Origin: an uncultured Candidatus Saccharibacteria bacterium
Lineage (GTDB): Bacteria > Patescibacteriota > Saccharimonadia > Saccharimonadales > Saccharimonadaceae
DNA: 64,000 nt
NCBI GenBank assembly: GCA_947087275.1
Contig: CAMUBZ010000002.1
Span: 1 to 64,000 of the forward strand
Direction: 5' to 3'
The notes below the pieces were generated by a model that had not been told where the DNA came from, searched no databases, and saw nothing but the letters and a program-made list of their open reading frames with translations. Numbering within the stretch: the first letter of the stretch is position 1; each line of letters begins with the position of its first letter. Positions 1-64,000 of the stretch are shown in pieces. The translations under genes were made by a program, and so were the position numbers.

Positions 1-86
1 CTAGTGCAGTTGGACCATCAAACTTCTACGGCTACCGTTACGTCGGCTTCCCCCTCCGCTGCCTTAGTACTGTATTAGGTATGTAG
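1..86 (+). pseudogene. Silent FISUMP-type C-terminal cassette, copy 0 (cut by window edge)
   Basis: The reading frame from base 3 ends in FPLRCLSTVLGM-stop. The last 37 bases are nearly identical to the 3' ends of six other cassettes in this window. Only the distal third is visible, so its VRSG start lies outside. It continues the lectin-like pattern (NFYGYRYVGFPLRC) typical of the end of FISUMP domains. No start codon or ribosome-binding site is visible. Confidence 0.6.
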
Positions 87-93
87 GAGGGGG

Positions 94-1200
94 TTACCTA
101 AGTCGTGAATAAATCTTCCACGCGAGTTTGAATACCGGACGCCCCAGTAAGAGGGAGCGCATAGCGAGACGATCACGCCGGCTGGCATCGGGACAGCGCA
201 AAACCCAATCCTTGTGCTGCAAGAGATACTGTGTGATTTCCTGCTCGACTTGCTGAATTTTAACCTTGTCTTGAGCAGAAGGTTTGGCTAGAACCATCTG
301 GCGTAAGATGCTGAACCGCGCATGCATACGGCGAAGATTGGTGACAGACTGGAGGCTTGGAAACTTTTGATCAATATCATTACACATTTGGTCGGTTAGT
401 TCAATCAAGTCTAGCTTATGGAAATTAAAGTTTTGGTGAATAATGGAGTCAGCGTTTTGGTAATATTCATAAAATGGTAGAGGTATAAACTGCACATCAT
501 CTGGGCACTGCATAATCAGGCGGTAGGTAGTGCCCACGTCTTCGTATAACTTCCCCATTGGGAATTGCACAGTTTTGAACAAGTCGCGGTGATAAAGTTT
601 TCCACAGGCAGACATAGTGAACCCCTGTTCTAAGAGCATTTGGCGCAGGCAGTTTTCTACAGTGAGGCTTTGGTGTTTAACTTCGGCTGGCATAATATAG
701 CCCTTTTGCCAAGACACCGCGCCAGTAATAGCATGACGTTGACCATTTGGTGCTACTTCGGTAAAAGAACATATGCGCACCGGGCTATTGCGGAGACCAA
801 TTAGCTCTTCTAACATATTCGGATAAATTGCGTCATCTGAATCAACAAAGGTAATTAGTTCTCCCTGAGCGATTTTGAGGGCAGCATTGCGGGCGGCAGA
901 GAGACCGGCGTTTTTCTGATGAAGGACGCGAACATTTTTGTGCTTCTGAGCAAGTTGGTCGCATAATTCCCCAGCGCCGTCAGGAGAGCCGTCGTCGACT
1001 AAGATAATCTCAAGATTGGAATAAGTTTGCGTCAAAATGGAGTTGACGCAGCGCTCAAGGGTGGATTTGGTGTTGTAAACTGGAACAATGACACTGATGA
1101 GGGGAATGTCTTGGCTTGAGCAACCCGCTCCAGCGCCCGTCCGCACGGGGCTGTCGCTCTTCGCTGCGCGCGTGCTCGCTCTTTTAGTTGCTCTCACCAA
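94..1200 (-). CDS. GT2-family glycosyltransferase with an element-derived N-terminus
   Basis: This is a family 2 (GT-A fold) glycosyltransferase expected to move a sugar from a nucleotide-sugar donor during surface-polysaccharide assembly at the inner face of the membrane. The GT2 signature ISVIVPVYNTKSTLERCVNS begins near residue 35, followed by EIILVDDGSPDGAGE and the donor/metal-binding segment FVDSDD near residue 120. The start is TTG at 1200, behind a GAGGGG ribosome-binding site and 13 nt after the glf stop, so the two genes are probably co-transcribed. The first 30 or so residues (MVRATKRASTRAAKSDSP...) are not part of the GT2 fold; they are translated from a palindromic element (1099-1212) inserted between the ribosome-binding site and the ancestral start. 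The acceptor is unknown, but adjacency to UDP-galactopyranose mutase makes a galactofuranosyl or related transferase plausible. Confidence 0.85.
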   Translation of the reverse strand: MVRATKRASTRAAKSDSPVRTGAGAGCSSQDIPLISVIVPVYNTKSTLERCVNSILTQTYSNLEIILVDDGSPDGAGELCDQLAQKHKNVRVLHQKNAGLSAARNAALKIAQGELITFVDSDDAIYPNMLEELIGLRNSPVRICSFTEVAPNGQRHAITGAVSWQKGYIMPAEVKHQSLTVENCLRQMLLEQGFTMSACGKLYHRDLFKTVQFPMGKLYEDVGTTYRLIMQCPDDVQFIPLPFYEYYQNADSIIHQNFNFHKLDLIELTDQMCNDIDQKFPSLQSVTNLRRMHARFSILRQMVLAKPSAQDKVKIQQVEQEITQYLLQHKDWVLRCPDASRRDRLAMRSLLLGRPVFKLAWKIYSRLR

Positions 1201-1212
1201 GATATTCCCCTC
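1099..1212. repeat. Nested palindromic element, copy E1 (inside coding sequence)
   Basis: The outer arms GAGGGGAATGTCTTGG (1099-1114) and CCAAGATATTCCCCTC (1197-1212) form an inverted repeat with one mismatch. Inside lies a GC-rich hairpin (CCAGC/GCTG around CCCGT/ACGGG) that matches the cores at 13961, 17910 and about 19511 in shape, with compensatory differences. The element encodes the first 30 or so residues of the glycosyltransferase, comparable in effect to Rickettsia palindromic elements inserted in frame. Confidence 0.65.
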
Positions 1213-1213
1213 G

Positions 1214-2389
1214 TTACAGTCGTTGTTTCAGTTCATCAAACTTAGCGAGGGCAGCGGCAATGGTTTTGTCCATGTCATAATAAGCGTACTCGCCGAGGCG
1301 TCCGCCAAAAATAATGTTGGTATCTTTGGTAGCGAGGTCTTGATACCGCGCAAGAACAGCACGGTCTTCGGCGGTGTTGACTGGGTAATACGGCTCATCG
1401 CCCAGGTGCCAAGTTTTGCTGTATTCGCGCACAATGACAGTCTTACCAGATTCGGGAGCATAGGCGGTGTCCGCAAAAGCCGGATTACTAGTGCGCTCAG
1501 GATGGAAGTGCTTGAACTCATGAATGCGAGTGTATTTTGGCTCCAAATCGGCATAGTTCATCACTGGACATCCCTGGAAGTCATCGACATCCAATACTTC
1601 TTTTTCTAAATCTAAGCTACGCCATTTGAGTTCACCAAACTGATAGTCGTAAAAACGATCAATCGGGCCAGTATAAACCGTAAGGATCTTGGCCTCACGT
1701 AGTTTTTGGATTTCTGGATCAGTGAAATAATCAGTTTCGAGACGCACGGTCACTTTATCGCCGCAACTATCCAACATGCTTTGGAACCAAGCCTCATAGC
1801 CGTCTATTGGGAGACCTTCATGAGTATCGTTAAAATAGCGGTTATCGTAATTGTAACGCACTGGGAGACGTTTGATAATCTCTGGTGAAAGATCTTCGGC
1901 TGGAGTTTGCCATTGCTTGGCAGTATAGTTCTTGATGAAGGCATCAAAGAGCGGCTGACCAATCAAGGAAATTCCCTGCTCGGCGAGGTTTTGTGGGTTG
2001 GCTGGGGCACTGGCAGCCTGGCCCGCAATCTTGACCTTGGCTTCATCGGGCGTATAGGCGGCCGCAAAGAATTGGTTGATTGTGCCGAGGTTGATTGGCA
2101 AAGGATAGACTACGCCGTCATGAGTAGTGTAGACTTTATGAACATAATTTGTAAATTTGGTGAATTGATTAACATATTGCCAGACGTTCTCTAGTGAAGT
2201 ATGGAACAAATGGGCGCCGTATTTGTGGCATTCGATGCCGGTCTCGGGGTCAAACTCGGAGTAACAGTTACCGCCGATATGATTGCGTTTGTCGATAATC
2301 AGAACTCTTTTGCCAGCGACATTAGCGAGACGTTCGGCCATCGTTAAGCCGAAGAGTCCAGCACCAACAATTAGAACATCGTATTCCAT
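1214..2389 (-). CDS. glf: UDP-galactopyranose mutase
   Basis: This cytoplasmic FAD enzyme converts UDP-galactopyranose to UDP-galactofuranose, the donor for galactofuranose-containing surface glycans. The dinucleotide-binding motif VGAGLFGLTMAERLA is at residues 8-22, followed by LIIDKRNHIGGNCYSE, which is diagnostic of Glf. The C-terminus carries the conserved GGRLGEYAYYDMDKTI segment. At 391 residues it has the usual family length. It is preceded by an AGGAGG-type ribosome-binding site 9 nt after the upstream ABC ATPase gene and followed 13 nt later by the GT2 gene, placing it inside the polysaccharide export operon. Recognition is strong. Confidence 0.95.
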   Translation of the reverse strand: MEYDVLIVGAGLFGLTMAERLANVAGKRVLIIDKRNHIGGNCYSEFDPETGIECHKYGAHLFHTSLENVWQYVNQFTKFTNYVHKVYTTHDGVVYPLPINLGTINQFFAAAYTPDEAKVKIAGQAASAPANPQNLAEQGISLIGQPLFDAFIKNYTAKQWQTPAEDLSPEIIKRLPVRYNYDNRYFNDTHEGLPIDGYEAWFQSMLDSCGDKVTVRLETDYFTDPEIQKLREAKILTVYTGPIDRFYDYQFGELKWRSLDLEKEVLDVDDFQGCPVMNYADLEPKYTRIHEFKHFHPERTSNPAFADTAYAPESGKTVIVREYSKTWHLGDEPYYPVNTAEDRAVLARYQDLATKDTNIIFGGRLGEYAYYDMDKTIAAALAKFDELKQRL

Positions 2390-2398
2390 TTTCCTCCT

Positions 2399-3208
2399 TT
2401 AACTCCATAAGTTTTCGTAAGCCTTGGCGACGGTTTCTGGGTCGCCTTCGGTGGCAATTTTGCCATTTTCAATTAAAATTGCACGGTTGCAAAAACGGCG
2501 CACATTCTCCATGGAGTGCGTGACCAAGATAACTGTTTGTTTGCTACCCTTGAGGCTAGCAAAATAATTATTACACTTCTCTTGGAAGGCGGCATCGCCG
2601 ACGGCTAGAACTTCGTCGAGAATAAGGATATCACCCTTGGCACGGATAGCGATGGAAAACGCCAGACGCACCTGCATACCGGAAGAGTAGTTTTTGAGTT
2701 TGGCGTCCATGAAAGGCTCGAGTTCAGCAAATTGAACGATCTCATCATACATTGCATCCATTTCTTTATGAGAAAAGCCAAGCAAGGCACCGTTAAGATA
2801 AACGTTTTCGCGTCCAGTTAACTCAGGATTAAAACCGACGCCAAGTTCAATAAATGGAACTAGCGTGCCATTAACCTCGATATTCCCCTGTTCGGGATAG
2901 TAAATTCCAGCGAGGATTTTGAGTAAAGTAGATTTGCCAGAACCGTTGCGACCAACAATGCCGACAAATTCACCCGGCTTGATTTCAAAGCTGATGTCGT
3001 CAAGGACTTTTTGCTCGGTGTATCCCTTGACGCCCTTGAGCCAGTTAAAGATAGCTTGTTTGAGGCCGGCGGCGCGCTCCGTGGGCAACCGGAAACTTTT
3101 GTGCAGGTGCGTAGCACGAACGGCAAAATCAGGATTTTGGGATGATTTTGCATGTACATTGTCCATACAATGTATGTGATTTGTATTACGTTTTAACGTT
3201 TTGGACAT
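2399..3208 (-). CDS. ABC transporter ATP-binding protein for polysaccharide/teichoic-acid-type export (Wzt/TagH-like)
   Basis: This is the ATPase subunit of an ABC-2 exporter that moves lipid-linked polysaccharide across the cytoplasmic membrane. The Walker A motif GRNGSGKST lies near residue 86, the signature YSSGMQVRLAFS near 175, and Walker B ILILDEVLAVGD near 195, followed by the H-loop VTHS. The early segment HKSFRLPTERAAGLK and the loop LKGVKGYTEQKVLDDISF are typical of the Wzt/TagH subgroup. There is no extended C-terminal O-antigen-binding domain, so the protein is of the short type. The start directly follows the stop of the permease gene (TAA then ATG), giving strong translational coupling. 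Confidence 0.92.
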   Translation of the reverse strand: MSKTLKRNTNHIHCMDNVHAKSSQNPDFAVRATHLHKSFRLPTERAAGLKQAIFNWLKGVKGYTEQKVLDDISFEIKPGEFVGIVGRNGSGKSTLLKILAGIYYPEQGNIEVNGTLVPFIELGVGFNPELTGRENVYLNGALLGFSHKEMDAMYDEIVQFAELEPFMDAKLKNYSSGMQVRLAFSIAIRAKGDILILDEVLAVGDAAFQEKCNNYFASLKGSKQTVILVTHSMENVRRFCNRAILIENGKIATEGDPETVAKAYENLWS

Positions 3209-4027
3209 TTAGACCTCCTCCGCGAAGCGTTTAGAGCGTTTCCGGAAAAATAGGGCGGCGAGCGCTAAAATTAGAATTACCAGCAAAATTGGCACCATTT
3301 GCAACCCACCAGGCAAAATATCCCAGGCCGTAATAGTCTCGGTAGTAATAAGATTGTAACGCACATCTTGAATAACTTGAGCGATAGGATTGAGCATGAT
3401 GATTTTGGCAGCAACGACACCAAAACTACCCGATTCGAGCACCATGGGAAGGGTGTAAATAATAGGGATGGCATAGAACAGAGCCTGAACCAACACATCC
3501 CAAATCGACGTAATGTCACGGTACTTAACGTTGATAGCACCCAGCAAGAAAGAAATACCGAGCGAGAGAGTATAGAGTTCAAGCACGAGGAATGGCACGA
3601 GCAACCATGACCAGGACGGTGTAACGCCGTTGATCAGGGCGAACACGACCACAACACAGAGATTGATGGCGAGGTTGATGAGCGCAGTGGCAGTGGCGGA
3701 AACCACAACGATATACTTGGGGAAACTAATTTTACGCAAAAGGTCACCCCGCTGGACGATGGCTTGAATACCCTGCCCAGTGCATTCAGTGAAGAAGTTC
3801 CAGAGTACAGTACCAGTAAGGAGATAGACCGGATAGTGTGGGATGTCACCGCCGAAACGCAAGAGCTTAGCAAAGACTATATAGAGAATGGCAAACGTGA
3901 GCAAAGGTCGCAAAACTGCCCAAAGGTAGCCCAAAACTGAGCCTTGGTAGCGGAGTTTAAAATCGGTCTTGATTAGCTCACCAAGCAAGATGCGATTCTT
4001 ACGACACAAAACATGCGGAATTCCCAT
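3209..4027 (-). CDS. ABC-2 type polysaccharide export permease (Wzm/TagG-like)
   Basis: This is an integral membrane subunit with about six hydrophobic segments. The N-terminus carries the family motif LIKTDFKLRYQGSVLGYLWAVLRPL at roughly residues 18-42. It should form the channel with the ATPase encoded immediately downstream, exporting an undecaprenyl-linked glycan. The -10 box TATAAT (4038-4043, minus) lies 10 nt before the ATG with an upstream TGTGC, so the gene may begin its own near-leaderless transcript although other glycan genes precede it. Family length (272 residues) is normal. Confidence 0.92.
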   Translation of the reverse strand: MGIPHVLCRKNRILLGELIKTDFKLRYQGSVLGYLWAVLRPLLTFAILYIVFAKLLRFGGDIPHYPVYLLTGTVLWNFFTECTGQGIQAIVQRGDLLRKISFPKYIVVVSATATALINLAINLCVVVVFALINGVTPSWSWLLVPFLVLELYTLSLGISFLLGAINVKYRDITSIWDVLVQALFYAIPIIYTLPMVLESGSFGVVAAKIIMLNPIAQVIQDVRYNLITTETITAWDILPGGLQMVPILLVILILALAALFFRKRSKRFAEEV

Positions 4028-4037
4028 AACTAAGACT

Positions 4038-4043
4038 ATTATA
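4038..4043 (-). promoter_or_regulatory. Extended -10 box for the export permease
   Basis: On the minus strand TGTGC-TATAAT is followed by 10 nt and then the ATG at 4027, so the predicted leader is only a few nucleotides. Confidence 0.6.
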
Positions 4044-4051
4044 GCACAAGG

Positions 4052-5005
4052 TTAGTGGATGAGAAACTTCTCGGTCAGTTTGGGGGCGCGCAACATCATT
4101 TGAGCAATCAACCAATAGCGAGGAACAAACTCGGAGCGCTTCAGCAGGCCTTGGTCTTTAGCAACACGCAGCTCAGAGAGTGTAGTTTGATAGAACTCCC
4201 GAGCGGCGGGCGCAGGTAGACGCAGAATGTTCCAGAGATAGTTGCCAAATTTGGCGCCAATAATAGTCGGCATGAGGTCGTCGAGATGATGATGTTGCAA
4301 AAATGCTGTGATGCTTTGATATTCCTGTGGTGCACAAGTTAGTTTGCCGGTGCTGTTGCTGGAAGAGTTGGAATTATCCATGCGATAGTGCAAAAAGGCG
4401 TCAGTTGTTAAGACAACGCGCTCAGCCAAAGCCAGACTCTTAATATTGAACCCGAGATCTTGATAAGATGCGCCAGGAGTTGGCAAAAACTCAATCCGAT
4501 TATTAAGGAGGAATTCACGGCGATAAATGCCCGACCAAATTGCGGGTGGTAGACGGAACACAAAATGGTCTGTGCGCGGGCGGATGACTTTACCGGTGTC
4601 TTTTGGATGAATCACCTCGAGCTTGCGGTTTTGGCCATCCTCGAGAAGATAATAATTAGCTTTGACGATGTCAGCATGATACCAGTGAGCAAGTTGATAG
4701 AGTTTGGCGAAAGCATCATGCTCAAGATAATCATCCGGCTCAAGAATGCCAATATATTCACCTTTGGCGCGCTTGATTCCCTGATTCATACTATCACCAT
4801 AGCCGGAATTGGGCTTATCAATAATCACAATGCGCTTGTTCTGCTTGGCATATTCCTGAATGATTTTTAGAGAATCGTCCGTAGAACCATCGTTGATGCA
4901 AATAATCTCAATGTCAGCTAGAGTTTGATTGATGAGGCTATCCAACGCCTGACGCAGGTATTCTGCCGCGTTGTAAATCGGAACTAAGACGGAGATTTTA
5001 GGCAT
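4052..5005 (-). CDS. GT2-family glycosyltransferase
   Basis: A family 2 glycosyltransferase begins KISVLVPIYNAAEYLRQALD, followed by EIICINDGSTDDS and the metal-site region GILEPDDYLEHDAF. The start chosen is the ATG at 5005, which overlaps the stop of the upstream polytopic transferase (ATGCCTAA) and has an AAGGAAAG ribosome-binding site; longer versions would extend far into that gene. The C-terminal third (WLIAQMMLRAPKLTEKF) may lie close to the membrane. It belongs to the same minus-strand glycan operon as the exporter and glf. Donor and acceptor cannot be told from sequence. Confidence 0.85.
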   Translation of the reverse strand: MPKISVLVPIYNAAEYLRQALDSLINQTLADIEIICINDGSTDDSLKIIQEYAKQNKRIVIIDKPNSGYGDSMNQGIKRAKGEYIGILEPDDYLEHDAFAKLYQLAHWYHADIVKANYYLLEDGQNRKLEVIHPKDTGKVIRPRTDHFVFRLPPAIWSGIYRREFLLNNRIEFLPTPGASYQDLGFNIKSLALAERVVLTTDAFLHYRMDNSNSSSNSTGKLTCAPQEYQSITAFLQHHHLDDLMPTIIGAKFGNYLWNILRLPAPAAREFYQTTLSELRVAKDQGLLKRSEFVPRYWLIAQMMLRAPKLTEKFLIH

Positions 5006-6551
5006 GTTTGCTTTCCTTGGAGCCAATAAGACGCACAAGTTGTGCTGCAGATAATAGCACAAGAATGACTAGCAACGGCATAATATAGCGACGCATCACT
5101 TCTACAAGGAGCGATGCGGCCATAAGCCCGCAAAAACTAAGTGCTAGGAATAATGTGTAAGTATCAAGTTGCCATTTTCCTTGCCAGAATTGGCCCAAGC
5201 AAAACCAGAGGCTAAGCACTACACAAAGTACGAAGAACAAAACACCAAGACTGTGTGCAGATAGATAGATAGGGTTTTCGTAAGAAAGGTCAAACCCAGT
5301 CACAACGGGCCAGGTAATCGTCTCGGAGTTGTTGGCAAACAGAGTGACAGATTTATTAAGTAGGTGAAGCGGGATCTTGGCAATCCCCATTACCTTGTAG
5401 CGGTCAATGGCTAGATCGAGAAATTGTTTTTGCACAGCCACCACATCGGTTTCATTAGCGGGCTGTCCGTAAAGTAATTGGCCAAAAATCGCCGAATCTT
5501 CCGCACTCCAGTGGCCATGGGTTTCATAATTGGCACCCACAAATGCACTCCAGCCAACGCCAACACTGCTAGAAACGGCATACGGATTATTGCTGCGCTG
5601 GATGGCAGTTATGGTAGAAGAACAACTACTCTGCGCCAGCCAAATCAACACAAAGCTGCCGATCAAAGATAGGACGGAATATTTAAGTGGCGTTTTGTCG
5701 CGATGCAAAATCTGAAAAATAGCAGTGAGCACAAAGGCGATCAGAATCACAGTAAAAATCGGGCGATACGCATTCCCAATACTAAGCGCTATCCCCAGCC
5801 CAATGGCAGAGAAAAGGATTTGGGGCCATTTGTGCAAGCGCAAAGAATTTAGCATGAGATATCCCAACGACAAAGCAATGACCACCCACATATTAGTGAC
5901 TACAATTGCCAGACTACAACCGCAAAACAAGATTTCTAAAGGGTTAAGCCACCACAAGACAGCTCCAATTCGCGCCACATTTTGATTTTTCCACATCTTT
6001 AATAATACATATATAAGGATGGTCGCAACGAGATCAAACAAAAGATTAGAAAACAAAACGGCATTATAGTTTGTCCCGAAAATGTTCATAGAAGCCGCAA
6101 GGGTGACTGAGTAGGTGTTGAGATGCGGGAAAATCGCCTCATTCAGGCCTTCTAAAGGTTCAATAGTTTCGCCGTTGACTAGTTTGGAGGCATAAAACCA
6201 ATGCACGCCATTATCACTCAAGGTGTCTTCGGTTGAGCAATAGCGATCTCCGATGAGCAAGAAACTGAGCCGAGCAAGAAGCCCGATAATCAGAGCAACT
6301 ACTAAACCAACTTTGAGGATTTTGTCTCGTGTGATGGTGGGAAAATGTTTTTTGCACCAGCCAAAAATGTCTTGATATTTCTGACGATGTAAGAGAAAGC
6401 CCGAAATAACTATGAGTATAAAAATACTGAAGAGCAAGATCGTAGGGGCCAGACCAATGCCTTGGTTAAGGAAAAGTAACAGTACCCAACCCAAGATTAT
6501 GGTTGTGATTATGATAATACTTTGATAAAAAATCTTCCTAACCTTCTCCAT
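4998..6551 (-). CDS. Polytopic membrane glycosyltransferase, GT39/PMT-like
   Basis: This protein of about 517 residues has ten or more hydrophobic segments and an early extracytoplasmic loop containing GDRYCSTEDTLSDNGVHWFYASKLVNGE. That layout fits GT-C transferases that use polyprenyl-phosphate sugars at the outer membrane face. The second half holds a large loop (residues about 330-430) and then more membrane spans. The start chosen is the ATG at 6551, because the box TGC-TATACT ends 9 nt upstream on the minus strand; the longer frame would run through the divergent promoter. It is the first gene of the minus-strand glycan operon. GT39-like is a fold-level assignment; the substrate is not visible. 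Confidence 0.7.
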   Translation of the reverse strand: MEKVRKIFYQSIIIITTIILGWVLLLFLNQGIGLAPTILLFSIFILIVISGFLLHRQKYQDIFGWCKKHFPTITRDKILKVGLVVALIIGLLARLSFLLIGDRYCSTEDTLSDNGVHWFYASKLVNGETIEPLEGLNEAIFPHLNTYSVTLAASMNIFGTNYNAVLFSNLLFDLVATILIYVLLKMWKNQNVARIGAVLWWLNPLEILFCGCSLAIVVTNMWVVIALSLGYLMLNSLRLHKWPQILFSAIGLGIALSIGNAYRPIFTVILIAFVLTAIFQILHRDKTPLKYSVLSLIGSFVLIWLAQSSCSSTITAIQRSNNPYAVSSSVGVGWSAFVGANYETHGHWSAEDSAIFGQLLYGQPANETDVVAVQKQFLDLAIDRYKVMGIAKIPLHLLNKSVTLFANNSETITWPVVTGFDLSYENPIYLSAHSLGVLFFVLCVVLSLWFCLGQFWQGKWQLDTYTLFLALSFCGLMAASLLVEVMRRYIMPLLVILVLLSAAQLVRLIGSKESKHA

Positions 6552-6560
6552 ATACCTCTT

Positions 6561-6566
6561 AGTATA
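6561..6566 (-). promoter_or_regulatory. Extended -10 box, start of the minus-strand glycan operon
   Basis: TGC-TATACT on the minus strand lies 9 nt before the ATG at 6551. It faces the plus-strand box at 6582-6587, so the two promoters are back to back. Confidence 0.55.
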
Positions 6567-6581
6567 GCATAGGTCGTGTGC

Positions 6582-6587
6582 TATAAT
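6582..6587 (+). promoter_or_regulatory. Extended -10 box of the GT2-GT4 fusion gene
   Basis: TGTGC-TATAAT is followed by 7 nt and then the ATG at 6595. The in-frame ATG at 6586 overlaps this box, so it cannot be the start if this promoter is used. Translation is predicted to be leaderless. Confidence 0.65.
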
Positions 6588-6594
6588 GAAGATT

Positions 6595-8829
6595 ATGCTA
6601 GAGTTGTCGATAATTATCACGGCACATAATGAGGGTCTCTTGGCTCATAAGACCATGATGAGCGTTTTGCGAGCGCTGAACGAAACAAATACTGAATATG
6701 AAGTTCTGATACAGATAGATAATGGGGATCTTGCAACACTAGATTATTTTCGGCGTTATGCAGATAATAAAAGTTTTCGGATTTTCCAGACTAGATTTGG
6801 TGATAGAGGAAAGGCACGCAACGCGGCCATAGAGGAAGCGCGCGGAAAATATCTGCTATTTTTGGACGCTCATGATTTGATCTCCAGTAACTATATTAGC
6901 GAAACGCTAAAACTCCTGCGTATGCAACAAAACAACGTGGTAGTATCCTCCCAATATTGTCTCGATTTTTGGGACTGCGCAGAAAAATTCCAGCTACAAG
7001 AACTACCAAATTCTACAACACGTGAAGAAAATGCCAAAGTACTTCTTGGGATAAACCCATGGAAATCTGCGTTGGCGGGCGCGCGTGAGCTATTTCTGGC
7101 GCACCAGTACGTAGCAATGCAAGATGGTTTTCAGGATGAAGATTATGCTTTCAATATAGATCTCATAGCCGACAATATTAGTTACCGCAGCGTACCTGGC
7201 ACGACACTGTTTTGTCGGCATGACTTGGTGGCGCCAGACCAATTTGACAACACCTCTCAGCCCTATAATAAACTCTTCGATTATGTAGCCTGGAAAAAAT
7301 ATACCCCACCAGAACAAACGCCACCAGAGAAAGAAAGTATTGAACCAGAACCGGAGCCGGAAGAGACTTCAGATGTTAAGAAATCGCTTTTGCGCCAAAC
7401 CTATGAACTATGGCGGCATGACAGTAGGGTCATAAATGGGATCGTTGAGCCGTTCGCCAGTCTAGCCAAGACTGTTCTCCGGAAGCCGCTACAACCAGAA
7501 CCGGAGCCGGAAGAGAAACCAGAAACGACCATAATAGAGGAGCCATTGCCAGAGATACCAGAGTGCGTGCTGCAAGAATGGGAAGAAATTGCCAAAATTG
7601 AAAAACAATTATCGCCTATTGCAAGTCGGCGCAAAAATTTATTGCTCTATGACTTTAGACAAGATCCAAGGAGTGCTTTGGGTAATTATTATTGGCGCCT
7701 TTGTCAGCAAATTCACCACAAGCCAAATTATATCTTTATTGTGCCATGGATTGTACTGGGGGGGGCGGACAAAGTTCTGCTGAATTATATCAAAGCGTTG
7801 CAAGAGGCCCATGCGAATTGGCAAATTACTGTAATTACAACTTTGACGGCAAAAAACCTTTGGCAAGACCGTTTGCCAAAAAACGTGGATGTGATTGATT
7901 TTGGAAATATTACGCAAGATTTGGGATATGGTTCCAACCTGCAGCATATGATATTGACACGGCTTCTGATACAGTTGCAATGCAACAAAATACATATCAT
8001 TAACTCTGATTTAGGCTATAAGTGGGTTAGATTACATCCCGCATTAGCAAAGAGCCACTTTGAGATTTATGCTTCAGTATTCGCGAATGGGCTCATAGTG
8101 GATGCCGATACTGGCATGAAAAGTTGGTGGGGGTACGATGATCCGCATCTGGCAAGAATTTATAGTATAGTGAAAAAAGTTTTTACCGACAATCAAAACT
8201 ACATCGACGAAATGATAAAAACCGATGCCTTTGATGCAAGAAAACTAAAAGTAATCCACCAACCAGTTGATTTGCCGGCCAACTTACAAAAAAGAATAAA
8301 CCGTGATAAAACTCAGCCGCTAAAAATCCTTTGGGCTAGTCGTATTACTTTTTCTAAAAATCCGGAACTACTGGTTCGCATTGCGCAAAAATTAGATGCA
8401 ACAAAATTTAGAATTAGTGCATTTGGTTGCATGGGGTCAGATTACCAAAATTTTGTATTCCCAGTCGACCTGCAGACTTTAGATTATAAAGGCCCATTTG
8501 ATGGGTTACATTCTTTAAAATTGGAAAATTATGATCTGCTACTATATACCTCATACTGTGACGGCATGCCAAATGTACTCTTGGAGGCGGCCGCAGAAGG
8601 TCTACCAATTTTGGCAAGTAATGTGGGCGGCATAAATGATTTCGTAAAAGACGGAGAAACCGGATTTTTGGTCAATGAAATCGACAATGAAGACAAATAT
8701 GTTGAGATTCTGGAACAGGTCTACCGAAAACCAAAACTATTACAAGAAGTCTCTATCGCCGAACGAGAGTTGGCTGCTAAACAATATTCATGGGCACAAT
8801 TTGTCAAATTGGTTGGGCAAGAGTTTTAG
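6595..8829 (+). CDS. Two-domain GT2-GT4 glycosyltransferase fusion
   Basis: The N-terminal part (about residues 1-245) is a GT2 domain: ELSIIITAHNEGLLAHKTM, then QTRFGDRGKARNAAIEEARG and LLFLDAHD. The C-terminal part (about 350-744) is a GT4-type GT-B domain: FIVPWIVLGGADKVLLNYI, LWASRITFSKNPELLVRIAQ, and the donor-site region SYCDGMPNVLLEAAAEGLP followed by GETGFLV. The domains are joined by a Pro/Glu-rich linker in which PEPEPEE occurs twice, encoded by a direct DNA repeat near 7344 and 7496, which suggests linker duplication. Such a protein could add two sugars in succession to the same glycan. The start at 6595 is set by the -10 box 7 nt upstream. It is transcribed divergently from the exporter operon. 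Confidence 0.85.
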   Translation: MLELSIIITAHNEGLLAHKTMMSVLRALNETNTEYEVLIQIDNGDLATLDYFRRYADNKSFRIFQTRFGDRGKARNAAIEEARGKYLLFLDAHDLISSNYISETLKLLRMQQNNVVVSSQYCLDFWDCAEKFQLQELPNSTTREENAKVLLGINPWKSALAGARELFLAHQYVAMQDGFQDEDYAFNIDLIADNISYRSVPGTTLFCRHDLVAPDQFDNTSQPYNKLFDYVAWKKYTPPEQTPPEKESIEPEPEPEETSDVKKSLLRQTYELWRHDSRVINGIVEPFASLAKTVLRKPLQPEPEPEEKPETTIIEEPLPEIPECVLQEWEEIAKIEKQLSPIASRRKNLLLYDFRQDPRSALGNYYWRLCQQIHHKPNYIFIVPWIVLGGADKVLLNYIKALQEAHANWQITVITTLTAKNLWQDRLPKNVDVIDFGNITQDLGYGSNLQHMILTRLLIQLQCNKIHIINSDLGYKWVRLHPALAKSHFEIYASVFANGLIVDADTGMKSWWGYDDPHLARIYSIVKKVFTDNQNYIDEMIKTDAFDARKLKVIHQPVDLPANLQKRINRDKTQPLKILWASRITFSKNPELLVRIAQKLDATKFRISAFGCMGSDYQNFVFPVDLQTLDYKGPFDGLHSLKLENYDLLLYTSYCDGMPNVLLEAAAEGLPILASNVGGINDFVKDGETGFLVNEIDNEDKYVEILEQVYRKPKLLQEVSIAERELAAKQYSWAQFVKLVGQEF

Positions 8830-8836
8830 AAATCGT

Positions 8837-10291
8837 TTATTTAGAGTAGATTGGTAAATCCGTAGAAACTTGGTGATAGTGGTTGACCTGCAGAAATTGC
8901 CACAACTGATTGCCCAGCGGATTGTCTGCTGAAACTACGATGAGCTTCGGTTGAGTTTGAGCCAATTCTGCTAAATACCTATCGCCAATTTCTGGATTAA
9001 TTTCCGCAATGGGATATTGGTAAGAATAATACGAGGCGGAAAGTCGATCGGTATAGACATAAATGTAGTCTTGATTACCAACTACCGATATGCGATCGTC
9101 GGCAGAGGTATGGGTGACAATATACTCAATAATACTATTTGAGAAGGGTGGCTGATGACGGTTCTTGATATCTTCGAGGGCGTGATTGCTCAGCGGTAGC
9201 CATGCCGGCAAGATGATTGCGCTCGTGAGATATAGTGATAGTAAAATACTGACAGCAGGTTGGCCTGTTTGCCCCTTGATATTCCTGACTAGGCCGTACA
9301 ACACGCAGTATGGGTAGACTAAGATTGGTAACATTGACATATTATAATGTTGGTATTCGCGGGCCGACATACTAACAAACGCAAGTGCAACTGCCATGAG
9401 AATTACGTATCCGATATTAAACCACAAAGATTCTCGTTTCTGGCGTTGGAGATAAATTTGCGCAATCATGGCTACGAACGCTAAACTAACTACGATAGGA
9501 GAGATGAAAGTGATGGCAGTTTGGACTCTGTCGAGATTAGAAACGCTACCACCAGAATATTGGAAGTTAAACAAGAAATAACTATCAACAAAGGCGGTGA
9601 ACGCCCCGCCCAAAACTAACCATAGAATAATTGGAAGCGCAACAATGGACCCACCTATTGCGAAAGACAGCACTATGCACGCTAATTGGCGAAAGGCCTT
9701 GCGACGTAAACAATTAACGAGAATCATCACGCAACAAACTAGCCAAATGGTAATGAGGTTAGGGCGAAGTAATAGTGTAGCAGCAAAACAGGCGCCGCAA
9801 ACCATGAACTGCCAATCTAGCACCTGCCGGCCGACTTGCGCGCGGTAATCTTTGTGGCTGAGGAAAAACCGCAAGAAAATATCCATCGAAATCAATTGCA
9901 GTGGTAAGGCATATTCCTCAGCCAGATTCCCTCCTTCAAAGGTAGTAGCAAGTAGGCTGAACACTGTGCCAGCCACGATAAGAGATAATGCTCGCGGCAA
10001 AAAACGTTTCGCAATACGATAAGCGAAATAAATTGCAACAAGCATGAAAATGAATTCCACTACCCAAATTCCAAAGGTTGGTGACAGTAGATACCCTAAG
10101 TAGTTAATCAAATATAGCAGTGGGCCCTTGTGATCAAAGGTATCGACATAAGGCATGTGCCCAGCGTGCATTTCTTGCGCGACATAACGAAAAACGCTAG
10201 AGTCAGTTTGTGATGGGATGTCTGAATAAAATGGATTAAGTGGACTCTGCATGCAGACCAGAAAAGTCAGGAGACAAAGCGTTGCGGCCAC
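8837..10291 (-). CDS. Polytopic membrane glycosyltransferase, GT39/ArnT-like
   Basis: This protein of 484 residues has about ten membrane spans. Near residues 25-65 it carries the telling loop SQTDSSVFRYVAQEMHAGHM followed by PYVDTFDHKGPLLYLIN, which is seen in polyprenyl-phosphate-dependent GT-C transferases; acidic residues in this loop are normally catalytic. The C-terminal soluble part includes DRISVVGNQDYIYVYTDRLS. The start is GTG at 10291, just after an in-frame TAG, with a weak ribosome-binding site, 15 nt downstream of the GT2 gene. Pairing with a dolichol-phosphate-mannose-synthase-like GT2 suggests that gene makes the lipid-phosphate sugar used here. Confidence 0.75.
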   Translation of the reverse strand: MAATLCLLTFLVCMQSPLNPFYSDIPSQTDSSVFRYVAQEMHAGHMPYVDTFDHKGPLLYLINYLGYLLSPTFGIWVVEFIFMLVAIYFAYRIAKRFLPRALSLIVAGTVFSLLATTFEGGNLAEEYALPLQLISMDIFLRFFLSHKDYRAQVGRQVLDWQFMVCGACFAATLLLRPNLITIWLVCCVMILVNCLRRKAFRQLACIVLSFAIGGSIVALPIILWLVLGGAFTAFVDSYFLFNFQYSGGSVSNLDRVQTAITFISPIVVSLAFVAMIAQIYLQRQKRESLWFNIGYVILMAVALAFVSMSAREYQHYNMSMLPILVYPYCVLYGLVRNIKGQTGQPAVSILLSLYLTSAIILPAWLPLSNHALEDIKNRHQPPFSNSIIEYIVTHTSADDRISVVGNQDYIYVYTDRLSASYYSYQYPIAEINPEIGDRYLAELAQTQPKLIVVSADNPLGNQLWQFLQVNHYHQVSTDLPIYSK

Positions 10292-10306
10292 TATAAGACG
10301 TGACAG

Positions 10307-11047
10307 TCAGGAAGGCTTTTGTTTGTCAGTTTTGAACTCTCGCCTAATCTTGTGAAAATCAAAGATAGCCTGCTTACCAATACCGAAGATTTTTTTGAGG
10401 TTGATGGAATTTACTCCGCCTTGGCGGGGCTTAAAGGTGATTGGAATATATTTAACTTTGTAACCTTGCTTGATGTAAGCAACCGACAAAATGACGTTGG
10501 CAAGATTGAAATCCTTGGGGACAAACTTAAGACAAGCCTGGAGTGATTGACGATTCATTAGTCGAAACGGCGTATTGGCATCTGTCACAGTAACACCAAA
10601 AGCAACACGTACTGTGGCCTTGAGGACTTTGGTGACAACAATGCGAGAAAAACCATCTTGGCGAGTGTTACGGTGGCCAATTACCATGTCGTAGTCATGA
10701 CGCAAGTCCCAGAACTTAGCAAATTCATCTGGGTTGGTTTGACCATCAGAGTCAGTTTGAAAAATATAATCTGCGCCAGCTTTTAAGGCATAGTCATAAC
10801 CATACAAAACTGTGGCTCCGTGCCCGGAATTAGGCTTGTCGACTACTTGCAATTGTGGACGTTCTTGAGCTAGGTTTTGTAGAATTGCAAGAGTATCGTC
10901 TTTGCTGCCATCGTTAATAATGACCAGGCGCGAGGTCTTGCCAGTACGAGTCACAACCGGATACCAGGCATCAACTACTTCCGTAATATTGGCTGATTCA
11001 TTGTAGGCCGGGATAACAACATACAGGCTATCAGAGCGTGCTGACAT
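10307..11047 (-). CDS. GT2 glycosyltransferase, polyprenyl-phosphate sugar synthase (DPM1-like)
   Basis: This enzyme probably transfers a hexose from a nucleotide sugar to a polyprenyl phosphate on the cytoplasmic side. It begins YVVIPAYNESANITEVVDAW, followed by LVIINDGSKDDTLAIL, the lipid-phosphate signature NSGHGATVLYGYDYALKAGA, and the catalytic region IFQTDSDGQTNPDEF. No C-terminal membrane domain is visible, so it is the short soluble form (246 residues). An AAAGGAGGAAAAT ribosome-binding site supports the ATG at 11047. The next gene downstream is a GT-C transferase, a likely consumer of the product. Confidence 0.85.
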   Translation of the reverse strand: MSARSDSLYVVIPAYNESANITEVVDAWYPVVTRTGKTSRLVIINDGSKDDTLAILQNLAQERPQLQVVDKPNSGHGATVLYGYDYALKAGADYIFQTDSDGQTNPDEFAKFWDLRHDYDMVIGHRNTRQDGFSRIVVTKVLKATVRVAFGVTVTDANTPFRLMNRQSLQACLKFVPKDFNLANVILSVAYIKQGYKVKYIPITFKPRQGGVNSINLKKIFGIGKQAIFDFHKIRREFKTDKQKPS

Positions 11048-11097
11048 ATTTTCCTCCTTTATTCCATGATATCACAGGTGTAACTCATGCTCAAGAG

Positions 11098-13302
11098 CTA
11101 ACGTTTTTGAAAAACCCACTTTTGCGCAAATCCGGTATTTTTGTCCCAAAGTTGGATATTGGCTCCACTAACAATGCGACCATCGGCCATATCGACTGCT
11201 TTGTAACGGTTGCAGGCCGAGAGGAGTTGGTAGGCGTTTCCCTGACGGATAATATACCAACGCTGAGCGCAGTTTTGAAGACTCTCCCAGAGTTGGATGT
11301 TGTTACCGTTATAGGTAGACTCTCCGCTTAGATCAAGTGCATAACCGGATTTTACATTGATGATACTATAAGTTCCGTCATTGGCGTGATAGGTGAAGCG
11401 CCACTTGGCAGAATCTCCGTCATGAGAGTTGCTTAAGGCAACATTAGCACTGTTGTAGGCTCCGGTAGCGTCTACGAGTTTACTGGAATCACTTGCTAAG
11501 GCAATGTTATATGTGCCATCAGCAACGGCGGGAGCAGATTTTTCGATACGCCAGCGCTCTTGCACACCATCGTGTACACTCCAAAGTTGGATATTACTAC
11601 CGTTTGTGTAGTTAAGGTCACCATTCAGATCAAGCGCATACCCAAGCGAACAAGTTGAAAGCAACATATAATTATCTCCCCGTGGGATTACTTTCCAACG
11701 TTGAACGCAACTCCCGTTATAATCCCAAAGTTGGATATTTTTACCGTTATACATTGCAGTACCATTAGCGGCGTCAAGCGATTTATGATTATATGGGTTG
11801 GTGATGGCATAAGAATCAGTTTTACTATCATATTTAAATTGCCATTCTTGGTTATCGGCAAAAATTGAGTCCCAATAAATCACGTTGGTACCGTTAGTGT
11901 TGCTGCCACCTGCAATATCAACGACACGACTAGTATTGCGTTCTGAGCGTAGATTATAAATACCGTCAGCGAGCGTGCGGCCTGTGCGGAGGTTCCATCT
12001 TTGTACACCAAGGCCATTAGTGGTCCAAACCTGAATAGCATTTCCTACATTAGCAGAGCCATTACTGAGGTCAATCACCATACCACTCATGCAGGCTGAT
12101 TCAAAACTCAGATTGCCGCTATCACTAATCGCATAAACTTTCCATTTTTGTGAACAAACATCTTGTTTATCCCAAAGTTGGAGCTGATTACCGTCAGTCA
12201 CGGATTGATTAGGTGTCAAGGACAATGCCCTACCTGTGGCGGAATGTATAAAGCGATAATAACCATCGGAAGTTTGTTCGACTTTCCATTTTTGACGCGC
12301 GTCCGACGAGTTGTATTCTACAATTTGTACACGCGTACCATTACCGTTGCCAGAAGCAACCCCTAATGCACGGTTGTCGGAGAGTTGCGAAGTGAAAGCG
12401 TATTCTCCCGTAGGAATGTTAATCTGTTCACCATCAACTTTTGGCGCAATTTGCGTACTGCCAAACCAATCCGTGAAGTAAAGGTAGAAATTACGGTTGC
12501 CGTAGGCTGAACAGCTGTCACCTGTACCGTAACCCGCTGCAAGTGCCGAAGCATTAGGCTGATACGGAGTGTAACGGTAGAGGGCGGCGGTGGCGCGATT
12601 CTCGATATAAACTTCGCTACGACCACAACTCGAGTTAGGATTGTAGCCAATATAAACACCGGACTTTTTCTCAGGATAGGCCGAGTAACCATTGTCGAGC
12701 ACGTTACGGAAGAGCGCAGCAGCATTGCGCACCTGATTTTTGAAGCCGTAATATTTGGTGTCGCACGCGGCGGTGTCGGGGCAACCGTAACCAGTCGCCG
12801 AACGATATTGCTTACTGTTAGGATAAGTATCAGTAATAAGGCTTTGCTCTTTTTCTAGTAAGACAATCAAAACCTGGGGGTTGATTTTGTAATCCTGAGC
12901 AGCCTGATAGATAATTTCGGCAGCAGTTTGGCCTTCGCCAATTGTAGTGCCATCACCAAATTTTTCTTCGGAGAGGCAGACAAAATGCCCATTTTCAAAA
13001 TGCCATTCAAGGTTGGGATATTGCTTTTTGAGACTTTGGTATTGACTGGTGCTTTTGTTATTGCAAGGATTCTTTTGAGTGAGGAAAGCCTGAATCTCAT
13101 CCTTAGTCATAGAGTTATAATTACTCATTACGGCATCGCTAATAATATTGCCAGCTTTGAACCCACTCAGTGAAGCCGCGGAAGAGTGTTTCATATTGCT
13201 AGCCGTCAAAAAGGATAGGGTTGAGACCATGCAGAAGACAAAAATTACCAAAACTAGGTTGCGGTATTTACGCAAATCATCAATTGTACTTTTGAGACTC
13301 AT
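11098..13302 (-). CDS. Exported lysozyme-like protein with tandem ricin-type lectin repeats
   Basis: An N-terminal membrane anchor or signal (NLVLVIFVFCMVSTLSFLTA, residues about 15-34) is followed by a domain at about 95-285 containing AEIIYQAAQDYKINPQVLIV, LLEKEQSLIT and a Cys-rich stretch (GYGCPDTAACDTKYYGF). This resembles lysozyme-like domains of actinobacterial exported hydrolases, including a glutamate context (EKEQS). Residues about 290-734 contain repeated beta-trefoil motifs (QLWDKQDVCSQKWKV, QLWDYNGSCVQRWKV, QLWESLQNCAQRWYI, QLWDKNTGFAQKWVF), which are QxW repeats of ricin-B lectins in at least three trefoils. It probably acts outside the cell, binding carbohydrate and perhaps cutting cell wall of a host or partner. 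Its start overlaps the stop of the preceding gene by 4 nt (ATGA-type coupling). Confidence 0.75.
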   Translation of the reverse strand: MSLKSTIDDLRKYRNLVLVIFVFCMVSTLSFLTASNMKHSSAASLSGFKAGNIISDAVMSNYNSMTKDEIQAFLTQKNPCNNKSTSQYQSLKKQYPNLEWHFENGHFVCLSEEKFGDGTTIGEGQTAAEIIYQAAQDYKINPQVLIVLLEKEQSLITDTYPNSKQYRSATGYGCPDTAACDTKYYGFKNQVRNAAALFRNVLDNGYSAYPEKKSGVYIGYNPNSSCGRSEVYIENRATAALYRYTPYQPNASALAAGYGTGDSCSAYGNRNFYLYFTDWFGSTQIAPKVDGEQINIPTGEYAFTSQLSDNRALGVASGNGNGTRVQIVEYNSSDARQKWKVEQTSDGYYRFIHSATGRALSLTPNQSVTDGNQLQLWDKQDVCSQKWKVYAISDSGNLSFESACMSGMVIDLSNGSANVGNAIQVWTTNGLGVQRWNLRTGRTLADGIYNLRSERNTSRVVDIAGGSNTNGTNVIYWDSIFADNQEWQFKYDSKTDSYAITNPYNHKSLDAANGTAMYNGKNIQLWDYNGSCVQRWKVIPRGDNYMLLSTCSLGYALDLNGDLNYTNGSNIQLWSVHDGVQERWRIEKSAPAVADGTYNIALASDSSKLVDATGAYNSANVALSNSHDGDSAKWRFTYHANDGTYSIINVKSGYALDLSGESTYNGNNIQLWESLQNCAQRWYIIRQGNAYQLLSACNRYKAVDMADGRIVSGANIQLWDKNTGFAQKWVFQKR

Positions 13303-13883
13303 AGGGTCACCTCGTCAGTAATAATGCCGCGTTTATTATCGCCAGATAGGTCGATTTCGATCTGATAAGTGTCGGACGCAAGGTTGGCGGTGGGGATTTC
13401 GAAGGTGTCACAAATCGACGCGGTCACGTCAGGAACAGCGTCGCGCGAAGCACTGTAAACCGTCTGGCCGGCACTATTTTTAAGTGTAATAGTGCAATAC
13501 CCAGCAGTATGCAGGTATTGATCAATGACAGCAACGATCGTCAAAACACCGTCATCGACACCTTTGCGCGTGAGTGAACCGGTAAGTTCAGCCAATGTAT
13601 TGGGGTCTTCACCTTCGTATTGGGTAACTTTATCCTCTGGTTCAGCTGGATCCTCATCGGGTTGAGTGCTTCCCTCTTCTACGGTGGGGGTTGTAGGTGT
13701 ACTGTGAGAAGGCTGGTCAGTGGTAGGAGGATCTAACTCATTCACAGGACGAGGCTTAAGGAAAAGTAGAGCCAAGACTACGGCAACAGCCATCGCTAAG
13801 AAAAAGATAAGTACCATCCACGGCCGACGATAAACGGGGACGCGGTGGGAGTTTTTGCGTTTTGATGTTTTTGTTTTAGACAT
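13299..13883 (-). CDS. Single-pass membrane protein of unknown function
   Basis: The protein has 194 residues. A basic N-terminus (MSKTKTSKRKNSHRVPVYRR) precedes one hydrophobic span (VLIFFLAMAVAVVLALLFL), then a Pro/Thr/Glu/Asp-rich extracellular linker to about residue 90, and a C-terminal beta-rich domain with two cysteines (YCTITL, ASICDTF) that may form a disulfide. It is translationally coupled by 4 nt to the lysozyme-like/lectin gene, so the two products probably work together at the cell surface. A promoter TTGACG/TAAACT and an AGGAG ribosome-binding site lie just upstream. The family is not recognised. Confidence 0.7.
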   Translation of the reverse strand: MSKTKTSKRKNSHRVPVYRRPWMVLIFFLAMAVAVVLALLFLKPRPVNELDPPTTDQPSHSTPTTPTVEEGSTQPDEDPAEPEDKVTQYEGEDPNTLAELTGSLTRKGVDDGVLTIVAVIDQYLHTAGYCTITLKNSAGQTVYSASRDAVPDVTASICDTFEIPTANLASDTYQIEIDLSGDNKRGIITDEVTL

Positions 13884-13943
13884 GACAATTCTCCTAATTC
13901 TAGTTTAGCATAAACTTTGTAGTCGTCAACTTATTTTAGTGGT

Positions 13944-14042
13944 TAGTTTGCTATCGAGTGACGCGTCGCCATAGCCCGTCGTTACGGGTATGGCGCGCTG
14001 CATGCTCGCCCGTAGGCTGCGCACCCACTCTTTAGCAAACTA
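13944..14042. repeat. Nested palindromic element, copy E2
   Basis: The arms TAGTTTGCTATCGAGTG (13944-13960) and CACTCTTTAGCAAACTA (14026-14042) form an inverted repeat with two mismatches. They enclose a 65-bp core (13961-14025) identical to the core at 17910-17974. The core folds into CCATA/TATGG capped by CCCGT-CGTT-ACGGG, followed by a second small hairpin (GCC/GGC). It lies between the LexA-type gene and the promoter of the membrane-protein gene. Confidence 0.85.
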
Positions 14043-14063
14043 TCCACAAAGATAAATTAACCA

Positions 14064-14387
14064 TTACAAATCCAAGTTTAGAATTTTGGCGGCTTCATAG
14101 AGAGTGGCTCGTTCCTCTGGAGTTGCCGTAATTATGGCCTGGTGGAAAAGTGCCACAGTTTCGGGATGGGTGAAGTCGATGACTTCAAGTGAACGAGCAG
14201 CACCGGGGATCTTTTTGAGGGCACCCTTGGCACAAAGGTTGTCGATGTGCTCGGCTACCGCCGAAACTGAGGATAAGCCGAGGGCAGTCATGATTTCACG
14301 GTACGTGGGCGAGACGCCACGCGTAGTCGTAAAATCATTGATAAAGTCAATAATAAGCGCTTGTTTTTTAGTCAATTTAATCGTCAT
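14064..14387 (-). CDS. LexA-type winged-helix DNA-binding protein lacking the peptidase domain
   Basis: Residues 1-70 match the LexA N-terminal DNA-binding domain: LTKKQALIIDFINDFTTTRG, then SPTYREIMTALGLSSVSAVA and GALKKIPGAARSLEVID. A true LexA is about 200 residues, with a Ser/Lys autopeptidase and dimerisation domain; here the protein ends at 107 residues with a short helical tail (ETVALFHQAIITATPEERAT). It therefore cannot self-cleave as LexA does. It may be an uncleavable regulator or one cleared in another way. Its target is unknown. The gene is divergent from the LCP gene with 51 bp between the starts, so it could regulate that gene. Confidence 0.75.
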   Translation of the reverse strand: MTIKLTKKQALIIDFINDFTTTRGVSPTYREIMTALGLSSVSAVAEHIDNLCAKGALKKIPGAARSLEVIDFTHPETVALFHQAIITATPEERATLYEAAKILNLDL

Positions 14388-14438
14388 ATGTTATAATTAA
14401 TTATAGGTTAAAGTTGAGGATAGGTCAAATAGGGGTAA

Positions 14439-16217
14439 ATGAGTAGAACGAGTATTGATGGATTAACTGTGCGCTCAACAAGCCCACGGCGGGTTCAGCC
14501 GGCGGCGAGCACGTCGGGTCGGGTAGTAGGTGATATTGTGACGCCTGCTCGCCGCCGGCCAGTGGCGCCGCGCGCAGAAAATTCTCGAGACTATACTGCT
14601 TTAAGCGCGGCGCCACAATCAGGCCCCGCCGACGCTTGGGATGATTTTGACCTTAACTCTCAAGATAATTCCTTGGGCGCCGTAGATGAGGCCGCCTGGT
14701 CGGAACTCTTGGATGGCTTTGGTGATAGTAAAGATAAACCCTCCGATTTGGGCTTGGAGCGCAAGGCGGCCGTGGAAGATGATTCCGCGCGGCGGGGCCG
14801 GGCAAAATCTAGCGCTGATGAGACCGAATCTAAGCCAAGTCGACGCGAGCGTAGACAACAAAAATCTCAATTACCCAAAAAACATCACTTCAAAATTAAG
14901 CATCCAATTTTGATGACAATTTTTATTGTGTTAGTAGCATTAGGAGTGACTGGGTTTGTCTGGGGGGATAGTTTGATTTCTCGTCTAACGAACGGACAAT
15001 CAGGCCTATTTAGTGCAATTGGAGCGATGATTTCTAACGAGATTCCATTTGAGACTGATGAGCATGGACGCACTAATGTATTGGTGTTTGGGACCGAAGG
15101 GTATAATATGAGCGGCGCCATGGATTACGTGGATCGCGATGATGCTGACGGTGTGCATGATGGCGCAAATTTGACCGATTCTATTATGGTAGTCAGTTTT
15201 GACCAAGAGACTCAGGATGTCGCGATGATTAGTATCCCACGAGATTTGAAAGTCTCGATGGCATGCTCGGCAGGCAAAATTAACGAGGTGTACTGGTGCC
15301 ATAACCAAAATGGCGATAATGAAGAGGCTGGAGCCTTAGCCCTCGCACAGCAACTAAGTGAGGTCTTGGGAATTGAGTTTCAATATTGGGCACATGTAAA
15401 CTGGGGTGCATTGGCTGATATTATCGACACGATTGGCGGAATAACCGTTACTCTCAATGAAGATATTAATGATAAATATTATACTGGTACCGTAATTCAG
15501 GCCGGAGTGCCGACACGTTTGTCAGGGTTACAGGCAGTGGCGCTGGCACGAGCACGCCACGGCACAATGGGGGGAGATTTTACCCGTGGGAACTCACAGC
15601 AAAAGATTATGGAAGGAATCGTCAACGAGCTGACTACTAATGGTATCAATATTCCGGAGGCGTTTGGTCTAATAAATATCTTGGGCGATAATTTCCGTTC
15701 CAACTTCTCAACCGACAACATCAAGGCAGGAGTCAAACTCGCCTCGGCGTTTAACCCGGCATCAATGCGTAATATTCTACTCGTAGATTATATTAATAAT
15801 GTTTATTATATGACAACAGCGATGATTAACGGGATTTCTTATGTAGTACCACAAGCGGGAGCAGGCAATTATACCGCTATACACCAATATATGGACCAAA
15901 TTTTGAGTAGTAATCCAGCCGTGCGCGAGGGGGCACAGATTGCTATATATAATGCGACGGAGACTGTAGGTGTAGCAAGTGCCGAACAGGCCAACCTTGA
16001 GGCGGATGGTTACGTAGTGAGCGGCATTGGTGATAGCGCCAGCGAAAATTGTACAGATAAATATTGCGTATATGCGTTAACGGATGATATGCCAGCCACG
16101 AAGGCGGCTTTGGCGGAACGGTATGGCGTGGAGGTGCGAGCGGCGGCAGAGTTACCAGGCGATGTTTATCCTGGTCCAGCAAATTTCGTAGTCTTGGTGG
16201 GCCAAGCCGAAGAGTAA
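14439..16217 (+). CDS. LytR-CpsA-Psr (LCP) family cell-wall glycopolymer ligase
   Basis: This membrane-anchored phosphotransferase attaches lipid-linked glycopolymers to peptidoglycan or another surface acceptor. A disordered charged N-terminus of about 140 residues is followed by one membrane span (PILMTIFIVLVALGVTGFVW). The LCP domain at about 205-420 contains TNVLVFGTEGY, LTDSIMVVSFDQETQDVAMI, SIPRDLKV, and the later ARARHGTMGGDFTRGNSQQK with the arginines that bind the pyrophosphate. A LytR_C-type domain lies near 490-592 (IAIYNATETVGVASAEQANL). The ATG at 14439 follows an AGGGG ribosome-binding site. It logically completes the glycan export pathway encoded in the first 10 kb. The unusually long N-terminus is the main oddity. 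Confidence 0.9.
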   Translation: MSRTSIDGLTVRSTSPRRVQPAASTSGRVVGDIVTPARRRPVAPRAENSRDYTALSAAPQSGPADAWDDFDLNSQDNSLGAVDEAAWSELLDGFGDSKDKPSDLGLERKAAVEDDSARRGRAKSSADETESKPSRRERRQQKSQLPKKHHFKIKHPILMTIFIVLVALGVTGFVWGDSLISRLTNGQSGLFSAIGAMISNEIPFETDEHGRTNVLVFGTEGYNMSGAMDYVDRDDADGVHDGANLTDSIMVVSFDQETQDVAMISIPRDLKVSMACSAGKINEVYWCHNQNGDNEEAGALALAQQLSEVLGIEFQYWAHVNWGALADIIDTIGGITVTLNEDINDKYYTGTVIQAGVPTRLSGLQAVALARARHGTMGGDFTRGNSQQKIMEGIVNELTTNGINIPEAFGLINILGDNFRSNFSTDNIKAGVKLASAFNPASMRNILLVDYINNVYYMTTAMINGISYVVPQAGAGNYTAIHQYMDQILSSNPAVREGAQIAIYNATETVGVASAEQANLEADGYVVSGIGDSASENCTDKYCVYALTDDMPATKAALAERYGVEVRAAAELPGDVYPGPANFVVLVGQAEE

Positions 16218-16233
16218 TAATGGCATGGTAAAA

Positions 16234-16266
16234 ATTTGAACTAGTACAGCCTGTACTAGTTCAAAT
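16234..16266. repeat. 33-bp perfect palindrome, GAACTAGTACAG type
   Basis: ATTTGAACTAGTACAG, a central C and its exact reverse complement form a perfect inverted repeat between two convergent genes. The inner 25 bp (16238-16262) belong to the same family as 41714-41738 and 52598-52622, which sit at cassette 5' ends. It could stop transcription from both sides, but it lacks a strong T-run. Confidence 0.75.
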
Positions 16267-16302
16267 GTAATTCTTCCCTGTTATTTGATCAAGCAAAATG
16301 GT

Positions 16303-16773
16303 TTATTCGCCAGAAATATCGATTTTCTCGATAATAAGTTGGCGTTCGCGGCCTTCACCCTCAGAATGGGTGCTAATATCAGAGTAATCTTGAGCAACTT
16401 TATGCACAACACGGCGATCGGCAGCATTGAGGTTGCAACGACGAGGGTGACCGGTTTGGCGAACTTCACGAATCCACTCTTCAGCCTGCTCGGCGATACG
16501 TTCAGCACGTTGGCGCTTGTAATCAGCAACATCAACATTCACACGAGTGAGTTCAGCTTCGCGGCTAGTGAGGGCCATAGATACGATATGTTGCAGAGCG
16601 CGGAGGTTATTAGCCTCACGACCAATCAGCAAAGAATTCATGCTAGTGGACGGAATCGCTAACTGGATTACCTCATCGTCAACTGTAGAATCAACAGCGA
16701 CGTTAATCCCGAAGAAAGACAATAAGTCTTCGAGGTATTTGGTGGCAAAACGAATTGATTCATCTTTGTTCAT
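16303..16773 (-). CDS. khpB: KhpB/Jag-type KH-R3H RNA-binding protein
   Basis: The KH-like domain at about 50-80 includes NSLLIGREANNLRALQHIVS, a variant of the canonical GKHGKTLDALQYL segment. The R3H domain at about 115-145 reads NAADRRVVHKVAQDYSDIST with the following HSEGEGRERQL. It lies 9 nt after yidC, the usual yidC-jag arrangement near the origin. The N-terminal Jag domain of the longer Firmicutes proteins is largely absent (156 residues in total). It is expected to bind RNAs that influence cell-envelope growth and division. Confidence 0.9.
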   Translation of the reverse strand: MNKDESIRFATKYLEDLLSFFGINVAVDSTVDDEVIQLAIPSTSMNSLLIGREANNLRALQHIVSMALTSREAELTRVNVDVADYKRQRAERIAEQAEEWIREVRQTGHPRRCNLNAADRRVVHKVAQDYSDISTHSEGEGRERQLIIEKIDISGE

Positions 16774-16782
16774 AATTAACTC

Positions 16783-17850
16783 CTATTTATGACCTTTCTT
16801 ATGCCCACGCTTCTTACTTTTGGCAGTGATACGAGTGACTTTGGCGCCACCAGATTCTTTCACAACCTTCCCTTCTTCAATTTTGTTTAACTCACGAATG
16901 ACACGCTTGTCGGCAGCAATTTCCATTTCAGATTCGCTACGCGAGAGTACAAACTTTTGCTGTACACCGGTCATCAAGTTACTAATAAGGTAATAGAAAA
17001 CCAAAGCGCCAGGAAGGTTAATCATGATAAGTAGCATCATGATTGGCATCATCTTGGACATCTGACCCGACATCACGGCATTAAGTTCAGTCTGATCGGG
17101 CTCCTTACCATCGGCGGCTTCGCGCATAATTTGGCGGAAACTCTTGGACTTTTGTGATTTTTTGGATGGTAGCTGCTGACGAGAAATCCAGTACTGAGTA
17201 AAGGCTGACGCAATGGCAAATACCATCATAATTAGTGCGCTTACGGAAGTAAAGCCAGGTCTTACACCAAGATCAACAATATTAAATAGTTTTGGTTGGA
17301 AAGCGTAGGTAACAACTTCTGTATCGGCTATCTTTTGATTCTTTTCTTCATCATTGAGGTTTGAATCGTCACGGATGTTCTGCACGGTCTGCAAATAAGA
17401 TAAGTATGGTTGCTGGAAATTTACCACCTCATCAACTTTGTCGATTTCCGCAACAAATGAATAGGCCCGCTTTTCGAGGTTGTCAGAAAGCGTAGGTTGG
17501 ACCATGACGCGTACGGCGGTATAGAGAGCGATAAAGATTGGTAGCTGAATAATCAGAGTTAACATCGAGCGAAAAGGCTTGATGTTGTTACGCTTGTAGA
17601 GGTCCATCATCTGGAGGGATTCGAGCTGACGATTACCATTGCAGTTTTTCTTAATCTCAGCCAGTTCGGGCTGGATTTTGCGCATCAAGCGCGTTTGATG
17701 GAGTTGGCGTTTGACCAGAGGCCAGCAACAGATTTTTACTAGAACAGTGAATAAGATGATCGCCAAGCCAAAGTCACCCACAAAACCATAAATTACAAAC
17801 AAAATATTTGTAATTGGGCGGACAATCACCATGTCAATTAACGAAAACAT
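16783..17850 (-). CDS. yidC: Membrane protein insertase YidC/Oxa1
   Basis: This insertase integrates proteins into the cytoplasmic membrane. It has about five spans, beginning with ITNILFVIYGFVGDFGLAII. The first cytoplasmic loop, LVKRQLHQTRLMRKIQPELA, leads into a coiled-coil hairpin with EIKKNCNGNRQLESLQMMDL and then YKRNNIKPF. The family arginine sits in the second span region. A charged loop (RQQLPSKKSQKSKSFRQIMR) and a basic tail (SKKRGHKKGHK), possibly ribosome-binding, are present. There is no large periplasmic domain, so it is Gram-positive-like. TGT-TATAAT (17857-17862, minus) ends 6 nt before the ATG, predicting a leaderless mRNA. Confidence 0.95.
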   Translation of the reverse strand: MFSLIDMVIVRPITNILFVIYGFVGDFGLAIILFTVLVKICCWPLVKRQLHQTRLMRKIQPELAEIKKNCNGNRQLESLQMMDLYKRNNIKPFRSMLTLIIQLPIFIALYTAVRVMVQPTLSDNLEKRAYSFVAEIDKVDEVVNFQQPYLSYLQTVQNIRDDSNLNDEEKNQKIADTEVVTYAFQPKLFNIVDLGVRPGFTSVSALIMMVFAIASAFTQYWISRQQLPSKKSQKSKSFRQIMREAADGKEPDQTELNAVMSGQMSKMMPIMMLLIMINLPGALVFYYLISNLMTGVQQKFVLSRSESEMEIAADKRVIRELNKIEEGKVVKESGGAKVTRITAKSKKRGHKKGHK

Positions 17851-17856
17851 AGTACC

Positions 17857-17862
17857 ATTATA
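17857..17862 (-). promoter_or_regulatory. Extended -10 box of yidC
   Basis: TGT-TATAAT on the minus strand is 6 nt from the ATG at 17850. Leaderless translation is predicted. Confidence 0.6.
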
Positions 17863-17892
17863 ACATACTATTAGTTAAAATAACACCTTAGT

Positions 17893-17991
17893 CAAAGTAC
17901 CATCAAGGTACGCGTCGCCATAGCCCGTCGTTACGGGTATGGCGCGCTGCATGCTCGCCCGTAGGCTGCGCACCACTTTGATAGTACTTTG
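17893..17991. repeat. Nested palindromic element, copy E3
   Basis: Its 65-bp core (17910-17974) is identical to that of copy E2 (13961-14025). The arms CAAAGTACCATCAAGGT (17893-17909) and ACTTTGATAGTACTTTG (17975-17991) are an imperfect inverted repeat unrelated in sequence to the arms of the other copies. It sits between the acyltransferase stop and the yidC promoter. Confidence 0.85.
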
Positions 17992-18004
17992 GACAAGAAA
18001 CAGT

Positions 18005-19129
18005 TTAACTAATAAGGTGTTTTATTAGCGGAATCCGTTTAATAATTACGGTAACACCGAGGCTGAGTCCTGTTACAAACAGAGTATACATAATTACCCC
18101 GCAGAAGGTGACAATAAAGGGCATACTAGACAAAGGGCTGGTGTATTGCATGATAAAACCGTTAAACCAAGTAGTAAGGGCGTAGATAATCAACATATGA
18201 ACAAGGTAGATACCGAGGGTATTGCAGGAAATTGTACGAAAGAGTATGTTATCCTTGTTCCAGTTGAGACATAATAGAAAAATCGATACAGTAGCAACCA
18301 AAGCGAAAACAGTGTCATAACCATACCAGATGTTGTCCCAAATCTGATGAGAGGCTTTGGAATACATGTAGCCGAGACCAAAAAGACCAAGCCAACCAAT
18401 TGCTAGGCCGCCCACTGCAAGCAAATTGCGAGTTTTCTTGGCGAGAGATTGGATTTTGTCCATATAATAAGCAGCGACACCACCCAAGCAAAAATAAACA
18501 AAAGTATAGCCATACATCCCACGAAAGGGGTTGAAGATATTGAGAAAGTTAGTGTCGGTATAAATAATTCCCTGGTGATCAATAAAACTAGAGTAGAATG
18601 TCATGAGATGATTGAGCAGGGTGTTGCCAAAAGTGATTAAGGCGCAGACAATCGTAAAATAAAGAAATGCTTGGCGATGGTGATCGTAAACTACCTTGAG
18701 TAACGGGAAGAAGACATAGAGACAGACCAAAGCCCCAAGATACCAGAGATGAGTGACGCCATATTTGAGTGAGGATAAAGTCGCCGCAAAGCCATTAGTA
18801 GATAGCTGATCGTGATGTAAAAAGACTAGAAATCCTAAGGTAAGCGCATACCAAAAAACTGCAATCAGTACAAAACGAAGAATTTTATAGACATGTTTCT
18901 TGAGGTTGAAGGGGCGGCTCAGTAAGAGATAACCATTAGCAAAGAAAAATAGCGGGACGCAAACCGCTGTAATAGAACGCAAAGCATAGTGTATATAAAA
19001 CCCGGTACCAGCAGATTCTAGAGGAGAGTTAGCAATGTGGGCGGTGCAGTGACACAAGACAACAGAAATGATTGCAATAGTTTCCAGAAGGTCAATCCAA
19101 GCAATACGGGGTTTGGTTGCGGGTTTCAT
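18005..19129 (-). CDS. Acyltransferase 3 family membrane protein
   Basis: This 374-residue protein has about ten spans. The N-terminal signature RIAWIDLLETIAIISVVLCH contains the family histidine, which normally acts in transfer of an acetyl or succinyl group to exported sugars. A conserved mid-region LWYLGALVCLYVFFPLLKVV follows. It overlaps rnpA by 4 nt at its start, so it is co-transcribed with rnpA and probably rpmH, an unusual guest between rnpA and yidC. It likely O-acylates a surface glycan; the substrate is unknown. Confidence 0.88.
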   Translation of the reverse strand: MKPATKPRIAWIDLLETIAIISVVLCHCTAHIANSPLESAGTGFYIHYALRSITAVCVPLFFFANGYLLLSRPFNLKKHVYKILRFVLIAVFWYALTLGFLVFLHHDQLSTNGFAATLSSLKYGVTHLWYLGALVCLYVFFPLLKVVYDHHRQAFLYFTIVCALITFGNTLLNHLMTFYSSFIDHQGIIYTDTNFLNIFNPFRGMYGYTFVYFCLGGVAAYYMDKIQSLAKKTRNLLAVGGLAIGWLGLFGLGYMYSKASHQIWDNIWYGYDTVFALVATVSIFLLCLNWNKDNILFRTISCNTLGIYLVHMLIIYALTTWFNGFIMQYTSPLSSMPFIVTFCGVIMYTLFVTGLSLGVTVIIKRIPLIKHLIS

Positions 19130-19467
19130 TGAGTGAGGCTCCGCTCAAGTAAATCATGAATAGTGCGACGAAGTTCAAGAAAAGGCATCGTGGCGATAGA
19201 TTTGTTAAAAATCACAAATAAACAATCTTGTGGTGCAGTAAACTCAGGGAGTTCAAGTCGGATTGCTTCATAAACACGACGACGAATACGATTGCGCCCA
19301 ACGGCAGATTTGAGGACCTTCTTAGAAACTACCACACCAAAACGCTGACGATGGTGCGTATTAGGAGCATACGCCAACGACAAAACTGGCGTACGAATCG
19401 TCTTTCCTTTTTGATAGACATAGCGCACACCGCCACGCGAATGAAAGCGATAGTTTTGCGATAACAT
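19126..19467 (-). CDS. rnpA: Ribonuclease P protein component
   Basis: This small basic protein helps the RNase P RNA cut pre-tRNA 5' leaders. The family core is clear: RFGVVVSKKVLKSAVGRNRI followed by RRRVYEAIRL (the RNR motif), and the N-terminal F-S-R-G pattern appears as YRFHSRGGVRYVYQKGK. At 113 residues it is of normal length. The box TGC-TATAAT at 19475-19480 (minus) ends 7 nt before the ATG, so rnpA may be transcribed separately from rpmH as a leaderless message. Confidence 0.95.
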   Translation of the reverse strand: MLSQNYRFHSRGGVRYVYQKGKTIRTPVLSLAYAPNTHHRQRFGVVVSKKVLKSAVGRNRIRRRVYEAIRLELPEFTAPQDCLFVIFNKSIATMPFLELRRTIHDLLERSLTQ

Positions 19468-19474
19468 ATTATAT

Positions 19475-19480
19475 ATTATA
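19475..19480 (-). promoter_or_regulatory. Extended -10 box of rnpA
   Basis: TGC-TATAAT on the minus strand is 7 nt upstream of the ATG at 19467, between element E4 and rnpA. Confidence 0.55.
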
Positions 19481-19488
19481 GCAGATTT

Positions 19489-19597
19489 GAGCAGTAATTT
19501 TCTTCTTCGGGGCGCGTCACCAGTACCTGTCGTTACAGGGCTGGCGCGCTACTCCTCGGCCGAGCCTCCGGATCCCCCCAGAAGTAACTTACTGCTC
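19489..19597. repeat. Nested palindromic element, copy E4
   Basis: The outer arms start GAGCAGTAA (19489-19497) and end TTACTGCTC (19589-19597), continuing imperfectly through CTTCT/AGAAG. The inner hairpin CCAG/CTGG capped by CCTGT-CGTT-ACAGG keeps the shape of the E2/E3 core with paired substitutions. A second palindrome CTCGGCCGAG follows. It separates rpmH from rnpA. Confidence 0.75.
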
Positions 19598-19614
19598 TAA
19601 CCGATATAATCGAG

Positions 19615-19752
19615 TTACGCGGTGAGGCGAGCGCGACCTTTGATGCGACGACGCTTCAAGACTTTTTGACCGGTCTTGGAATTGTTGCGCTTCATGAAGC
19701 CATGTTCGACTTTGCGTTGGCGCTTATGTGGTTGATAAGTTCGCTTTGGCAT
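19615..19752 (-). CDS. rpmH: 50S ribosomal protein L34
   Basis: This 45-residue basic protein, [20 protein letters not shown] then [20 protein letters not shown], matches bacterial L34 over its full length; the more common start is MKRTFQPS with HGFRxRM. It is a structural protein of the large ribosomal subunit near the exit tunnel. Its position next to dnaA and rnpA is the classic bacterial origin arrangement. The nested palindrome E4 separates it from rnpA by 147 bp, which is unusual since the two genes usually abut or overlap. Confidence 0.95.
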
Positions 19753-19821
19753 ATGATTATTCTTTCTATATTAACAAATTCTTGTTCTAGTATACCGTAG
19801 ATTTCCACTTTTTTCAAGAAG

Positions 19822-19930
19822 TTTTCCACATATTCCCTCGGTCAAAAATATAAACTGTGGAAAAGTCCACCCCTGTATAGGGAGGCAAATATTATAACAT
19901 CGAGAAAACTGGGGTAAAAACTGTGGAAAA
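19822..19930. promoter_or_regulatory. DnaA-box-like sites upstream of dnaA
   Basis: Three copies of TTTTCCACA or its complement (19822-19830, 19857-19865, 19922-19930) differ by one base from the TTATCCACA consensus. They lie between rpmH and dnaA, as expected for dnaA autoregulation or part of the origin. Confidence 0.7.
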
Positions 19931-19946
19931 GTCGGCGAGAGTTTGT

Positions 19947-19952
19947 TATAAT
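19947..19952 (+). promoter_or_regulatory. -10 box of dnaA
   Basis: TGT-TATAAT is followed by a 30-nt leader with the ribosome-binding site AAGGAGGAG (19963-19971) before the ATG at 19983. A DnaA-box-like site overlaps the region just upstream. Confidence 0.6.
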
Positions 19953-19982
19953 TGGGGTAGTTAAGGAGGAGTATAAGGGGTC

Positions 19983-21359
19983 ATGTTTGACGTGTGGAAG
20001 AGTGTCTTGGCTGAAGTTGAACAGTCGATTCCTCATGAGCAATACTCGACTTGGTTTACTGGCACCGAATTGGTAGGTATAGATAACAATGTCGTAACAA
20101 TTGGGGTGCCGAATGTTTTTAAAATCAAACAACTAGAGAAAAAATATTTTGGGATTTTGCGTGACGCATTTCTACATAATAAAGTTGATGTAAGAGAAAT
20201 TAAATATGTCGTACAGAGTAATGTAAAACCCAAAGTGCGAGCGCGAGAAATTCCGGTAGCGCCTAGTTCCCCATCTGCGCCGCTACAAGTAGCACGAAGT
20301 GTGGATAGTGAGAGAGTAGTCAATATGGGTAAATCCTTCCAAACAGGGTTGAATCCAAAATACACTTTGGCAAACTTCGTGATTGGATCCAATAACGACT
20401 TAGCCGTGAGTGTGGCACGGAATATTATTGACCAACCAGGTGGGAGTTATAACCCGTTTTTCCTTTATGGTGGGCCTGGTCTTGGTAAAACTCATTTAGT
20501 GCAAGCAATCGGTAATGAACTTTTGGCGAGAGATCCCAAGCTGAAAGTCTTATATACTCCAGTATCAAGTTTCTATTCGGATTTTATTAAATCTTTGCAA
20601 AACAAGAAGAGCGATGAGTTTCGGCAGAAATTCCGTAGACTTGATGTGTTGATTATAGATGATTTTCAGATGATTATGAATAAGGACGCATCGCAAGTTG
20701 AGTTTTTTGATATTTTCAATGAATTATATAATTTAAGCAAACAAGTAATTGTAACATCCGACCGCTTACCCAATCAAATTAAATCAGTGGATGAACGTTT
20801 AGCATCAAGGTTAACTTGGGCGGGGGCGTATGATTTACAGTTACCGCAATTTGAGGATAAATGTGCAATTCTGCGGGCTAAAGCCGAGTTTACGGGTGTA
20901 GAGGTGGAAGACGAAGCGATTGAATACTTGGCTGAGAATGTGAAGACCAATATTCGTGACCTGGAGGGTGAATTTAATCACCTGCTGGCAGTAGCAGAAC
21001 TCAAGAATATGTCACCGCTAGAGGTGATTAGTGAAGGCTATGTTAATACGGCACGCAATCCTCAGGCAAAAACTTTGTCACCTAAACAAGTCATTGAAAA
21101 AGTAGCCAAGTATTACAATATGACGCCAAAAGAAATGTGCAGTAAAAGTCGAGTGGCGCATATCAAGAATGCGCGCCAAGTAGCAATGTATATGCTGTCA
21201 AAAGAACTTAGTATGAGTACGCCAAAAATCGCGATGGAGGTAGGAGTCAAAGATCACACTACCGTGATGCACGGAATAAAAAAGATCGAAGCCGATTTGA
21301 AACTAAATTTTAGCCTCCGTGACCAGATTGCCGCGCTCAGGGAGAAGATTTATGGATAG
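19983..21359 (+). CDS. dnaA: Chromosomal replication initiator DnaA
   Basis: This AAA+ ATPase binds DnaA boxes and opens the origin. The N-terminal domain I (MFDVWKSVLAEVEQSIPHEQ) is followed by a short linker. AAA+ motifs are Walker A GGPGLGKTHLV near residue 165, Walker B VLIIDDFQMI near 225, and the sensor regions. The C-terminal DNA-binding helix-turn-helix contains the DnaA signature DHTTVMHGIKKIEADL. At 458 residues the length is normal. In the sensor-1/arginine-finger area the sequence reads VDERLASRLTWAGAYDLQLP, close to the usual SRFEWGL. It is the first gene of dnaA-dnaN-recF. Confidence 0.98.
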   Translation: MFDVWKSVLAEVEQSIPHEQYSTWFTGTELVGIDNNVVTIGVPNVFKIKQLEKKYFGILRDAFLHNKVDVREIKYVVQSNVKPKVRAREIPVAPSSPSAPLQVARSVDSERVVNMGKSFQTGLNPKYTLANFVIGSNNDLAVSVARNIIDQPGGSYNPFFLYGGPGLGKTHLVQAIGNELLARDPKLKVLYTPVSSFYSDFIKSLQNKKSDEFRQKFRRLDVLIIDDFQMIMNKDASQVEFFDIFNELYNLSKQVIVTSDRLPNQIKSVDERLASRLTWAGAYDLQLPQFEDKCAILRAKAEFTGVEVEDEAIEYLAENVKTNIRDLEGEFNHLLAVAELKNMSPLEVISEGYVNTARNPQAKTLSPKQVIEKVAKYYNMTPKEMCSKSRVAHIKNARQVAMYMLSKELSMSTPKIAMEVGVKDHTTVMHGIKKIEADLKLNFSLRDQIAALREKIYG

Positions 21360-21696
21360 TTGTTCGGTTTTACTACATGTTCGGTTTTATCTTGTTCGGG
21401 TTTTTGCAAAAGTAGGTAAAATTCTATGTTCGGTTTGTTCGGTAGATTTTGTGGAAAAAATGTGGAGAAGTATGCGAGAAAGTTTGTGTAGAAGTTTGGG
21501 GAAAAGTTTCCACAGGATGGTAAATTTTGTGGTTTTGCACATTTTGGAGTGGGATTTTACACATTTTGGTGGGGTTTGTGGAAAGTTTTGCAGGTGGTTT
21601 TACACGCGGTTTTATATCTGTAAAAGTGGTGGTTTTGCACATTTTCCACAGTGCTTACTACTACAACTACTAAATATATTATAGAAAGGACTCAGG
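21360..21696. other. Candidate replication origin (oriC) between dnaA and dnaN
   Basis: This 337-bp gene-free spacer has two layers. The first 85 bp carry five copies of TGTTCGG (starting 21361, 21378, 21393, 21427, 21436), mostly as TGTTCGGTTT. The rest is G/T-rich with DnaA-box-like sites (TGTGGAAAA at 21450-21458, TTTCCACA near 21508, TGTGGAAAG near 21577, TTTTCCACA at 21642-21650) and repeated TTTTGCACATTTT / TTTTACACATTTT segments. That is the expected composition for an origin with DnaA-binding sites and an unwinding region. No protein-coding gene is supported here. Confidence 0.75.
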
Positions 21697-22803
21697 ATGG
21701 AAATTAAGATTCTCCAGGAAAAGTTAGCAAAAGCATTAAATACAGTGAGTCGGGTAGCGGCAGGATCACGAGCAACCTTACCGATTCTAAATAATGTGTT
21801 GATACGAGTGGATGATAATAAAGTAACCTTAACGACGACCAACTTAGATATGGCAGTGGTAAGTTATTTACCAGCCAGCCAAAGCAAAAATGGTGTGATT
21901 ACGGTGCCAGCAAGATTGATGGCAGAATTTGTGGGTAATTTACCTCGAGGTGAGGTGGTAGAAATTGGTGCCAATGGGGATAAGGTTACAATTAAGGCTG
22001 GTGAATATACTTCAACGATTAATGGGGCTTCGGCGGATGATTTTCCGGAATTGCCAGAAATTGATGAAAGTAAAGCTGTGAAGTTCCAGATGGGAGTGGA
22101 AGAGTTTAAGGCAGGATTGTCACAGGTGATGATTGCAGCGAGCGGTGACACAACGCGTCCAGCACTAACCGGTGTGTATTTTAATACTTTTGAAGGTAGT
22201 TTGTATTTGGCGGCGACCGATGGTTATAGGTTGGCAGAACGAAAGTTCATTGAAAAGGTTAGTAGTGAGGTGATGGCAATCGTGCCGGCTGCATCTTTGC
22301 AAGAGGTACTGAGGTCGTTAAGTGATGATGTGACAGAAATCGAATTATTATTTGATGAGACGCAAGTGCGGTTTCGTTTAGGTGAAATTGAGGTGACATC
22401 TAAATTGATTGATGGCTCGTTCCCTGATTATCGTCAATTAATTCCAAAGCAAACGGAAATTAGTTTGGGACTGAAGCGGGATGAGTTAGTACGGATTACG
22501 AAACTGGCGGCGTTATTTGCTAAAGAGGTTGGTGGTTCGATTGTGTGTGAGTCGAGTGTGGAAAACAAGAGTTTTTCGGTGGCTTCGGTAGCGAATGAAC
22601 TAGGTGAGAATAATTCGGCAATTGAAACTGCGGTAGAAACGGATGGAAAAGTAACTTTGAACTCGCGATTCCTGTTGGATGCCTTAAATGTGCTCGATAG
22701 TACTGAAATTGAATTTGGATTCTCCAATAAACTTGATCCGGTAGTATTGAGGGGTAAAAAGGATAAAAACTATATACATATTATTATGCCACTTAAAGGG
22801 TAA
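21697..22803 (+). CDS. dnaN: DNA polymerase III beta subunit (sliding clamp)
   Basis: This ring-forming clamp tethers the replicative polymerase to DNA. It begins MEIKILQEKLAKALNTVSRV, followed by LPILNNVLIRVDDNKVTLTT, and contains RPALTGVYFNTFEGSLYLAA with TDGYRLAERKF, the most conserved clamp segment. It ends DPVVLRGKKDKNYIHIIMPL, close to the usual P[MV]R terminus. At 368 residues in three repeats it is of normal length. It follows the candidate origin and has an AAAGGAC ribosome-binding site. Assignment is secure. Confidence 0.97.
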   Translation: MEIKILQEKLAKALNTVSRVAAGSRATLPILNNVLIRVDDNKVTLTTTNLDMAVVSYLPASQSKNGVITVPARLMAEFVGNLPRGEVVEIGANGDKVTIKAGEYTSTINGASADDFPELPEIDESKAVKFQMGVEEFKAGLSQVMIAASGDTTRPALTGVYFNTFEGSLYLAATDGYRLAERKFIEKVSSEVMAIVPAASLQEVLRSLSDDVTEIELLFDETQVRFRLGEIEVTSKLIDGSFPDYRQLIPKQTEISLGLKRDELVRITKLAALFAKEVGGSIVCESSVENKSFSVASVANELGENNSAIETAVETDGKVTLNSRFLLDALNVLDSTEIEFGFSNKLDPVVLRGKKDKNYIHIIMPLKG

Positions 22804-22835
22804 CATTCGAGAATCTCTCTTTTCTGGGCATAAAT

Positions 22836-23831
22836 ATGGTGATTAAAAGTGTCAAACTCAACAACTTTCGTAGTCATGAGAGTTTTGTGCTGGAATGCGA
22901 TCCGCATACAACAAAGATTGTGGGTGAGAATGGCTGTGGAAAAACTTCGCTTCTAGAGGCAATTTATGAGGCAATGCAGGGGAAAAGTTTTCGGGCGGTA
23001 GACCGAGAAATTGTGCGGCGGGGTGATGAGTTTTATCGAGTGGAGTTGCAATACGAAGATGGCCGCAAAACGATAGTGATGTTTGATGGAGAGAAGAAAG
23101 AGTTTCTGGTAGAAGATAAAAAAACACGACGCTTACCCAAAAAAGCAAAATATCCGATTGTTTTGTTTGAGCCGGATGATTTGAACTTGGTAGGGAGTAG
23201 CCCGACGAGTCGGCGAAATTATTTTGATCGGATGTTTGGACAGTTGTCTGAGAAGTATAATGTGGCGCTCTTGAAATATAATAAGGCATTGAAACAACGC
23301 AATGAGTTACTGAAACGCGAGGTGGTGGATGCTGGGGATGTATTTTCTTGGGATGTATTGCTGACAAAATATGGGTCGGAACTTAGGAATGAGCGAGCGG
23401 AGTATATTGGGTGGATTAGTGAGAAGATTACGGAGGTTTATCGCTCGATTGCGGAAAATACGGATGAGGTAGCAGTGGAATATGTGACGGAAGTGGAGTC
23501 GGAAAGTGGATTTTTGGCACGGTTGGAGCGAGATTTTGAGCGAGATAGGCTACTTGGGCATACGAGTTTTGGTGTGCATCGCGATAACTATGAATTTGTG
23601 TTTAATGGAGTGAGAGCGGATGGCTCAGCGAGTAGGGGTGAAGTGCGCTCGATGGTGATTGCATTAAAATTCATTGAGGCAGAAATGATTGTGGAGTGCT
23701 TGGGGCGACCACCAGTAGTGTTGTTAGATGACGTATTCTCTGAATTGGATGAAACGAGGCAGCGGTGTTTGGTGAAGAACTTTCAAAGCAATCAAATCTT
23801 TTTGACGAGTGTGGGCGAGGGGAGGTTATAG
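22836..23831 (+). CDS. recF: DNA replication and repair protein RecF
   Basis: This SMC-like ATPase loads RecA at single-stranded gaps. It has the N-terminal motif IKSVKLNNFRSHESFVLECD with Walker A VGENGCGKTSLLEAIYEA near residues 31-48, the RecF segment PIVLFEPDDLNLVGSSPTSR RNYFDRM, and the C-terminal Walker B region PPVVLLDDVFSELDETRQ. At 331 residues it is slightly short but complete. It lies 32 bp after dnaN, the classical order. Its stop is 1 nt from the convergent stop of the last type IV secretion operon gene. Confidence 0.95.
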   Translation: MVIKSVKLNNFRSHESFVLECDPHTTKIVGENGCGKTSLLEAIYEAMQGKSFRAVDREIVRRGDEFYRVELQYEDGRKTIVMFDGEKKEFLVEDKKTRRLPKKAKYPIVLFEPDDLNLVGSSPTSRRNYFDRMFGQLSEKYNVALLKYNKALKQRNELLKREVVDAGDVFSWDVLLTKYGSELRNERAEYIGWISEKITEVYRSIAENTDEVAVEYVTEVESESGFLARLERDFERDRLLGHTSFGVHRDNYEFVFNGVRADGSASRGEVRSMVIALKFIEAEMIVECLGRPPVVLLDDVFSELDETRQRCLVKNFQSNQIFLTSVGEGRL

Positions 23832-23832
23832 A

Positions 23833-24558
23833 CTATCGGATGCTTGGAAGTGTAGAATGTATAGTTTCTGGGTTGGTAAGATTGAATGACTCAATCCAAT
23901 TGATGGCTGAATTTGAAAGTGGATTTAGTGGTTTACCTGTAATATGATCAACAGTAGAAGATGTAGCTGTGGTGTTGTCGGCATTACCAAGATTTGAATA
24001 ATATTCGCTAGTTAGATTAGTAAAGGTAATTACGTAATCTTGGGCATCGGGCTTATCGGTTCGGTCAAGAATCATGACGGCGTATTCATCGTCAAATTCA
24101 ATATTTACTAGAAGGTTTAGGATATATTTTCGCCCATCAGAAATATCAATAGTAAATGTTGAGGCTTCTTGGTTATCTTGGAGGCTAAAGGAATCTTGTT
24201 TGACTGAAGCTATATATTCTTTTTCTGTATTGGTGGATGGTGCTGAGTTTATTTCATTCTTATTGAGTAAAATGAGGTTGAGGTTAAAAATGATTTCATC
24301 GTTAAGAATTGGGTGCTCAAGTAAATTTTCATTCTGAAAGGTGATAAATGGAGGATCCTCTGGTTCTTGGGTAGATTCTTTGGATGCTGAACTGAAAAAG
24401 ATGAGACCGAATGCTATGAATAAAGTAACGACAATAGTAATTAGAATTATCATTGAAAGTAAACGATGTTTAAGTAAAAAATCTCTTACATTGTGCTTTG
24501 AGAGTTTCTGATAGTGTTGATTTGAAGTTTGATTAGGATAAAAATTTGTATTCGTCAT
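23833..24558 (-). CDS. Single-pass membrane protein at the end of the type IV secretion operon
   Basis: This 241-residue protein has an N-terminal cytoplasmic part (about 40 residues), one span (LLSMIILITIVVTLFIAFGL) and an extracellular region of about 170 residues without recognised motifs (PPFITFQNENLLEHPILNDE). Its start overlaps the stop of the lysozyme/C39 gene by 4 nt, so it belongs to the same transcript. Base composition is more A/T-rich than the VirB4 region. The function is unknown; a structural part of the envelope-spanning machine is an inference from context. Confidence 0.7.
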   Translation of the reverse strand: MTNTNFYPNQTSNQHYQKLSKHNVRDFLLKHRLLSMIILITIVVTLFIAFGLIFFSSASKESTQEPEDPPFITFQNENLLEHPILNDEIIFNLNLILLNKNEINSAPSTNTEKEYIASVKQDSFSLQDNQEASTFTIDISDGRKYILNLLVNIEFDDEYAVMILDRTDKPDAQDYVITFTNLTSEYYSNLGNADNTTATSSTVDHITGKPLNPLSNSAINWIESFNLTNPETIHSTLPSIR

Positions 24559-25931
24559 CGTTTGATTGCCTTTACGTTACTACATTTCATGCCAGCAGAT
24601 ATTACTGCTGTAGGTGAATAATATCCGTTAGCATTATTTCGTCCAGCTGAGTTAGCAATATACCACTCGCCATTGCTATTGACACTAGTTATTCCTATAT
24701 AATGCCCACCTTGCGTAAATGGGGCTCGCCCAGCACCAGACGTATGAATCATCCAACCATCATTTAGGTATTGGTTGATAGTGGAAATATCGCAAGTATT
24801 AAGTGCTTTATATTGAAGACCATAATAGTCAGCAAGAACTTTGGTTATAGTCCAACTACTACCAACTCCATATACGTGTTGTCCTTTTAGTCCAGCTATA
24901 TTGGCGGTTTCATCAGGAAGGATGTTTCTACCCAATAAGACTGTGGCCATCATCGCGAATGAAGTTGGTCCGCAACCAGAAGCGCAAATAGTTGCCCCTT
25001 CGCTACCCTTAATACCCTCGTCTCCGTACATGAGATTGCTCCAACTTTCGCCACATTGGAAATATTGAGGAATACCTATGCCGGTATATGGACTGTTATT
25101 GCCTGTGCGGCATGTATTATAGGTGATGTTATTAGTGAAGTCTAGATTAATAGTGGAATTAGAATTTGATGTGGACCCGGACATATATTGATTATATATT
25201 TCAGCAGCTTTGCGTCGACGCGCATCCATACCTTGCCAGTTGCCATTTGCATATCTTTGTAAATTAAGATTATAGGCGAGGGCTTTAGCTTCTGAAGATT
25301 GAAGTTTTCCGGTTCCTCCATAAGCGCGCTCTACTGCAACCATGAATAGTTCGGCATAGATTTCAGCCCCATTAGCACTGTTGCTAATATTGTTACTGAG
25401 AGCACTATTGACGTATGCTTGAAAACGTTTTTCTGGTGAAGCGAATTTGTCGTTAACGAGATAATCTAGTTCAATATCGATAGCCTTATCGTTGATTTCG
25501 GTAGGAACGCTTGTTGATCCCCAATAATTACCAAGGCTGCCTACTGCTTGTATCATGCTTGTAGAATTTGATTGGTAAAGGCCATGATAAGTGCCGCTTT
25601 TTGATACGATGAATGGGTTATAAGTGCCACCGGTTTCAATGTTCATGTTGCCTAATATACCTGCAATAGCGGCGGGATTATTGGAGATACCATTAATACC
25701 TGCGCTGACAAAGTAATTCCAGATTTTGGTTTGATTATCTTCCCCAGAGATTGTCCCAGAATAACCATAACCACCATCTTCACCTCTAACGCAATCTCCG
25801 TCTGGGTTATACCAATAGATATTGTTTTTTCCATAAGTACTTCTTTCACTCTTTGTGAGTGCGGCAACCGGTGTGGTTAAAGAGACCATGACCGCTAATA
25901 TTACTAAGATGACTTTATAAATATATTTCAT
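24555..25931 (-). CDS. Secreted murein hydrolase: phage-lysozyme-like plus C39-like peptidase domain
   Basis: A signal peptide (IYKVILVILAVMVSLTTPVAA) is followed at about residues 60-230 by a domain containing SNNPAAIAGILGNMNIETGG, then GTYHGLYQSNS, matching phage-tail lysozyme-type domains with a glutamate in IETGG. The C-terminal domain at about 290-458 has a papain-like layout: ATICASGCGPTSFAMMATVL with the catalytic Cys, GGHYIGITSVNSNGEWYIAN with His and downstream Asn, as in C39-like peptidases. In the type IV secretion operon it would play the VirB1 role, opening the cell wall for the apparatus. It overlaps its upstream and downstream neighbours by 4 nt each. Confidence 0.8.
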   Translation of the reverse strand: MKYIYKVILVILAVMVSLTTPVAALTKSERSTYGKNNIYWYNPDGDCVRGEDGGYGYSGTISGEDNQTKIWNYFVSAGINGISNNPAAIAGILGNMNIETGGTYNPFIVSKSGTYHGLYQSNSTSMIQAVGSLGNYWGSTSVPTEINDKAIDIELDYLVNDKFASPEKRFQAYVNSALSNNISNSANGAEIYAELFMVAVERAYGGTGKLQSSEAKALAYNLNLQRYANGNWQGMDARRRKAAEIYNQYMSGSTSNSNSTINLDFTNNITYNTCRTGNNSPYTGIGIPQYFQCGESWSNLMYGDEGIKGSEGATICASGCGPTSFAMMATVLLGRNILPDETANIAGLKGQHVYGVGSSWTITKVLADYYGLQYKALNTCDISTINQYLNDGWMIHTSGAGRAPFTQGGHYIGITSVNSNGEWYIANSAGRNNANGYYSPTAVISAGMKCSNVKAIKR

Positions 25932-28798
25932 ACAGTATAGTTCCGATTACGCGTGTCTGCATATATGATTTGATCAATATGTGCAATAAAGATTGTGGTT
26001 GGAAGATTATTATTTGTGTAGTCGATTAATTGATTGGTCTTAGTAGTGGCTATAATTTGCTCGCTGGTTGGGATGGTTGAAGTTGATTCGTTGAGAGCAA
26101 TACGCATATCAGCGTCATAGGTTTCTAAGAACTGGTAGTAAGCAATGACATCTAGCATCATTTCGGTGTCTTCTTTAGTGGCGCCAATGGAGCGAGCAAG
26201 TTTTGCAATGTAAGAATTATCTTCAGCTTCTCGTTCGGCGTTGACTTTGTCCATATAGGCAAGTACGGGGTTAGTAATATCGTCATATACTCCCCATTGG
26301 TCTAGAATGTGATTATCTATGAGATAGAGGCTGTAATATTTATTCTCTTCCCATGCTGGATTATCATTTGATGCGACATAGGCGGCTCCGGTAATAATAT
26401 CCTCATTTGCGATAACTTTACCTGCGTTAAGGATATCTAGGCCATCACCTACGTATGGTATAAGTGAAAGTACCACATTATTGTTTTGTAATTCATTATA
26501 GATGTTCATATCATATACGCCGAATGGTGATGCACGCATAGCGTAATACCTAATATATTTGGCTAGACCACTGTTCTCTTTTACCTCACAATCATTACCG
26601 TTACAATCTAGACTTGCATCTATAGTAGAAATGTATTGTGGGTCATTAACATCAATATCTAATATAGAAGGATCTGTGGCAGTGATTTCTATACCAAAAG
26701 CGTTACAGGCGCCGCCAATATCTTCTAAGGAGTCACAACTTCCAAATGCCGTGTTAAAGGATGTACCTTCTCCTGCGGCGGATACTTGGCCAGTAAGCTG
26801 GGCGATTGATTTTGATGTAGTAGCAATGAGACTAGAAGCACTAGTAATTCCTTGATTAGGTGCGCTAGATAAGGTTGCTGGCAATAATCCATACAAAATA
26901 CTACCTAGAAATGTATTATTCGATGTGATATCAAATGGACTACGATACATGCGATCTACTTCGGCTTCTTGTGCAATTACTTCTTGTGTGAGACGGTTGT
27001 ATACTAGGGCTGTTTCTCTGGACGCAATCGGTAGACCACTAGCATTACGAGCAAGTGTTGCGCTAGCGCTACTGATACCTGACGCTAAATTTTGTCCACC
27101 GGCGTAACCAGTAAAATTGTTTACGGCGTCACTAAGATACATTTTCGCAAAAAGTGGGATAAGGAATAATACAATACTAGATACGGCGACATTAAGAATG
27201 ACACCTTTACCTAGCGCCTTAAGAATTTGAGTGGCGAGACTTTTTGCGGCGTGCCAAGTACTACTCCCTAGGGCTGTGACTTGGCCAACGCCAGGGATAA
27301 TTTTGACTGCTAGTGAGAAAGCGGCAATTCCACCTTGTATTCCGGCACAAGCGAGCATAGAGATGCCAAGTGCTTTGAGACCTCTTGTGATGATATCGCC
27401 AGCACTAGCTGAGGAGTAATTATATGCTTTAGAAACATCTGGTGCGCTTTGAGTAAGGATGGCGCGTAAGCCATCAGCTTCTACGGCTGATAGATTATGC
27501 TCTTCGGTTGCGCCACCAGTGTCAATTGAAATAATGTTTTGCGGCATGACACTATCATCGGCATTCATGGCTTCGCTAGAGTCGCCAGTAATCGTGGCTG
27601 CTCTGAGATCGGAAACTGATGTGGGTGTGGCTTGCGTAATTGCATTTAAGAAGGCGTTAGCAGCTGCTTGTGTGCCGTAGCCAGCCATTGTTTTGCTAGG
27701 TGATTCAAGAAAATTGAGGGCACCTGTTTCTTGCAGGGTTCGTGCCGTAACTTGATATGTAGTGGCGGCTAGGATACCAATTTGTAGTGCAGTACAACCC
27801 CAGGTGACTGCTTTACTAACTCTACTGGCTAGTTTACCAAGTTGGGTTTTCACAGCCTCACTAGCTTCGGCTTCTGTGGCGTATGTGTTTTTAGTCTCTT
27901 CTTGTGTTATCTCGTTAAGCTGTTCTTCAGCACTGTAACTGCCGGTACCTTTGCCATCCTCATCTAAATCTTCTACTTCTTCTTCTCGCGTTGTTGTGAG
28001 TTGTGCTGATGTGCGACCGGAAAGCTGATCATTAACTGTGCCGCGAAAGTTTCTCATATCTGTGTCAGCATCACCTGACTGCTCATAGTCATTAAAAACA
28101 TTACGAGAGTTACCGTGGTAATTGAAAGATGCATCTGCGGTGTTGCTATAATATCCACCGGCGCGCCCATCAATAGTATCGGTGATTGCGCTACGTACTG
28201 TGGCATTAGTATCGAACTCGTCGATATTGATATTGGTGTTACCATTTAGTCTTTTGGAGAGAGTTGATTCCGTAGTGGATGGCCAGCCTTTGCGGTTAAC
28301 TTTAGATAAAGCAGCATTTACGGCTTTAGGAAGACGTTTCATAATGGCAGTATTTTGAGTATTGGTACTAAGATCACTTAGGACCCCCATAGCGGGTAGC
28401 AATAGTGAGTGCGACCCACCAATGAATGCGATAATTGCCGTAATAATTCCAACAATGATCCCAGACGCGGCAATCCCCTTTTTCTTACCACTGAGTTTGC
28501 CTTTTCCTTTGGAGTTCTTATCATTGTTCCGGTTTCTAGAGCCACTGACATTATTTTTCCAAGGTGTGGCTTCGTTTTTAGCTAGGGCAGAGTTTTCAGA
28601 GTTACGAAGAACATCTCTTGCATTATTTGATTTTCCGCCGTCTAAGACTTTAAAATTGTCACGATTCCCTTTGCTGGGGGCACTAGTATTACCGCCGTTG
28701 TAAACTTGGAAGCTTGGACGAATATCAGCACCCTCCATATTATTGTATGGATCATTGGGCGCTAGTGCACTACTCCCGTCGGTATCATACCTTGCCAT
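25928..28798 (-). CDS. Large polytopic membrane protein of the type IV secretion operon
   Basis: This 956-residue protein has a disordered hydrophilic N-terminus of about 95 residues rich in Asn/Asp/Lys (KNSKGKGKLSGKKKG). A span follows (IAASGIIVGIITAIIAFIGG), then a long region with short Asp/Gly segments, several hydrophobic stretches between about 325 and 590 (VTWGCTALQIGILAATTYQV, VILNVAVSSIVLFLIPLFAK), and a C-terminal region near 700-800 with Cys-containing segments (SLDCNGNDCEV). It may be a channel or scaffold partner of VirB6, but no family was recognised. It sits 39 bp after virB4 and overlaps the lysozyme gene by 4 nt. Confidence 0.75.
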   Translation of the reverse strand: MARYDTDGSSALAPNDPYNNMEGADIRPSFQVYNGGNTSAPSKGNRDNFKVLDGGKSNNARDVLRNSENSALAKNEATPWKNNVSGSRNRNNDKNSKGKGKLSGKKKGIAASGIIVGIITAIIAFIGGSHSLLLPAMGVLSDLSTNTQNTAIMKRLPKAVNAALSKVNRKGWPSTTESTLSKRLNGNTNINIDEFDTNATVRSAITDTIDGRAGGYYSNTADASFNYHGNSRNVFNDYEQSGDADTDMRNFRGTVNDQLSGRTSAQLTTTREEEVEDLDEDGKGTGSYSAEEQLNEITQEETKNTYATEAEASEAVKTQLGKLASRVSKAVTWGCTALQIGILAATTYQVTARTLQETGALNFLESPSKTMAGYGTQAAANAFLNAITQATPTSVSDLRAATITGDSSEAMNADDSVMPQNIISIDTGGATEEHNLSAVEADGLRAILTQSAPDVSKAYNYSSASAGDIITRGLKALGISMLACAGIQGGIAAFSLAVKIIPGVGQVTALGSSTWHAAKSLATQILKALGKGVILNVAVSSIVLFLIPLFAKMYLSDAVNNFTGYAGGQNLASGISSASATLARNASGLPIASRETALVYNRLTQEVIAQEAEVDRMYRSPFDITSNNTFLGSILYGLLPATLSSAPNQGITSASSLIATTSKSIAQLTGQVSAAGEGTSFNTAFGSCDSLEDIGGACNAFGIEITATDPSILDIDVNDPQYISTIDASLDCNGNDCEVKENSGLAKYIRYYAMRASPFGVYDMNIYNELQNNNVVLSLIPYVGDGLDILNAGKVIANEDIITGAAYVASNDNPAWEENKYYSLYLIDNHILDQWGVYDDITNPVLAYMDKVNAEREAEDNSYIAKLARSIGATKEDTEMMLDVIAYYQFLETYDADMRIALNESTSTIPTSEQIIATTKTNQLIDYTNNNLPTTIFIAHIDQIIYADTRNRNYTV

Positions 28799-28837
28799 TT
28801 CTTATATTATCGCATAAGATAGCCAAATACGTCAATA

Positions 28838-30697
28838 CTATCTGTCGCGATCCTCCGGGCGTGTTGTGATGAGTGCTTCTTCGGTTTCTGAGGCGATGAC
28901 TTGGATGTGGACATGACTGGCGCCGGCAAAGAATAGACCTTGGCCAACCGGGAAGTTAGCGAGGCGCTTACGCTCTTCGTCGGTGAGTTTGAACACGTCC
29001 GACAAGACATCAACGGCGGAGGCGGATTGCTTGAGTAGTAACTGCATAGAAGAGTTAGCCACGATAGCGCGGCCCATTTTGCTACTCATGAAGTCTTCAA
29101 CGTCCTGAGTGATAGTGGTGAGGCCAAGATAGTATTTACGAGCACGCTTAGCAAGGCTAAAGAGGAAGTTGGCGGAATCGTCATACTTCATGAGTTGCCA
29201 AGCCTCATCCACGATGAGCAGGCGACGCTTTTGCTGTGCGCGTACGACATTCCAAATGTGAGACAAGACGATATACATGGCGACAGGACGGAGTTCGTCC
29301 TCGAGGTCACGAATATTAAATACTACCATGGGATTATTGATGTCAACGTTGGACTGCTGCGAGAAAATACCAGCAAAAGTACCGGTGGTATATTTACGCA
29401 GGCGTTGAGCAAGTTGTGGTCCAGTGCCGCCCATGTGGAGCAAGGTGTCATAAAGATTGATGATCGTTGGCGGGGTGCTTTGATGGGTGAGCGGGTCGCT
29501 AGTGATACCAGCGCGAGCATAAGTATCGATGAGGGCTTGGTCGAGGTCGGCTTCTTCATTGGCGGTGAGGGCAGGCACAACTTGGCCGTTAGGCCCAATT
29601 TGGTTGCCGCCGAGCATAAGACGGAACAGACCGTGCAAAGTTACAAGGTTGGCACGCAAGGCGTCGTTAGCATCTTCACTATCGATTACCTTAGGCAAAT
29701 CAAAGGGGTTGATGCGGACGTCAGAGTTGAGACTGAGACGAATGTAACTACCGCCCACGGCGTCGCAAAGTTTTTGATATTCGTTTTCTGGGTCGATAAT
29801 GATGACTTCGGTGCCAATCATCATTGAGCGAACGGCCTCAAGTTTGACGGCGAAAGACTTACCGGCACCAGACTTAGCAAAGACTACAAGGTTGGCGTTT
29901 TCTAGGCTAAAACGGTCAAAAATCACGAGACCATTATTGTGCATGTTGATGCCGTACAAAATTCCCTTTTCTTGGGTCAAGTCGGCCGATGTGAATGGGA
30001 AACTGGTGGAAATGGCGCCAGTGTTCATGTTACGGCGGATTTGGAGTTGGTCGGTACACTGGGGCATGGTGCTGTTCATTCCCTGCTCTTGTTGAGAACT
30101 GGCGACTTTGGAGAAAATCATTTGTTGGCCTAGCAAAGTCTCAATTTTGTGTTGCACAAAGCCAAGTTCGTCCAAGGAATCAGCCCAAAGCGTAATATAG
30201 AGGCCAAAACGGAAGAACTTTTCGGCGCCGACTTGGAGTTTGTCGCGGAGTTCCTCGGCGTCGTTGATGGCGGCTTCGAGCTCTGGGTCGCGGACTTTGC
30301 CTTTTTCGGCGTTGACGTTGTAACTGGCTTCGAGTTGAGTCACCTTTTTGCGAAGGTTTTTCATGACAACGGTGGTTTCGACGGGATAAACATACATCGA
30401 AACATCAAGGACTTCGTCGATGTTGATGAGGCTAGAAATCCAACCGGTATAAAGTGTGCGTGGATACCCATAGACATAGATAGTGCGACCGTATTTGGTG
30501 CCAAGGCGGAAATAACTTGAATGAATCTCGATAGAACTAGGAGAGATGAGATCGCGCAGGGTGTTGATGCCCTGTTCAAAGGCACGCTGGATTTCAGCAT
30601 CTTCGGCGGCTTGAGATTGGGCGGCAATATCAGCGGCAGTGTTACCAGCTTTGGCAAGTTTGGCGGCTTTTTTGGCGGCGCGTGATTCTTTACTCAT
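28838..30697 (-). CDS. virB4: VirB4-type secretion ATPase
   Basis: This cytoplasmic ATPase drives type IV secretion or pilus assembly. Residues about 45-260 form the VirB4 N-terminal (CagE/TrbE) part, with YVYGYPRTLYTGWISSLINI near residue 55. The ATPase module starts with NLVVFAKSGAGKSFAVKLEA (Walker A near 275), then EVIIIDPENEYQKLCDAVGG. Walker B RLLIVDEAWQLMKYDDSAN and the motif TTITQDVEDFM complete the fold. Length (619) is at the short end because about 300 residues that usually precede it may be represented by the adjacent upstream gene, 1 nt away. Confidence 0.92.
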   Translation of the reverse strand: MSKESRAAKKAAKLAKAGNTAADIAAQSQAAEDAEIQRAFEQGINTLRDLISPSSIEIHSSYFRLGTKYGRTIYVYGYPRTLYTGWISSLINIDEVLDVSMYVYPVETTVVMKNLRKKVTQLEASYNVNAEKGKVRDPELEAAINDAEELRDKLQVGAEKFFRFGLYITLWADSLDELGFVQHKIETLLGQQMIFSKVASSQQEQGMNSTMPQCTDQLQIRRNMNTGAISTSFPFTSADLTQEKGILYGINMHNNGLVIFDRFSLENANLVVFAKSGAGKSFAVKLEAVRSMMIGTEVIIIDPENEYQKLCDAVGGSYIRLSLNSDVRINPFDLPKVIDSEDANDALRANLVTLHGLFRLMLGGNQIGPNGQVVPALTANEEADLDQALIDTYARAGITSDPLTHQSTPPTIINLYDTLLHMGGTGPQLAQRLRKYTTGTFAGIFSQQSNVDINNPMVVFNIRDLEDELRPVAMYIVLSHIWNVVRAQQKRRLLIVDEAWQLMKYDDSANFLFSLAKRARKYYLGLTTITQDVEDFMSSKMGRAIVANSSMQLLLKQSASAVDVLSDVFKLTDEERKRLANFPVGQGLFFAGASHVHIQVIASETEEALITTRPEDRDR

Positions 30698-30698
30698 A

Positions 30699-31751
30699 TT
30701 ATTCCTTTGTTCCCTTCTTGACGTAAGTAGTTGCCAATTTAGTAAAATCTACCAGAGGTTCGCGAACAGCAGTGTCGGGGTTATTGAAATTATAGAAGAG
30801 TTCGCTAAGTTCTTTGGTGTTGAGACGGACGGATTGAATGCCGATTTGGTAGAGGCCAGAAATGACGGTTTCGACGCGGTTGTTGAGTTCATCAATAGCC
30901 TTGTTATAGACGTCGCGGTTGATGCGTGTGACGCCAGGACCTTTAGATTTACCAAAAGCCTTGAAAAAGTTTTTGGTTTGCTGGACGGCGGCTTCGAGGT
31001 CGGCCGAAGGATAATATGGGATGACGATAAAGAAGGACTTGTCCATAATGTTGGCTTCTTGAGCGAGGATGTCGATGAAGTTGATATAATCATCCATTAA
31101 CACACCAAGGAGCATGTTGTCGTTGTTGCGACGCATTTGAATGAGGCGCTCGATATATGGGCCGATGTCAACACGTTGAGAGCGGATAAGAATCTGTACA
31201 GAGAAATTGAGGGAGTTGAGGAAGTTTTGGTAACTGTATTCTACGCCTTCACGTTCGGTTTCGGACATGAGGTCGAAGTTGATGGATTGACAAGCGACAA
31301 CGGCGCGGAAAGAGCCGTCTTTCATGATGACGAGACTATCACGGAGTTCAGAGAACATGAGTGTGGCTTGAGTAGAAAGTGGGTTTTCGACAACTTGTGG
31401 GGCAGCTGGGGCAACGGCAGGTTGTGAAGCAACCACGGGCTGTTGCACGGTGGGTTGCGGTGCGACTTGCGTAACTTGTTGCTGGACCATGGGTTGGGCA
31501 GCACGGACTTGGTTGGCAAGGGCGGGATTCTGAGCCATAGCAAGTTGAGCGGGTGTACCGGGGGCGCCAGTTGGCATAGCGCCTGGAGCATATCCAACAC
31601 GTTGGGCGGGAGCAGCAGGTTGCTGTTGGGGGCGTTGCATAGGCTGAGCGGCGGGGTGAGCGGCTGCCATGGCGTGCGCCTGAGCATTGGCACCATAAGC
31701 CTGAGGAGCAGGTTGACCTTGTGGAACTTGATTATAATTTTGTGGATTCAT
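30699..31751 (-). CDS. TraC/VirB4-N-like cytoplasmic protein with proline/glutamine-rich N-terminus
   Basis: The first 125 or so residues are low complexity, rich in Gln, Pro and Ala (QPMQRPQQQPAAPAQ). The remaining 225 form a globular domain including LMFSELRDSLVIMKDGSFRA, NFLNSLNFSVQILIRSQRVD and ITRINRDVYNKAIDELNNRV. This resembles domains that precede VirB4 in other CPR loci and recalls the N-terminal region of TraC/VirB4. It lies 8 nt after prgI and 1 nt before virB4, so a direct complex with VirB4 is likely. No catalytic motif is seen. The PQ-rich tail might bind partner proteins; this is inference. Confidence 0.75.
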   Translation of the reverse strand: MNPQNYNQVPQGQPAPQAYGANAQAHAMAAAHPAAQPMQRPQQQPAAPAQRVGYAPGAMPTGAPGTPAQLAMAQNPALANQVRAAQPMVQQQVTQVAPQPTVQQPVVASQPAVAPAAPQVVENPLSTQATLMFSELRDSLVIMKDGSFRAVVACQSINFDLMSETEREGVEYSYQNFLNSLNFSVQILIRSQRVDIGPYIERLIQMRRNNDNMLLGVLMDDYINFIDILAQEANIMDKSFFIVIPYYPSADLEAAVQQTKNFFKAFGKSKGPGVTRINRDVYNKAIDELNNRVETVISGLYQIGIQSVRLNTKELSELFYNFNNPDTAVREPLVDFTKLATTYVKKGTKE

Positions 31752-31759
31752 ATAACTCC

Positions 31760-32569
31760 TTAGTGTAGTGGTACATAGACCTCAGTTTCGTTTTCGCGGC
31801 GGATACGGTCGGCTTGTTGCTGGATAGTTTCGACAGAGAAATCGGGATTGTGAGCGAGGTTATTCATCTGGGCGGCTTGTACGGGAGTAGGCTGCACGAT
31901 AGTCGAATTGGGTCTAGGTGCGGAAGGAGGCTGAATAACGCTTTCGCCGATGGGTGTAAGGTTGGGGCGAACCGTGCTGGCTTGTTGTTTCTGGATTGCG
32001 GCACGCATTTGATTGACGATTTCGTCGTGACGTTCTTGCTGTTCTTTGGTAATGAGATGATTAAGCCGGTTGGTACCAGAGCGATCGAACATGTCGGTAG
32101 CGTTGTAGGCTTCGGCGTAGAATTCATCGCGCATGGGAGAGCTGGCATTTTTGATGGCATAACCTTCGGAATCGACAATGGCGGCCAAAAATGATAGACG
32201 GTGGCCGGCTTCTTCTTCGGTGATGTTGCGGACGCGGTTTTCTTCGACTTTCTTGGGGGCGGTAATGAGGATGGTGGAGTCGCTTTGACCGGTCATCCAA
32301 AAACGTTTGTGAGGTTTGGTGTAAAAAGAAATGAGGGCGGCGAGGTAGGTTTCCATCGGTTGATCTTTCTTGAGTGGGAGCGCCAAGATAAGGAAGAAGA
32401 AAGCAAAAGGTAGCGGGATAATGGCGAGGAGTGGAAAGACTTGAAAAAGCCCTACGGCAGCAACGCCAAGGCCAAAAACTAGCATTAGATAGACGAATTG
32501 CCGAAAAGAAAATGGTCCGAGTAGTTTATCATCGGCTTCAACATCTTGCGGTACTTTGTAAGTCGCCAT
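31760..32569 (-). CDS. PrgI-family protein
   Basis: The N-terminus MATYKVPQDVEADDKLLGPF followed by SFRQFVYLMLVFGLGVAAVG is the PrgI signature: a short start, then two spans in a hairpin (residues about 22-62) and LPLKKDQPMETYLAALISFY. PrgI proteins accompany VirB4 and VirB6 in Gram-positive-type conjugation systems as small membrane parts, in the position of VirB3. This one has an additional hydrophilic C-terminal region of about 170 residues. TGA-TAAAAT (32576-32581, minus) ends 6 nt before the ATG, which suggests an independent leaderless transcript after the terminator that follows virB6. Confidence 0.85.
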   Translation of the reverse strand: MATYKVPQDVEADDKLLGPFSFRQFVYLMLVFGLGVAAVGLFQVFPLLAIIPLPFAFFFLILALPLKKDQPMETYLAALISFYTKPHKRFWMTGQSDSTILITAPKKVEENRVRNITEEEAGHRLSFLAAIVDSEGYAIKNASSPMRDEFYAEAYNATDMFDRSGTNRLNHLITKEQQERHDEIVNQMRAAIQKQQASTVRPNLTPIGESVIQPPSAPRPNSTIVQPTPVQAAQMNNLAHNPDFSVETIQQQADRIRRENETEVYVPLH

Positions 32570-32575
32570 AATTAT

Positions 32576-32581
32576 ATTTTA
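32576..32581 (-). promoter_or_regulatory. Extended -10 box of the prgI-virB4 transcript
   Basis: TGA-TAAAAT on the minus strand ends 6 nt before the prgI ATG at 32569. It restarts transcription after the terminator at 32669-32691. Confidence 0.5.
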
Positions 32582-32668
32582 TCATAGTAGACGCTGAAAA
32601 AGCAAAATAACGCCCACCAAAATTTCACCTCCCTGTGGCTACAGGATACACGCATGTTGGACAAAAGT

Positions 32669-32691
32669 CAACCCCTCACGGGGAGGGGTTG
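32669..32691 (-). terminator. Terminator-like hairpin after virB6
   Basis: CAACCCCTC pairs with GAGGGGTTG around a 5-nt loop. On the minus strand it begins 4 nt after the virB6 stop and is followed by ACTTTTG, a modest T-run. Confidence 0.6.
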
Positions 32692-32695
32692 GGGG

Positions 32696-35600
32696 CTATG
32701 AGTAGTTGGCGCTGTCGGCAAGATCGAGAATCTCGGTTTCCATACCTTGGATATACCTCTGTTCGATCTCGTGGTTAAGGTCGGTAGCACCGTCGGGGTC
32801 TTGAGCGTATGCATCGATCCAATAATCTACAGTCTGCTCAGCGCTGAAAGCGAGTTCACGGAGAGTTTCGTTTTCGCTAAAGATGCTAACAACTTGTCGA
32901 CCAATAGACGCAATGTCAGCACCACCACTTTCGGCAAAAACTTTTTCGAGTAAGTCATGAACGGCTTGTGGGTCGTTAACTTGTCGTATGTATTCGTCTT
33001 GTTCACTTTCGTTATTAAGTTCAGTATTGAAGGCCTCCACGGCACGGATAATGGCATTGAACGTCTTTTGCTGATCTTTACTGAAATAGGTGTTTTCGTG
33101 GTTCCCCATTGGTACGCCTTCTTTACTTTGGCGCCCGCCGCCACCATTATTACCGCCGTTCTTGGAACCGCCTTTGGTGCTAGCATAACCGAATTTGTCG
33201 TAGATATAGTTGCGCATTTCGTTGAGGTGACGTTGAACGGTTTGTGGGTCTCTGGAATCCAAGACACTTTCTGTGGGGTTGTCTTTGGATTGTACCTGGA
33301 TACGCTGATCGAATGGAGTGTTGGGGTCAAGGGCTTGTGCTCCTACGCGACTAGCAGAGTCGATGAGATCACAGAATGCTAGTGTACCATCAGGTTTTTG
33401 GCTATCAAGCACGGTTGGCGATGGACGACGATCCATAGAGCCGATGAGCTTTTGGATGACGGCTGGGAAAATCTGATGCTTGATCCAATTGCGCTTATCA
33501 TCCGTGGTGATGTCGGCATCGTTGCGATCAATTTTGTACCAGTAGGCTTCACCGTTTGCGTTGTAGGCTTTACGGAGACCATGTAGTGGCATGCCGTTGA
33601 CGTTCTGGGTGAGTGCAAGAGTGGCATCGTCGAAGATATCTTCAAAGCGTTCGCCAGGCGTGTTGCTATCGAGGCTGTCGATAAGGCGCTTCCAACTCTT
33701 GATAATGGGGGCGTCGTTCTGGAGGATTTTACCGGACTTAGCGGCTTTCCAGAGACTTTCGAGCTCGGCAATGTGGTATTGGCCAACTGAGGTAATATAA
33801 CCGTTGTTGGCTTGGGCGGTGAGCATAGCGGTGACGGCAGCGTTATGTTCGGCGTATTTACTTTCGAGCATAGCGGCAGTAATAGTGCTGTGATAGCGAC
33901 GGAGGATACCGGTACGATCCTGATTAGCATATTGCGCGGCAAGACCAGTATATTCAGATGGTTGACGTTTGACACCGATTTCGGTGAGATAACGGACGTT
34001 GATAGGATCACCGATGGCAATATCTTGACGGAGAAGTTCTTTCATATAGCCAGCATCGTCATCGTAGACTTTTTGGATGACATCACCATCATCATCTTTG
34101 ATTTCCATATAACGAACCTTTTGGTACTCATCGCGTTGGCTTTGGTTGAGACGTAGATATTCTTCTTTGGAGATTTCTTTCTTAGTAGTTTTGTGGATGG
34201 CGACATATTTGCCCCAAGCGCGATGTTTCTTGCCAGGTAAGAGGTTATAATCGGCATCTTCAATGACTTGACCGTTTTCGTCTTCTTCATAGCCGTCATC
34301 ATTAATGCGGGCTTTGTCGAAAATCATTCCGCGGAAGTCACCTTTGCTATAACCGAATTTGTTGGCGACGACTAAGGCTTCACGGCGACGGCGATTTTCG
34401 ATTTGGACACTGCGGTCAATTACCTGCCCAATGATAGAGGCTTCGCCAATGTGGCCGAGGCTACTGGAAGCACCACCGATAAGACGGTTGAACTCGTAGG
34501 GTGATTTCTCGCGACCTTTAGCAGCTTGGAGATAGCGGCCCAAGAGGAGAGACTGGTCGCCCATGGCGATGTTCTCGGCACGGAACTGTTGTTTGGCGTT
34601 ATCTAGGTAGGCTTCAGCGCCACGGCTATTGAGTCGTTTAGCGGCTGCACCCTTGAAGGTCTTGTCGTAGTCAGAAAGGTTGTTGGCCAGATTTTGCTGG
34701 GCGGTGGCGGCGAGTAATCTTTGGACGTCAGCTTGCTTTTGAAGACGGGTGTGGCTGTTGGCATAGCCATTGAAGAGCCAGCGGCCGCCAACTTTGGCAT
34801 TACCCTCTGAATCGAGCCCACGGTAAGAGGCGGCCTTGTTAAAGGCACGCTCGGCGGCGCGGTTTTTGCGCAATTCAGCAGCAGCAGCGGTGTCGTTTTC
34901 GCGGAGTTGTTTGCGACCATCAAGGAAGCGGCGGAGGTGAGCGCCAGGCATTATGCTTTTGCCAAGATACTTTTGGCGTTCGAGTTCTTGGTGTGAAGTA
35001 GCCCAACCAGCAATTCCGCCACGGGCAGGAGCACTGGCTTTCTGCAAGGCGGTGTTGATATCCCCAAGGATAGTGCCAGACATCTTGAACAGGGAGAAAG
35101 AGAAGAAAATCGGTGCAACTTCGACAACCATACCGATGAGGACGGTGAAGAGATTGGCCTCGGCGCTAGCGATGATGGCCCAGCCAGCGAGTTTACTGGC
35201 GCCAAAGAGAAAACTGAACATAGGGTAGAAGAAGAGCATCTGGAAAAATAGATTTTTCCACTTTTCAAACCATTTTTCGGTGTTGGGCAAGAGGTAGGCG
35301 AGGAAGGCGAGTGGCGCAATCATGACGAGAATTAGGATGAGGCCTTGACGCAAGGAGATGGTAAAGAGGCCAATACCGAGTGAAATAACAGCACCAATGA
35401 GGGCAAGGATGACGCCCCAGAAGATGGCTTTGATGCCAGCGAAAGCGGCAACGGCGACACCGGCAACGACGCCACCAGCAGTCAGAGCACGGGTAAAGTC
35501 GGACCAAAGCACGTCGAGATGGTAGTTGAGATCAGCTTTGCTAAGAATATCGGTCTGAATACCGTCGAGGAATCCAGTAATACTACTACCGACGATGTTG

Positions 35601-36160
35601 CTAATATCAACGGCGACAGAACAGATAAAGAAACTGAGGTTGACCATGATGACGGCGATGATGAGGCGTGGCAAAACGCGCTTGACGCCGTAGTTGCTGA
35701 TACCAAGACCGGTAAGTTGTGAATAGATGACGATGAGAGCAAAAACAATGAAGGCGGTATTGGTGAGGTCACGGGCGACGCGCCAGACTTGAATGACGGC
35801 GGAATCCTCATCGGTGGAAAGTGGCTGGACAATGAGCATTTGTTCGATAAAGCCATAGAAGGCGTCGACGAGATTGCCGGCGGTACGCATGACTGGACAG
35901 AGAATCCAGGCGACAGAGTCAGTTTCTACGCTACAGGGGTCTTCGGGCTCATTAGTGTTGTTCCCTGTGCTGGTAGATTCTGTGGATGAAGTGTCTTCGG
36001 AAGTTGTGTCATCGGTAGTTTCGGATTCGTCATCTTCGTCGGCGTAGGCAGATTGTAAGAAAGGATTGGAAGTATCTTGGATCGGAGCAAGAGTGCTGGC
36101 AAAAGTGATGCCAAACACGAGCATCATTGCCGATACGATCTTGAGAATCAGTTTTTTCAT
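32696..36160 (-). CDS. VirB6/TrbL-type polytopic channel protein with large cytoplasmic domain
   Basis: This 1154-residue protein starts with a signal-like segment (KLILKIVSAMMLVFGITFAS) and an acidic Ser/Thr-rich extracytoplasmic stretch (EDDESETTDDTTSEDTSS). Several spans lie at about residues 130-375, including FIVFALIVIYSQLTGLGISN, LPRLIIAVIMVNLSFFICSV and LILILVMIAPLAFLAYLLPN; the last fits the VirB6/TrbL core. The remaining 750 or so residues are hydrophilic and helical, with an N-rich GGSKNGGNNGGGGRQSK linker near 1010. It should form part of the inner-membrane secretion channel. A consensus promoter (TTGACT/TATAAT) precedes it, making it first in the minus-strand operon. Confidence 0.85.
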   Translation of the reverse strand: MKKLILKIVSAMMLVFGITFASTLAPIQDTSNPFLQSAYADEDDESETTDDTTSEDTSSTESTSTGNNTNEPEDPCSVETDSVAWILCPVMRTAGNLVDAFYGFIEQMLIVQPLSTDEDSAVIQVWRVARDLTNTAFIVFALIVIYSQLTGLGISNYGVKRVLPRLIIAVIMVNLSFFICSVAVDISNIVGSSITGFLDGIQTDILSKADLNYHLDVLWSDFTRALTAGGVVAGVAVAAFAGIKAIFWGVILALIGAVISLGIGLFTISLRQGLILILVMIAPLAFLAYLLPNTEKWFEKWKNLFFQMLFFYPMFSFLFGASKLAGWAIIASAEANLFTVLIGMVVEVAPIFFSFSLFKMSGTILGDINTALQKASAPARGGIAGWATSHQELERQKYLGKSIMPGAHLRRFLDGRKQLRENDTAAAAELRKNRAAERAFNKAASYRGLDSEGNAKVGGRWLFNGYANSHTRLQKQADVQRLLAATAQQNLANNLSDYDKTFKGAAAKRLNSRGAEAYLDNAKQQFRAENIAMGDQSLLLGRYLQAAKGREKSPYEFNRLIGGASSSLGHIGEASIIGQVIDRSVQIENRRRREALVVANKFGYSKGDFRGMIFDKARINDDGYEEDENGQVIEDADYNLLPGKKHRAWGKYVAIHKTTKKEISKEEYLRLNQSQRDEYQKVRYMEIKDDDGDVIQKVYDDDAGYMKELLRQDIAIGDPINVRYLTEIGVKRQPSEYTGLAAQYANQDRTGILRRYHSTITAAMLESKYAEHNAAVTAMLTAQANNGYITSVGQYHIAELESLWKAAKSGKILQNDAPIIKSWKRLIDSLDSNTPGERFEDIFDDATLALTQNVNGMPLHGLRKAYNANGEAYWYKIDRNDADITTDDKRNWIKHQIFPAVIQKLIGSMDRRPSPTVLDSQKPDGTLAFCDLIDSASRVGAQALDPNTPFDQRIQVQSKDNPTESVLDSRDPQTVQRHLNEMRNYIYDKFGYASTKGGSKNGGNNGGGGRQSKEGVPMGNHENTYFSKDQQKTFNAIIRAVEAFNTELNNESEQDEYIRQVNDPQAVHDLLEKVFAESGGADIASIGRQVVSIFSENETLRELAFSAEQTVDYWIDAYAQDPDGATDLNHEIEQRYIQGMETEILDLADSANYS

Positions 36161-36203
36161 ATTATATACATTCCGAACAAGCCCAATTTATGGGTACCCT
36201 GTA

Positions 36204-36232
36204 ATTATAGCACACACAAGCATTATAGTCAA
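36204..36232 (-). promoter_or_regulatory. Promoter of the type IV secretion operon (virB6)
   Basis: TTGACT (36227-36232), a 17-bp spacer ending in TGTGC, and TATAAT (36204-36209) read on the minus strand. The predicted leader to the ATG at 36160 is about 37 nt. Confidence 0.75.
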
Positions 36233-36326
36233 GAGTAAATAACATAATTTTTTGATAAAATCAACGCTTATGGTTATTCTACAGGGGTATAGTGGTAAAA
36301 TAGTAGTTTTTTTGGGGGTTTAGTGT

Positions 36327-36332
36327 TAAGAT
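36327..36332 (+). promoter_or_regulatory. Extended -10 box of the VirB2-like gene cluster
   Basis: TGT-TAAGAT is followed by 6 nt and the ATG at 36339. Leaderless translation is predicted for the first gene of the cluster. Confidence 0.5.
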
Positions 36333-36338
36333 AAAGAC

Positions 36339-37058
36339 ATGAAACAGAAGATTTTGGCGTTTTTGAGCACAGTAATGGTGATGGGGGGATTTATGACGAT
36401 AATGGTGCCGTCTAATGTGGTTGCGGCGGATGATTTGCCAAATAGCTGTGGTGCACCGACTTTGTTAGGATTTCGGCCATGGTATGCTGAACTATGCGAG
36501 GGTAATGATAGAACCAGTGAGATTAAACAACCATCCAATGAGGAAGAGACAGTTGCATTTATTTGGACGGTGGTTCTGAATATTTTGTTTGATTTGTTCC
36601 TAGCAGTGGGGTACTTGGCGCTGGGATTTGTGATCTATGGCGGCTTCTTATATATTACAGCACAAGGTGACCCAGGCCGGGCGGCAAAGGGGCAAAAGAC
36701 TTTGACGGCGGCGATCATCGGTACGATCTTGACCATGGGAGCGACGGTGATTGTGAACACGGCCAAGTTGGTACTGGGTATTAACGGTAGCGGGTGGAAG
36801 CAGAATGAGAGTGGATTTGATGCGGAGCAATTGCAAGGAGTGTTTAACTGGGCTTATACCGTAGCGGGTACGGTAGCGGTAATATTTATTATTAAGGGTG
36901 GCATTGAATACGTGATTTCTAGAGGTGATTCAGGCAAAGTGCAGAAAGCAACGCGAGAAATTATCTATGCAGTGGTGGGGTTGATAATTGTGTTGCTGGC
37001 TGCAGCAATTACGACGTTTGTTATTAGTTCTACAAGTGGAGCAATGGGAGCGGAATAA
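36339..37058 (+). CDS. VirB2/TrbC-like membrane protein, long form
   Basis: This 239-residue protein has a signal segment (KILAFLSTVMVMGGFMTIMV), a Cys-containing extracellular part (SCGAPTLLGFRPWYAELCEG), and two pairs of hydrophobic helices. The first pair (FLAVGYLALGFVIYGGFLYI plus TLTAAIIGTILTMGATVIV) and the second (YTVAGTVAVIFIIKGGIEYV plus REIIYAVVGLIIVLLAAAIT) each carry the spacing of a VirB2-like pilin hairpin, with the GDSGKVQKATREIIY loop. It therefore looks like a tandem duplication of the pilin fold. It overlaps the next gene by 1 nt. A pilus or channel subunit role is inferred. Confidence 0.75.
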   Translation: MKQKILAFLSTVMVMGGFMTIMVPSNVVAADDLPNSCGAPTLLGFRPWYAELCEGNDRTSEIKQPSNEEETVAFIWTVVLNILFDLFLAVGYLALGFVIYGGFLYITAQGDPGRAAKGQKTLTAAIIGTILTMGATVIVNTAKLVLGINGSGWKQNESGFDAEQLQGVFNWAYTVAGTVAVIFIIKGGIEYVISRGDSGKVQKATREIIYAVVGLIIVLLAAAITTFVISSTSGAMGAE

Positions 37059-37459
37059 TGAAGAAGATTTTGGCAAGTGTTTTGGTGGTTGTGGCAACGG
37101 TGATAGGGGGCTTTGGGTTGATGATGCCGGTTGCGGCGGAGATTGGGGATATTTGTGAGGATGGTAACGGAATTCCAGAGAATTTGAAAGAAGCGGCGGG
37201 TTGTACTTTGGAAGATGATGACACGGCGATGCCAGTGGTGGTGGGGTTGATTGATGTGGCGTTGAGCCTGGTAGGCTTGATTGCGGTGGGAATGATTGTA
37301 TACGGCGCGATTACTTATGTGATTAGTACAGGCGATGCAGTGAAACTGAATCGAGCGAAGAACGCAATTCTTTATGGCGTGATTGGCTTGGTGGTGGCGC
37401 TATTAGCGTACGCAATTGTGACCTTTGTAAGCCAAAGTATTTGGGGAGAATCCCTATAG
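37058..37459 (+). CDS. VirB2-like pilin protein
   Basis: This 133-residue protein has a signal peptide (ILASVLVVVATVIGGFGLMM, cut near PVAAE), a short Cys-containing extracellular region and two spans. The loop TGDAVKLNRAKNAILYGVIG followed by LVVALLAYAIVTFV is the hallmark shared by all five pilin-like proteins in this window. VirB2 proteins form the pilus or extracellular conduit of type IV secretion machines. It follows the long form with a 1-nt overlap (TAATG). Confidence 0.8.
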   Translation: MKKILASVLVVVATVIGGFGLMMPVAAEIGDICEDGNGIPENLKEAAGCTLEDDDTAMPVVVGLIDVALSLVGLIAVGMIVYGAITYVISTGDAVKLNRAKNAILYGVIGLVVALLAYAIVTFVSQSIWGESL

Positions 37460-37521
37460 ACATTTTTGTCGCAATGATGTATGATAGGGACAGTATAGAT
37501 AATTGAAAGGAAAATTAAAGA

Positions 37522-37929
37522 ATGAAAAAGGTAGTTCTAAGCGCAATCGCTGCAGTGTTGACAGTGTTGGGTCTAGGTAGTATCGCAACAATCTCGCCGG
37601 CTTATGCTAACGTGATTTGCCCAAATGGTGACACGACTAAGCCGAGTCTGGATCAGTGTGACGGTATGAGCAATGGACAAGGCGTATTTGAGAACCGCGA
37701 TTTGCTGGATACTTTGACTATTATCATTAACGTGGTTGTTGGTGTGGTTGGTTTTGTGGCTGTGGCAATGATTGTGATGGGTGGTATTAGTTTTGCCACT
37801 TCTCAAGGTGACACTTCGAAGGTAGCGAAGGCTCGTAACACGATTCTCTATGGCGTAGTTGGCTTGGTAGTGGCTTTGCTCGCCTTTGCGATTGTAAACT
37901 TCGTCTTGAAGTCTGTCTTTGGTAACTAA
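37522..37929 (+). CDS. VirB2-like pilin protein
   Basis: The 135-residue protein has a signal peptide (SAIAAVLTVLGLGSIATISP, then AYA), a CPNGDTTKPSLDQCDG extracellular part with two cysteines, then two spans with the loop QGDTSKVAKARNTILYGVVG and LVVALLAFAIVNFVLKSVFG. It is the most canonical copy of the set. An AAAGGAAAATTAAAGA ribosome-binding region precedes the ATG, so it can be translated separately, and a 62-bp gap from the previous gene may hold a promoter. Confidence 0.8.
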   Translation: MKKVVLSAIAAVLTVLGLGSIATISPAYANVICPNGDTTKPSLDQCDGMSNGQGVFENRDLLDTLTIIINVVVGVVGFVAVAMIVMGGISFATSQGDTSKVAKARNTILYGVVGLVVALLAFAIVNFVLKSVFGN

Positions 37930-37951
37930 TTGTTTGTTGGTAGGTACAGGT

Positions 37952-38464
37952 ATGAAGTTAAAAACTTTAGCTGTCGCAGTAGCGTTGGTTCTAGGTAGTC
38001 TGGTAGGGGTTTCTGCCTTTAGCACTGCGGATACTTTTGCAGAATGCCAGTGTCCACAGGGTAGTTTGCATCCGGGTGCAGATTGTACATCTTTGGCAGA
38101 GTGTAATATCCCGGATAATGCTCCAGGCACAGAGAAAGGCTTGGTTGAGCGTGTAGTGGACATCATTAACGCGATTGTGGGTGTTGTTAGTATTTTGGCA
38201 GTGATTGTGATTGTGGTGGGGGCAATTCTCTTTGTGACATCGACTGGCGAGGCAGCTAAGACGACACGGGCACGCAACACGATTCTTTATGGCGTGATTG
38301 GCTTGGTGGTGTCGATGTTGGCCTTTGCGATCGTGCAGTTTGTCTCGAGCGCAGTGTTTAAATCTGGCGGTTCTGGCTCTGGTGACTCTGGAAATTCTTC
38401 TCAAGAGGATTCGAAGGGTAGTGGGGCTGCAAAATCTGAGTCAAGTGGACAGTCAACACAATAG
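37952..38464 (+). CDS. VirB2-like pilin protein with serine/glycine-rich tail
   Basis: The ATG at 37952 is preferred because it puts the signal segment (TLAVAVALVLGSLVGVSAFS) at the N-terminus; a start at 37919 would overlap the previous gene. Mature features are a Cys-rich extracellular part (CQCPQGSLHPGADCTSLAEC), two spans with the loop TGEAAKTTRARNTILYGVIG, and an added hydrophilic tail of about 35 residues (SGGSGSGDSGNSSQEDSKGS). The tail and the four cysteines set it apart from its neighbours, so it could be a tip or specialised subunit. A strong terminator follows. Confidence 0.75.
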   Translation: MKLKTLAVAVALVLGSLVGVSAFSTADTFAECQCPQGSLHPGADCTSLAECNIPDNAPGTEKGLVERVVDIINAIVGVVSILAVIVIVVGAILFVTSTGEAAKTTRARNTILYGVIGLVVSMLAFAIVQFVSSAVFKSGGSGSGDSGNSSQEDSKGSGAAKSESSGQSTQ

Positions 38465-38476
38465 TAGATAAAGTAT

Positions 38477-38504
38477 AAAAAAGGCATCTGCGGGTGCCTT
38501 TTTT
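38477..38504 (+). terminator. Intrinsic terminator of the VirB2-like cluster
   Basis: AAAAAAGGCA, an 8-nt loop and TGCCTTTTTT, 12 nt after the last pilin-like gene. Confidence 0.85.
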
Positions 38505-38552
38505 GGAGCGTTGTATATTTATGGGGGTAGCGGATAGTTGAAGTGTATAACT

Positions 38553-38576
38553 AAAAATCACCCCTTTGCGGAGTGA
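38553..38576 (-). terminator. Intrinsic terminator of hsp20
   Basis: On the minus strand TCACTCC, a 5-nt loop and GGGGTGA are followed by TTTTT, about 30 nt beyond the hsp20 stop. Confidence 0.7.
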
Positions 38577-38606
38577 CTCTTAGTGTGTGAGTTACAGAAC
38601 AAGAAA

Positions 38607-39104
38607 TTATTGAATAGCAATCTTGATTGGCGCTTCAACCTTTTCTTTTTCAAAGGTGATAGTAAGCACACCATCTTTGAGTTCGGCTTTGACGGTTCCC
38701 TCTTCTTCTTTGACTTGGACTGGAAGAGCGATAGTACGGGAGAATTCGCCCCAGTAACATTCCTGAATGTGCCAAGCCGTGGTGTTTTCGTCTTCGCCAC
38801 CGCTAAGGATACCGGAGATGGTTAGAATGTTGTCGGAAATGGTCACATTGAGATCCGACTTAGAAATGCCGGCTGTGCGTGCCTTAACAACAAGTTTATC
38901 TGCGGTTTCGTAGACATCTACAGCGAGTTGTCCTGGAAAATCGTCAGTATTATCCCACCCATCATCTCCCCCGTCTGATGGTTCAACGTCGAGGGCAGAT
39001 TTGTCAGACGAGTCAACGATTGATGAAGATTCGGGACCACTACTCTGGAACAACTCTGCTAGTTCTTCTTCCATCAGCATGTCGTCACTATTAGTACGAG
39101 CCAT
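38607..39104 (-). CDS. Small heat-shock protein (Hsp20/alpha-crystallin family)
   Basis: This ATP-independent chaperone binds unfolding proteins. The alpha-crystallin domain spans about residues 60-150: GQLAVDVYETADKLVVKART, AGISKSDLNVTISDNILTIS, and ECYWGEFSRTIALPVQVKEE followed by AELKDGVLTITFEKEK. The C-terminal anchor of the I-x-I type appears as PIKIAIQ. The N-terminal 55 residues are acidic and disordered. A GGAGGTAATTCAAGC ribosome-binding region precedes the ATG. No CIRCE element was seen here, unlike groES. Confidence 0.92.
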   Translation of the reverse strand: MARTNSDDMLMEEELAELFQSSGPESSSIVDSSDKSALDVEPSDGGDDGWDNTDDFPGQLAVDVYETADKLVVKARTAGISKSDLNVTISDNILTISGILSGGEDENTTAWHIQECYWGEFSRTIALPVQVKEEEGTVKAELKDGVLTITFEKEKVEAPIKIAIQ

Positions 39105-39177
39105 TGCTTGAATTACCTCCGTTATATATTGTTATGCTTTATTATAAGGGCTTTTTGGTGTAAAATCAATACTAATT

Positions 39178-39909
39178 ATGAAATTCGTTGTAAAAAGCAC
39201 AACAAAATGTGGGGTCTTGGACCTACTTTGCCCGCACACCTGTAGGGGTTGTGGATGTCTGGGAGCGGTTTTGTGCGGGTGTTGTAAAAATAACTTAATG
39301 AATGCGACATTGCGGGTTTGTCCGCTTTGCCAAAAAGTGCTTGCGAATGCGGGAAAAAGTGGTGCAACGTGGCGAGATTATAAATGCGAGGATTGTCAGT
39401 TGCCGTTTGATGCGCTATTTGTGGGTGGTTGGCGTGAAGGTGTGTTGGCGCAATTGGTGAAAGAGTATAAATACCAGGCGGTGCGGGCGGCGGGTGAGAT
39501 GCTGGTGGAAATCCTAGACAAAGTGATCCCGGAATTACCGGTTGATACTATCGTAGTTCCCTTGCCGACGATTGGGCGGCATGTGCGGGAGCGCGGTTTG
39601 GATCACACTTTGCTTTCGGCGAAGAAATTGGCACGCAGACGGGGTTGGAAATGTCAACCAATCTTGCGGAGAGCGGAAGATACAGTGCAGGTGGGGACCA
39701 AGGCATCAGAACGCCAAGAGCAGGCAAAAAGGGCTTATGAGGTGGCTAGGATGGTGGATAATGAGGCAAATTATTTGTTGCTTGATGATGTATGGACAAC
39801 GGGTGCAAGTATGTTGGTGGCTGGAGAGAAGCTGCGGCAAGCGGGTGCTAAGAGCGTGATGGGTGCCGTACTTGTGGTGGGGCGAGATCAACAAAAATCC
39901 ACCGACTAG
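39178..39909 (+). CDS. comF: ComF-family phosphoribosyltransferase-like protein
   Basis: The N-terminus holds a four-cysteine zinc-binding motif pair (CPHTCRGCGCLG, CGCCKNN) followed by a second set (CPLCQKVL, CEDCQLPF). The phosphoribosyltransferase fold follows, with the PRPP-binding loop YLLLDDVWTTGASMLVAGEK near residue 200. ComF supports uptake of transforming DNA in naturally competent bacteria. At 243 residues it is of family size. A terminator for the opposite strand overlaps its stop codon. No other competence gene is in the window. Confidence 0.88.
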   Translation: MKFVVKSTTKCGVLDLLCPHTCRGCGCLGAVLCGCCKNNLMNATLRVCPLCQKVLANAGKSGATWRDYKCEDCQLPFDALFVGGWREGVLAQLVKEYKYQAVRAAGEMLVEILDKVIPELPVDTIVVPLPTIGRHVRERGLDHTLLSAKKLARRRGWKCQPILRRAEDTVQVGTKASERQEQAKRAYEVARMVDNEANYLLLDDVWTTGASMLVAGEKLRQAGAKSVMGAVLVVGRDQQKSTD

Positions 39910-39917
39910 CGGTGGAT
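39897..39917 (-). terminator. Intrinsic terminator for the 39936-40358 gene
   Basis: ATCCACCG, a 5-nt loop and CGGTGGAT, followed by TTTTTG on the minus strand. It overlaps the last codons of comF. Confidence 0.75.
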
Positions 39918-39935
39918 AGTGTGCTTAGTTAGACA

Positions 39936-40358
39936 TTAGGCGAAGAAATTGAGTAGAAGTGCGGTATTTTCGGCATTTTGGGCTGGTGTGGGGCTGATGG
40001 TATTGAGGACGAAGTTGACGATAGCATAAGCGAAGAAAGCGATGATGAGACCAAGGATAGCATAGAGGATGGTGTTTTTGGCGTCGGTGACCTTTTTGCT
40101 GTCGCCACCAGAGATAATGTAGCGGAAACCGCCCCAGACCAACATCAAAACGGAGATTGCGCCAACGACGTAGAGAACAGTATTGGTAACTTGGGTAAAG
40201 ACACCATCTGGGCCAACGAGGTTTTCTGGCATGCCGTCGGCACGAGCTGCTTCGGCGCCTTCTTGAACAGTCAATGCCATAGCCTTACCAGCGCACAAAG
40301 TAACCATGGTGCAGATGCCAGTGGTGATTTGTAGGATGTTTTTCGTGAATTTCTTCAT
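39936..40358 (-). CDS. VirB2-like pilin protein (solitary copy)
   Basis: This 140-residue protein has a signal peptide (ILQITTGICTMVTLCAGKAM, then ALT), a short extracellular region (EGAEAARADGMPENLVGPDG), and two spans around the loop GGDSKKVTDAKNTILYAILG followed by LIIAFFAYAIVNFVLNTIS. It shares the pilin hallmark with the four clustered genes but lies alone on the other strand after comF. It may be a differently regulated pilin subunit. The short tail ends in hydrophobic LLLNFFA. Confidence 0.78.
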   Translation of the reverse strand: MKKFTKNILQITTGICTMVTLCAGKAMALTVQEGAEAARADGMPENLVGPDGVFTQVTNTVLYVVGAISVLMLVWGGFRYIISGGDSKKVTDAKNTILYAILGLIIAFFAYAIVNFVLNTISPTPAQNAENTALLLNFFA

Positions 40359-40453
40359 TGAATATCTCGCAATTAAACTTCTCTTATTATAGCATACTTT
40401 TTCACAATATAATAAATCTAGAGTATAATGGAAAGAACTAAGTGAGGTGATTT

Positions 40454-41170
40454 ATGAAAAAACGCGGAATAATTATTACGAGTGCGGTCTTGGTATTAGG
40501 TATGGCCGGGATTATTACTTGCGGTGTAGTAGGGATGGTTGAGGATGCACAGAAGAGGGCGACTTGTGATGAGGGGCTACAATGTTCGGATTTGCGAGTT
40601 GAGTTGCCAAAACCAGAGTTGGCCGGCGGGTTGCGTGGTGAAATGGGGATTGATAAAAATATTAATGAAAATACAATCGACCAATATTTGGGGCGTGAGG
40701 ATGCAGTGTATCGTGATATGCGCATGTTGGTGGATGCGGCGAATTATGAGGCGATTGGTGGCGATTCGTATCTTTCGGGATATGTGCAGGGGTTTGAGGT
40801 AATTCCCTATCCGTTATTGGTGAATGTAGAGGGCTTGCCAGAAGCGGTGGGTGAAGGCTATGTGGGCCAGACTCTGTTCACACAAAATAATGGTGTGTAT
40901 ACAGCGAATTACAAAGAATCAATGGAAATTTTGGAATATTATTTCCCGAAGGATAAGACGATTTTCTTGATGTGTGGGGGTGGGGGTTATGCCGGGATGA
41001 TGAAGCAGATGTTGGTGGCGCTGGGTTGGGACGCAGACAAGATTTACAATGTGGGTGGATATTGGTACTATGATGGTGCCCACAATGTGAAGGTGAAGGA
41101 TGGGGAGGAATTTCGGTATTGGGAAGTTCCCTATCATGATATCAATTTTGCTTTGCTACATAGGTCATGA
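40454..41170 (+). CDS. Membrane-anchored rhodanese-like protein
   Basis: An N-terminal membrane anchor (IIITSAVLVLGMAGIITCGV) precedes a domain of about 200 residues. Near its end FPKDKTIFLMCGGGGYAGMM followed by KQMLVALGWDADKIYNVGGY matches the rhodanese active-site loop, with the Cys near residue 175 and the usual helix and L/V-x-GG motif. It would act outside the membrane in sulfur or redox chemistry. It overlaps the next gene, also a membrane-anchored protein with a thioredoxin-like layout, by 4 nt (ATGA). A GAGGTGA ribosome-binding site is present. Confidence 0.75.
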   Translation: MKKRGIIITSAVLVLGMAGIITCGVVGMVEDAQKRATCDEGLQCSDLRVELPKPELAGGLRGEMGIDKNINENTIDQYLGREDAVYRDMRMLVDAANYEAIGGDSYLSGYVQGFEVIPYPLLVNVEGLPEAVGEGYVGQTLFTQNNGVYTANYKESMEILEYYFPKDKTIFLMCGGGGYAGMMKQMLVALGWDADKIYNVGGYWYYDGAHNVKVKDGEEFRYWEVPYHDINFALLHRS

Positions 41171-41661
41171 AGAAACTGATTCTTATAGTTGTAGTAGTGT
41201 TGGCCATAGGGGGTGTGGCTGGAGGGGTGTTATGGTTGGCTACGCGGGGGGACGATGAACCGGTAGTATCGGAAGTGACGGAGAAATTTTATCTGTCGGA
41301 TGAGATTGGCGCGCTGGGTGAGGTGAAAGAAATCACAGCGCAGGAATATGATGAGCTGGTGGCGGCGCGGAAGAGTTTTGTGGTGGTACTACATATGGTG
41401 GTGTGCCCGGCTGAATTTCCAGTGACGAACTCGGCGAAGGAATTGGCGCATAACGAGAAAATGGTGGTTTATAGTATGGTGGAGAAGGAGTTTGCACAGA
41501 CGGAGTTGGCGCAAAAGATTAAATATTTGCCTTCGGTAGCGATTATCCATGAGGGGGAGTTGGTAGACTTTTTGGATGCTGAGGCGGATGAGGACTTGCC
41601 GTATTATAAAACGGCGGCGGGGCTGAAAGAATGGACAGAAAAGTGGGTGATATGGCCGTAA
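41167..41661 (+). CDS. Membrane-anchored thioredoxin-like protein
   Basis: This 164-residue protein has a signal anchor (LILIVVVVLAIGGVAGGVLW) followed by a domain with thioredoxin-like order: AARKSFVVVLHMVVCPAEFP (the strand before the active-site region, a single Cys rather than CxxC), KYLPSVAIIHEGELVDFLDA (the cis-Pro strand), and a final helix with AAGLKEWTEKWVIW. The second active-site cysteine is missing, so it may bind substrate without acting as a normal disulfide oxidoreductase. It is translationally coupled to the rhodanese-like gene. Confidence 0.65.
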   Translation: MKKLILIVVVVLAIGGVAGGVLWLATRGDDEPVVSEVTEKFYLSDEIGALGEVKEITAQEYDELVAARKSFVVVLHMVVCPAEFPVTNSAKELAHNEKMVVYSMVEKEFAQTELAQKIKYLPSVAIIHEGELVDFLDAEADEDLPYYKTAAGLKEWTEKWVIWP

Positions 41662-41713
41662 GTTGGGCTTATCGACAGAATTTTTGATGGAATTATAGAG
41701 GTGAATGTGGTTT

Positions 41714-41738
41714 GAACTAGTAACGGCGTTACTAGTTC
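41714..41738. repeat. 25-bp palindrome at the 5' flank of cassette 1
   Basis: GAACTAGTAACG, a central G and CGTTACTAGTTC form a perfect inverted repeat. It sits 12 bp before the cassette boundary GTGCGCAGCGG and is preceded by GTGAATGTGGTTT, the same flank as at 52585. Confidence 0.8.
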
Positions 41739-41749
41739 AGTTTACTTCC

Positions 41750-41953
41750 GTGCGCAGCGGGTATACTCATGTTAACAATGGTAAGATATGGGATGCTAGC
41801 AAGAACGGTAGCTGGTGGGTATCGCGGGCATCTACTTCAGCTACGGCGTATTATCTACAAATCGAACCAACATCGACTATGTCATCTCATAACCCAGGTA
41901 ACCGTTACTACGCTTTCCCCTTCCGCTGCCTTAGTACTGTATTAGGTATGTAG
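41750..41953 (+). pseudogene. Silent FISUMP-type C-terminal cassette, copy 1
   Basis: From GTGCGCAGCGG (V-R-S-G) to TAG there are 68 codons without a stop: VRSGYTHVNNGKIWDASKNG, then WWVSRASTSATAYYLQIEPT and RYYAFPFRCLSTVLGM. The ends match the other cassettes at DNA level, while the middle is unique. An ATG at 41705 is in frame but its codons run through the palindrome, and no ribosome-binding site or promoter is convincing. FISUMP domains normally end in a comparable W-S-S-R ... FPVRC pattern and belong to long exported proteins. Confidence 0.75.
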
Positions 41954-41965
41954 GAGAGGGTATGG

Positions 41966-41971
41966 TATAAT
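41966..41971 (+). promoter_or_regulatory. Extended -10 box of the aldo/keto reductase
   Basis: TGG-TATAAT is 9 nt from the ATG at 41981 and begins 12 bp after the cassette stop. Confidence 0.6.
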
Positions 41972-41980
41972 AATGGAAGA

Positions 41981-42844
41981 ATGGTAAGTAAAGATGAGAT
42001 TTTTCCAATCGCAATTGGAACGTGGAAAATTGACCCAGATAATTTTGATAATGACCTTCGCGCATTACTTCATTCTTACGAGAGAGGGCAGAATTATTTA
42101 TCATTGTATATGATGTATAACAATGGTGGCGTCGTGAAACAGATGCGCCAATTTGTTAAATGTGTTAATCGGGATAAACTTTTCATCAATACTAATCTTG
42201 AGCCAACTATAGCAAGGCCTGGTGATGTTGAGGTGCAACTAGATGAATATTTGAAGATTCTGGGGCTAGATTATGTTGATAGTTTGCAATTGCATAGTCC
42301 GTGGTTCTCAAATTTGCCATTAGAAGATGTGTATGGAGAAATTCAGCAACTAGTTGATGTTGGTAAGGTGAGATATGTTGGTGTGAGCAATGCAAACCTT
42401 GAACAGCTGGCTAGAATTGAGCGCGTGGCCAAGATTGATTTCTTTGAGGGCGTTTATAATTTGGAATGCAAACTTTATGAGGATATGGGTGCTATAGAAT
42501 ATTGTGCTCATAGTGATAAATTGTTCATGGCTTATCAACCACTGAGACGTAATAGGACGGCAATGCGTAATTATCCTGTGTTGGCCGATTTAGCAAATAA
42601 ATATCAGAAAACACAAAATCAAATTTTGCTTAATTGGATTGTAATGGAGAAGCGGTTACTAACGTTGGTTAAGAGTACGAATATCGAACGAATAGATGAG
42701 AATATTGGGTCCTTGAGCTTCAAAATGGATATGGGGGACTATGATAAATTAAATAAGTTTAGAAGTGAAGAATTTGACAATGTTGCGGTGAACTGGGATG
42801 GTACTGGTGTAACAATTGACCAATTAGCGAATCAATTTGAATGA
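41981..42844 (+). CDS. Aldo/keto reductase family protein
   Basis: This is an NAD(P)H-dependent oxidoreductase with a TIM-barrel fold. The family order is visible: IGTWKIDPDNFDNDLRALLH, then LDEYLKILGLDYVDSLQLHS, the strand GEIQQLVDVGKVRYVGVSNA, the cofactor region KTQNQILLNWIVMEKRLLTL, and VKSTNIERIDENIGSL. At 287 residues it is normal. The catalytic Tyr of the usual D-Y-K-H tetrad is not clearly placed (YLSLYMMYNNGG lies where it would be), so activity is uncertain. It sits between a cassette and tRNA-Ser, so it may be an acquired gene. The start is fixed by a -10 box 9 nt upstream. Confidence 0.82.
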   Translation: MVSKDEIFPIAIGTWKIDPDNFDNDLRALLHSYERGQNYLSLYMMYNNGGVVKQMRQFVKCVNRDKLFINTNLEPTIARPGDVEVQLDEYLKILGLDYVDSLQLHSPWFSNLPLEDVYGEIQQLVDVGKVRYVGVSNANLEQLARIERVAKIDFFEGVYNLECKLYEDMGAIEYCAHSDKLFMAYQPLRRNRTAMRNYPVLADLANKYQKTQNQILLNWIVMEKRLLTLVKSTNIERIDENIGSLSFKMDMGDYDKLNKFRSEEFDNVAVNWDGTGVTIDQLANQFE

Positions 42845-42847
42845 TTT

Positions 42848-42864
42848 TGGCGGAGGGTGGGAGA
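42848..42864. repeat. Duplicate of the tRNA-Ser 3' end (direct repeat)
   Basis: Seventeen bases, TGGCGGAGGGTGGGAGA, are repeated exactly at 43033-43049, where they form the 3' end of tRNA-Ser. The copies are 185 bp apart and frame the cloverleaf-like element, as attachment-site duplications do for tRNA-integrating elements. Confidence 0.8.
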
Positions 42865-42980
42865 AGCGACTTGCTGGCGCAAGTCTTTACTGTCGGGCGT
42901 CGTTTCGGAAAAGGTAAGTAAACTTCCCTTTTCGCTCGACTCCTACGACAGACGAACTCCTTCGGAGTTCTACTTCTCCC
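42859..42980. repeat. Cloverleaf-like nested palindrome, element E5
   Basis: The outer stem GGGAGAAG (42859-42866) / CTTCTCCC (42973-42980) encloses three arms: GACTTGC/GCAAGTC (42868-42885), CTGTCG/CGACAG (42890-42951) with inner GAAAAGG/CCTTTTC, and GAACTC/GAGTTC (42954-42970). Its sequence differs from E1-E4 but the plan is similar. Confidence 0.7.
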
Positions 42981-42990
42981 TATGCTAAAA

Positions 42991-43034
42991 CACGCCGCCT
43001 AGTCACGAGCTAAAGCTCATGCCTAAACGGCGTG
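42991..43034 (-). terminator. Terminator of tRNA-Ser
   Basis: CACGCCG (43034-43028, minus) pairs with CGGCGTG (42997-42991) around an inner GAGCT/AGCTC hairpin and is followed by TTTTAGC. Its first bases are the CCA end of the tRNA. Confidence 0.65.
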
Positions 43035-43125
43035 GCGGAGGGTGGGAGATTCGAACTCCCGCTCCAGGTCTCCCCAGACTAACGATTTAGCAAACCGTCC
43101 CCTTCAGCCACTTGGGTAACCCTCC
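43033..43125 (-). tRNA. tRNA-Ser (anticodon GCT)
   Basis: The 93-nt minus-strand gene starts GGAGGGTTACCCAAGTGGC and ends ACCCTCC-G-CCA with CCA encoded. The anticodon loop TTTGCTAAA gives GCT, reading AGC/AGT serine codons. A long variable arm (GTCTGGGGAGACCTGG region) and the T arm GGGAGTTCGAATCTCCC are class II serine features. Confidence 0.95.
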
Positions 43126-43199
43126 GTATAGATACATTATAACATATCTTGTAATAAAATGGCGGATTTGGTGGTGGTTGAACTTTTGCTAACTCATGA

Positions 43200-43205
43200 T
43201 ATAAT
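43200..43205 (+). promoter_or_regulatory. -10 box upstream of the PH-like domain gene
   Basis: TGA-TATAAT is located 24 nt before the ATG at 43230, so the predicted leader is about 17 nt. Confidence 0.5.
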
Positions 43206-43229
43206 ATAGGTAATTAACTAGGGCAAAAT

Positions 43230-43709
43230 ATGGCAACGATTTATGAGCAGGTGGCAGCATTCAAACACAAATATCCTTTGACGGTTGGCTGGCGTTATAA
43301 GAGGCACGCAAGCATTATAGAAAAACATCTCAATCCGGGCGAAGAAGTTTTGTATGCGTTTATTGCGCAAAAGAATGACAGTATGTTTGATTTCTTTGGT
43401 AGTGCAGTGGTGGCACTCACGAATAAGCGGATTTTGATCGGTAGCAAACGGGTGGTGATGGGATATTTCTTGGTGTCGATTACGCCGGACTTGTATAATG
43501 ATTTGAAAGTCACGACTGGGTTGCTTTGGGGTAAAGTCTATATCGATACGGTGAAAGAATTTATCACTTTGTCGAATATTTCTAAGCCGGCGCTAGTGGA
43601 GATTGAGACTAAGATTACGGATTATATGATTGAGCAAAAGAAAAAGTACTATGCAGAACAGGCTCATTTGAACCAACAGAAGCCGGATGGTGCTGGAACT
43701 ACAAACTAA
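43230..43709 (+). CDS. Bacterial PH-like domain protein
   Basis: This 159-residue cytosolic protein contains HLNPGEEVLYAFIAQKNDSM, then GSAVVALTNKRILIGSKRVV and GLLWGKVYIDTVKEFITLSN. The alternation of predicted strands with T-N-K-R-I-L-I matches the YokE/bPH class of pleckstrin-homology-like domains. The C-terminal helix (DYMIEQKKKYYAEQAHLNQQ) is charged. The molecular role of these domains in bacteria is mostly unknown. It is followed by a leaderless membrane-protein gene. Confidence 0.65.
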   Translation: MATIYEQVAAFKHKYPLTVGWRYKRHASIIEKHLNPGEEVLYAFIAQKNDSMFDFFGSAVVALTNKRILIGSKRVVMGYFLVSITPDLYNDLKVTTGLLWGKVYIDTVKEFITLSNISKPALVEIETKITDYMIEQKKKYYAEQAHLNQQKPDGAGTTN

Positions 43710-43724
43710 TTTATAAAACTATGG

Positions 43725-43730
43725 TACAAT
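43725..43730 (+). promoter_or_regulatory. Extended -10 box of the 43737 gene
   Basis: TGG-TACAAT is followed by 6 nt and the ATG at 43737. The alternative ATG at 43731 would directly abut the box. Confidence 0.5.
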
Positions 43731-43736
43731 ATGGTT

Positions 43737-44201
43737 ATGGCAAGTTCAGATGCAATTAGTTGGGAAGCGGAAGAGTACATCGTACGTGAGAAAAATACTT
43801 GGTGGTATGTTGGTTTGATTGCGGTGGGCTTGATGCTTTCGGCGTTGGCGATTTGGATTCAGGCGTGGACGTTCCTCGCAGTGATTATCCTGAGTGTGAT
43901 TGCGCTTTTGGTGTACGCAATGCGCCCGCCTCGGATCCTGCACTATACTCTGAGCAACAAAGGGTTGAGTGAGGGCGATCATTTGTATGATTATGGTGAG
44001 TTTAAGGCATTTGGAATTTTGCAAGAAAACGGGCATTTTGCGATTGTACTTACGCCGCGGAAGCGTTTTTCTCCGCGGATGACGGTGTATTTCCCTGAGG
44101 CGAAGGGCGAGGTGATTGTGGATGCTTTTGGGGCGAGATTGCCAATGGAAGAAGTCAAGTTGGATATGTTAGATAAACTTATAAAGTTCTTGCGCATTTG
44201 A
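43737..44201 (+). CDS. Conserved small membrane protein, two spans
   Basis: This 154-residue protein has the order ISWEAEEYIVREKNTWWYVG, two adjoining spans (LIAVGLMLSALAIWIQAWTF, LAVIILSVIALLVYAM), then a soluble C-terminal domain (LHYTLSNKGLSEGDHLYDYG, VYFPEAKGEVIVDAFGARLP). The pattern of E-x-x-x-Y followed by W-W-Y and two spans is common in CPR hypothetical proteins, but no function is known. The start at 43737 is set by the -10 box. Confidence 0.7.
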   Translation: MASSDAISWEAEEYIVREKNTWWYVGLIAVGLMLSALAIWIQAWTFLAVIILSVIALLVYAMRPPRILHYTLSNKGLSEGDHLYDYGEFKAFGILQENGHFAIVLTPRKRFSPRMTVYFPEAKGEVIVDAFGARLPMEEVKLDMLDKLIKFLRI

Positions 44202-44213
44202 AAATAGTTGTGC

Positions 44214-44219
44214 TATAAT
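44214..44219 (+). promoter_or_regulatory. Extended -10 box upstream of the 44262 gene
   Basis: TGTGC-TATAAT with a possible -35 TTGCGC 18 bp upstream. The predicted leader is about 35 nt and has the ribosome-binding site AGGTGGG. Confidence 0.5.
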
Positions 44220-44261
44220 AAGTAATATACGTTATGTTAATTTAATAAAAGGTGGGTAAAT

Positions 44262-44753
44262 ATGAACCAAAACCGCAAAGATAACGATTTGCAGCGTGCA
44301 ATCGACGAGATCACCCAGAAGGGTGGTCAGCAGGGCGCTCCAAAGCCAGCGCAACCAGCTCCAAGCCAACCGGCAGCTATGCCAGCAGCACCGAGCCAGC
44401 CAGCTAATACTATGAAGTTGCCAACCATGCCGAGTCCTGCTCCGGCTCCAGCACCTTCGATGGCAATGCCAAGCATGCCGTCTATGGGTGGTGGTTTTGG
44501 TCGCCCAATGAGCTACGGTGCTGACATTTCCAAGGTGAAGGAAGCCGCTCTCAAAGAATTGTTCCCAATCATGGATCGCGTCGAAGTTGAGCCAGAGAAG
44601 CGTTTCTTGTTGTACCAGGAAATGTTGAACACTATGCGCGACAAGGCAGTGATTGCTCCGGCTTACGAAGCGGCTCGCCAGATTCGCGATGATAAGGTAC
44701 GTGCAGATAGCCTACTTTACCTCATCAATAGCATTGACGAAATGTCACTCTAG
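44262..44753 (+). CDS. Conserved protein with Ala/Pro-rich linker, unknown function
   Basis: The 163-residue protein has a short helical start (DNDLQRAIDEITQKGGQQGA), a Pro/Ala/Met-rich linker (residues about 25-85), and a helical C-terminal domain (YGADISKVKEAALKELFPIM followed by DRVEVEPEKRFLLYQEMLNT and RADSLLYLINSIDEM). Codon usage is strongly biased to a few C-ending codons, as in highly expressed genes. It has its own promoter and a strong terminator. The function is not recognised. Confidence 0.65.
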   Translation: MNQNRKDNDLQRAIDEITQKGGQQGAPKPAQPAPSQPAAMPAAPSQPANTMKLPTMPSPAPAPAPSMAMPSMPSMGGGFGRPMSYGADISKVKEAALKELFPIMDRVEVEPEKRFLLYQEMLNTMRDKAVIAPAYEAARQIRDDKVRADSLLYLINSIDEMSL

Positions 44754-44764
44754 ATTTAAAAAGA

Positions 44765-44796
44765 AAACTGCTCCGGAGATTCTGGGGCAGTTTTTT
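44765..44796 (+). terminator. Intrinsic terminator after the 44262 gene
   Basis: AACTGC-T-CC pairs with GG-G-GCAGTT and is followed by TTTTTT. Confidence 0.85.
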
Positions 44797-44814
44797 AGTG
44801 AATGTGCAGATAGA

Positions 44815-45186
44815 TTAGAGTTTATCAAAGAGTTCAAGTGATTGCTGGATTTCGTGGTATTCACTGGCAGTGAATTTGAGGGCTTTGATAAGCGGAACAA
44901 AAATGAGTGGGAGCAGAATGGTCCCGAGAAAGAAGATGAAGCCAATACTATTGGCAGTGCCGGGGATTTTGCAACATGTCATCACTTTGTGGACGAAGTT
45001 ACCAAATCCAGTGATGGTGTTTCCCTGACGGATGGCGTCATCTAGATAGGAATAGTGGCTGATGACAAGGCTGCATATGGCTATCATTGTGAACATATAG
45101 AGCAATGAAAGCGCGATTTGCAGAAAAAGTCTGAACTTAGGGTGATTCTGGGAAAATTGCATAAGGTTCCTCCTTGGATATCTCAA
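44815..45186 (-). CDS. Small membrane protein, two spans, unknown
   Basis: The 123-residue protein has a basic N-terminus (RYPRRNLMQFSQNHPKF), a first span (LFLQIALSLLYMFTMIAICS), an extracellular loop with Cys (VMTCCKIPGTANS), a second span (IGFIFFLGTILLPLIFVPLI) and a short helical tail. AAGGAGG precedes the ATG. A consensus promoter of the TTGACA-17-TACAAT type reads into it. No family was recognised. Confidence 0.65.
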   Translation of the reverse strand: MRYPRRNLMQFSQNHPKFRLFLQIALSLLYMFTMIAICSLVISHYSYLDDAIRQGNTITGFGNFVHKVMTCCKIPGTANSIGFIFFLGTILLPLIFVPLIKALKFTASEYHEIQQSLELFDKL

Positions 45187-45212
45187 CTATCAAAAACTTA
45201 AGGTACTGTGTA

Positions 45213-45241
45213 ATTGTACCATAGAATGATTGTTGTGTCAA
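45213..45241 (-). promoter_or_regulatory. Promoter of the 44815-45186 gene
   Basis: TTGACA (45236-45241), a 17-bp spacer and TACAAT (45213-45218) on the minus strand. Confidence 0.7.
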
Positions 45242-45280
45242 TATGGTGGTAAAAATAGGTTAGTTTGATAGTTCTTATGA

Positions 45281-45286
45281 TATAAT
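45281..45286 (+). promoter_or_regulatory. -10 box of the structured RNA at 45293
   Basis: TGA-TATAAT is followed 6 nt later by the first base of the 45293-45371 stem, so transcription would start at or next to the stem. Confidence 0.55.
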
Positions 45287-45292
45287 AGAATT

Positions 45293-45396
45293 GCTAAACT
45301 AAATAATTTAACCGAGGTAGAATGCGGCTATTTGCGCAATTTCTCGGTTAAAGAAAATTGTTTAGTTTAGCGACTAGCAGATAGTCGCATTTTTTG
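45293..45396 (+). ncRNA. Structured leader RNA or small RNA with intrinsic terminator
   Basis: The outer stem is GCTAAACTAAA (from 45293) with TTTAGTTTAGC (to 45371), extended inward by AACCGAG/CTCGGTT. It is followed by a terminator hairpin GCGACTA-GCAGA-TAGTCGC (45370-45388) and T6. The bases GC at 45370-45371 belong to both stems. Immediately after the T-run lies the ribosome-binding site AAAGGAGGA and the start codon of the next gene at 45409. This is the layout of a transcription attenuator or riboswitch; a stand-alone sRNA is the alternative. No known riboswitch class was recognised. Confidence 0.6.
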
Positions 45397-45408
45397 TAAA
45401 GGAGGAAG

Positions 45409-46092
45409 ATGCCAGAAGAAAATGAGAATATGACTTTGCCCGTTAGTGAGATGAAGTCGCAAAAAAACCATAATAAATTGTTGCTGATGGTGGTTGTTTT
45501 GGTGTTCTTGCTTTGTGCTGCTACAAGTTGGGGAATTTGGGGATTATTGCAGGGGCAGGAAAAAGATCAAGAGATTGGTGGGCTGAGAGAACAATTAGCG
45601 AATATTGATTATAGAGAGGACGAGCTAAATGATAGTGAGGAAGTTTGTCGTGATGAGTCTATAAAAGAAATTATAGAAGGCGGGCCATATATAGATAATG
45701 GCTATTTTTATGTGCCAGAGTGGAAGGTGAAGTTTAAATTGTCAGACGAGTTAACGGATTATGGCTTTGCTGTGATGCAAGATAGTTTGTCGTCCAGTTT
45801 TGGAAAATACAATATTGGCATGTCAGCAGTACAGAATGCTTCTTTGACCCCTCATCCACAAGCTCGATATTATGATGACATCATGACCTGTGCGATTGTC
45901 AATGTTGGTAGAGTGGATAAAGGTTCGCCATTATTGGCTTCGGTTTCAGAAATACAGAAGTACGTCCTTTATGGTGATGAGGCCTATGTGATTTATGATT
46001 ATCGAGCACATGGTAGTTGTGATTATGATGCTGGGATTGAGCAGACGGCTAAGATTTTACGTGAGATTTTTTCGCATCCAGAAGAACTATAA
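45409..46092 (+). CDS. Single-pass membrane protein, unknown
   Basis: The 227-residue protein has a cytoplasmic N-terminus of about 25 residues, one span (LLLMVVVLVFLLCAATSWGI) and a coiled region (GQEKDQEIGGLREQLANIDY). The extracellular domain has two or three cysteines (SEEVCRDES, DIMTCAIVNVG, HGSCDYDAG) and the segment PYIDNGYFYVPEWKVKFKLS. It is preceded by a terminator-bearing leader RNA that may control its expression, and followed by a bidirectional terminator shared with groEL. The function is unknown. Confidence 0.7.
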   Translation: MPEENENMTLPVSEMKSQKNHNKLLLMVVVLVFLLCAATSWGIWGLLQGQEKDQEIGGLREQLANIDYREDELNDSEEVCRDESIKEIIEGGPYIDNGYFYVPEWKVKFKLSDELTDYGFAVMQDSLSSSFGKYNIGMSAVQNASLTPHPQARYYDDIMTCAIVNVGRVDKGSPLLASVSEIQKYVLYGDEAYVIYDYRAHGSCDYDAGIEQTAKILREIFSHPEEL

Positions 46093-46104
46093 AGGATAAA
46101 GTTA

Positions 46105-46132
46105 AAATAACCCCCGTTATGGGGGTTATTTT
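46105..46132. terminator. Bidirectional terminator between the 45409 gene and groEL
   Basis: AAAATAACCCCC, a 5-nt loop and GGGGGTTATTTT: a perfect stem with A/T tracts on both sides, between convergent genes. Confidence 0.9.
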
Positions 46133-46151
46133 ATGCAGTTAGTCTAGTACT

Positions 46152-47768
46152 TTAGTACATTCCGCCCATGTCGGGTGCGGCCGGAGCCTGTTTCTCAGGA
46201 ATATCTACGATGAGAGCGCCCATAGTAATAGCGGTGGCAGCGATGCTGGTGGCACTTTGGACAGCTTCTTTGGTGACCTTGGCTGGGTCGATGACACCAG
46301 CTTTCTTGAGGTCAACGATTCCCTGTTCTGGGGTCATGACGTTGACGCCAAAGCCAGGCTTGGCTTTCTCAACTTCGGCCAGGAGGGCTTGGCTATTGAG
46401 GCCAGCATTCTCCATAATGTGGATAAATGGCGCTTGGAGGGCCTTCTTCACAATCTTGGCGCCGTCGTTATCGGCTTTGAGGCTAGCAGCGAGGTTGACT
46501 AAGGTGACGCCACCACCAGTGACGATACCTTCGGCAAGAGCGGCCTTGGTAGCAGCCACAGCGTCGTCCACGCGGAATTTCTTCTCGTCGATTTCGGCTT
46601 CGGAAGCGCCACCGACTTTGATCACGGCAACTTTGCCCAAGAGAGCAGCAGCGCGTTTCTCCAGCTCTTCGCGTTCGTAATCAGATTTGGCGAGTTTGGC
46701 CTGAGATTGAATGAGGTCAATGCGCTCTTTGACGGCGCCTTGGTTGCCAGCACCCTTGATGATAGTGGTTTCGTCTTTGGTAGCGATGACTTTGCCACAG
46801 GTACCAAGGACTTCCATACCGACTTCCTCAAGTTTCATGCCTTTGTCGGTAGAAACAACAGTAGCGTCGGTGAGGATTGCGATGTCTTCCATAATGTCTT
46901 TGCGGCGGTCGCCGAAGGACGGGGCTTTGAGTACGAGCGTGTTGAAGACACCTTTGAGTTTGTTGAGTACGAGTACTGAGAGGGCTTCGCCTTCAACTTC
47001 TTCAGCAATAATCACGAGGTCTTTGCGACCAGATTGGGCACATTGCTCCAGTAAGGGCAAAAGTTCTTGGGCGCTAGAGATTTTCTTGTCGGTGATGAGC
47101 ACGAGTGGCTTCTCGAACACTGCTTCTTGGCGGTTGGTGTCGGTAACGAAGAATGGTGAAGAATAACCTTTGTCGTAGGTAAAGCCTTCGACGATTTCTT
47201 GCTCCATTTCGAGGCCTTGGCCTTGCTCCACAGTAACCACGCCGTCTTTGCCGATTTTACTAATGACATCAGCGATAAGTTGACCGATTTCTTTGTCGCC
47301 AGCAGAAATCGAAGCGACTTCGGCGACTTTGCTGTCGTTGCCCTCGATTTTTTCGGCAGACTTCTCAATGCCTTTAATAATCTCGGCGCCGGCTTCCTCA
47401 ATTCCCTTGCGGAGTTCCATCGGATTGACGCCAGCGGCGATCAATTTGTTGGCTTCGGCGAGGATATTGTAGGTGAGCACGGTGACGGTGGTGGTGCCAT
47501 CGCCGGCAACTTTATTGAGCTTTTGCGCAGCGGATTTGATAAGTTTGGCACCGATTTGCTCGCCGAGGTTCTCTTCGGTGCTGCCGAGGTCAACGGCTTC
47601 AGCGACGGTGACGCCATCGTGGGTAATGGTTGGTCCGCCGTAAGATTTTTCGATGACGACGTTTTGGCCTTTGGGGCCAAAGGTGACTTTGACGGCATCA
47701 TAAAGTTGCTTGGCGCCAGCGAGAACCTTTTCGCGGGCTTCGGATGTGTAGAAAATTTTCTTGGCCAT
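46152..47768 (-). CDS. groEL: Chaperonin GroEL (60 kDa)
   Basis: This ATP-dependent folding chamber has [20 protein letters not shown], the ATP loop [13 protein letters not shown] near residue 85, and the C-terminal [14 protein letters not shown]. At 538 residues it has the full family length. It ends [10 protein letters not shown], a shortened GGM tail rather than the repeated GGM of E. coli. It lies 16 bp after groES in one operon under a CIRCE-type operator. Recognition is certain. Confidence 0.98.
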
Positions 47769-47784
47769 TTTGGATGATTCCTTT

Positions 47785-48039
47785 CTATAATGTTGCTAGA
47801 ACGTCTTCTTCTTTGACGATGATGTAATCTTTGTCGTCAATTTTGATATCGGTAGTGGAATAATTCTTGTAGACGATTTTGTCGCCTTTTTTGACGGTTT
47901 TGACCTCTGGGCCGACTGATTCGACTACGGCATAGGCCGGGGCCTCTTTGGCGGCGCCAAGTAAGATACCAGATTTGGTCATTTCCATAGGCTCTTCTTT
48001 GAGCGCGACGATATGGGATTGTAATGGTTTTAGTTGCAT
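47785..48039 (-). CDS. groES: Co-chaperonin GroES (10 kDa)
   Basis: The 84-residue protein begins MQLKPLQSHIVALKEEPMEM, then TKSGILLGAAKEAPAYAVVE and VKKGDKIVYKNYSTTDIKID. This is a full GroES with the mobile loop (residues about 15-30) and the conserved D-Y-I-I-V segment near the end. It caps the GroEL ring. It is the first gene of groES-groEL, preceded by AAGGAGT and a CIRCE operator. Confidence 0.96.
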   Translation of the reverse strand: MQLKPLQSHIVALKEEPMEMTKSGILLGAAKEAPAYAVVESVGPEVKTVKKGDKIVYKNYSTTDIKIDDKDYIIVKEEDVLATL

Positions 48040-48060
48040 ATTAACTCCTTCCGTACCTCT

Positions 48061-48089
48061 ATGATAGCACAGACTTTTGGCACTTGCAA
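48061..48089 (-). promoter_or_regulatory. groES-groEL promoter
   Basis: TTGCAA (48084-48089), a 17-bp spacer ending in TGTGC, and TATCAT (48061-48066) on the minus strand. The -35 box lies inside the CIRCE operator. Confidence 0.75.
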
Positions 48090-48103
48090 TAGTGGAGTGC
48101 TAG
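48077..48103 (-). promoter_or_regulatory. CIRCE operator (HrcA-binding site)
   Basis: On the minus strand CTAGCACTC, 9 nt, AAGTGCCAA matches the CIRCE consensus TTAGCACTC-N9-GAGTGCTAA at 15 of 18 positions. It overlaps the -35 box of groES, so HrcA would block polymerase binding. hrcA itself is not in the window. Confidence 0.85.
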
Positions 48104-48127
48104 AAATGGAGAAAATTAGGCGTGCTA

Positions 48128-48156
48128 TTGACTTTTTTGACAAAGTGCGCTATAGT
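48128..48156 (+). promoter_or_regulatory. Promoter of the 48214 gene
   Basis: TTGACT, 17 bp, TATAGT. It diverges from the groES promoter, with 25 bp between the CIRCE site and this -35 box. Confidence 0.75.
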
Positions 48157-48213
48157 GGGGGTGAGTGTAAGCAAAAATAAATAGATAAAGTAATGCGGGG
48201 TGGAGAAATAAAA

Positions 48214-48855
48214 ATGTCAGAGAAACTAAATTTGAATGTCGAACAAGGTAGCCAATCTAGTGGTTGGGAGATATTACAAGAGCCGGAAAAAGTTGACTTA
48301 AATTCGGCTGAGTATACGGTTCGATTTGTGGAGGCGCCAGTTTATGCGAAAAAGGCAAGGATTGAGGCTGTGCAGATTACTCAAAGTGGATTGGAATCTG
48401 GTGAGTATGCCGACAAAGACATTCGTTTGGATGGTGAACAGTATGTGATTGATACGTATGTGATGCGTGAGCAAGATGATGGTAGTCGCGTGGCAGAATT
48501 AGAGGATACTCGTCCGGTGGTAGCGGGTGAATGGATTGCAACTAACCCTATACAACAAGAGGGTGATCGTGCAAATAATTATGCTATTCCGGACGAAACC
48601 TTTAAGAAGCGCTATCGTGCCACTGATGTGTCGGGTGTGTATCAGGCTGCGGGCATGGCTCGGATTATTAAAAATGAGACTGGGAATAAGGTAGAGATTG
48701 AGGCTCCTTGGGGAGGGACACAAGAGGGCGATGCCAAGTGTTATTTTTGCGCCCCATATAACCCGGATGAGCCGGATGATTTGGCGGAGGGCAAACGGTA
48801 TATTTTGAGTGAGAATGACTTCGCTACATATGAGCCTATTGATACGCAAAAGTAA
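48214..48855 (+). CDS. Protein of unknown function
   Basis: The start at 48214 (MSEKLNLNVEQGSQSSGWEI) follows a GGAGAAATAAAA ribosome-binding region; an in-frame ATG at 48193 has no such site. The 213-residue protein is soluble and hydrophilic. Residues about 30-190 include AEYTVRFVEAPVYAKKARIE, YADKDIRLDGEQYVIDTYVM and GEWIATNPIQQEGDRANNYA, a pattern recalling proteins that hold a PnuC-like or DUF-type beta fold, but no family was recognised. Two cysteines lie in GDAKCYFCAPYN. It has its own promoter and terminator. Confidence 0.65.
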   Translation: MSEKLNLNVEQGSQSSGWEILQEPEKVDLNSAEYTVRFVEAPVYAKKARIEAVQITQSGLESGEYADKDIRLDGEQYVIDTYVMREQDDGSRVAELEDTRPVVAGEWIATNPIQQEGDRANNYAIPDETFKKRYRATDVSGVYQAAGMARIIKNETGNKVEIEAPWGGTQEGDAKCYFCAPYNPDEPDDLAEGKRYILSENDFATYEPIDTQK

Positions 48856-48878
48856 TTTAGAATAGTTCATAACACTTG

Positions 48879-48907
48879 AAAAGCGTCTGACGTCTCGGAC
48901 GCTTTTT
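48879..48907 (+). terminator. Intrinsic terminator after the 48214 gene
   Basis: AAAGCGTC and GACGC with a 10-nt loop, followed by TTTTT. Confidence 0.85.
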
Positions 48908-49019
48908 GGATGTATTAGTTTAAAAATCTCAAAGTAAAAATATAGTTTCAAAGTATTGTGAAAGTTCAAAGTGTTTGGTATACTCAAAGTAGAGGAGAAA
49001 AATCAAATAAAGAAAAGTT

Positions 49020-49373
49020 ATGAAGAAAAAAGAGGTAAAAGTGACAACTACGATGTCGAAAGCATATCAGATTACGGTGCCTAGTGTGATCCGTAAGGCG
49101 TTAGGCTTGATGCCGGGCGATCCTGTAGATTTTAGGCTGGAAGGGGGTAGCGCAGTGTTGGTGCGAGCAGAAACGCGAGAAGAAAAGATTAAACGTGTGT
49201 TTGCGGAATTAGATAAAATTCGGGAGGCTGAGTATAGGCGTATGACTCCGGAACAGAAGAAGCGCATTGAGACGTCAAGGGGTTGGACGGTACGCCAATA
49301 TCATGAATATATTGATAATCTGCCTGAGACAAGGGCTTATATGAAGGAGAAATATGGTGTTAAAATTGCGTGA
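49020..49373 (+). CDS. AbrB/MazE-type antitoxin (SpoVT-AbrB domain)
   Basis: Residues 1-50 form a swapped-hairpin DNA-binding domain: TTTMSKAYQITVPSVIRKAL followed by GLMPGDPVDFRLEGGSAVLV. The remaining 65 residues are helical and charged (EEKIKRVFAELDKIREAEYR), likely the toxin-binding part. The next gene, overlapping by 20 bp, encodes a PIN-domain protein, so this is the antitoxin and autoregulator of a type II VapBC-like pair. The complex is expected to bind its own promoter region at about 48960-49015. Confidence 0.85.
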   Translation: MKKKEVKVTTTMSKAYQITVPSVIRKALGLMPGDPVDFRLEGGSAVLVRAETREEKIKRVFAELDKIREAEYRRMTPEQKKRIETSRGWTVRQYHEYIDNLPETRAYMKEKYGVKIA

Positions 49374-49761
49374 GTCGCTGGATACAAATATCATTATTAG
49401 ATTGATTATGAAGGATGTTCCGGGGCAATGTTCAAGAATTCAGGATATGCTGATGCGTCAAGGGGTGACTTATGAGGTGGCAGACCTTGCGGTAACAGAG
49501 TCGGTCTACGTATTGCAGACATGGTATCATTGGACTAGGCAAGGTATTGTAGATGCGCTATCGGCGGTTTTGACGGACTTTAATCTAGAATGTAATAAGG
49601 TATTGTTTGACCGTGTATTTCCGATGTATTTGGCATGCCCAAAGTTATCGTTTAATGATTGTTGCTTGGCGGGGTATGCGGCGTTGAATCAGGCGGAACC
49701 ACTGTGGACGTTTGATAAAGATTTGGCTAAGGAGTCGGGTACGGCGAAGTTGTTGGCGTGA
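49354..49761 (+). CDS. PIN-domain toxin (VapC-like ribonuclease)
   Basis: This 135-residue protein is a predicted metal-dependent RNase. The acidic residues are placed as in PIN domains: SLDTNIIIRLIMKDVPGQCS (Asp near residue 10), a Glu in LAVTESVYVLQTWYHW, and the C-terminal SFNDCCLAGYAALNQAEPLW followed by TFDKDLAKES (Asp pair). It overlaps the antitoxin gene by 20 bp, a common coupling. When freed from the antitoxin it would cut tRNA or mRNA and slow growth; the RNA target cannot be told. Confidence 0.85.
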   Translation: MVLKLRESLDTNIIIRLIMKDVPGQCSRIQDMLMRQGVTYEVADLAVTESVYVLQTWYHWTRQGIVDALSAVLTDFNLECNKVLFDRVFPMYLACPKLSFNDCCLAGYAALNQAEPLWTFDKDLAKESGTAKLLA

Positions 49762-49767
49762 TATAAT
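49762..49767 (+). promoter_or_regulatory. Extended -10 box of the MurE-like gene
   Basis: TGA-TATAAT, where TGA is also the stop of the PIN gene, ends 7 nt before the ATG at 49775. Confidence 0.55.
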
Positions 49768-49774
49768 GTAGGGT

Positions 49775-51031
49775 ATGAGTTTGAAGAGTTCTGTGGAGAA
49801 ATTGCCGGGGTATAATTCCCTGGTGAAGCCGTTACACTTAGCGCAGGCATTAAAGGCGGGCTTGCGATATGATTGGCCGGCTAAGAAGTTGCGCGTGATT
49901 GCGGTAACGGGGACGAATGGTAAGACGACGACCTGCTTTATGATTTGGAAGATGTTGAGTCAAGCGGGGCGGAAGGCAGGATTACTAACAACAGTAGGCT
50001 GGAGTGCAGACGGGCAAACGTTGAATCCGCAGTATGAGCATATGACGACGGAGCGAGTAGGGGTTCTGAATGAGCGGATGCGGGCAGTGGCGGATGCGAA
50101 GGCGGAGTTCCTAGTGCTTGAGGTGACGTCGCATGCGCTGAGCCAGTTCCGGGTGTTGGGGGTGCCGATTGAGATTGCGGTGTTTACGAACCTGACACCA
50201 GAGCATTTGGATTATCATAAGACTTTTGCCAATTATCGCAAGGCAAAGTTGAAATTGTTTAAGAAAGCGCGGTTTGGTGTGGTGAATGCGGATGATCCGA
50301 ATGCGCACTATTTTGTAGATGAATATGCGTCTGGTGATATAGTTACATATGGTATAGAACAGGGTGATTTGCGTGCTACAGATATAAAGTTAAATGCATC
50401 TGGTGTTGAATATTCGTGTGATGATATAAAAGTGAAGACGCAGATCCCGGGTAGATTTAACGTTTATAATTCCCTGGCGGCTGTAGGTGTGGGCCAGCGG
50501 TTGGGATTGACGGATAAGCAGATTGAAGATGGGATTTATAGTCTAGAGGCGGTGGAAGGTCGGATGACACGCGTGCAGGCAGGGCAGGATTTTGAGGTGA
50601 TTGTGGATTATGCACATCAGCCGGATGCGTTGCAGAAAGTCTTTGATAGTGTCGGGGAACATAAGGGCAAAATTATTGCCGTGCATGGAGGTGCGGGGCG
50701 ACGTGACCATGCTACGCGTGAGCCACGGGGAGAGATTTTGGGGCGCGAGAGTGATATTGTGATTATCACAGAGGATGATTCGCGAGACGAGGACCCGGCA
50801 GAGATTGCGGAGATGTTTGCACAAGGAGCGGAAAAAGCTGGGAAGACGCGCGGAAAAGATTTGCTGATAGAATTAGATCGGCAGAGGGCGATTGCGCAGG
50901 CGATTGGTTTGGCGAAATCGGGTGATATTGTGCTGATTTTGGGTAAAGGCCATGAGAAGACGATTTTGCGTGCAGATGGTCCGCATGAATTTGAAGATAT
51001 TAAGGTGGCGGAAGCATTGCTGGGGAAGTAG
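49775..51031 (+). CDS. murE: MurE-like Mur ligase (UDP-MurNAc-tripeptide synthetase-like)
   Basis: This 418-residue cytoplasmic ATP-dependent amino-acid ligase has the central domain P-loop VIAVTGTNGKTTTCFMIWKM near residue 40, the MurE hallmark EVTSHALSQFRVLGVPIEIA near 115, FTNLTPEHLDYHKTFANYRK with the carbamylated Lys context, and the C-terminal domain RMTRVQAGQDFEVIVDYAHQ with P-D-A-L. The motif that reads DNPR in meso-DAP enzymes is here EDDSRDEDPAEIA, so the amino acid added is probably not meso-DAP. The N-terminal UDP-binding domain is reduced to about 30 residues. Leaderless start. The symbol is given for family similarity; substrate is unproven. Confidence 0.82.
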   Translation: MSLKSSVEKLPGYNSLVKPLHLAQALKAGLRYDWPAKKLRVIAVTGTNGKTTTCFMIWKMLSQAGRKAGLLTTVGWSADGQTLNPQYEHMTTERVGVLNERMRAVADAKAEFLVLEVTSHALSQFRVLGVPIEIAVFTNLTPEHLDYHKTFANYRKAKLKLFKKARFGVVNADDPNAHYFVDEYASGDIVTYGIEQGDLRATDIKLNASGVEYSCDDIKVKTQIPGRFNVYNSLAAVGVGQRLGLTDKQIEDGIYSLEAVEGRMTRVQAGQDFEVIVDYAHQPDALQKVFDSVGEHKGKIIAVHGGAGRRDHATREPRGEILGRESDIVIITEDDSRDEDPAEIAEMFAQGAEKAGKTRGKDLLIELDRQRAIAQAIGLAKSGDIVLILGKGHEKTILRADGPHEFEDIKVAEALLGK

Positions 51032-51164
51032 GAGCAGTGGTGTGGGGTTGAGCGCCCCGAGTTTGACGAGCGTTTTTGTGAAGGTTGACGATAAGTTAAC
51101 CCCTAGATATAGGATGGCTGTAGACCGTATGCTTAATGGAGGCTACTATTAATTACACAAGCTT

Positions 51165-51192
51165 ATCCGGAGCAATAGATGCTCCGGATTTT
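51165..51192. terminator. Intrinsic terminator between the two Mur-ligase-like genes
   Basis: ATCCGGAGCA, a 5-nt loop and TGCTCCGGAT followed by TTT: a perfect 10-bp stem between convergent genes, about 135 bp after the plus-strand stop. Confidence 0.8.
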
Positions 51193-51244
51193 GCATGAGA
51201 TTTGGGCGTGAGTTTTAGAGTGGGTTATTATCAATGAGTTTAAT

Positions 51245-51985
51245 TTAGGCATGAGGCTCGTAACTCGCGATGCCGTCGGCGATGGTGGACGGTGCGATAT
51301 TGAGCGCGGTAGCGATAGCAGCGGCACAGGCCATGTAGGAAACGGTAGGCTCACCGGTGAGAAAACTGGCGACAGTGAAATTCTGATTGCCGACGCTGAG
51401 GTTGGCTTCGGTGCCTTTGCGGTAAAGTTTGGATTGCTCGATGCGGAGATCGGAATCGGACGAAGCGCCATAGGTAATGGTTTCGGAAACACCACGGAAT
51501 TGAGCAAAGTCGGGATAATGAGCGTCGTCACGGTTGAGCACGACGGCTTCAGGGTTCATACGAAAAAGAGTGGATTTGGCATTCAAATAAGCCTCTACAT
51601 CTGGAGCATTTAGACTGGATGGGACAAAGTCGGTCAAAGCGGCCACATAGACAGGCAAGCCAAAGAAGGTATCGGCATTGAGCGCGGTAGCGGGAGCGGT
51701 AATGACAGCATAAGTTGCCTTGGCTTTCCAGGCGTCATTGAGGAATTTGTGCAAAACAGTGGGTTTGATGGCATTTTCTGAAGCGAGGATTGCCACTGGC
51801 TGGCTGGCGGCACGTAAAATCTCGTGAACGTAGTGGGCAACAGTGGTTTTGCCAGTAGACCCAGTGATGCAGATCAAACGAAGGTCACGAGCAGGGTGGC
51901 CATAGTAAGCGGCAAGAAGTTTGACTTTGGTACGCGCTAAATTAAAGCGCTTGCGATTAGCTGGGGATTTCGTATTACCTTCCAT
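51245..51985 (-). CDS. Truncated Mur-ligase-like protein (central domain only)
   Basis: The 246-residue protein has a short N-terminal part, the P-loop LICITGSTGKTTVAHYVHEI near residue 40, YVAALTDFVPSSLNAPDVEA, VVLNRDDAHYPDFAQFRGVS and AAAIATALNIAPSTIADGIA. It ends exactly where the C-terminal ligase domain (with the DYAHxPxA/L motif) should start, and no remnant of that domain is visible downstream. The Ser-Thr-Gly P-loop variant differs from the usual TNGKTT. It could be a relic, or a partner that works with another subunit. The ATG at 51985 lies 9 nt behind TGTGC-TACAAT, so leaderless expression is likely. Confidence 0.75.
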   Translation of the reverse strand: MEGNTKSPANRKRFNLARTKVKLLAAYYGHPARDLRLICITGSTGKTTVAHYVHEILRAASQPVAILASENAIKPTVLHKFLNDAWKAKATYAVITAPATALNADTFFGLPVYVAALTDFVPSSLNAPDVEAYLNAKSTLFRMNPEAVVLNRDDAHYPDFAQFRGVSETITYGASSDSDLRIEQSKLYRKGTEANLSVGNQNFTVASFLTGEPTVSYMACAAAIATALNIAPSTIADGIASYEPHA

Positions 51986-51994
51986 AATACCTTT

Positions 51995-52000
51995 ATTGTA
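51995..52000 (-). promoter_or_regulatory. Extended -10 box of the truncated Mur-ligase-like gene
   Basis: TGTGC-TACAAT on the minus strand is 9 nt from the ATG at 51985, with TTGACA 15 bp upstream. Confidence 0.5.
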
Positions 52001-52203
52001 GCACAAATTCTGAAGTGTCAAGTAAAATTATAGATAACATAAGAGATATAACAGAGGTGATTGACGATTTTGAAAAATCTTGGATTTTTATCTGTTCAGA
52101 AAGTTGTAAATGTGATACAATATAGGTGTTGCGTTTAGCGCAATGCTCATTTTCATTTCGGGTGGATAGTGAGAGCGATTTTTCGTTTGAAATATCCACA
52201 CAT

Positions 52204-52280
52204 GTGCCCGTAGCTCAGTTGGATAGAGCGTTTGCTTGCGGAGCAAAAGGTCGTTGGTTCGAATCCAGTCGGGCATACCA
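52204..52280 (+). tRNA. tRNA-Arg (anticodon GCG)
   Basis: The 77-nt gene GTGCCCGTAGCTCAGTTGG ... GGTTCGAATCCAGTCGGGCAT-A-CCA has the anticodon loop TTGCGGA giving GCG, which reads CGC/CGU arginine codons; CCA is encoded. G1 pairs with U72 as a wobble at the acceptor end. A -10 box (TGA-TACAAT) lies about 80 bp upstream. Confidence 0.95.
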
Positions 52281-52303
52281 TGGTTAGTGAAAATGTCAAA
52301 AAT

Positions 52304-52326
52304 CGGTCTCTTCGGAGCCGTTTTTT
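52304..52326 (+). terminator. Intrinsic terminator of tRNA-Arg
   Basis: CGG-T-CTC, the loop TTCG and GAGCCG followed by TTTTTT, 24 bp after the tRNA. The tail of silent cassette 2 begins 7 bp later. Confidence 0.8.
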
Positions 52327-52332
52327 GATGTC

Positions 52333-52542
52333 CTACATATCTAATACAGTACTAAGGCAGCGGAGGGGGAAAGCATCGGCTCTTATATCAAAATTGGAAG
52401 GATCAAGTTTTTCATCACCGTATTCGTTATGATAAGCCAGGTTATCCGCTGAATAGGCTCGCGATGACCAAGATTGACCATATAGCCCCATAGACCTAAG
52501 AGTTCCCGACACGTTATACACACTGAACCACCCGCTGCGCAC
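52333..52542 (-). pseudogene. Silent FISUMP-type C-terminal cassette, copy 2
   Basis: On the minus strand it has 70 open codons from GTGCGCAGCGG: VRSGWFSVYNVSGTLRSMGL, then YGQSWSSRAYSADNLAYHNE and IRADAFPLRCLSTVLDM. The 3' end is identical to the other copies apart from GAT for GGT. It is head-to-head with copy 3, 92 bp apart. There is no upstream start codon with a ribosome-binding site. Confidence 0.75.
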
Positions 52543-52597
52543 GATTCTTGGTTTATCGACCAAAAATTTGATTAAATTATAGGGGTGAATGTGGTTT

Positions 52598-52622
52598 GAA
52601 CTTGTACAGCCTGTACAAGTTC
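52598..52622. repeat. 25-bp palindrome at the 5' flank of cassette 3
   Basis: GAACTTGTACAG, a central C and CTGTACAAGTTC form a perfect inverted repeat. Relative to 16238-16262 the A/T at position 6 is changed on both arms, a paired substitution. Confidence 0.8.
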
Positions 52623-52634
52623 GTTCACTCTTCT

Positions 52635-52844
52635 GTGCGCAGCGGTGATATTTATTTACCTAGCGACGATGGAACTTTTCGGCTTGCCGGACAGCGTGGT
52701 TATAAATGGTTATCGCGTTCAGCAACATCAACCACAGACGCATACTTCTTCGTCTTTAACCCTCACGATGTTTATCCACTATATAGTAATGGTCGTTATA
52801 ACGCTTTCCCCCTCCGCTGCCTTAGTACTGTATTAGATATGTAA
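52635..52844 (+). pseudogene. Silent FISUMP-type C-terminal cassette, copy 3
   Basis: It has 70 open codons: VRSGDIYLPSDDGTFRLAGQ, RGYKWLSRSATSTTDAYFFV, and FNPHDVYPLYSNGRYNAFPL then RCLSTVLDM. The G-Y-x-W-x-S-R centre and the V-Y-P ... R-Y-x-A-F-P pattern are typical of FISUMP C-termini. About 50 bp of upstream DNA (TTATCGAC ... GTGAATGTGGTTTGAACT) is shared with copy 1. Confidence 0.78.
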
Positions 52845-52851
52845 GGTGTGG

Positions 52852-52857
52852 TATAAT
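52852..52857 (+). promoter_or_regulatory. Extended -10 box of the 52864 gene
   Basis: TGG-TATAAT, 7 bp after the cassette 3 stop and 6 nt before the ATG at 52864. Confidence 0.6.
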
Positions 52858-52863
52858 AAAACT

Positions 52864-54729
52864 ATGTTTGGGAGGTCAAAATCAGAGAAGCCGGCGACGC
52901 GCAGTATAGATGGCATGAAGGGCCAGCGCAAGAAGGTAACCCAAGACCAGAAAACAAAATCTCCTCAGGTAGCGCAAGCAGAGGAGACAGTGCTGGATGC
53001 GAAGGTGCTGCCATGGAAGCCAGATCCGGCTGCTGAGGAGGCCGAGCAAAAAGCCGCCCAAGATAAGGTTCAGGCGGAAATTCAGCAAAACCGAATTATC
53101 AGTTTCTTTAGTGCGGATGCAAAGGTAGAGGTAACGCCAGAGGAAATTGTGGGTATGGATTCGCGGAGTCTCAAGGATCTCAAACGTGCGCGGGCAAATG
53201 AGCTGAGGCGAGCGGCGATTGAGACCGAAGACCCACAGGTGACGCGTGAGGAACGCGAGGCATTTTTGCAGAGGCTGGCTGATGGTAAGGTGACAGCACG
53301 GGATGAAAATAATTTCCTTTTGTTGGTGTGTGATACACCTAAAGATGCTACGCCAGATTTTGGCAAGATGTTTGAACAGATTGCGGCGGACCCGCGACAA
53401 AGGCAGATTTTGGCCGTGGCGGCGGGTTATAATTTGAGTAATTGGAAAGAGGTGGATAAGTCAGCCTTGCCCAAGATTTTGACCGAAGTTCAAGAAGATG
53501 GTGATGACTATCGTACGCCGGTAGGCTTTTTGAAACTCCGACGGCACTTTTTGGAGGGGATTCGGCCCCGAGCCAAGGAGCAGATTTATCGGGCTTATGT
53601 ACGTTCAATGAATGAGCTGGAAGCCACGCTGTATGGGGTACGGTTGGAATATTTCCGGCAGTTTGAGTTGTTGCGCCATGAGGCGCGTAAGTTGATGCCG
53701 ATTGTGGAGACCGCTGCAGCGCAGCCGACTGAGGTGCAACTTGATGTTTTGTCCTCAGAGCGCAGTGCAGAGTTGATGGGGCGGGCAGTAATTGACGGTG
53801 ACCCGTGGCAAGGGGGCGGTTTGGAACGGCATCTGAGCACACATGCGCTTACTTTGGCCAAGTTGGTGCCATTGTTTACTCTGCGGGTGGACGGTGCAGA
53901 GGTGTGTTTGTCGGACATTTTCCAGTTACCGGCGGGGCGAGCAGCGGTGATGGCTTATATTCCGGCGCAGGATGGCGTCAAGGTGCGTACATATTATCGT
54001 GTCAATACACAAGGATTTTGGCGCTATTTGCCAGATTATACACGGCGAGCGGATGGCAAAATTGATTTTTATTGTATTGGTTATGGTGAGGAGTCGGTGA
54101 CGGTGCCGATGGAAGTACAAGCGGCTTTGGCACAGATTGAAGCGATGCGGGGGGTGAAAGTTTTGCCCAGTACAACTGATCCAGAATTTTTGGCGGCAGG
54201 CACGGCGTTCGCATATGACACGCGCCAGGATTATCAGACGCAGTGGAGTTATGGTCGGATGAGGGGCGACTATTATCAAGAGGTGTCGGCCGAGCCGGTG
54301 AACCACGATTTTGATATTCACGGCTCCAATCAAAAGAAAGCGCCATATACTTTGAGCATAGACTATAATCGCTCGCCGGACTTTGAGGCGCGCACGATTC
54401 AGTTTGAGATTGAGGTACAAGATGCAGGCAAGGTGGTGATAGATGGGTTCAAGTCGTATGATGGGCAGTATAATTGGCTGTTTTGTCGAGATGGCAAAGG
54501 CCGTGCTTGGGTGGGGCAGGTGGAGGCGATTTCTCCTATGACGTCGATGGGAATTCGACGGGATTGGATTGCGTTAGGTGATTTTATGACGCCACTATAT
54601 GAACATACGAGTCAAGCGGGGATTTATGGCGATCGCAACGATACCAAGGGCGCGCGGCAATGCATGTGGAGTAATTATTTGAGCAACATTCCGTTGATAC
54701 AAGAATATTTGAGGAGAGTACAAAAATGA
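52864..54729 (+). CDS. Large soluble protein of unknown function
   Basis: The 621-residue protein starts at 52864 (MFGRSKSEKPATRSIDGMKG), 6 nt behind the -10 box. The first 75 residues are charged and disordered. Residues about 85-290 are helical (SRSLKDLKRARANELRRAAI, YRTPVGFLKLRRHFLEGIRP, ELEATLYGVRLEYFRQFELL). The C-terminal half is richer in beta strands and aromatic residues (RVNTQGFWRYLPDYTRRADG, FDIHGSNQKKAPYTLSIDYN, GAYNWLFCRDGKGRAWVG-like segment). No signal peptide or motif is recognised. It overlaps the HIT gene by 4 nt. Confidence 0.7.
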   Translation: MFGRSKSEKPATRSIDGMKGQRKKVTQDQKTKSPQVAQAEETVLDAKVLPWKPDPAAEEAEQKAAQDKVQAEIQQNRIISFFSADAKVEVTPEEIVGMDSRSLKDLKRARANELRRAAIETEDPQVTREEREAFLQRLADGKVTARDENNFLLLVCDTPKDATPDFGKMFEQIAADPRQRQILAVAAGYNLSNWKEVDKSALPKILTEVQEDGDDYRTPVGFLKLRRHFLEGIRPRAKEQIYRAYVRSMNELEATLYGVRLEYFRQFELLRHEARKLMPIVETAAAQPTEVQLDVLSSERSAELMGRAVIDGDPWQGGGLERHLSTHALTLAKLVPLFTLRVDGAEVCLSDIFQLPAGRAAVMAYIPAQDGVKVRTYYRVNTQGFWRYLPDYTRRADGKIDFYCIGYGEESVTVPMEVQAALAQIEAMRGVKVLPSTTDPEFLAAGTAFAYDTRQDYQTQWSYGRMRGDYYQEVSAEPVNHDFDIHGSNQKKAPYTLSIDYNRSPDFEARTIQFEIEVQDAGKVVIDGFKSYDGQYNWLFCRDGKGRAWVGQVEAISPMTSMGIRRDWIALGDFMTPLYEHTSQAGIYGDRNDTKGARQCMWSNYLSNIPLIQEYLRRVQK

Positions 54730-55106
54730 GTAGCGTGTTTACTAAAATTATTCAGGGTGAGATTCCCTGCTACAAGATTTATGAAGACGATAAAACTATA
54801 GCGTTTTTGGATATTGAGCCAGAAGCCGAGGGGCATACGTTGGTGGTTCCTAAGATTGAGGTAGAAAAGGTTTACGAGTTGCCAGAAGAATACTATCAGG
54901 CGGTGATGGCAACAGTGAAAAAGTTGGCTCAGCATATGGAAGCAGTGCTTGGTGAACGGATGCAAATTAAGGTGGTGGGGATAGATGTGCCGCATGCGCA
55001 TGTGCATATTTTGCCGGCGAGCCAGGTGCTGGTAAAGGAGCCTTATCCCAAGCCCACTGAGGCAGAATTCCGGGCGCTGCAAGCAAAACTACAACTCCCA
55101 GAATAG
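54726..55106 (+). CDS. HIT-family nucleotide hydrolase
   Basis: The 126-residue protein has MSSVFTKIIQGEIPCYKIYE, FLDIEPEAEGHTLVVPKIEV and the catalytic triad motif DVPHAHVHILPA (H-x-H-x-H), near residue 96. It hydrolyses nucleotide phosphoramidates or dinucleotide polyphosphates such as AMP-lysine or Ap4A-type substrates, a salvage or cleansing role. The C-terminus adds a short EAEFRALQAKLQLPE tail. Its start overlaps the stop of the large unknown gene (ATGA), so the two are co-translated. Confidence 0.9.
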   Translation: MSSVFTKIIQGEIPCYKIYEDDKTIAFLDIEPEAEGHTLVVPKIEVEKVYELPEEYYQAVMATVKKLAQHMEAVLGERMQIKVVGIDVPHAHVHILPASQVLVKEPYPKPTEAEFRALQAKLQLPE

Positions 55107-55140
55107 AAAGTTGTAGTTTGAGACTATGAGATTCGGTGTG

Positions 55141-55659
55141 TTATTCGATAGCGTTGTCAGGTAGGTCACCGGGTTGTGCTGGACGCTGGTCGAGAATATA
55201 CTTATCAAATTGATTTTTGACGATATGATTAGCGTCTATGAGACGTTGATTAAGTTCCGCCATGCGAGTTTGGCCACGGGCCGCGCTTTCTTGATATTTT
55301 GTTTGATATATATCATTGAAGCCGCCAAAGATATCTTTGGACTGAATCTGACCTGGATCAGATTCGTCGTTATCTAGACTACTGATAATATTGGCCGTAA
55401 TGGCGATTTGGGCATTGATTTCCTGTTCGGCCGCATCATTAACATTAACATTGGGATCACTGAGGGCATCAAGTAGATGAACGAAGTTTTGTTTGGCAAA
55501 GTTTTCATAATCTTCGGGTGTACCCTCGATTTCTTGCACTTCGGCGCGAGAATTATCAACGTCGAGGATTGGTTCGAGGGTTTGGCCTTGATGTTCGCTC
55601 ATATTTTCCCAGCCAGTAGGCTGGTTTTTAGCTTCTGAATTGCTAGGTGATTTTTCCAT
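55141..55659 (-). CDS. Acidic soluble protein of unknown function
   Basis: The 172-residue protein is Asp/Glu/Asn-rich with predicted helices (EQEINAQIAITANIISSLDN, AARGQTRMAELNQRLIDANH). The first 55 residues are disordered (SPSNSEAKNQPTGWENMSEH). No known domain, signal peptide or membrane span is visible. It lies 32 bp after a 60-residue protein gene and shares its promoter. The W-E-N-M-S element loosely recalls the start of the 48214 product. Function unknown. Confidence 0.6.
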   Translation of the reverse strand: MEKSPSNSEAKNQPTGWENMSEHQGQTLEPILDVDNSRAEVQEIEGTPEDYENFAKQNFVHLLDALSDPNVNVNDAAEQEINAQIAITANIISSLDNDESDPGQIQSKDIFGGFNDIYQTKYQESAARGQTRMAELNQRLIDANHIVKNQFDKYILDQRPAQPGDLPDNAIE

Positions 55660-55691
55660 TTTTTAGTTTCCTTGTTTGTTTTTGTAAAAAT

Positions 55692-55874
55692 TTATTGTAG
55701 CTCAGTTTCGATAACTCGGGCTTTGGCGTCATCATATTCGGCGGTAATGTCAACACTGTCATCGGGGTTTTCCTCGAAAATGTTGACAGAAGCGTCGGCT
55801 TTGGGCGACAAGGTGTCGTAAGGGTTGCGGTCGGTAGCATTCTCATTCTCTACCGGCTGAAAAACGTCGGGCAT
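55692..55874 (-). CDS. Small acidic protein of unknown function
   Basis: This is a 60-residue Asp/Glu-rich protein (MPDVFQPVENENATDRNPYD, then VNIFEENPDDSVDITAEYDD). AGGAGAAAC lies before the ATG, and a consensus promoter (55951-55979) reads into it, which supports a real gene despite its size. It is first in a two-gene transcript with the 55141 gene. No family was recognised. Confidence 0.55.
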   Translation of the reverse strand: MPDVFQPVENENATDRNPYDTLSPKADASVNIFEENPDDSVDITAEYDDAKARVIETELQ

Positions 55875-55950
55875 GTTTCTCCTTTTTGCTGTTGATTTTG
55901 ATAGAAGATGGTCGCCTGCGAGAGCGGCCGTGTTTTACACTCTTACTATC

Positions 55951-55979
55951 AGTGTAGCACACCATAAGCGAAATGTCAA
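55951..55979 (-). promoter_or_regulatory. Promoter of the 55874-55141 transcript
   Basis: TTGACA (55974-55979), a 17-bp spacer ending in TGTGC, and TACACT (55951-55956) on the minus strand. The leader is about 70 nt. Confidence 0.7.
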
Positions 55980-56013
55980 GAGGTAAAAGAATAGGGTACT
56001 TTTAGCACTGTGT

Positions 56014-56019
56014 TATAAT
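56014..56019 (+). promoter_or_regulatory. Extended -10 box of valS
   Basis: TGT-TATAAT is followed by 6 nt and the ATG at 56026. Leaderless translation is predicted. Confidence 0.6.
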
Positions 56020-56025
56020 ATATCT

Positions 56026-58737
56026 ATGAAGTTCACGAAGAGTTACGAACCGGGAGAGTTCGAGCCGCAGATTTATGCGGAATGGGAAAAAACTGGAGTT
56101 TTTCAGCCGCGTAAGATTGTGGCGGAATCTTTTGAGGCGGAGACGCAGGATTGTTACGCGTTAGTTATGCCGCCACCGAATGCAAATGGTAATTTGCATA
56201 TTGGGCATGGTCTGACGATTGCGATTGAAGATTCCCTGGCCCGGTATTATCGACTTCGGGGCAAGAGCACTTGGTATATTCCGGGGGCGGATCATGCTGG
56301 GTTTGAGACTTGGGTGGTGTATGAGCGGGCACTGGAAAAACAGGGCCACACGCGGTTTGAGTACTCGCGGGATGAACTTTACGCGCAGGTGTGGAAGTTT
56401 GTGGAAGAGCAGCGGGGCAATATGGAATTGCAACTGCGGGCGCTGGGGGCGAGCTGTGCTTGGCCGGATTTGACTTTTACGCTGGATGAGAATGTGGTCA
56501 GTCGGGTGTATCAGACCTTCGAGAAAATGTGGAATGATGGGATGATTTACCGGGGGGAGAAGTTGGTGAACTTTTGTCCTAAGCATCAGACGGCGTTTGC
56601 GGATATTGAGGTGGAGCACAAGGATGAAGATGGTAAATTGTGGGAAATTGCCTATCAGATAGCTAGTGTGCCAGAGGATATGATCGATAGTGCGTCGGAT
56701 TTTACGCATCGGGAAATTGTAGTAAGTACGACGCGCCCAGAGACGATTTTTGGTGATACGGCGGTGGCGGTGAATCCGGCGGACGAGCGTTATCAGGATA
56801 TGATTGGGGGCTTGGTGAAGTTGCCGCTGACGGATCGGTTGATTCCAATTGTGGCGGACGAACACGCCGAGATGGAATATGGCACTGGGGCAGTAAAGAT
56901 TACGCCGGCGCATGATTTTGATGATTTTGAGGTGGGCGAACGACACGAACTGCCACGGATTCAGGTGATTGGCGAAGACGGCCGGATGACTGAGGCGGCA
57001 GGCCCAGAGTATGCGGGTTTGACGACGGAAGAATGCCGCAAAAAGGTACTCAAAGATTTGGAAGCGCAAGGGCTGCTCAGGGGTGAGAAAAAGATTACTC
57101 ACGCAGTGGCGCACTGTTACAAATGCGGTACGGTGATTGAGCCAATGCTGAAGGCGCAATGGTTTATTGATGTGAAGCGTTTAGCGAAGGCGGCGATTGA
57201 GCACTTGGAAGCGGGTGAGATTAAATTCCATCCGGCCAACAAAAAGAAGGTTTTGATTAACTATCTGGAGGGGTTAAAAGATTGGAATATTAGTCGGCAG
57301 ATTCCGTGGGGAATTCCGATTCCAGCGTTCCGGCAAACCGAGACCGAGAATGCGCCAGAGTGGATCTTTGATACGCGGACGAACTTGCAGAAGATTGAGG
57401 TGGGGGGAGTGGCTTACTATCGTGATGAAGATACGTTTGACACATGGTTCTCGAGTTCGCATTGGCCGATTGTGTGTACGAATTGGCTTGCGGGCAAGGA
57501 AAACCCTTATTATCCTCTGAATGTGATGGAGACGGGGGCAGATATTCTGTTTGCTTGGGTGGCACGGATGATTATGATGGGGATTTATGTGACAGGCGAA
57601 GTTCCATTCCGCGAGGTATATCTGCACGGTTTGGTGCTGGATGCGCATGGGCAAAAGATGTCGAAATCCAAGGGCAACGTGATTAACCCGATGGACCTCG
57701 TGACTAAGTACGGCTCGGATGCGTTCCGGCTGGGGATTTTGCGGGGACGCAGTGCGGGGATGAACCAGGCCTTCTCCGAGAACTCAGTGATGGCAGGGCG
57801 GAATCTGTGTAATAAGTTATGGAATATTTCGCGCTTTATTCAGGGGATGGTGGATGAGAGTCACAGTAGTAGCCTGGCTGCGGCCGAGATGATTCAGGCC
57901 GAAGCTGAGGCCGAGATTGTGAACGAAGGTGCGGTGCGCGCTGGAGCGGAGATGCCCTATTCTACGGATAATATGGGCGAGGATTGGATTTGTCGCGAAC
58001 TCACGGCTTGCAAGGATGAGGTAGAGGACGATGTGGCAAATTATCGTTTCTCGGAAGCGGTTGAGACGCTCTATAGCGTGATTTGGGATAAATATGCGGA
58101 TTGGTTTATTGAAAGCCAGAAGATTTATAAGAATGTGCCGCTGCTCAAGATGACATTAGAGATGATTTTGAAAATGTTGCATCCATTTGCGCCGTTTGTG
58201 ACGGAAGCAATTTGGCAGAGTTTGAGCTGGACAGAAGGCATGCTGGTGGTGCAGAAATGGCCGACAAGGCTCGTATTTGACGCTGTGAGTGCTCAGAACT
58301 TTGAAAGCCTATGCACTGTCGTCTCGGAGACGAGAAGGGTCTTGACGGAACTCTCAGGGGCCTCTAAAGGCAAAAAGTGGGTGCTGCTATATGGCGATGA
58401 TAGCCTAGTGGACGACAATCAATTACTGGTGGCGAAGTTGACAGGTGTGTCGAGTGTGATTAGTTGCGAGGGCCAGCCACGGGGCTTGAGGTTGGCGTTG
58501 GCCAATCATGAAGTGTATTTGGATGTACCGGCTGAGGTGGTGGCGGAATATCGGGATAACTTGGAGCAGCGGGTACTGAGTGTGGGGCGAGAGTTGGATG
58601 CGCTGAATATGCGTCTAATGAACCCGAATTATGTCCAAAAGGCTCCAGCGGCGCTGGTGAAGCAGACGCGAGATGGGATTGCGGAAAAAACCGCTTTGCT
58701 GGAGCGGCTGAAGGGCGAGTTGAAGGTGATTGAATAA
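56026..58737 (+). CDS. valS: Valyl-tRNA synthetase
   Basis: This class I aminoacyl-tRNA synthetase charges tRNA-Val. The HIGH motif is in PPPNANGNLHIGHGLTIAIE near residue 45, the KMSKS motif in HGQKMSKSKGNVINPMDLVT near 545, and the CP1 editing domain lies between them (VVSTTRPETIFGDTAVAVNP, TGAVKITPAHDFDDFEVG). The anticodon-binding domain and a C-terminal coiled-coil arm (LLERLKGELKVIE) are present. At 903 residues it has normal length. The leaderless start fits the -10 box. No tRNA-Val or T-box leader is visible upstream. Confidence 0.97.
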   Translation: MKFTKSYEPGEFEPQIYAEWEKTGVFQPRKIVAESFEAETQDCYALVMPPPNANGNLHIGHGLTIAIEDSLARYYRLRGKSTWYIPGADHAGFETWVVYERALEKQGHTRFEYSRDELYAQVWKFVEEQRGNMELQLRALGASCAWPDLTFTLDENVVSRVYQTFEKMWNDGMIYRGEKLVNFCPKHQTAFADIEVEHKDEDGKLWEIAYQIASVPEDMIDSASDFTHREIVVSTTRPETIFGDTAVAVNPADERYQDMIGGLVKLPLTDRLIPIVADEHAEMEYGTGAVKITPAHDFDDFEVGERHELPRIQVIGEDGRMTEAAGPEYAGLTTEECRKKVLKDLEAQGLLRGEKKITHAVAHCYKCGTVIEPMLKAQWFIDVKRLAKAAIEHLEAGEIKFHPANKKKVLINYLEGLKDWNISRQIPWGIPIPAFRQTETENAPEWIFDTRTNLQKIEVGGVAYYRDEDTFDTWFSSSHWPIVCTNWLAGKENPYYPLNVMETGADILFAWVARMIMMGIYVTGEVPFREVYLHGLVLDAHGQKMSKSKGNVINPMDLVTKYGSDAFRLGILRGRSAGMNQAFSENSVMAGRNLCNKLWNISRFIQGMVDESHSSSLAAAEMIQAEAEAEIVNEGAVRAGAEMPYSTDNMGEDWICRELTACKDEVEDDVANYRFSEAVETLYSVIWDKYADWFIESQKIYKNVPLLKMTLEMILKMLHPFAPFVTEAIWQSLSWTEGMLVVQKWPTRLVFDAVSAQNFESLCTVVSETRRVLTELSGASKGKKWVLLYGDDSLVDDNQLLVAKLTGVSSVISCEGQPRGLRLALANHEVYLDVPAEVVAEYRDNLEQRVLSVGRELDALNMRLMNPNYVQKAPAALVKQTRDGIAEKTALLERLKGELKVIE

Positions 58738-58767
58738 AAGATTATTGGGATTGGGAGCAAAAGAAAT

Positions 58768-58806
58768 GGGCCGCTATAGCGGCCCTCTCCTAATATTAGG
58801 AGTTTT
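58768..58806 (+). terminator. Double hairpin terminator after valS
   Basis: A perfect 18-bp palindrome GGGCCGCTATAGCGGCCC (58768-58785) is followed by CTCCTAATATTAGGAG (58787-58802) and TTTT. Two stems lie in line between convergent genes. Confidence 0.8.
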
Positions 58807-58814
58807 CTTCATGA

Positions 58815-59420
58815 TTATGCGTTGGCGGAGATTTTTAAAGCGTCGGTAATGTATTGATTGACCTTTGTGCCGGCATTGTCTTTAATTCCCTGACGTTCTT
58901 CCGGTGACATACGGTAATAGATGATAGTGATTACCTCTGCTAACTCCTTAGTGATTACTACTGATTCCATAATATCTTCCTCCTCTTTATACGATTTTTC
59001 GGTTATGTTTTCGGACAACTGGTCGCCTAATAAGGCTTGAGCGAGATAGTCGCTCATCTGATGAAGACCTTCACTACTGAAGGCGCACTCAAGCAATTCT
59101 TCTTCCTCCTCTGTGCCTGTAGTTTGAACAAGGCGCGCAGAGTAATCATCTACAACTACGGTGTATCCTAACTGAAAAGCTATCGGGGCGAGTTCCATAA
59201 ATTCTGCTCCCCAAGTCTTTCGTAATGGGCCGGCAATTTTGTCAATATGACAGCGGATGCTTTTGACACAATCGATATCAGCGTGGTCATAGCAGTATTT
59301 GTCGTTGACTTTGCCCGTACTGGTGTAGGTGACGAAGTAAATTTTATCTCCTAAATAGAGACTACAGCCGATTAATTGGGCTGTATGGACGAGTGCTTTT
59401 AAATCTGTAGGTTTGTTCAT
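58815..59420 (-). CDS. Protein of unknown function with long structured leader
   Basis: The ATG at 59420 (MNKPTDLKALVHTAQLIGCS) is preferred for its GGGGGT ribosome-binding site; the frame upstream runs through a long hairpin. The 201-residue soluble protein includes GDKIYFVTYTSTGKVNDKYC, YDHADIDCVKSIRCHIDKIA, FMELAPIAFQLGYTVVVDDY and an acidic EEEEELLECAF stretch. The C-terminus (VITKELAEVITIIYYRMSPE) is helical. Family unknown. The promoter TTGACA/TACAAT lies about 170 nt before the start, leaving a leader with a 20-bp stem. Confidence 0.6.
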   Translation of the reverse strand: MNKPTDLKALVHTAQLIGCSLYLGDKIYFVTYTSTGKVNDKYCYDHADIDCVKSIRCHIDKIAGPLRKTWGAEFMELAPIAFQLGYTVVVDDYSARLVQTTGTEEEEELLECAFSSEGLHQMSDYLAQALLGDQLSENITEKSYKEEEDIMESVVITKELAEVITIIYYRMSPEERQGIKDNAGTKVNQYITDALKISANA

Positions 59421-59462
59421 ATTACCCCCATTTAAAGTCCGGTGGACTATTATTTTTTGCCA

Positions 59463-59514
59463 CTTTGGTAGCATTGGGGTCACTGGAGGGGAGCGACACC
59501 CAAGGCTACCAAAG
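59463..59514 (-). promoter_or_regulatory. Long hairpin in the 5' leader of the 59420 gene
   Basis: CTTTGGTAGC and GCTACCAAAG form the outer stem, extended by TTGGG/CCCAA and GTC/GAC with one mismatch and one bulge, around the 13-nt loop ACTGGAGGGGAGC. It lies 43 nt before the start codon and inside the predicted transcript. There is no clear T-run. Confidence 0.6.
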
Positions 59515-59595
59515 ATTGCAAGTATGGAGAATATATGTTAACGCTAATCATGGTATGGTACGATGGTGTAATCCTAATGGTTACTCCATGACTTC

Positions 59596-59624
59596 ATTGT
59601 AGCACAGGTTATGCTTTTTGTCAA
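59596..59624 (-). promoter_or_regulatory. Promoter of the 59420 gene
   Basis: TTGACA (59619-59624), a 17-bp spacer ending in TGTGC, and TACAAT (59596-59601) on the minus strand. The leader is about 170 nt. Confidence 0.75.
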
Positions 59625-59716
59625 TACTATTTATGTCATTTTTGGTATTTTGGCAATAATGTTTGGTAATTTGGTAGTTCCCTGTCGGGGTTCTTGTTTT
59701 TGCTTTCCTTGCTTTC

Positions 59717-59944
59717 CTACATACCTAATACAGTACTAAGGCAGCGGAGGGGGTAACCGACACTGCGTTCATACGGTCCACGTGATGGTTCTACAATAAT
59801 TCCGAATGCCAAATAATATCCACTTAGGATAGCCTCATTGGCTGCATTTTTATTTGAGCCTCGTGACGACCAATTATAGCCATTCTGTCCAGACCATCTA
59901 AAATTAGTCGTAGTATTCATAAGAGTAATTCCCCCGCTGCGCAC
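59717..59944 (-). pseudogene. Silent FISUMP-type C-terminal cassette, copy 4
   Basis: It has 76 open codons on the minus strand: VRSGGITLMNTTTNFRWSGQ, NGYNWSSRGSNKNAANEAIL, then YYLAFGIIVEPSRGPYERSV and GYPLRCLSTVLGM. F of FPLRC is Y here. The boundaries match the other copies. It is head-to-head with copy 5, only 15 bp apart, so CCGCTGCGCAC and GTGCGCAGCGG face each other as an inverted repeat. Confidence 0.78.
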
Positions 59945-59959
59945 ACTCTTAAGACTTTC

Positions 59960-60166
59960 GTGCGCAGCGGTGATATAGAATTATCTAATGCCGATAGCAC
60001 TTTCCGGTTTGCTAGTCTCCGTGGCTGGTATTGGTCATTACGTGGCTCTTCTAATACTACACTTGCACACAGCTGCGACTTCACTACCAGTGTTAGTCCA
60101 TCACGTGCCGACGTTCGCTATGACGCTTTCCCCCTCCGCTGCCTTAGTACTGTATTAAGTATGTAG
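59960..60166 (+). pseudogene. Silent FISUMP-type C-terminal cassette, copy 5
   Basis: It has 69 open codons: VRSGDIELSNADSTFRFASL, RGWYWSLRGSSNTTLAHSCD, FTTSVSPSRADVRYDAFPLR, then CLSTVLSM. The 3' end reads AAGT instead of AGGT before ATG-TAG. There is no promoter or ribosome-binding site in the 15 bp separating it from copy 4. Confidence 0.78.
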
Positions 60167-60207
60167 AATGGTGGGTGCAATGAGTAATTCCCTGCTATAA
60201 AAAGTGC
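60167..60207. other. Short spacer after cassette 5
   Basis: No gene is seen. It contains one TTCCCTG heptamer (60188-60194) directly before the promoter of the putative RNA gene. Confidence 0.5.
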
Positions 60208-60236
60208 TTGCATTTTTGTTATGGTTGAAATATAAT
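60208..60236 (+). promoter_or_regulatory. Promoter of the putative RNA at 60243
   Basis: TTGCAT, a 17-bp spacer and TATAAT. No protein-coding frame of useful length follows. Confidence 0.7.
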
Positions 60237-60242
60237 AGAGAT

Positions 60243-60384
60243 AACGGATTTGGGATTAGACAGATAATCTGGTTAAAGGATGTGTAATCTGTTTCTATCT
60301 GGGAATTCCGGGAGAGTTGGTTGAACCAATGTCATGATAGTGATATTGTGTCAAAAGATTTCACATTCTGTCTGTGTTTTTTTT
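60243..60384 (+). ncRNA. Putative small RNA of about 140 nt with intrinsic terminator
   Basis: A consensus promoter ends 6 nt upstream. The closing stem AGACAGA (60258-60264) pairs with TCTGTCT (60367-60373), directly followed by GTG and T8 (60377-60384). Inside are a TTGGTTGAACCAA hairpin near 60317 and GGGAATTCCGGGAG. No long reading frame exists. The overall form, a long closed hairpin with internal loops, recalls 6S-like RNAs, but no signature was identified. It sits between cassettes 5 and 6, so a role in cassette regulation is possible but unproven. Confidence 0.5.
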
Positions 60385-60528
60385 GTTATGTTAAGTAACG
60401 GCCATTTTTGGCTGGTTTTTGCTTTTTAATATCTGTAAAGTAGTTTTGTTTATTTCTTTAAGTTCCTATGGAGTGGGGCGATAGCGAGCTGAATGGCATG
60501 TAGGGAATTATGCTATAATATGTTTTTT

Positions 60529-60579
60529 ATGCTAAAAAGTGAAGAAACTTTTGCTTATTTTAAGGACGCTTATGCTTAA
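60529..60579 (+). CDS. Possible 16-residue leader peptide
   Basis: MLKSEETFAYFKDAYA starts 9 nt behind TGC-TATAAT, matching the leaderless pattern of real genes here. Its stop overlaps the start of the next tiny frame. It could be a leader peptide or chance. Confidence 0.2.
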   Translation: MLKSEETFAYFKDAYA

Positions 60580-60649
60580 ATTTAAACTGATTGTGGTATT
60601 TGTGATTACTGTTATGGTAAATTCTGGTAGGGAATTATTATGGGGTTAA
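60572..60649 (+). CDS. Possible 25-residue hydrophobic peptide
   Basis: MLKFKLIVVFVITVMVNSGR followed by ELLWG, with AAGGA upstream and start/stop overlap with the 60529 frame. The form (two lysines, a hydrophobic core, a polar end) resembles a signal segment or a small membrane toxin-like peptide. Evidence is weak. Confidence 0.2.
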   Translation: MLKFKLIVVFVITVMVNSGRELLWG

Positions 60650-60713
60650 AGCAACTTTAAACTATAAGTTATATTTTAAGTCAGGTAATAGATGTATTAT
60701 CCACTTCCATCTC

Positions 60714-60944
60714 CTACATACCTAATACAGTACTAAGGCAGCGGAGGGGGAAAGCGTAGTAACGGTTATCCCATCCATACATTAGATTCACACTAGTAGC
60801 GTTGAAACCTAGGCTATAAACGCTAGCATTGCCAGAACTACCAGCAACAGTCGCTGCACTACGTGATGACCAGTCATAACTCCATTGACCCGTACGCGTC
60901 AATGTTCCTGTTGTAAGGGGTGGATAAATTACTCCGCTGCGCAC
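60714..60944 (-). pseudogene. Silent FISUMP-type C-terminal cassette, copy 6
   Basis: It has 77 open codons on the minus strand: VRSGVIYPPLTTGTLTRTGQ, WSYDWSSRSAATVAGSSGNA, SVYSLGFNATSVNLMYGWDN, then RYYAFPLRCLSTVLGM. The boundaries match the other copies. No start signals are present upstream (60945-60985). Confidence 0.78.
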
Positions 60945-60993
60945 GAGAAATTGGTAAGGTAATATTCTGAAGTCAACCTATTGTTTAGAACGT

Positions 60994-61025
60994 AAACAGC
61001 CCCGGTATCAAACCGAGGCATGTTT
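60994..61025 (-). terminator. Terminator-like hairpin after the 61027 gene
   Basis: AAACATGCCTCGG pairs with CCGGGGCTGTTT on the minus strand around a 7-nt loop, with a short T-run inside the stem end. Confidence 0.55.
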
Positions 61026-61026
61026 A

Positions 61027-61440
61027 TTACTGATCAAGCACAGCGAAATATGGCATTCCACCGGGAAATATACCCCAACATTTGCGAGGCAATAATATTT
61101 TGACTTTTTCGATGGCGATACCCATAAGCATTAATTCTTCCATAAGCAGATGCTGTCCAGTCCACTGGCGTCCGTTCTTGTCGAGACAGGCCCCCAGGAA
61201 CGAGTAGCCTTTGCCCTGGCCGCTTACCATGAATTCCGGGGGTAACTCAAGTAACATTGCGAAGATTTCATCTGTATGAGCATACAGATGTGCACGATGA
61301 AATACCGCATCGTGCACAATCCCGTCTATTTTGAGTTTGTCGGATTCATTGTCAGACTCGCTAGCCAGACATTCCAGAAATACTTTTTCTACGCGTACGT
61401 CGGTCAGGATATCTTCTCTTTCGGTTGCTTCATTAGCCAT
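61027..61440 (-). CDS. Soluble protein of unknown function
   Basis: The 137-residue protein begins MANEATEREDILTDVRVEKV and includes FLECLASESDNESDKLKIDG, FHRAHLYAHTDEIFAMLLEL and GYSFLGACLDKNGRQWTGQH then LLMEELMLMGIAIEKVKILL. AAAGGAGGAATATACC precedes the ATG. A consensus promoter lies about 90 nt upstream. It shows no domain I recognise. It and the 59420, 62768 and 48214 products share the same leadered promoter type. Confidence 0.6.
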   Translation of the reverse strand: MANEATEREDILTDVRVEKVFLECLASESDNESDKLKIDGIVHDAVFHRAHLYAHTDEIFAMLLELPPEFMVSGQGKGYSFLGACLDKNGRQWTGQHLLMEELMLMGIAIEKVKILLPRKCWGIFPGGMPYFAVLDQ

Positions 61441-61529
61441 GGTATATTCCTCCTTTAAAGAAAATGGAAGTGCTCTCAGTTATCTGATTTTAAGGATCAT
61501 TGGAGCATTCCAACAATAGTATAGTTAAC

Positions 61530-61558
61530 ATCATAGCACAGATTTGCTAAAAAGTCAA
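61530..61558 (-). promoter_or_regulatory. Promoter of the 61027-61440 gene
   Basis: TTGACT (61553-61558), a 17-bp spacer ending in TGTGC, and TATGAT (61530-61535) on the minus strand. Confidence 0.75.
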
Positions 61559-61604
61559 CCAAGTAGTGTATCAGGCGTTCAATAATTTGGAGGACAACAG
61601 AGAA

Positions 61605-62534
61605 TCAGCGGAATAATTTGCGTTTGAAACGGTTGAGGCGACGGATGATTTGGTAGGTGTGATAGCGGAGAGAATTAAGCGGTAGGTCCCAGGTGCCAGC
61701 ATAGTCGACTTGGTGGCCACCGAAAGAACGCTTGTACTGAGAGAAACCGTACCAAGGGTGGTCATTGTCTTCGGATGTGGTGATACCCCAGAAATCGAAG
61801 ATCTTGGCGCCGCGCTGTTTGGCGTCGAGAATCATTTGCACTAAGAGGACAGTGCCAGCAGCAAGTTTGCGCTCCTGGTCGCTGGTGGCGGCGTGGGCAT
61901 AAAAACGGGTGTCGTCAAAATCATACACCAGGGAAGCAGCGAGGGTTTGTCCCTGATATCCGGCAAAATATAGCGTAGCAAAGCCAGCTTCAATTTGGTG
62001 CTGGAGGTGGGCTTCGTCTTGGGGGGTAAAATGATCTTTACTCGCGACGCCGCGGAGTAATTTGGAAAGAATTACGACATCAGCTGGGTTTTGGCTAGTG
62101 CGGATAGAGAGGCCTTTTTTGGCGCTACTTTGCCAGTATTGTACATTGGATTTGCGCATGTTTTTGAGCAGTTCTTCTTGGGGTAGGATGAGGTCGAGTA
62201 CCCAGGTGTGTGCGGGGTCAATGTCGTGGGATTTTTTGAGACCAAGTTTTTGTAGAGTTTCAGTCGGAAGGGAACTATAGGCAGGTTCGATACGGATGAA
62301 GAAGGCCTGGTGTTCGCGAGCAAGTTGTGTTAGCCCGGCGAGAGCAGACTGAAGATTGGCAGCATTAGGCGTGCTTAGAGTTGGGCCGTAGGGGCAGAAA
62401 AGATAGTCACCAACAGGGGTAGTTTGCAAGATGGCCAGAGCAGAATAATTGTTGTCTTTGATGCGGAAGGTTTGGTGGCCTTCGATTTGCTGAAATTTTT
62501 CCCAAGCAGTAGACTGCAAAAAATGCTGATTCAT
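61605..62534 (-). CDS. FemAB/FemX-family aminoacyl-transferase-like protein
   Basis: FemAB enzymes add amino acids from aminoacyl-tRNA to peptidoglycan precursors, or transfer groups in related pathways. Recognisable parts are the start MNQHFLQSTAWEKFQQIEGH, GDYLFCPYGPTLSTPNAANL, the GNAT-like strand HTWVLDLILPQEELLKNMRK followed by S-N-V-Q-Y, and AGTVLLVQMILDAKQRGAKI followed by FDFWGITTSEDNDHPWYGFS with Q-Y-K-R-S-F-G-G, the most conserved FemAB segment. The start at 62534 (309 residues) is set by TGC-TATAAT 6 nt upstream; longer frames run through that promoter. It fits with the Mur-ligase genes in a cell-wall theme. Confidence 0.88.
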   Translation of the reverse strand: MNQHFLQSTAWEKFQQIEGHQTFRIKDNNYSALAILQTTPVGDYLFCPYGPTLSTPNAANLQSALAGLTQLAREHQAFFIRIEPAYSSLPTETLQKLGLKKSHDIDPAHTWVLDLILPQEELLKNMRKSNVQYWQSSAKKGLSIRTSQNPADVVILSKLLRGVASKDHFTPQDEAHLQHQIEAGFATLYFAGYQGQTLAASLVYDFDDTRFYAHAATSDQERKLAAGTVLLVQMILDAKQRGAKIFDFWGITTSEDNDHPWYGFSQYKRSFGGHQVDYAGTWDLPLNSLRYHTYQIIRRLNRFKRKLFR

Positions 62535-62540
62535 AAGTTG

Positions 62541-62546
62541 ATTATA
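62541..62546 (-). promoter_or_regulatory. Extended -10 box of the FemAB-like gene
   Basis: TGC-TATAAT on the minus strand is 6 nt from the ATG at 62534. Confidence 0.6.
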
Positions 62547-62587
62547 GCAGATTTTGATGGAGTTGGGTGAAGACGGTGTGCCGTCTA

Positions 62588-62616
62588 TTGACAAAATACG
62601 AAATCTGTGATAAAAT
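62588..62616 (+). promoter_or_regulatory. Promoter of the 62768 gene
   Basis: TTGACA, a 17-bp spacer with TGTGA before TAAAAT. The leader is about 145 nt and contains the inverted repeat TGACAAA/TTTGTCA (62652-62680) and AAACCCATGGGTTT. Confidence 0.75.
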
Positions 62617-62767
62617 GGAGAGATGGGGAGTGTTATACCTCCACAGAACATTGACAAAGTTACAAATATGTATTTTGTCAGCAGCGTTAAGCCTATGCAA
62701 ACCCATGGGTTTGGTGCTGCTTGCAAAGTGCAACCAGCGAATACTAGGCCTAGGAGGGAATTGAAAA

Positions 62768-63199
62768 ATGTCAAAGGGTAATAGCAATAACAGATATCCC
62801 GGCAAAAGAGATGGACAGAAATTGAGAATAGTGTTCTCTTGCGGTGATAACACGGCGGTGAAGATGCGGGATTTTGAGAAAATTTTGGACCAGATTAATC
62901 AGCATCGTTCGATGGACGATCAGGTGGTGTTGTCTGGTAACCTGCGAACGCTTTTGGAACATCTGGAGAAAGGTGAGGTCCACTATATGACTGAGATGTC
63001 GGTTCCGTCTTCACTGGAGAATAAACCGTTTGAGGTAATTACAACCTTACGGACGTTCTTGAAAGGAGATGAGAGATTGTGGATTGTGCACCATAAGACA
63101 GCAAAACACTATGTGTGGGGAATGAGTTGCGATTCGGTGAAAAATGCTTTTTCGACCTTTCATATCTATTCCTGCGATAATGTTGTCGCGCTGTCGTAA
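62768..63199 (+). CDS. Basic soluble protein of unknown function
   Basis: The 143-residue protein begins MSKGNSNNRYPGKRDGQKLR and includes IVFSCGDNTAVKMRDFEKIL, LSGNLRTLLEHLEKGEVHYM and LRTFLKGDERLWIVHHKTAK. AGGAGGG is 9 nt before the ATG. The long leader may fold and could control it. Two cysteines near the end (MSCDSVK, YSCDNVV) stand out. Not recognised. Confidence 0.6.
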   Translation: MSKGNSNNRYPGKRDGQKLRIVFSCGDNTAVKMRDFEKILDQINQHRSMDDQVVLSGNLRTLLEHLEKGEVHYMTEMSVPSSLENKPFEVITTLRTFLKGDERLWIVHHKTAKHYVWGMSCDSVKNAFSTFHIYSCDNVVALS

Positions 63200-63305
63200 A
63201 AATTATTTGTAACTGTTGGATTGCTCCCGAAGCTGGATTGGCTGAGGGGGCATTTTTAACGTAAGCCAAATGTGAAATGTTTTGGCTAGTTTGGGGAGAA
63301 TATGG

Positions 63306-63311
63306 TATAAT
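63306..63311 (+). promoter_or_regulatory. Extended -10 box of tsaD
   Basis: TGG-TATAAT is followed by 9 nt and the ATG at 63321. Confidence 0.6.
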
Positions 63312-63320
63312 AAGGGAGAA

Positions 63321-64000
63321 ATGAAGATTCTAGCGATTGAAAGTTCATGCGATGAGACTGCGGCCGCAGTAGTGGAAGACGGCGGCCGGATTTTGAGCAA
63401 TGTGGTGGTATCGCAAGTGGATATTTTTGCGGCTTATGGTGGGGTGATCCCCGAGGTGGCAGCAAGGTCGCATTTGGAAGCGATTTTGCCAGTAATCCAT
63501 AAGGCGTTGGATGATGCAAGATTGACAAAAGATGAGATAGATGCGATTGCCGTGACACATACACCGGGGCTACTTGGCTCGCTTTTGATTGGGACTTTGA
63601 CGGCGCGGACGCTGGCGATTTTGTGGAAGAAGCCGCTGTATGCTGTGCATCATTTGAAGAGTCATATCTATGCGAATTGGCTTTTGCCGGCGCAAGGCGG
63701 CATGGCGAGTGTGCCACAGTTTCCTTTGTTGGCGCTGGTGGTGTCGGGTGGGCATACACAGATTATCTATATGCCGGGGCATAATCAGTTTGAGATTATC
63801 GGGACGACGCGCGATGATGCGGTGGGGGAATGTTTTGATAAGGTAGCGAAGATTCTGGGGTTGCCGTATCCAGGTGGGCCTTCGATTGCCAAGATGGCTT
63901 TGCAGGGAGATGTGAAGAAATATAAGTTGCCACATCCGCAAGTTGACGGATTGGACTTTTCGTTTTCGGGATTAAAAACTGCGGTGCTCAGGGCGGTGCA
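63321..64000 (+). CDS. tsaD: tRNA N6-threonylcarbamoyladenosine transferase TsaD (3' end beyond the window)
   Basis: TsaD transfers the threonylcarbamoyl group to A37 of ANN-decoding tRNAs with TsaB and TsaE. The frame is open from 63321 to the window end: [20 protein letters not shown], then [40 protein letters not shown], the metal-binding [12 protein letters not shown] (H-x-x-x-H), [20 protein letters not shown] and [20 protein letters not shown] with YPGGP. These are diagnostic for the family. About two thirds of the protein is visible. The start is predicted leaderless. Confidence 0.96.

Follow-up and report, generated by a model that had tools for sequence, protein, structure and literature searches.

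A composite element of a conserved core and a covarying stem-loop beside FISUMP-type cassettes in one Saccharibacteria clade: a possible recombination border

The three 25-bp palindromes of the analysed DNA are each the stem-loop half of a larger composite element of roughly 80 bp, in which an outer box, the core TWACAGRGRTRAA, a fixed gap of about 8–10 nt and the stem-loop follow one another. The best reading of this element, which we hold with somewhat less than even confidence, is that it may be a structure-dependent recombination or attachment border for the exchange of promoterless protein-coding cassettes. The combination of stem-loop covariation, conserved positions and near-fixed cassette junctions is unusual.

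The window, that is, the whole stretch of 64,000 nucleotides analysed, corresponds to positions 1–64000 of contig C2 in its host Saccharibacteria genome (G000, 829 kb in 15 contigs), and was compared with a sister species of about 80% DNA identity (G130) and with further genomes, all of which are metagenome assemblies whose contigs break at cassettes. The palindromes were recovered exactly at the coordinates 16238–16262, 41714–41738 and 52598–52622 given in the preliminary description, while shuffled sequences are expected to contain 0.05 such sites even when three mismatches are allowed. The parts of the three composite elements in the window are as follows.

52598–52622, no strand: stem-loop GAACTTGTACAGCCTGTACAAGTTC, with 12-bp arms and the 3-nt loop GCC; predicted DNA fold z −4.4; family covariation
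52577–52589, plus strand: core TTATAGGGGTGAA, at a fixed distance before the 52598 stem, from the displaced-control test
52548–52563, plus strand: outer box TTGGTTTATCGACCAA, the other end of the composite element, from alignments; a small hairpin fold is possible in this copy
41714–41738, no strand: stem-loop GAACTAGTAACGGCGTTACTAGTTC, from the palindrome scan and fold prediction
41693–41705, plus strand: core TTATAGAGGTGAA of the 41714 element
41666–41678, plus strand: outer box GGCTTATCGACAG of the 41714 element
16238–16262, no strand: stem-loop GAACTAGTACAGCCTGTACTAGTTC, without a cassette
16271–16283, minus strand: core TAACAGGGAAGAA of the 16238 element
16300–16311, minus strand: outer box GGCGAATAAACC of the 16238 element

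The core, a quasi-palindromic consensus, was found at a fixed offset in every copy examined, with all 63 of 63 copies scoring at least 9/12. At the stricter score of at least 11/12, it was detected at the fixed offset in 43 of 58 loci, compared with 2 of 348 displaced controls. In 45 copies the core is oriented toward the stem, whereas 18 have it mirrored, and a third, TTTAYTRAC-like box lies further out in many copies. Three other stem families of the G000 genome, ACCTTATCG, ATACTGGTACA and AAACTGAATAA, share the same core.

The family statistics rest on 64 distinct copies (loci), which share descent. Complementary bases face each other at distances 2, 3 and 7 from the centre in 50, 58 and 63 of the 64 copies, against permutation means of 22, 28 and 38.5, with p values of about 0.0002 that are too small because the loci are related by descent. 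The innermost pair (distance 1) is paired in 34 of 64 copies versus 31.6 by permutation, thus exhibiting no covariation. This points to a stem-loop whose loop has 3 nt, in which the innermost pair would be unable to form, rather than to a double-stranded operator, as the independent half-sites of a dimer would not covary; single-strand fold predictions agree with this. The orthologous stems of G000 and G130 also differ by paired changes at several sites; in tlyA, for example, an A to T change in one arm is matched by T to A in the other. The earlier suggestion of selection on the palindrome itself finds support in compensatory changes, seen both among the 64 copies and between orthologous sites of two species. 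Among the roles then proposed for it, that of a hairpin receives support, the covarying halves and five copies lying in reading frames speak against a plain operator, and a recombinase or transposase site is possible, a dedicated enzyme not having been found. Fixed arm positions could still be protein contacts, despite the covariation elsewhere, and the centre is imperfect in some copies, such as that at C2:77946.

The genome scan for GAACTWGTA-N7-TACWAGTTC, proposed as a check in the preliminary description, yielded 11 exact copies in G000 and three more with up to two mismatches. The exact 25-bp form occurs in 12 of 147 genomes of the genus. A search of 84,980 species for the longer 29-bp form, TTGAACTWGTA-N7-TACWAGTTCAA, gave 29 matches, every one of them in Candidatus Saccharibacteria, and 393 genomes from the order's 156 other genera contained none. 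The 29-bp form was found only in this genus in the searches made. Viral contigs contained no match to the palindrome or to the cassette 22-mer described below, and carriage of the element or the cassettes by phages was rejected. We came across no earlier description of it in open-access papers, a body of literature from which most subscription journals are missing.

The sequences that adjoin the element are cassettes, of which G000 carries 75. They are promoterless pieces of 60–100 residues that carry the motif (F)VRSG...WWSSRA...RYxAFPLRCLSTVLGM* and whose 3′ ends share an invariant 22-mer; they match the surface-protein family FISUMP (TIGR02145) in its C-terminal part, and they are dispersed over the whole genome, many of them in divergent pairs. 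Further cassettes with a different 3′ end were detected by profile. Full-length FISUMP-type proteins have a long N-terminal part of secreted type. The cassettes of the window are as follows.

52634–52844, plus strand: cassette, C-terminal FISUMP-like piece running from the CGTGCGCAGCGG-type border to the stop codon
52333–52543, minus strand: divergent partner cassette across the element from the 52634 cassette; the 3′ ends of the two form a 41-bp perfect inverted repeat
41749–41953, plus strand: cassette, single in G000; two divergent cassettes at the orthologous G130 site
59715–59945, minus strand: cassette of a minimal divergent pair, with a 13-bp spacer and no palindrome
59959–60166, plus strand: partner cassette of this minimal pair
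60712–60945, minus strand: further cassette, with a near-identical copy at C2:84727
1–86: cassette, member of the FISUMP C-terminal archive

Eight pairs of cassettes at different loci were found to be 94–98% identical, with unrelated flanks and with the match stopping 0–8 nt from the borders. For six of these pairs, the whole variable part is identical as far as at least the last 56 nt, any differences being confined to that final stretch. The cassette loci common to G000 and G130 differ in content. Because near-identical pairs end at the borders and shared loci differ in content, cassette content moves between fixed loci through recent copying with sharp edges, a candidate silent-archive pattern as read from the sequences. 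Such a pattern is comparable to that of vlsE in Borrelia and pilE/pilS in Neisseria (e.g., PMC11499132), where promoterless partial copies of one surface-protein region, conserved borders and exact copies between loci also occur, and where, as is probable here, one or a few expression genes are served. Unlike in the contiguous array of Borrelia, at least 75 cassettes are spread genome-wide here, many of them paired divergently about a hairpin element, and their carrier is an episymbiont of bacteria. The movement of content between loci matches silent-cassette gene conversion. The 75 partial copies have shared borders, and the candidate expression genes end at a contig edge with the variable part missing: the likely gene in G000 (C13:12570–14007, next to infB) runs off its contig just before the variable part, and its counterpart at the end of G130 C20 does the same. 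A 612-aa frame in G130 (C19) was rejected as an expressed gene, being a cassette that runs by chance into the neighbouring gene. Mutagenesis by a diversity-generating retroelement was likewise rejected, as exact copies occur, no adenine bias was observed, and most differences between near-identical cassettes fall either at the very 3′ terminus or within the conserved 3′ portion. Small CdiA_C-type ORFs lie between divergent cassettes at C2:83983–84525, C2:108847–109446 and C3:53346–53866 (PF18451 for the one tested); since they occur between some divergent cassettes only, they were rejected as a consistent partner.

The association of element and cassettes was also put forward earlier for testing: 31 of the 64 copies have the 5′ edge of a cassette no more than 120 bp away, which is true of 3.9% of points placed at random in these loci. 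In the window, the two palindromes described as just preceding cassettes do so, ending 10 bp (41714–41738) and 11 bp (52598–52622) before the borders at 41749 and 52634, and the latter palindrome is flanked by cassettes on both sides. Palindrome-cassette distances in G000 and G130 are almost all 5–11 or 53–59 bp, which puts the cassette edge at either end of the composite, while in other species they are mostly spread over 0–119 bp. The element adjoins cassettes on their 5′ side only. Four further copies are situated up to 60 bp from the 3′ end of long FISUMP genes (G040, G057 and G014), and 29 of the 64 are near neither the 5′ edge of a cassette nor the end of a FISUMP gene. Of the 65 bordered cassettes in G000, most lack this palindrome family; other stem families or spacers of 12–14 bp are found in its place, and many have neither. 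Cassette-profile candidates reach a median of 99 in palindrome-bearing genomes versus 18 in others, a difference uncorrected for phylogeny that could reflect ancestry because the palindrome-bearing genomes may be one clade. Directly after the 41749 cassette, an aldo/keto reductase gene (window 41981–42844) was observed that is missing at the orthologous G130 locus.

The border reading is the simplest account of why junctions are near-fixed, why occupancy changes and why the stem is conserved. The element is fixed in place in one clade of Saccharibacteria; under this reading, its strand would fold out, either as a cruciform or while single-stranded during replication or recombination, and the folded element might render the flanking DNA recombinogenic. 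A structure-dependent nuclease or strand-transfer protein may read the core, and both element ends would then be borders beside which promoterless C-terminal cassettes of a secreted FISUMP-type surface protein are captured and exchanged. That DNA rather than RNA folds, that a protein acts in trans, and that the element causes the exchange instead of being tolerated nearby are parts of the model that we infer. A wider proposal, possible but rather doubtful, is that a new structure-dependent DNA recombination site, made up of the core and a compensating stem-loop of several stem families, organises a genome-wide archive of about 75–100 exchangeable C-terminal cassettes of a host-contact surface protein in one Saccharibacteria clade. 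Little is understood of the ways in which tiny epibiotic bacteria recognise their host bacteria and keep pace with them; a large surface-protein archive with marked borders would allow fast change of host contact, and the hairpin-core element would be a first testable handle on cassette movement. In one Patescibacteria paper, such variation was only speculated on, and for other proteins (PMC11809585).

Several known systems share parts of this layout. Integron attC sites and Xer (dif) sites are alike in being folded DNA sites at cassette edges with a tyrosine recombinase present, but no IntI-type integrase was found in G000, the cassettes are dispersed rather than in a tandem array from one attI, Xer is universal in the genus, and the element lies 5′ of cassettes only. 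The single tyrosine recombinase of G000 is Xer-like, with a counterpart in all 24 genomes searched. Its gene lies between two palindromes (C2:109409 and 111482), and such genes are also present in palindrome-free genomes, so that a dedicated integrase was rejected. At oriT and HUH-endonuclease sites, a hairpin stands at a fixed distance from a conserved core, and stems vary while the core is shared. The present element differs from them in being chromosomal and multi-copy.

An alternative that we consider unlikely is a small non-autonomous palindromic mobile element, similar to RPE, REP or MITE repeats, which spread in the clade ancestor and tends toward cassette borders and tolerant protein loops. 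In its favour, one core is common to several stem families and copies lie in frame within genes; five copies of the core set lie inside reading frames, namely in tlyA (G000 and G049), in a wbaZ-like glycosyltransferase gene (G096 and G145) and in an ORF at C10:3967. None of the five has a cassette. The tlyA gene of G130 also carries a copy, while that of G013 has a short loop in place of the insert. The same tlyA and wbaZ-like protein loops bear unrelated in-frame hairpin inserts in other species, one recurrent kind having AAGACTTGGCCAGAGCGGCCCGGAGCG. The genomic positions speak otherwise, for nine of the 10 G130 palindromes examined are at positions orthologous to G000 copies and are kept paired by compensatory changes, unlike decaying insertions. 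The element is not freely mobile now. What changes at these shared sites is the cassette occupancy between G000 and G130 (none versus one at 16238, one versus two at 41714 and at 77946), and the 16238 element is inverted between the two. In the wbaZ-like gene, native codons (HLCYC) overlap with the core, so that core and stem did not arrive there as one unit. Direct repeats of TGTTCGG that other species have next to the wbaZ core were rejected, as they are not multi-copy sites in those species. The search for a transposase of the Y1 type (PF01797) gave no hit in G000, nor in 13 of 15 other genomes searched, and a repeat of the REP/IS200-IS605 type was rejected on the absence of Y1 (RAYT/TnpA) from G000. 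RPE and REP/MITE repeats are also short and palindromic, form several families and are both intergenic and in frame inside genes. The Rickettsia palindromic elements measure about 150 bp (review PMC10969869), whereas a 25–31 bp stem with a core at fixed spacing, orthologous sites, cassette borders and no Y1 transposase were found here. For the RPE trait of in-frame insertion into genes of several unrelated functions, the copies in tlyA, the wbaZ-like gene and one uncharacterised ORF are a candidate parallel; most copies are intergenic beside cassettes.

Compared with the border reading, a structured RNA seems improbable, with stem-loop and core working at the transcript level (in processing, in stability or as a small RNA) and cassettes merely accumulating alongside. 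The covariation would fit RNA equally well, and among the non-standard pairs G-T exceeds A-C (26 versus 10, oriented by the core), an asymmetry confounded by a conserved TTTG flank on one side. Against it, the element is sense in tlyA and antisense in the wbaZ-like gene and also occurs between convergent genes, and no Rfam family was matched within the window.

A role as a chromosome-organisation site near the replication origin, either parS-like or a single-strand initiation site, is regarded as still less probable. It is suggested by nine of 14 copies lying on the 125-kb oriC contig, which makes up 15% of the genome (p about 4e-5), and by the five copies on one 94-kb contig of G408, with spacings of 10.6–20.4 kb; genes of the oriC contig also have an orthologue (at least 60% identity) at 17 of the 29 collection loci from other species. 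This clustering along the origin arm is inflated because the sites share ancestry. Moreover, the covariation argues against a double-stranded dimer site, the canonical parS TGTTTCACGTGAAACA has no match in the window at up to three mismatches, the element occurs in part of one genus only, and the near-fixed cassette junctions, which a recombination border would account for, are left unexplained. The dnaA gene is located at 19983–21359. A 73-bp repeat, 96% identical between window positions 13953–14025 and 17902–17974, was observed near the origin genes, and a direct repeat, TGTTCGGTTTGTTCGG, follows just after dnaA (C2:21427, dnaA-dnaN intergenic; G130 C1:114761), with similar repeats in wbaZ-like genes of other species.

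An intrinsic terminator, or an operator bound by a helix-turn-helix protein (for example, the LexA-type one at 14064), is scarcely credible: the sites are palindromic, the 16238 copy does lie between convergent genes as first described (a LytR/CpsA/Psr type gene at 14439–16217, plus strand, and Jag/KhpB at 16303–16773, minus strand) and a few copies follow FISUMP stop codons in G040, G057 and G014, but the terminator reading fails because there is no consistent T-run in the flanks and copies lie within the tlyA and wbaZ-like reading frames, a terminator scan around 52598 does not list the stem, and the arms match each other rather than a fixed half-site sequence, which disfavours a dimer operator of the LexA or parS type. 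The LexA-type protein, earlier named as a candidate binder, had no specific link to the sites. The family is consequently not one of plain terminators lacking enrichment at cassettes, the outcome that would have spoken against the preliminary description. Hairpins of another repeat family were observed beside about 14 cassettes; these are perfect, have a 4-nt loop and begin a constant distance past the 3′ end of the cassette (e.g., C3:53168, minus strand; C9:20692, minus strand; C11:33349, plus strand), and are often followed by CGAATCGACG or CGAGACAACG.

Follow-up and report, generated by a model that had tools for sequence, protein, structure and literature searches.

Dispersed silent cassettes in a Saccharibacteria genome, probable orphan variable repeats of a diversity-generating retroelement kept for the 3' end of a FISUMP-type gene

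Cassettes in the window and across the genome

The stretch of DNA analysed here (the window, 64,000 nucleotides) comprises positions 1-64000 of contig C2 of the draft genome of an uncultured Saccharibacteria bacterium (G000; 829,342 bases in 15 contigs, 91% complete), and carries seven short cassettes with common ends (Table 1; coordinates outside the window are given as contig:position). An earlier note on this DNA had placed seven cassettes here, and all of its coordinates are right: the six complete cassettes, three on the plus and three on the minus strand, start with GTGCGCAGCGG, all six have lengths that are multiples of three and open frames, and the common 22-base tail is exact in 7/7, compared with 0 in 100 dinucleotide shuffles of the window. 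The note's description of the middles, as sharing almost only a W-S-R centre, has to be corrected, since more than this is common; the consensus of 48 cassettes of both classes described below reads VRSGxxxLxxxxGxxRxAGxxGxxWSSR...AYxLxFN...VxPS.....RYxxFPLRCLSTVLGM.

Table 1. Cassettes of the window, with copies in the same genome and contents of syntenic sites in the sister species G179
Feature	Position	Strand	Basis	Comparison
3' part of silent cassette, cut by contig start	1..86	+	tail match	
Silent cassette, class A, 204 bp	41750..41953	+	head and tail, open frame	G179 syntenic place: divergent pair, other content, 0.56 identity
Silent cassette, class A, 210 bp, left half of divergent pair	52333..52542	-	head and tail, open frame	Middle 88% identical to G000:C3:90790
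Silent cassette, class A, 210 bp, right half of divergent pair	52635..52844	+	head and tail, open frame	Head not found in syntenic stretch of G179 for pair 52333-52844
Silent cassette, class A, 228 bp, left half of divergent pair 15 bp apart	59717..59944	-	head and tail	G179 same site, other content, 0.57 identity
Silent cassette, class A, 207 bp, right half of divergent pair 15 bp apart	59960..60166	+	head and tail	0.60 identity to content of same G179 site
Silent cassette, class A, 231 bp	60714..60944	-	head and tail	Middle 99% identical to copy at G000:C2:84526, flanks unrelated; 0.62 identity to content of same G179 site

The incomplete cassette at the contig start would form a divergent pair with a cassette at the end of contig C10: window positions 116-1092 and the C10 end flank the pair 13607-/13737+ at locus L129 of G179, where the site is a cassette pair too. 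A reading of positions 1-86 as the end of a full-length gene is unlikely, because synteny places them in this silent pair.

The count of seven stands for the window; genome-wide there are about 80 cassettes, so the library is larger than the earlier note had claimed. The exact 11-base head occurs at 80 places in G000, compared with 1 for a reversed-pattern control, and the 22-base tail, with at most 2 mismatches, at 75 places (72 exact), compared with 0 for the control. When read, these places yielded 66 head-to-tail cassettes (class A), 14 with the head only and 9 with the tail only; the 14 comprise 11 elements of a second class (class B, see below), one cut by a contig end, one truncated copy (C11:8424, a copy of C2:83982) and one (C4:56738) without a cassette behind it. 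With identical cassettes entered once, as also in the adenine counts for G000 given below, 62/63 distinct class A cassettes have a length divisible by three and no stop ahead of the last codon, compared with a stop-free share of 5% for base-shuffled middles and with 29% open after 30 random substitutions. Three cassettes have TGG in place of the stop codon (C2:119346, C4:15090 and C6:6022), and one (C12:10333) carries a single frameshift. Conservation of the tail extends a few bases beyond the stop, to about TAGGAG, and the conserved anchors measure about 40 bp at the 3' side (tail) and about 14 bp at the 5' side (head). Open frames on these orphan cassettes, among those listed, mostly span 65-140 aa and do not lie within the 3' end of a target gene.

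Cassettes tend to be neighbours in head-to-head orientation (28/38 neighbour pairs within 2 kb, p 4e-10), and in five of the head-to-head pairs the heads are 15-17 bp apart. The spacers of some wider divergent pairs are alike, as judged by eye, and contain hairpins. Head and inverted tail have the 7-bp sequence GCAGCGG in common, and one cassette (G000:C1:33816-34018, locus L037) has tails at both ends, its head being joined to an inverted tail at this GCAGCGG. Direct repeats of at least 4 bases, as left by target duplications, were found at the junctions of none of the 22/22 divergent class A pairs tested. G000:C6:34651-38289 (locus L032) holds a second FISUMP gene whose ends differ (ITTVLAE); about 100 bp further downstream, on the other strand, lies a silent cassette.

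Profile searches at E<=0.01 gave 91 matches in G000 and, in other genomes, 95 in G179 (listed as G099 in this search), 149 in G177 (G100), 74 in G096 (G101), 81 in G176 (G102), 72 in G178 (G103) and 26 in G104; the last seems not to be of the same type, four sampled matches being without a VRSG head. In a draw of 99 genus genomes that included G000, the exact G000 head was present at most once in each of the others. At E<=1e-4 some match was found in 167/174 genus genomes, many with only a few (at most 34 per genome were scored), and these probably include ordinary FISUMP genes or DGR targets.

Reverse transcriptase, template-like elements and adenine bias

G000 carries a reverse transcriptase (RT) gene at C1:1018-2166, which was missed by an RVT_1 profile search of the contigs and recovered with the RT protein of G042 as query; the two are 73% identical and the G042 gene adjoins a template. 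The G000 protein matches RVT_1 (E 6.8e-9), its best PDB sequence is 8ub7, 'Reverse transcriptase' (E 1.4e-20; next best 0.0014), which we take to be the RT of the BPP-1 diversity-generating retroelement (DGR), and it contains the motif IGNLTSQ, which we regard as DGR-like; the best NCBIfam model is a group II RT with 68.5 bits, far under the cut-off of 300. Judged from its sequence, the enzyme encoded by G000 is a DGR-type RT. In G096, G042 and G178 a single cassette rich in Asn codons lies at most about 350 bp behind the RT gene, and the layout is the same in G176; in these four congeners it is thus the layout of a DGR. No template was found within 900 bp downstream of the RT in G000, G179 or G024. 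Directly behind the RT gene of G177 (G177:C2, locus L243) lie two tandem cassettes, and G024 (G024:C22, locus L153) has a different RT frame with an Asn-rich stretch resembling a template repeat (TR) near the N-terminal end, perhaps a second type of DGR.

The 11 class B places combine the class A head with a middle rich in AAC/AAT codons and with different flanks. The sequence AAAGATCGTGAAGTTC...GAACTTC is conserved upstream in most of the 11, and GGTGCCGATCTT follows downstream in 11/11; the same downstream element is also found beside the cassettes of congeners. A twelfth template-like element, with an altered head, lies at C5:383, and all 12 of G000 sit away from the RT. Class B elements (e.g., L070 and L058) are bounded by AAAGATCG...CGATCTTT, an inverted repeat that encloses the template-like cassette together with an upstream part in which hairpins are possible. 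Variation confined to adenines was not seen in G000 when its class B elements were compared with their own consensus.

Comparison of cassettes with templates documents an adenine-biased origin in some species. Thirteen dispersed cassettes of G096 differ from the RT-adjacent template at 235/487 A compared with 208/2005 non-A positions (p 8e-72), two dispersed cassettes of G178 differ from theirs at 29/94 A and 4/260 non-A, and the assembled 80 nt of the variable repeat (VR) in the full-length gene of G042 differ from the template at 4/20 A and 0/60 non-A. Rates in G177 were 0.42 for A and 0.13-0.17 for other bases (16/22 cassettes, those less than 30% divergent from a template candidate), and in G024 0.33 for A and 0.06-0.12 for the others, the latter from 4/35 cassettes chosen for less than 20% non-A divergence, a choice which itself favours an A-bias. 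No A-bias appeared in two cassettes of G176 compared with the RT-adjacent template. The signal is weak in G000 (A 0.415, C 0.37, G 0.31, T 0.26 for distinct class A cassettes against template-like elements), and a derivation of the G000 class A cassettes straight from today's 12 template-like elements finds no support, even the best matches still differing by 26-41% per base. The view of the cassettes as silent donor units, put forward in the earlier note, is retained here; what that reading lacked was a DGR origin, with the cassettes as putative variable repeats accompanied by an RT and templates.

The full-length gene, unit copying and turnover

Contig C13 of G000 encodes the first 474 residues of a FISUMP-type protein (P0001), with a start that looks signal-like by eye, and the frame leaves the contig before the variable part; no full-length gene with cassette ends is assembled in G000, C13 ending short of the place. 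The gene upstream is presumably the end of infB, and the same neighbour lies upstream of the FISUMP gene in G179, G177, G042, G176 and G096; it was not found within 1.5 kb upstream of the gene in G024. With TIGR02145 (FISUMP), locus L139 scored 49.7 bits, above the cut-off of 41.65, and the truncated P0001 36.6 bits, below it; both were under the cut-off of PF09603, and the predicted structure of the FISUMP part is of low confidence (pLDDT 32, from 4 sequences). Relatives of the N-terminal part at E<=1e-60 occur in 9/174 genus genomes, own included. The contig stops inside the gene, before or within the VR, in G000, G179, G096, G176 and G042, that of G024 stops 8 bases after the searched stretch, and G177 alone among the seven genomes has an assembly that continues well beyond the gene; repeated or mixed 3' ends would do this to an assembly. 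As far as their frames were printed, the other four N-part matches (G164, two in G178 and the G000 paralog) lack a VRSG head.

In G177 and G024 the full-length FISUMP gene has the same species-specific head and tail as the cassettes of its own genome (in G177, TTTC followed directly by GTTCGCAGCGG, and CCGCTGCCTAGCTAGACAGTAATAATA), which places a VR in the 3' end of the gene in both, as in the partly assembled gene of G042. To judge from its full-length frame, this gene would be the expressed copy. The heads start with GTG, GTT or GTC depending on the species, and the GTG in the window is therefore a valine codon and no start. Downstream of the G177 gene, synteny with the window start or with other contig ends gave no convincing match. 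At L139 a perfect hairpin, GCAGGAGCGC-GTGA-GCGCTCCTGC, lies about 30 bp past the stop without a T run and may, we assume, be a DGR target hairpin.

The gene VR of G177 is identical to a silent cassette on another contig over 197/197 positions from the head to beyond the stop (40/128 candidates scored); upstream identity stops 2 bases before the head, the flanks are unrelated, and the other 44 places among the matches listed for this VR match at the 3' end only. The gene VR of G024 agrees with a silent cassette at 220/221 positions, with one single-base gap in the tail and unrelated flanks (40/114 candidates scored), so that a silent twin exists for 2/2 fully assembled gene VRs. Apparent exchange of the unit within a gene end is seen in a 641-bp partial duplicate of the FISUMP gene 3' end elsewhere in G177, which differs from the gene at 1/143 positions upstream of the head and 1/331 from the tail on, compared with 78/174 inside the cassette. 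Several cassette pairs of G000 are likewise identical or nearly so at distant loci with different flanks; this requires copying of the unit itself, independent mutagenic copying being a very unlikely source of such identity. The proposal of the earlier note, that the cassettes serve as donors to one full-length FISUMP gene at its 3' end, is thus well supported by the congeners, through the gene ends in G177 and G024, the silent twins and the cassette-only difference in G177; that cassettes pass between gene and silent sites, and in which direction, is what we infer.

The sister species G179 has a stretch syntenic with window positions 40790-62757, and further syntenic stretches with other cassette sites. 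At 18 syntenic sites of G000 and G179 cassettes occupy the same intergenic places, and the mean identity of their contents is 0.598, compared with 0.616 (sd 0.037) for random pairs; the sites were paired by hand, and 1/19 was unreadable as class A. For the 38 distinct class A cassettes read in G179, from about 95 profile matches, identity to any G000 class A cassette never exceeded 0.75. The earlier note had regarded identical cassette content and position in many strains, with frame-breaking decay, as evidence against a library, and contents do differ in this sister species: as read from the paired sites, the site persists and its content appears to have been replaced. All genomes compared are drafts, several of them MAGs. 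Long frames of G179 that include cassettes (612, 663 and 338 aa) were set aside as read-through into unrelated sequence.

Interpretation, competing explanations and related systems

We consider it probable that the cassettes are orphan DGR variable repeats kept as a silent dispersed library, in which the DGR would make the variants and unit-length copying would store them and exchange them among the silent sites and a single site of expression. New variants would arise when the DGR mutates adenines, in the expressed VR and possibly also in cassettes. Recombination anchored on the ~40-bp tail and the ~14-bp head would copy whole cassettes between the silent sites and the expression site, and variants archived in this way could return to use as the C-terminal domain of a protein predicted to lie at the surface. 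The direction of copying, the enzymes involved, expression, surface exposure and purpose are the parts of this scheme that we infer. The asymmetry of the anchors recalls DGR retrohoming, a likeness which we treat as a lead only. Carried further, the data lean slightly towards a two-tier adaptive repertoire, in which the retroelement would hypermutate the receptor tip and about 70 to 150 silent heritable cassettes would be stored and copied back into one expression site.

An archive that is filled in one direction seems unlikely to us. Here the DGR alone would diversify the expressed gene and the cassettes would be deposited past VRs, never read back; identical gene and silent copies fit either direction, since direction is not readable from them and one-way deposition could also give them, the differences in the G042 gene VR are confined to adenines, and the cassette tails run beyond the stop codon as they do in the gene. 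However, the gene VRs of G177 and G024 are not A-only relative to template candidates (14/40 A compared with 30/119 others, and 17/38 compared with 35/145), their distance at non-A positions being expected if an old cassette had been read in, and copies that are never read should decay, yet nearly all class A cassettes are open.

The same openness, far above the share that survives 30 random substitutions, bears on the improbable view that the cassettes are functionless relics, i.e., orphan VRs left by off-target DGR retrohoming or segmental duplication. The presence of the RT, the A-biased cassettes and the truncated and frameshifted copies (C11:8424 and C12:10333) would suit such relics, but the DNA ends have been kept, the 18 syntenic sites have been retained with their contents replaced, and gene and silent copies agree in both genomes where this could be compared. 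Mobile insertion cassettes of a MITE-, shufflon- or integron-like kind, whose movement would depend on a site-specific recombinase with the GCAGCGG of head and inverted tail as its target, are quite improbable: they could account for the excess of head-to-head neighbours, for the cassette at L037 bounded by tails at both ends and for the class B ends, but not readily for junctions free of direct repeats, for A-biased contents or for the apparent exchange of a unit within a gene end with both flanks kept. That each cassette is a small, independently translated gene, as the open frames and the GTG at the head in the window's species might suggest, is hardly credible when the heads are GTT or GTC in other species and head and tail belong to a full-length gene in G177 and G024.

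On the preferred reading, that of a library of orphan variable repeats, several known systems are comparable in part. The shufflon of R64 pilV offers alternative C-terminal ends on both strands, as seen here; it differs in that here there is no array at the gene, the cassettes being dispersed. Antigenic variation from silent cassettes, as in Neisseria pilS/pilE, Borrelia vls and Treponema tprK, resembles the present case in having one expression site (predicted here), many partial silent copies, common ends with a variable middle, and identical expressed and silent copies. Anaplasma msp2/p44 has about 100 silent genes (PMC11946796). In contrast to these systems, the donors here would descend from a retroelement; they lie dispersed along the chromosome, alone or in divergent pairs, and whole units would be exchanged with very short 5' homology, to judge from sequence comparison.

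DGRs, of which that of phage BPP-1 is an example and which also occur in cyanobacteria, share with the present system an RT and, as seen in some of the congeners, a template repeat rich in Asn codons and an adenine-biased VR at the C-terminus of the target gene. Cyanobacterial DGRs have remote variable proteins, with remote VRs near the 3' end of CLec-encoding genes, as described in PMC7517822; here, by comparison, there are dozens of VRs in short orphan frames with identical copies at several loci, and the genome of the window has 12 template-like elements away from the RT. DGR hypermutation and silent-cassette exchange are each known separately, and here they seem to be joined. Among the titles and abstract openings listed from an open-access library, which misses most subscription journals, none described orphan DGR cassettes, such a library in Saccharibacteria or the two mechanisms in combination.

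If this reading is true, bacteria from one of the smallest genome classes would combine random mutagenesis with a genomic memory that can be read, perhaps with a role in recognising or evading host bacteria. A stored repertoire would make it understandable that DGR variants can survive a further round of mutagenesis, and suggests a means by which small Saccharibacteria may track changing partners. Orphan intergenic VRs could escape surveys in which a VR is by definition located in coding sequence (PMC8144416).
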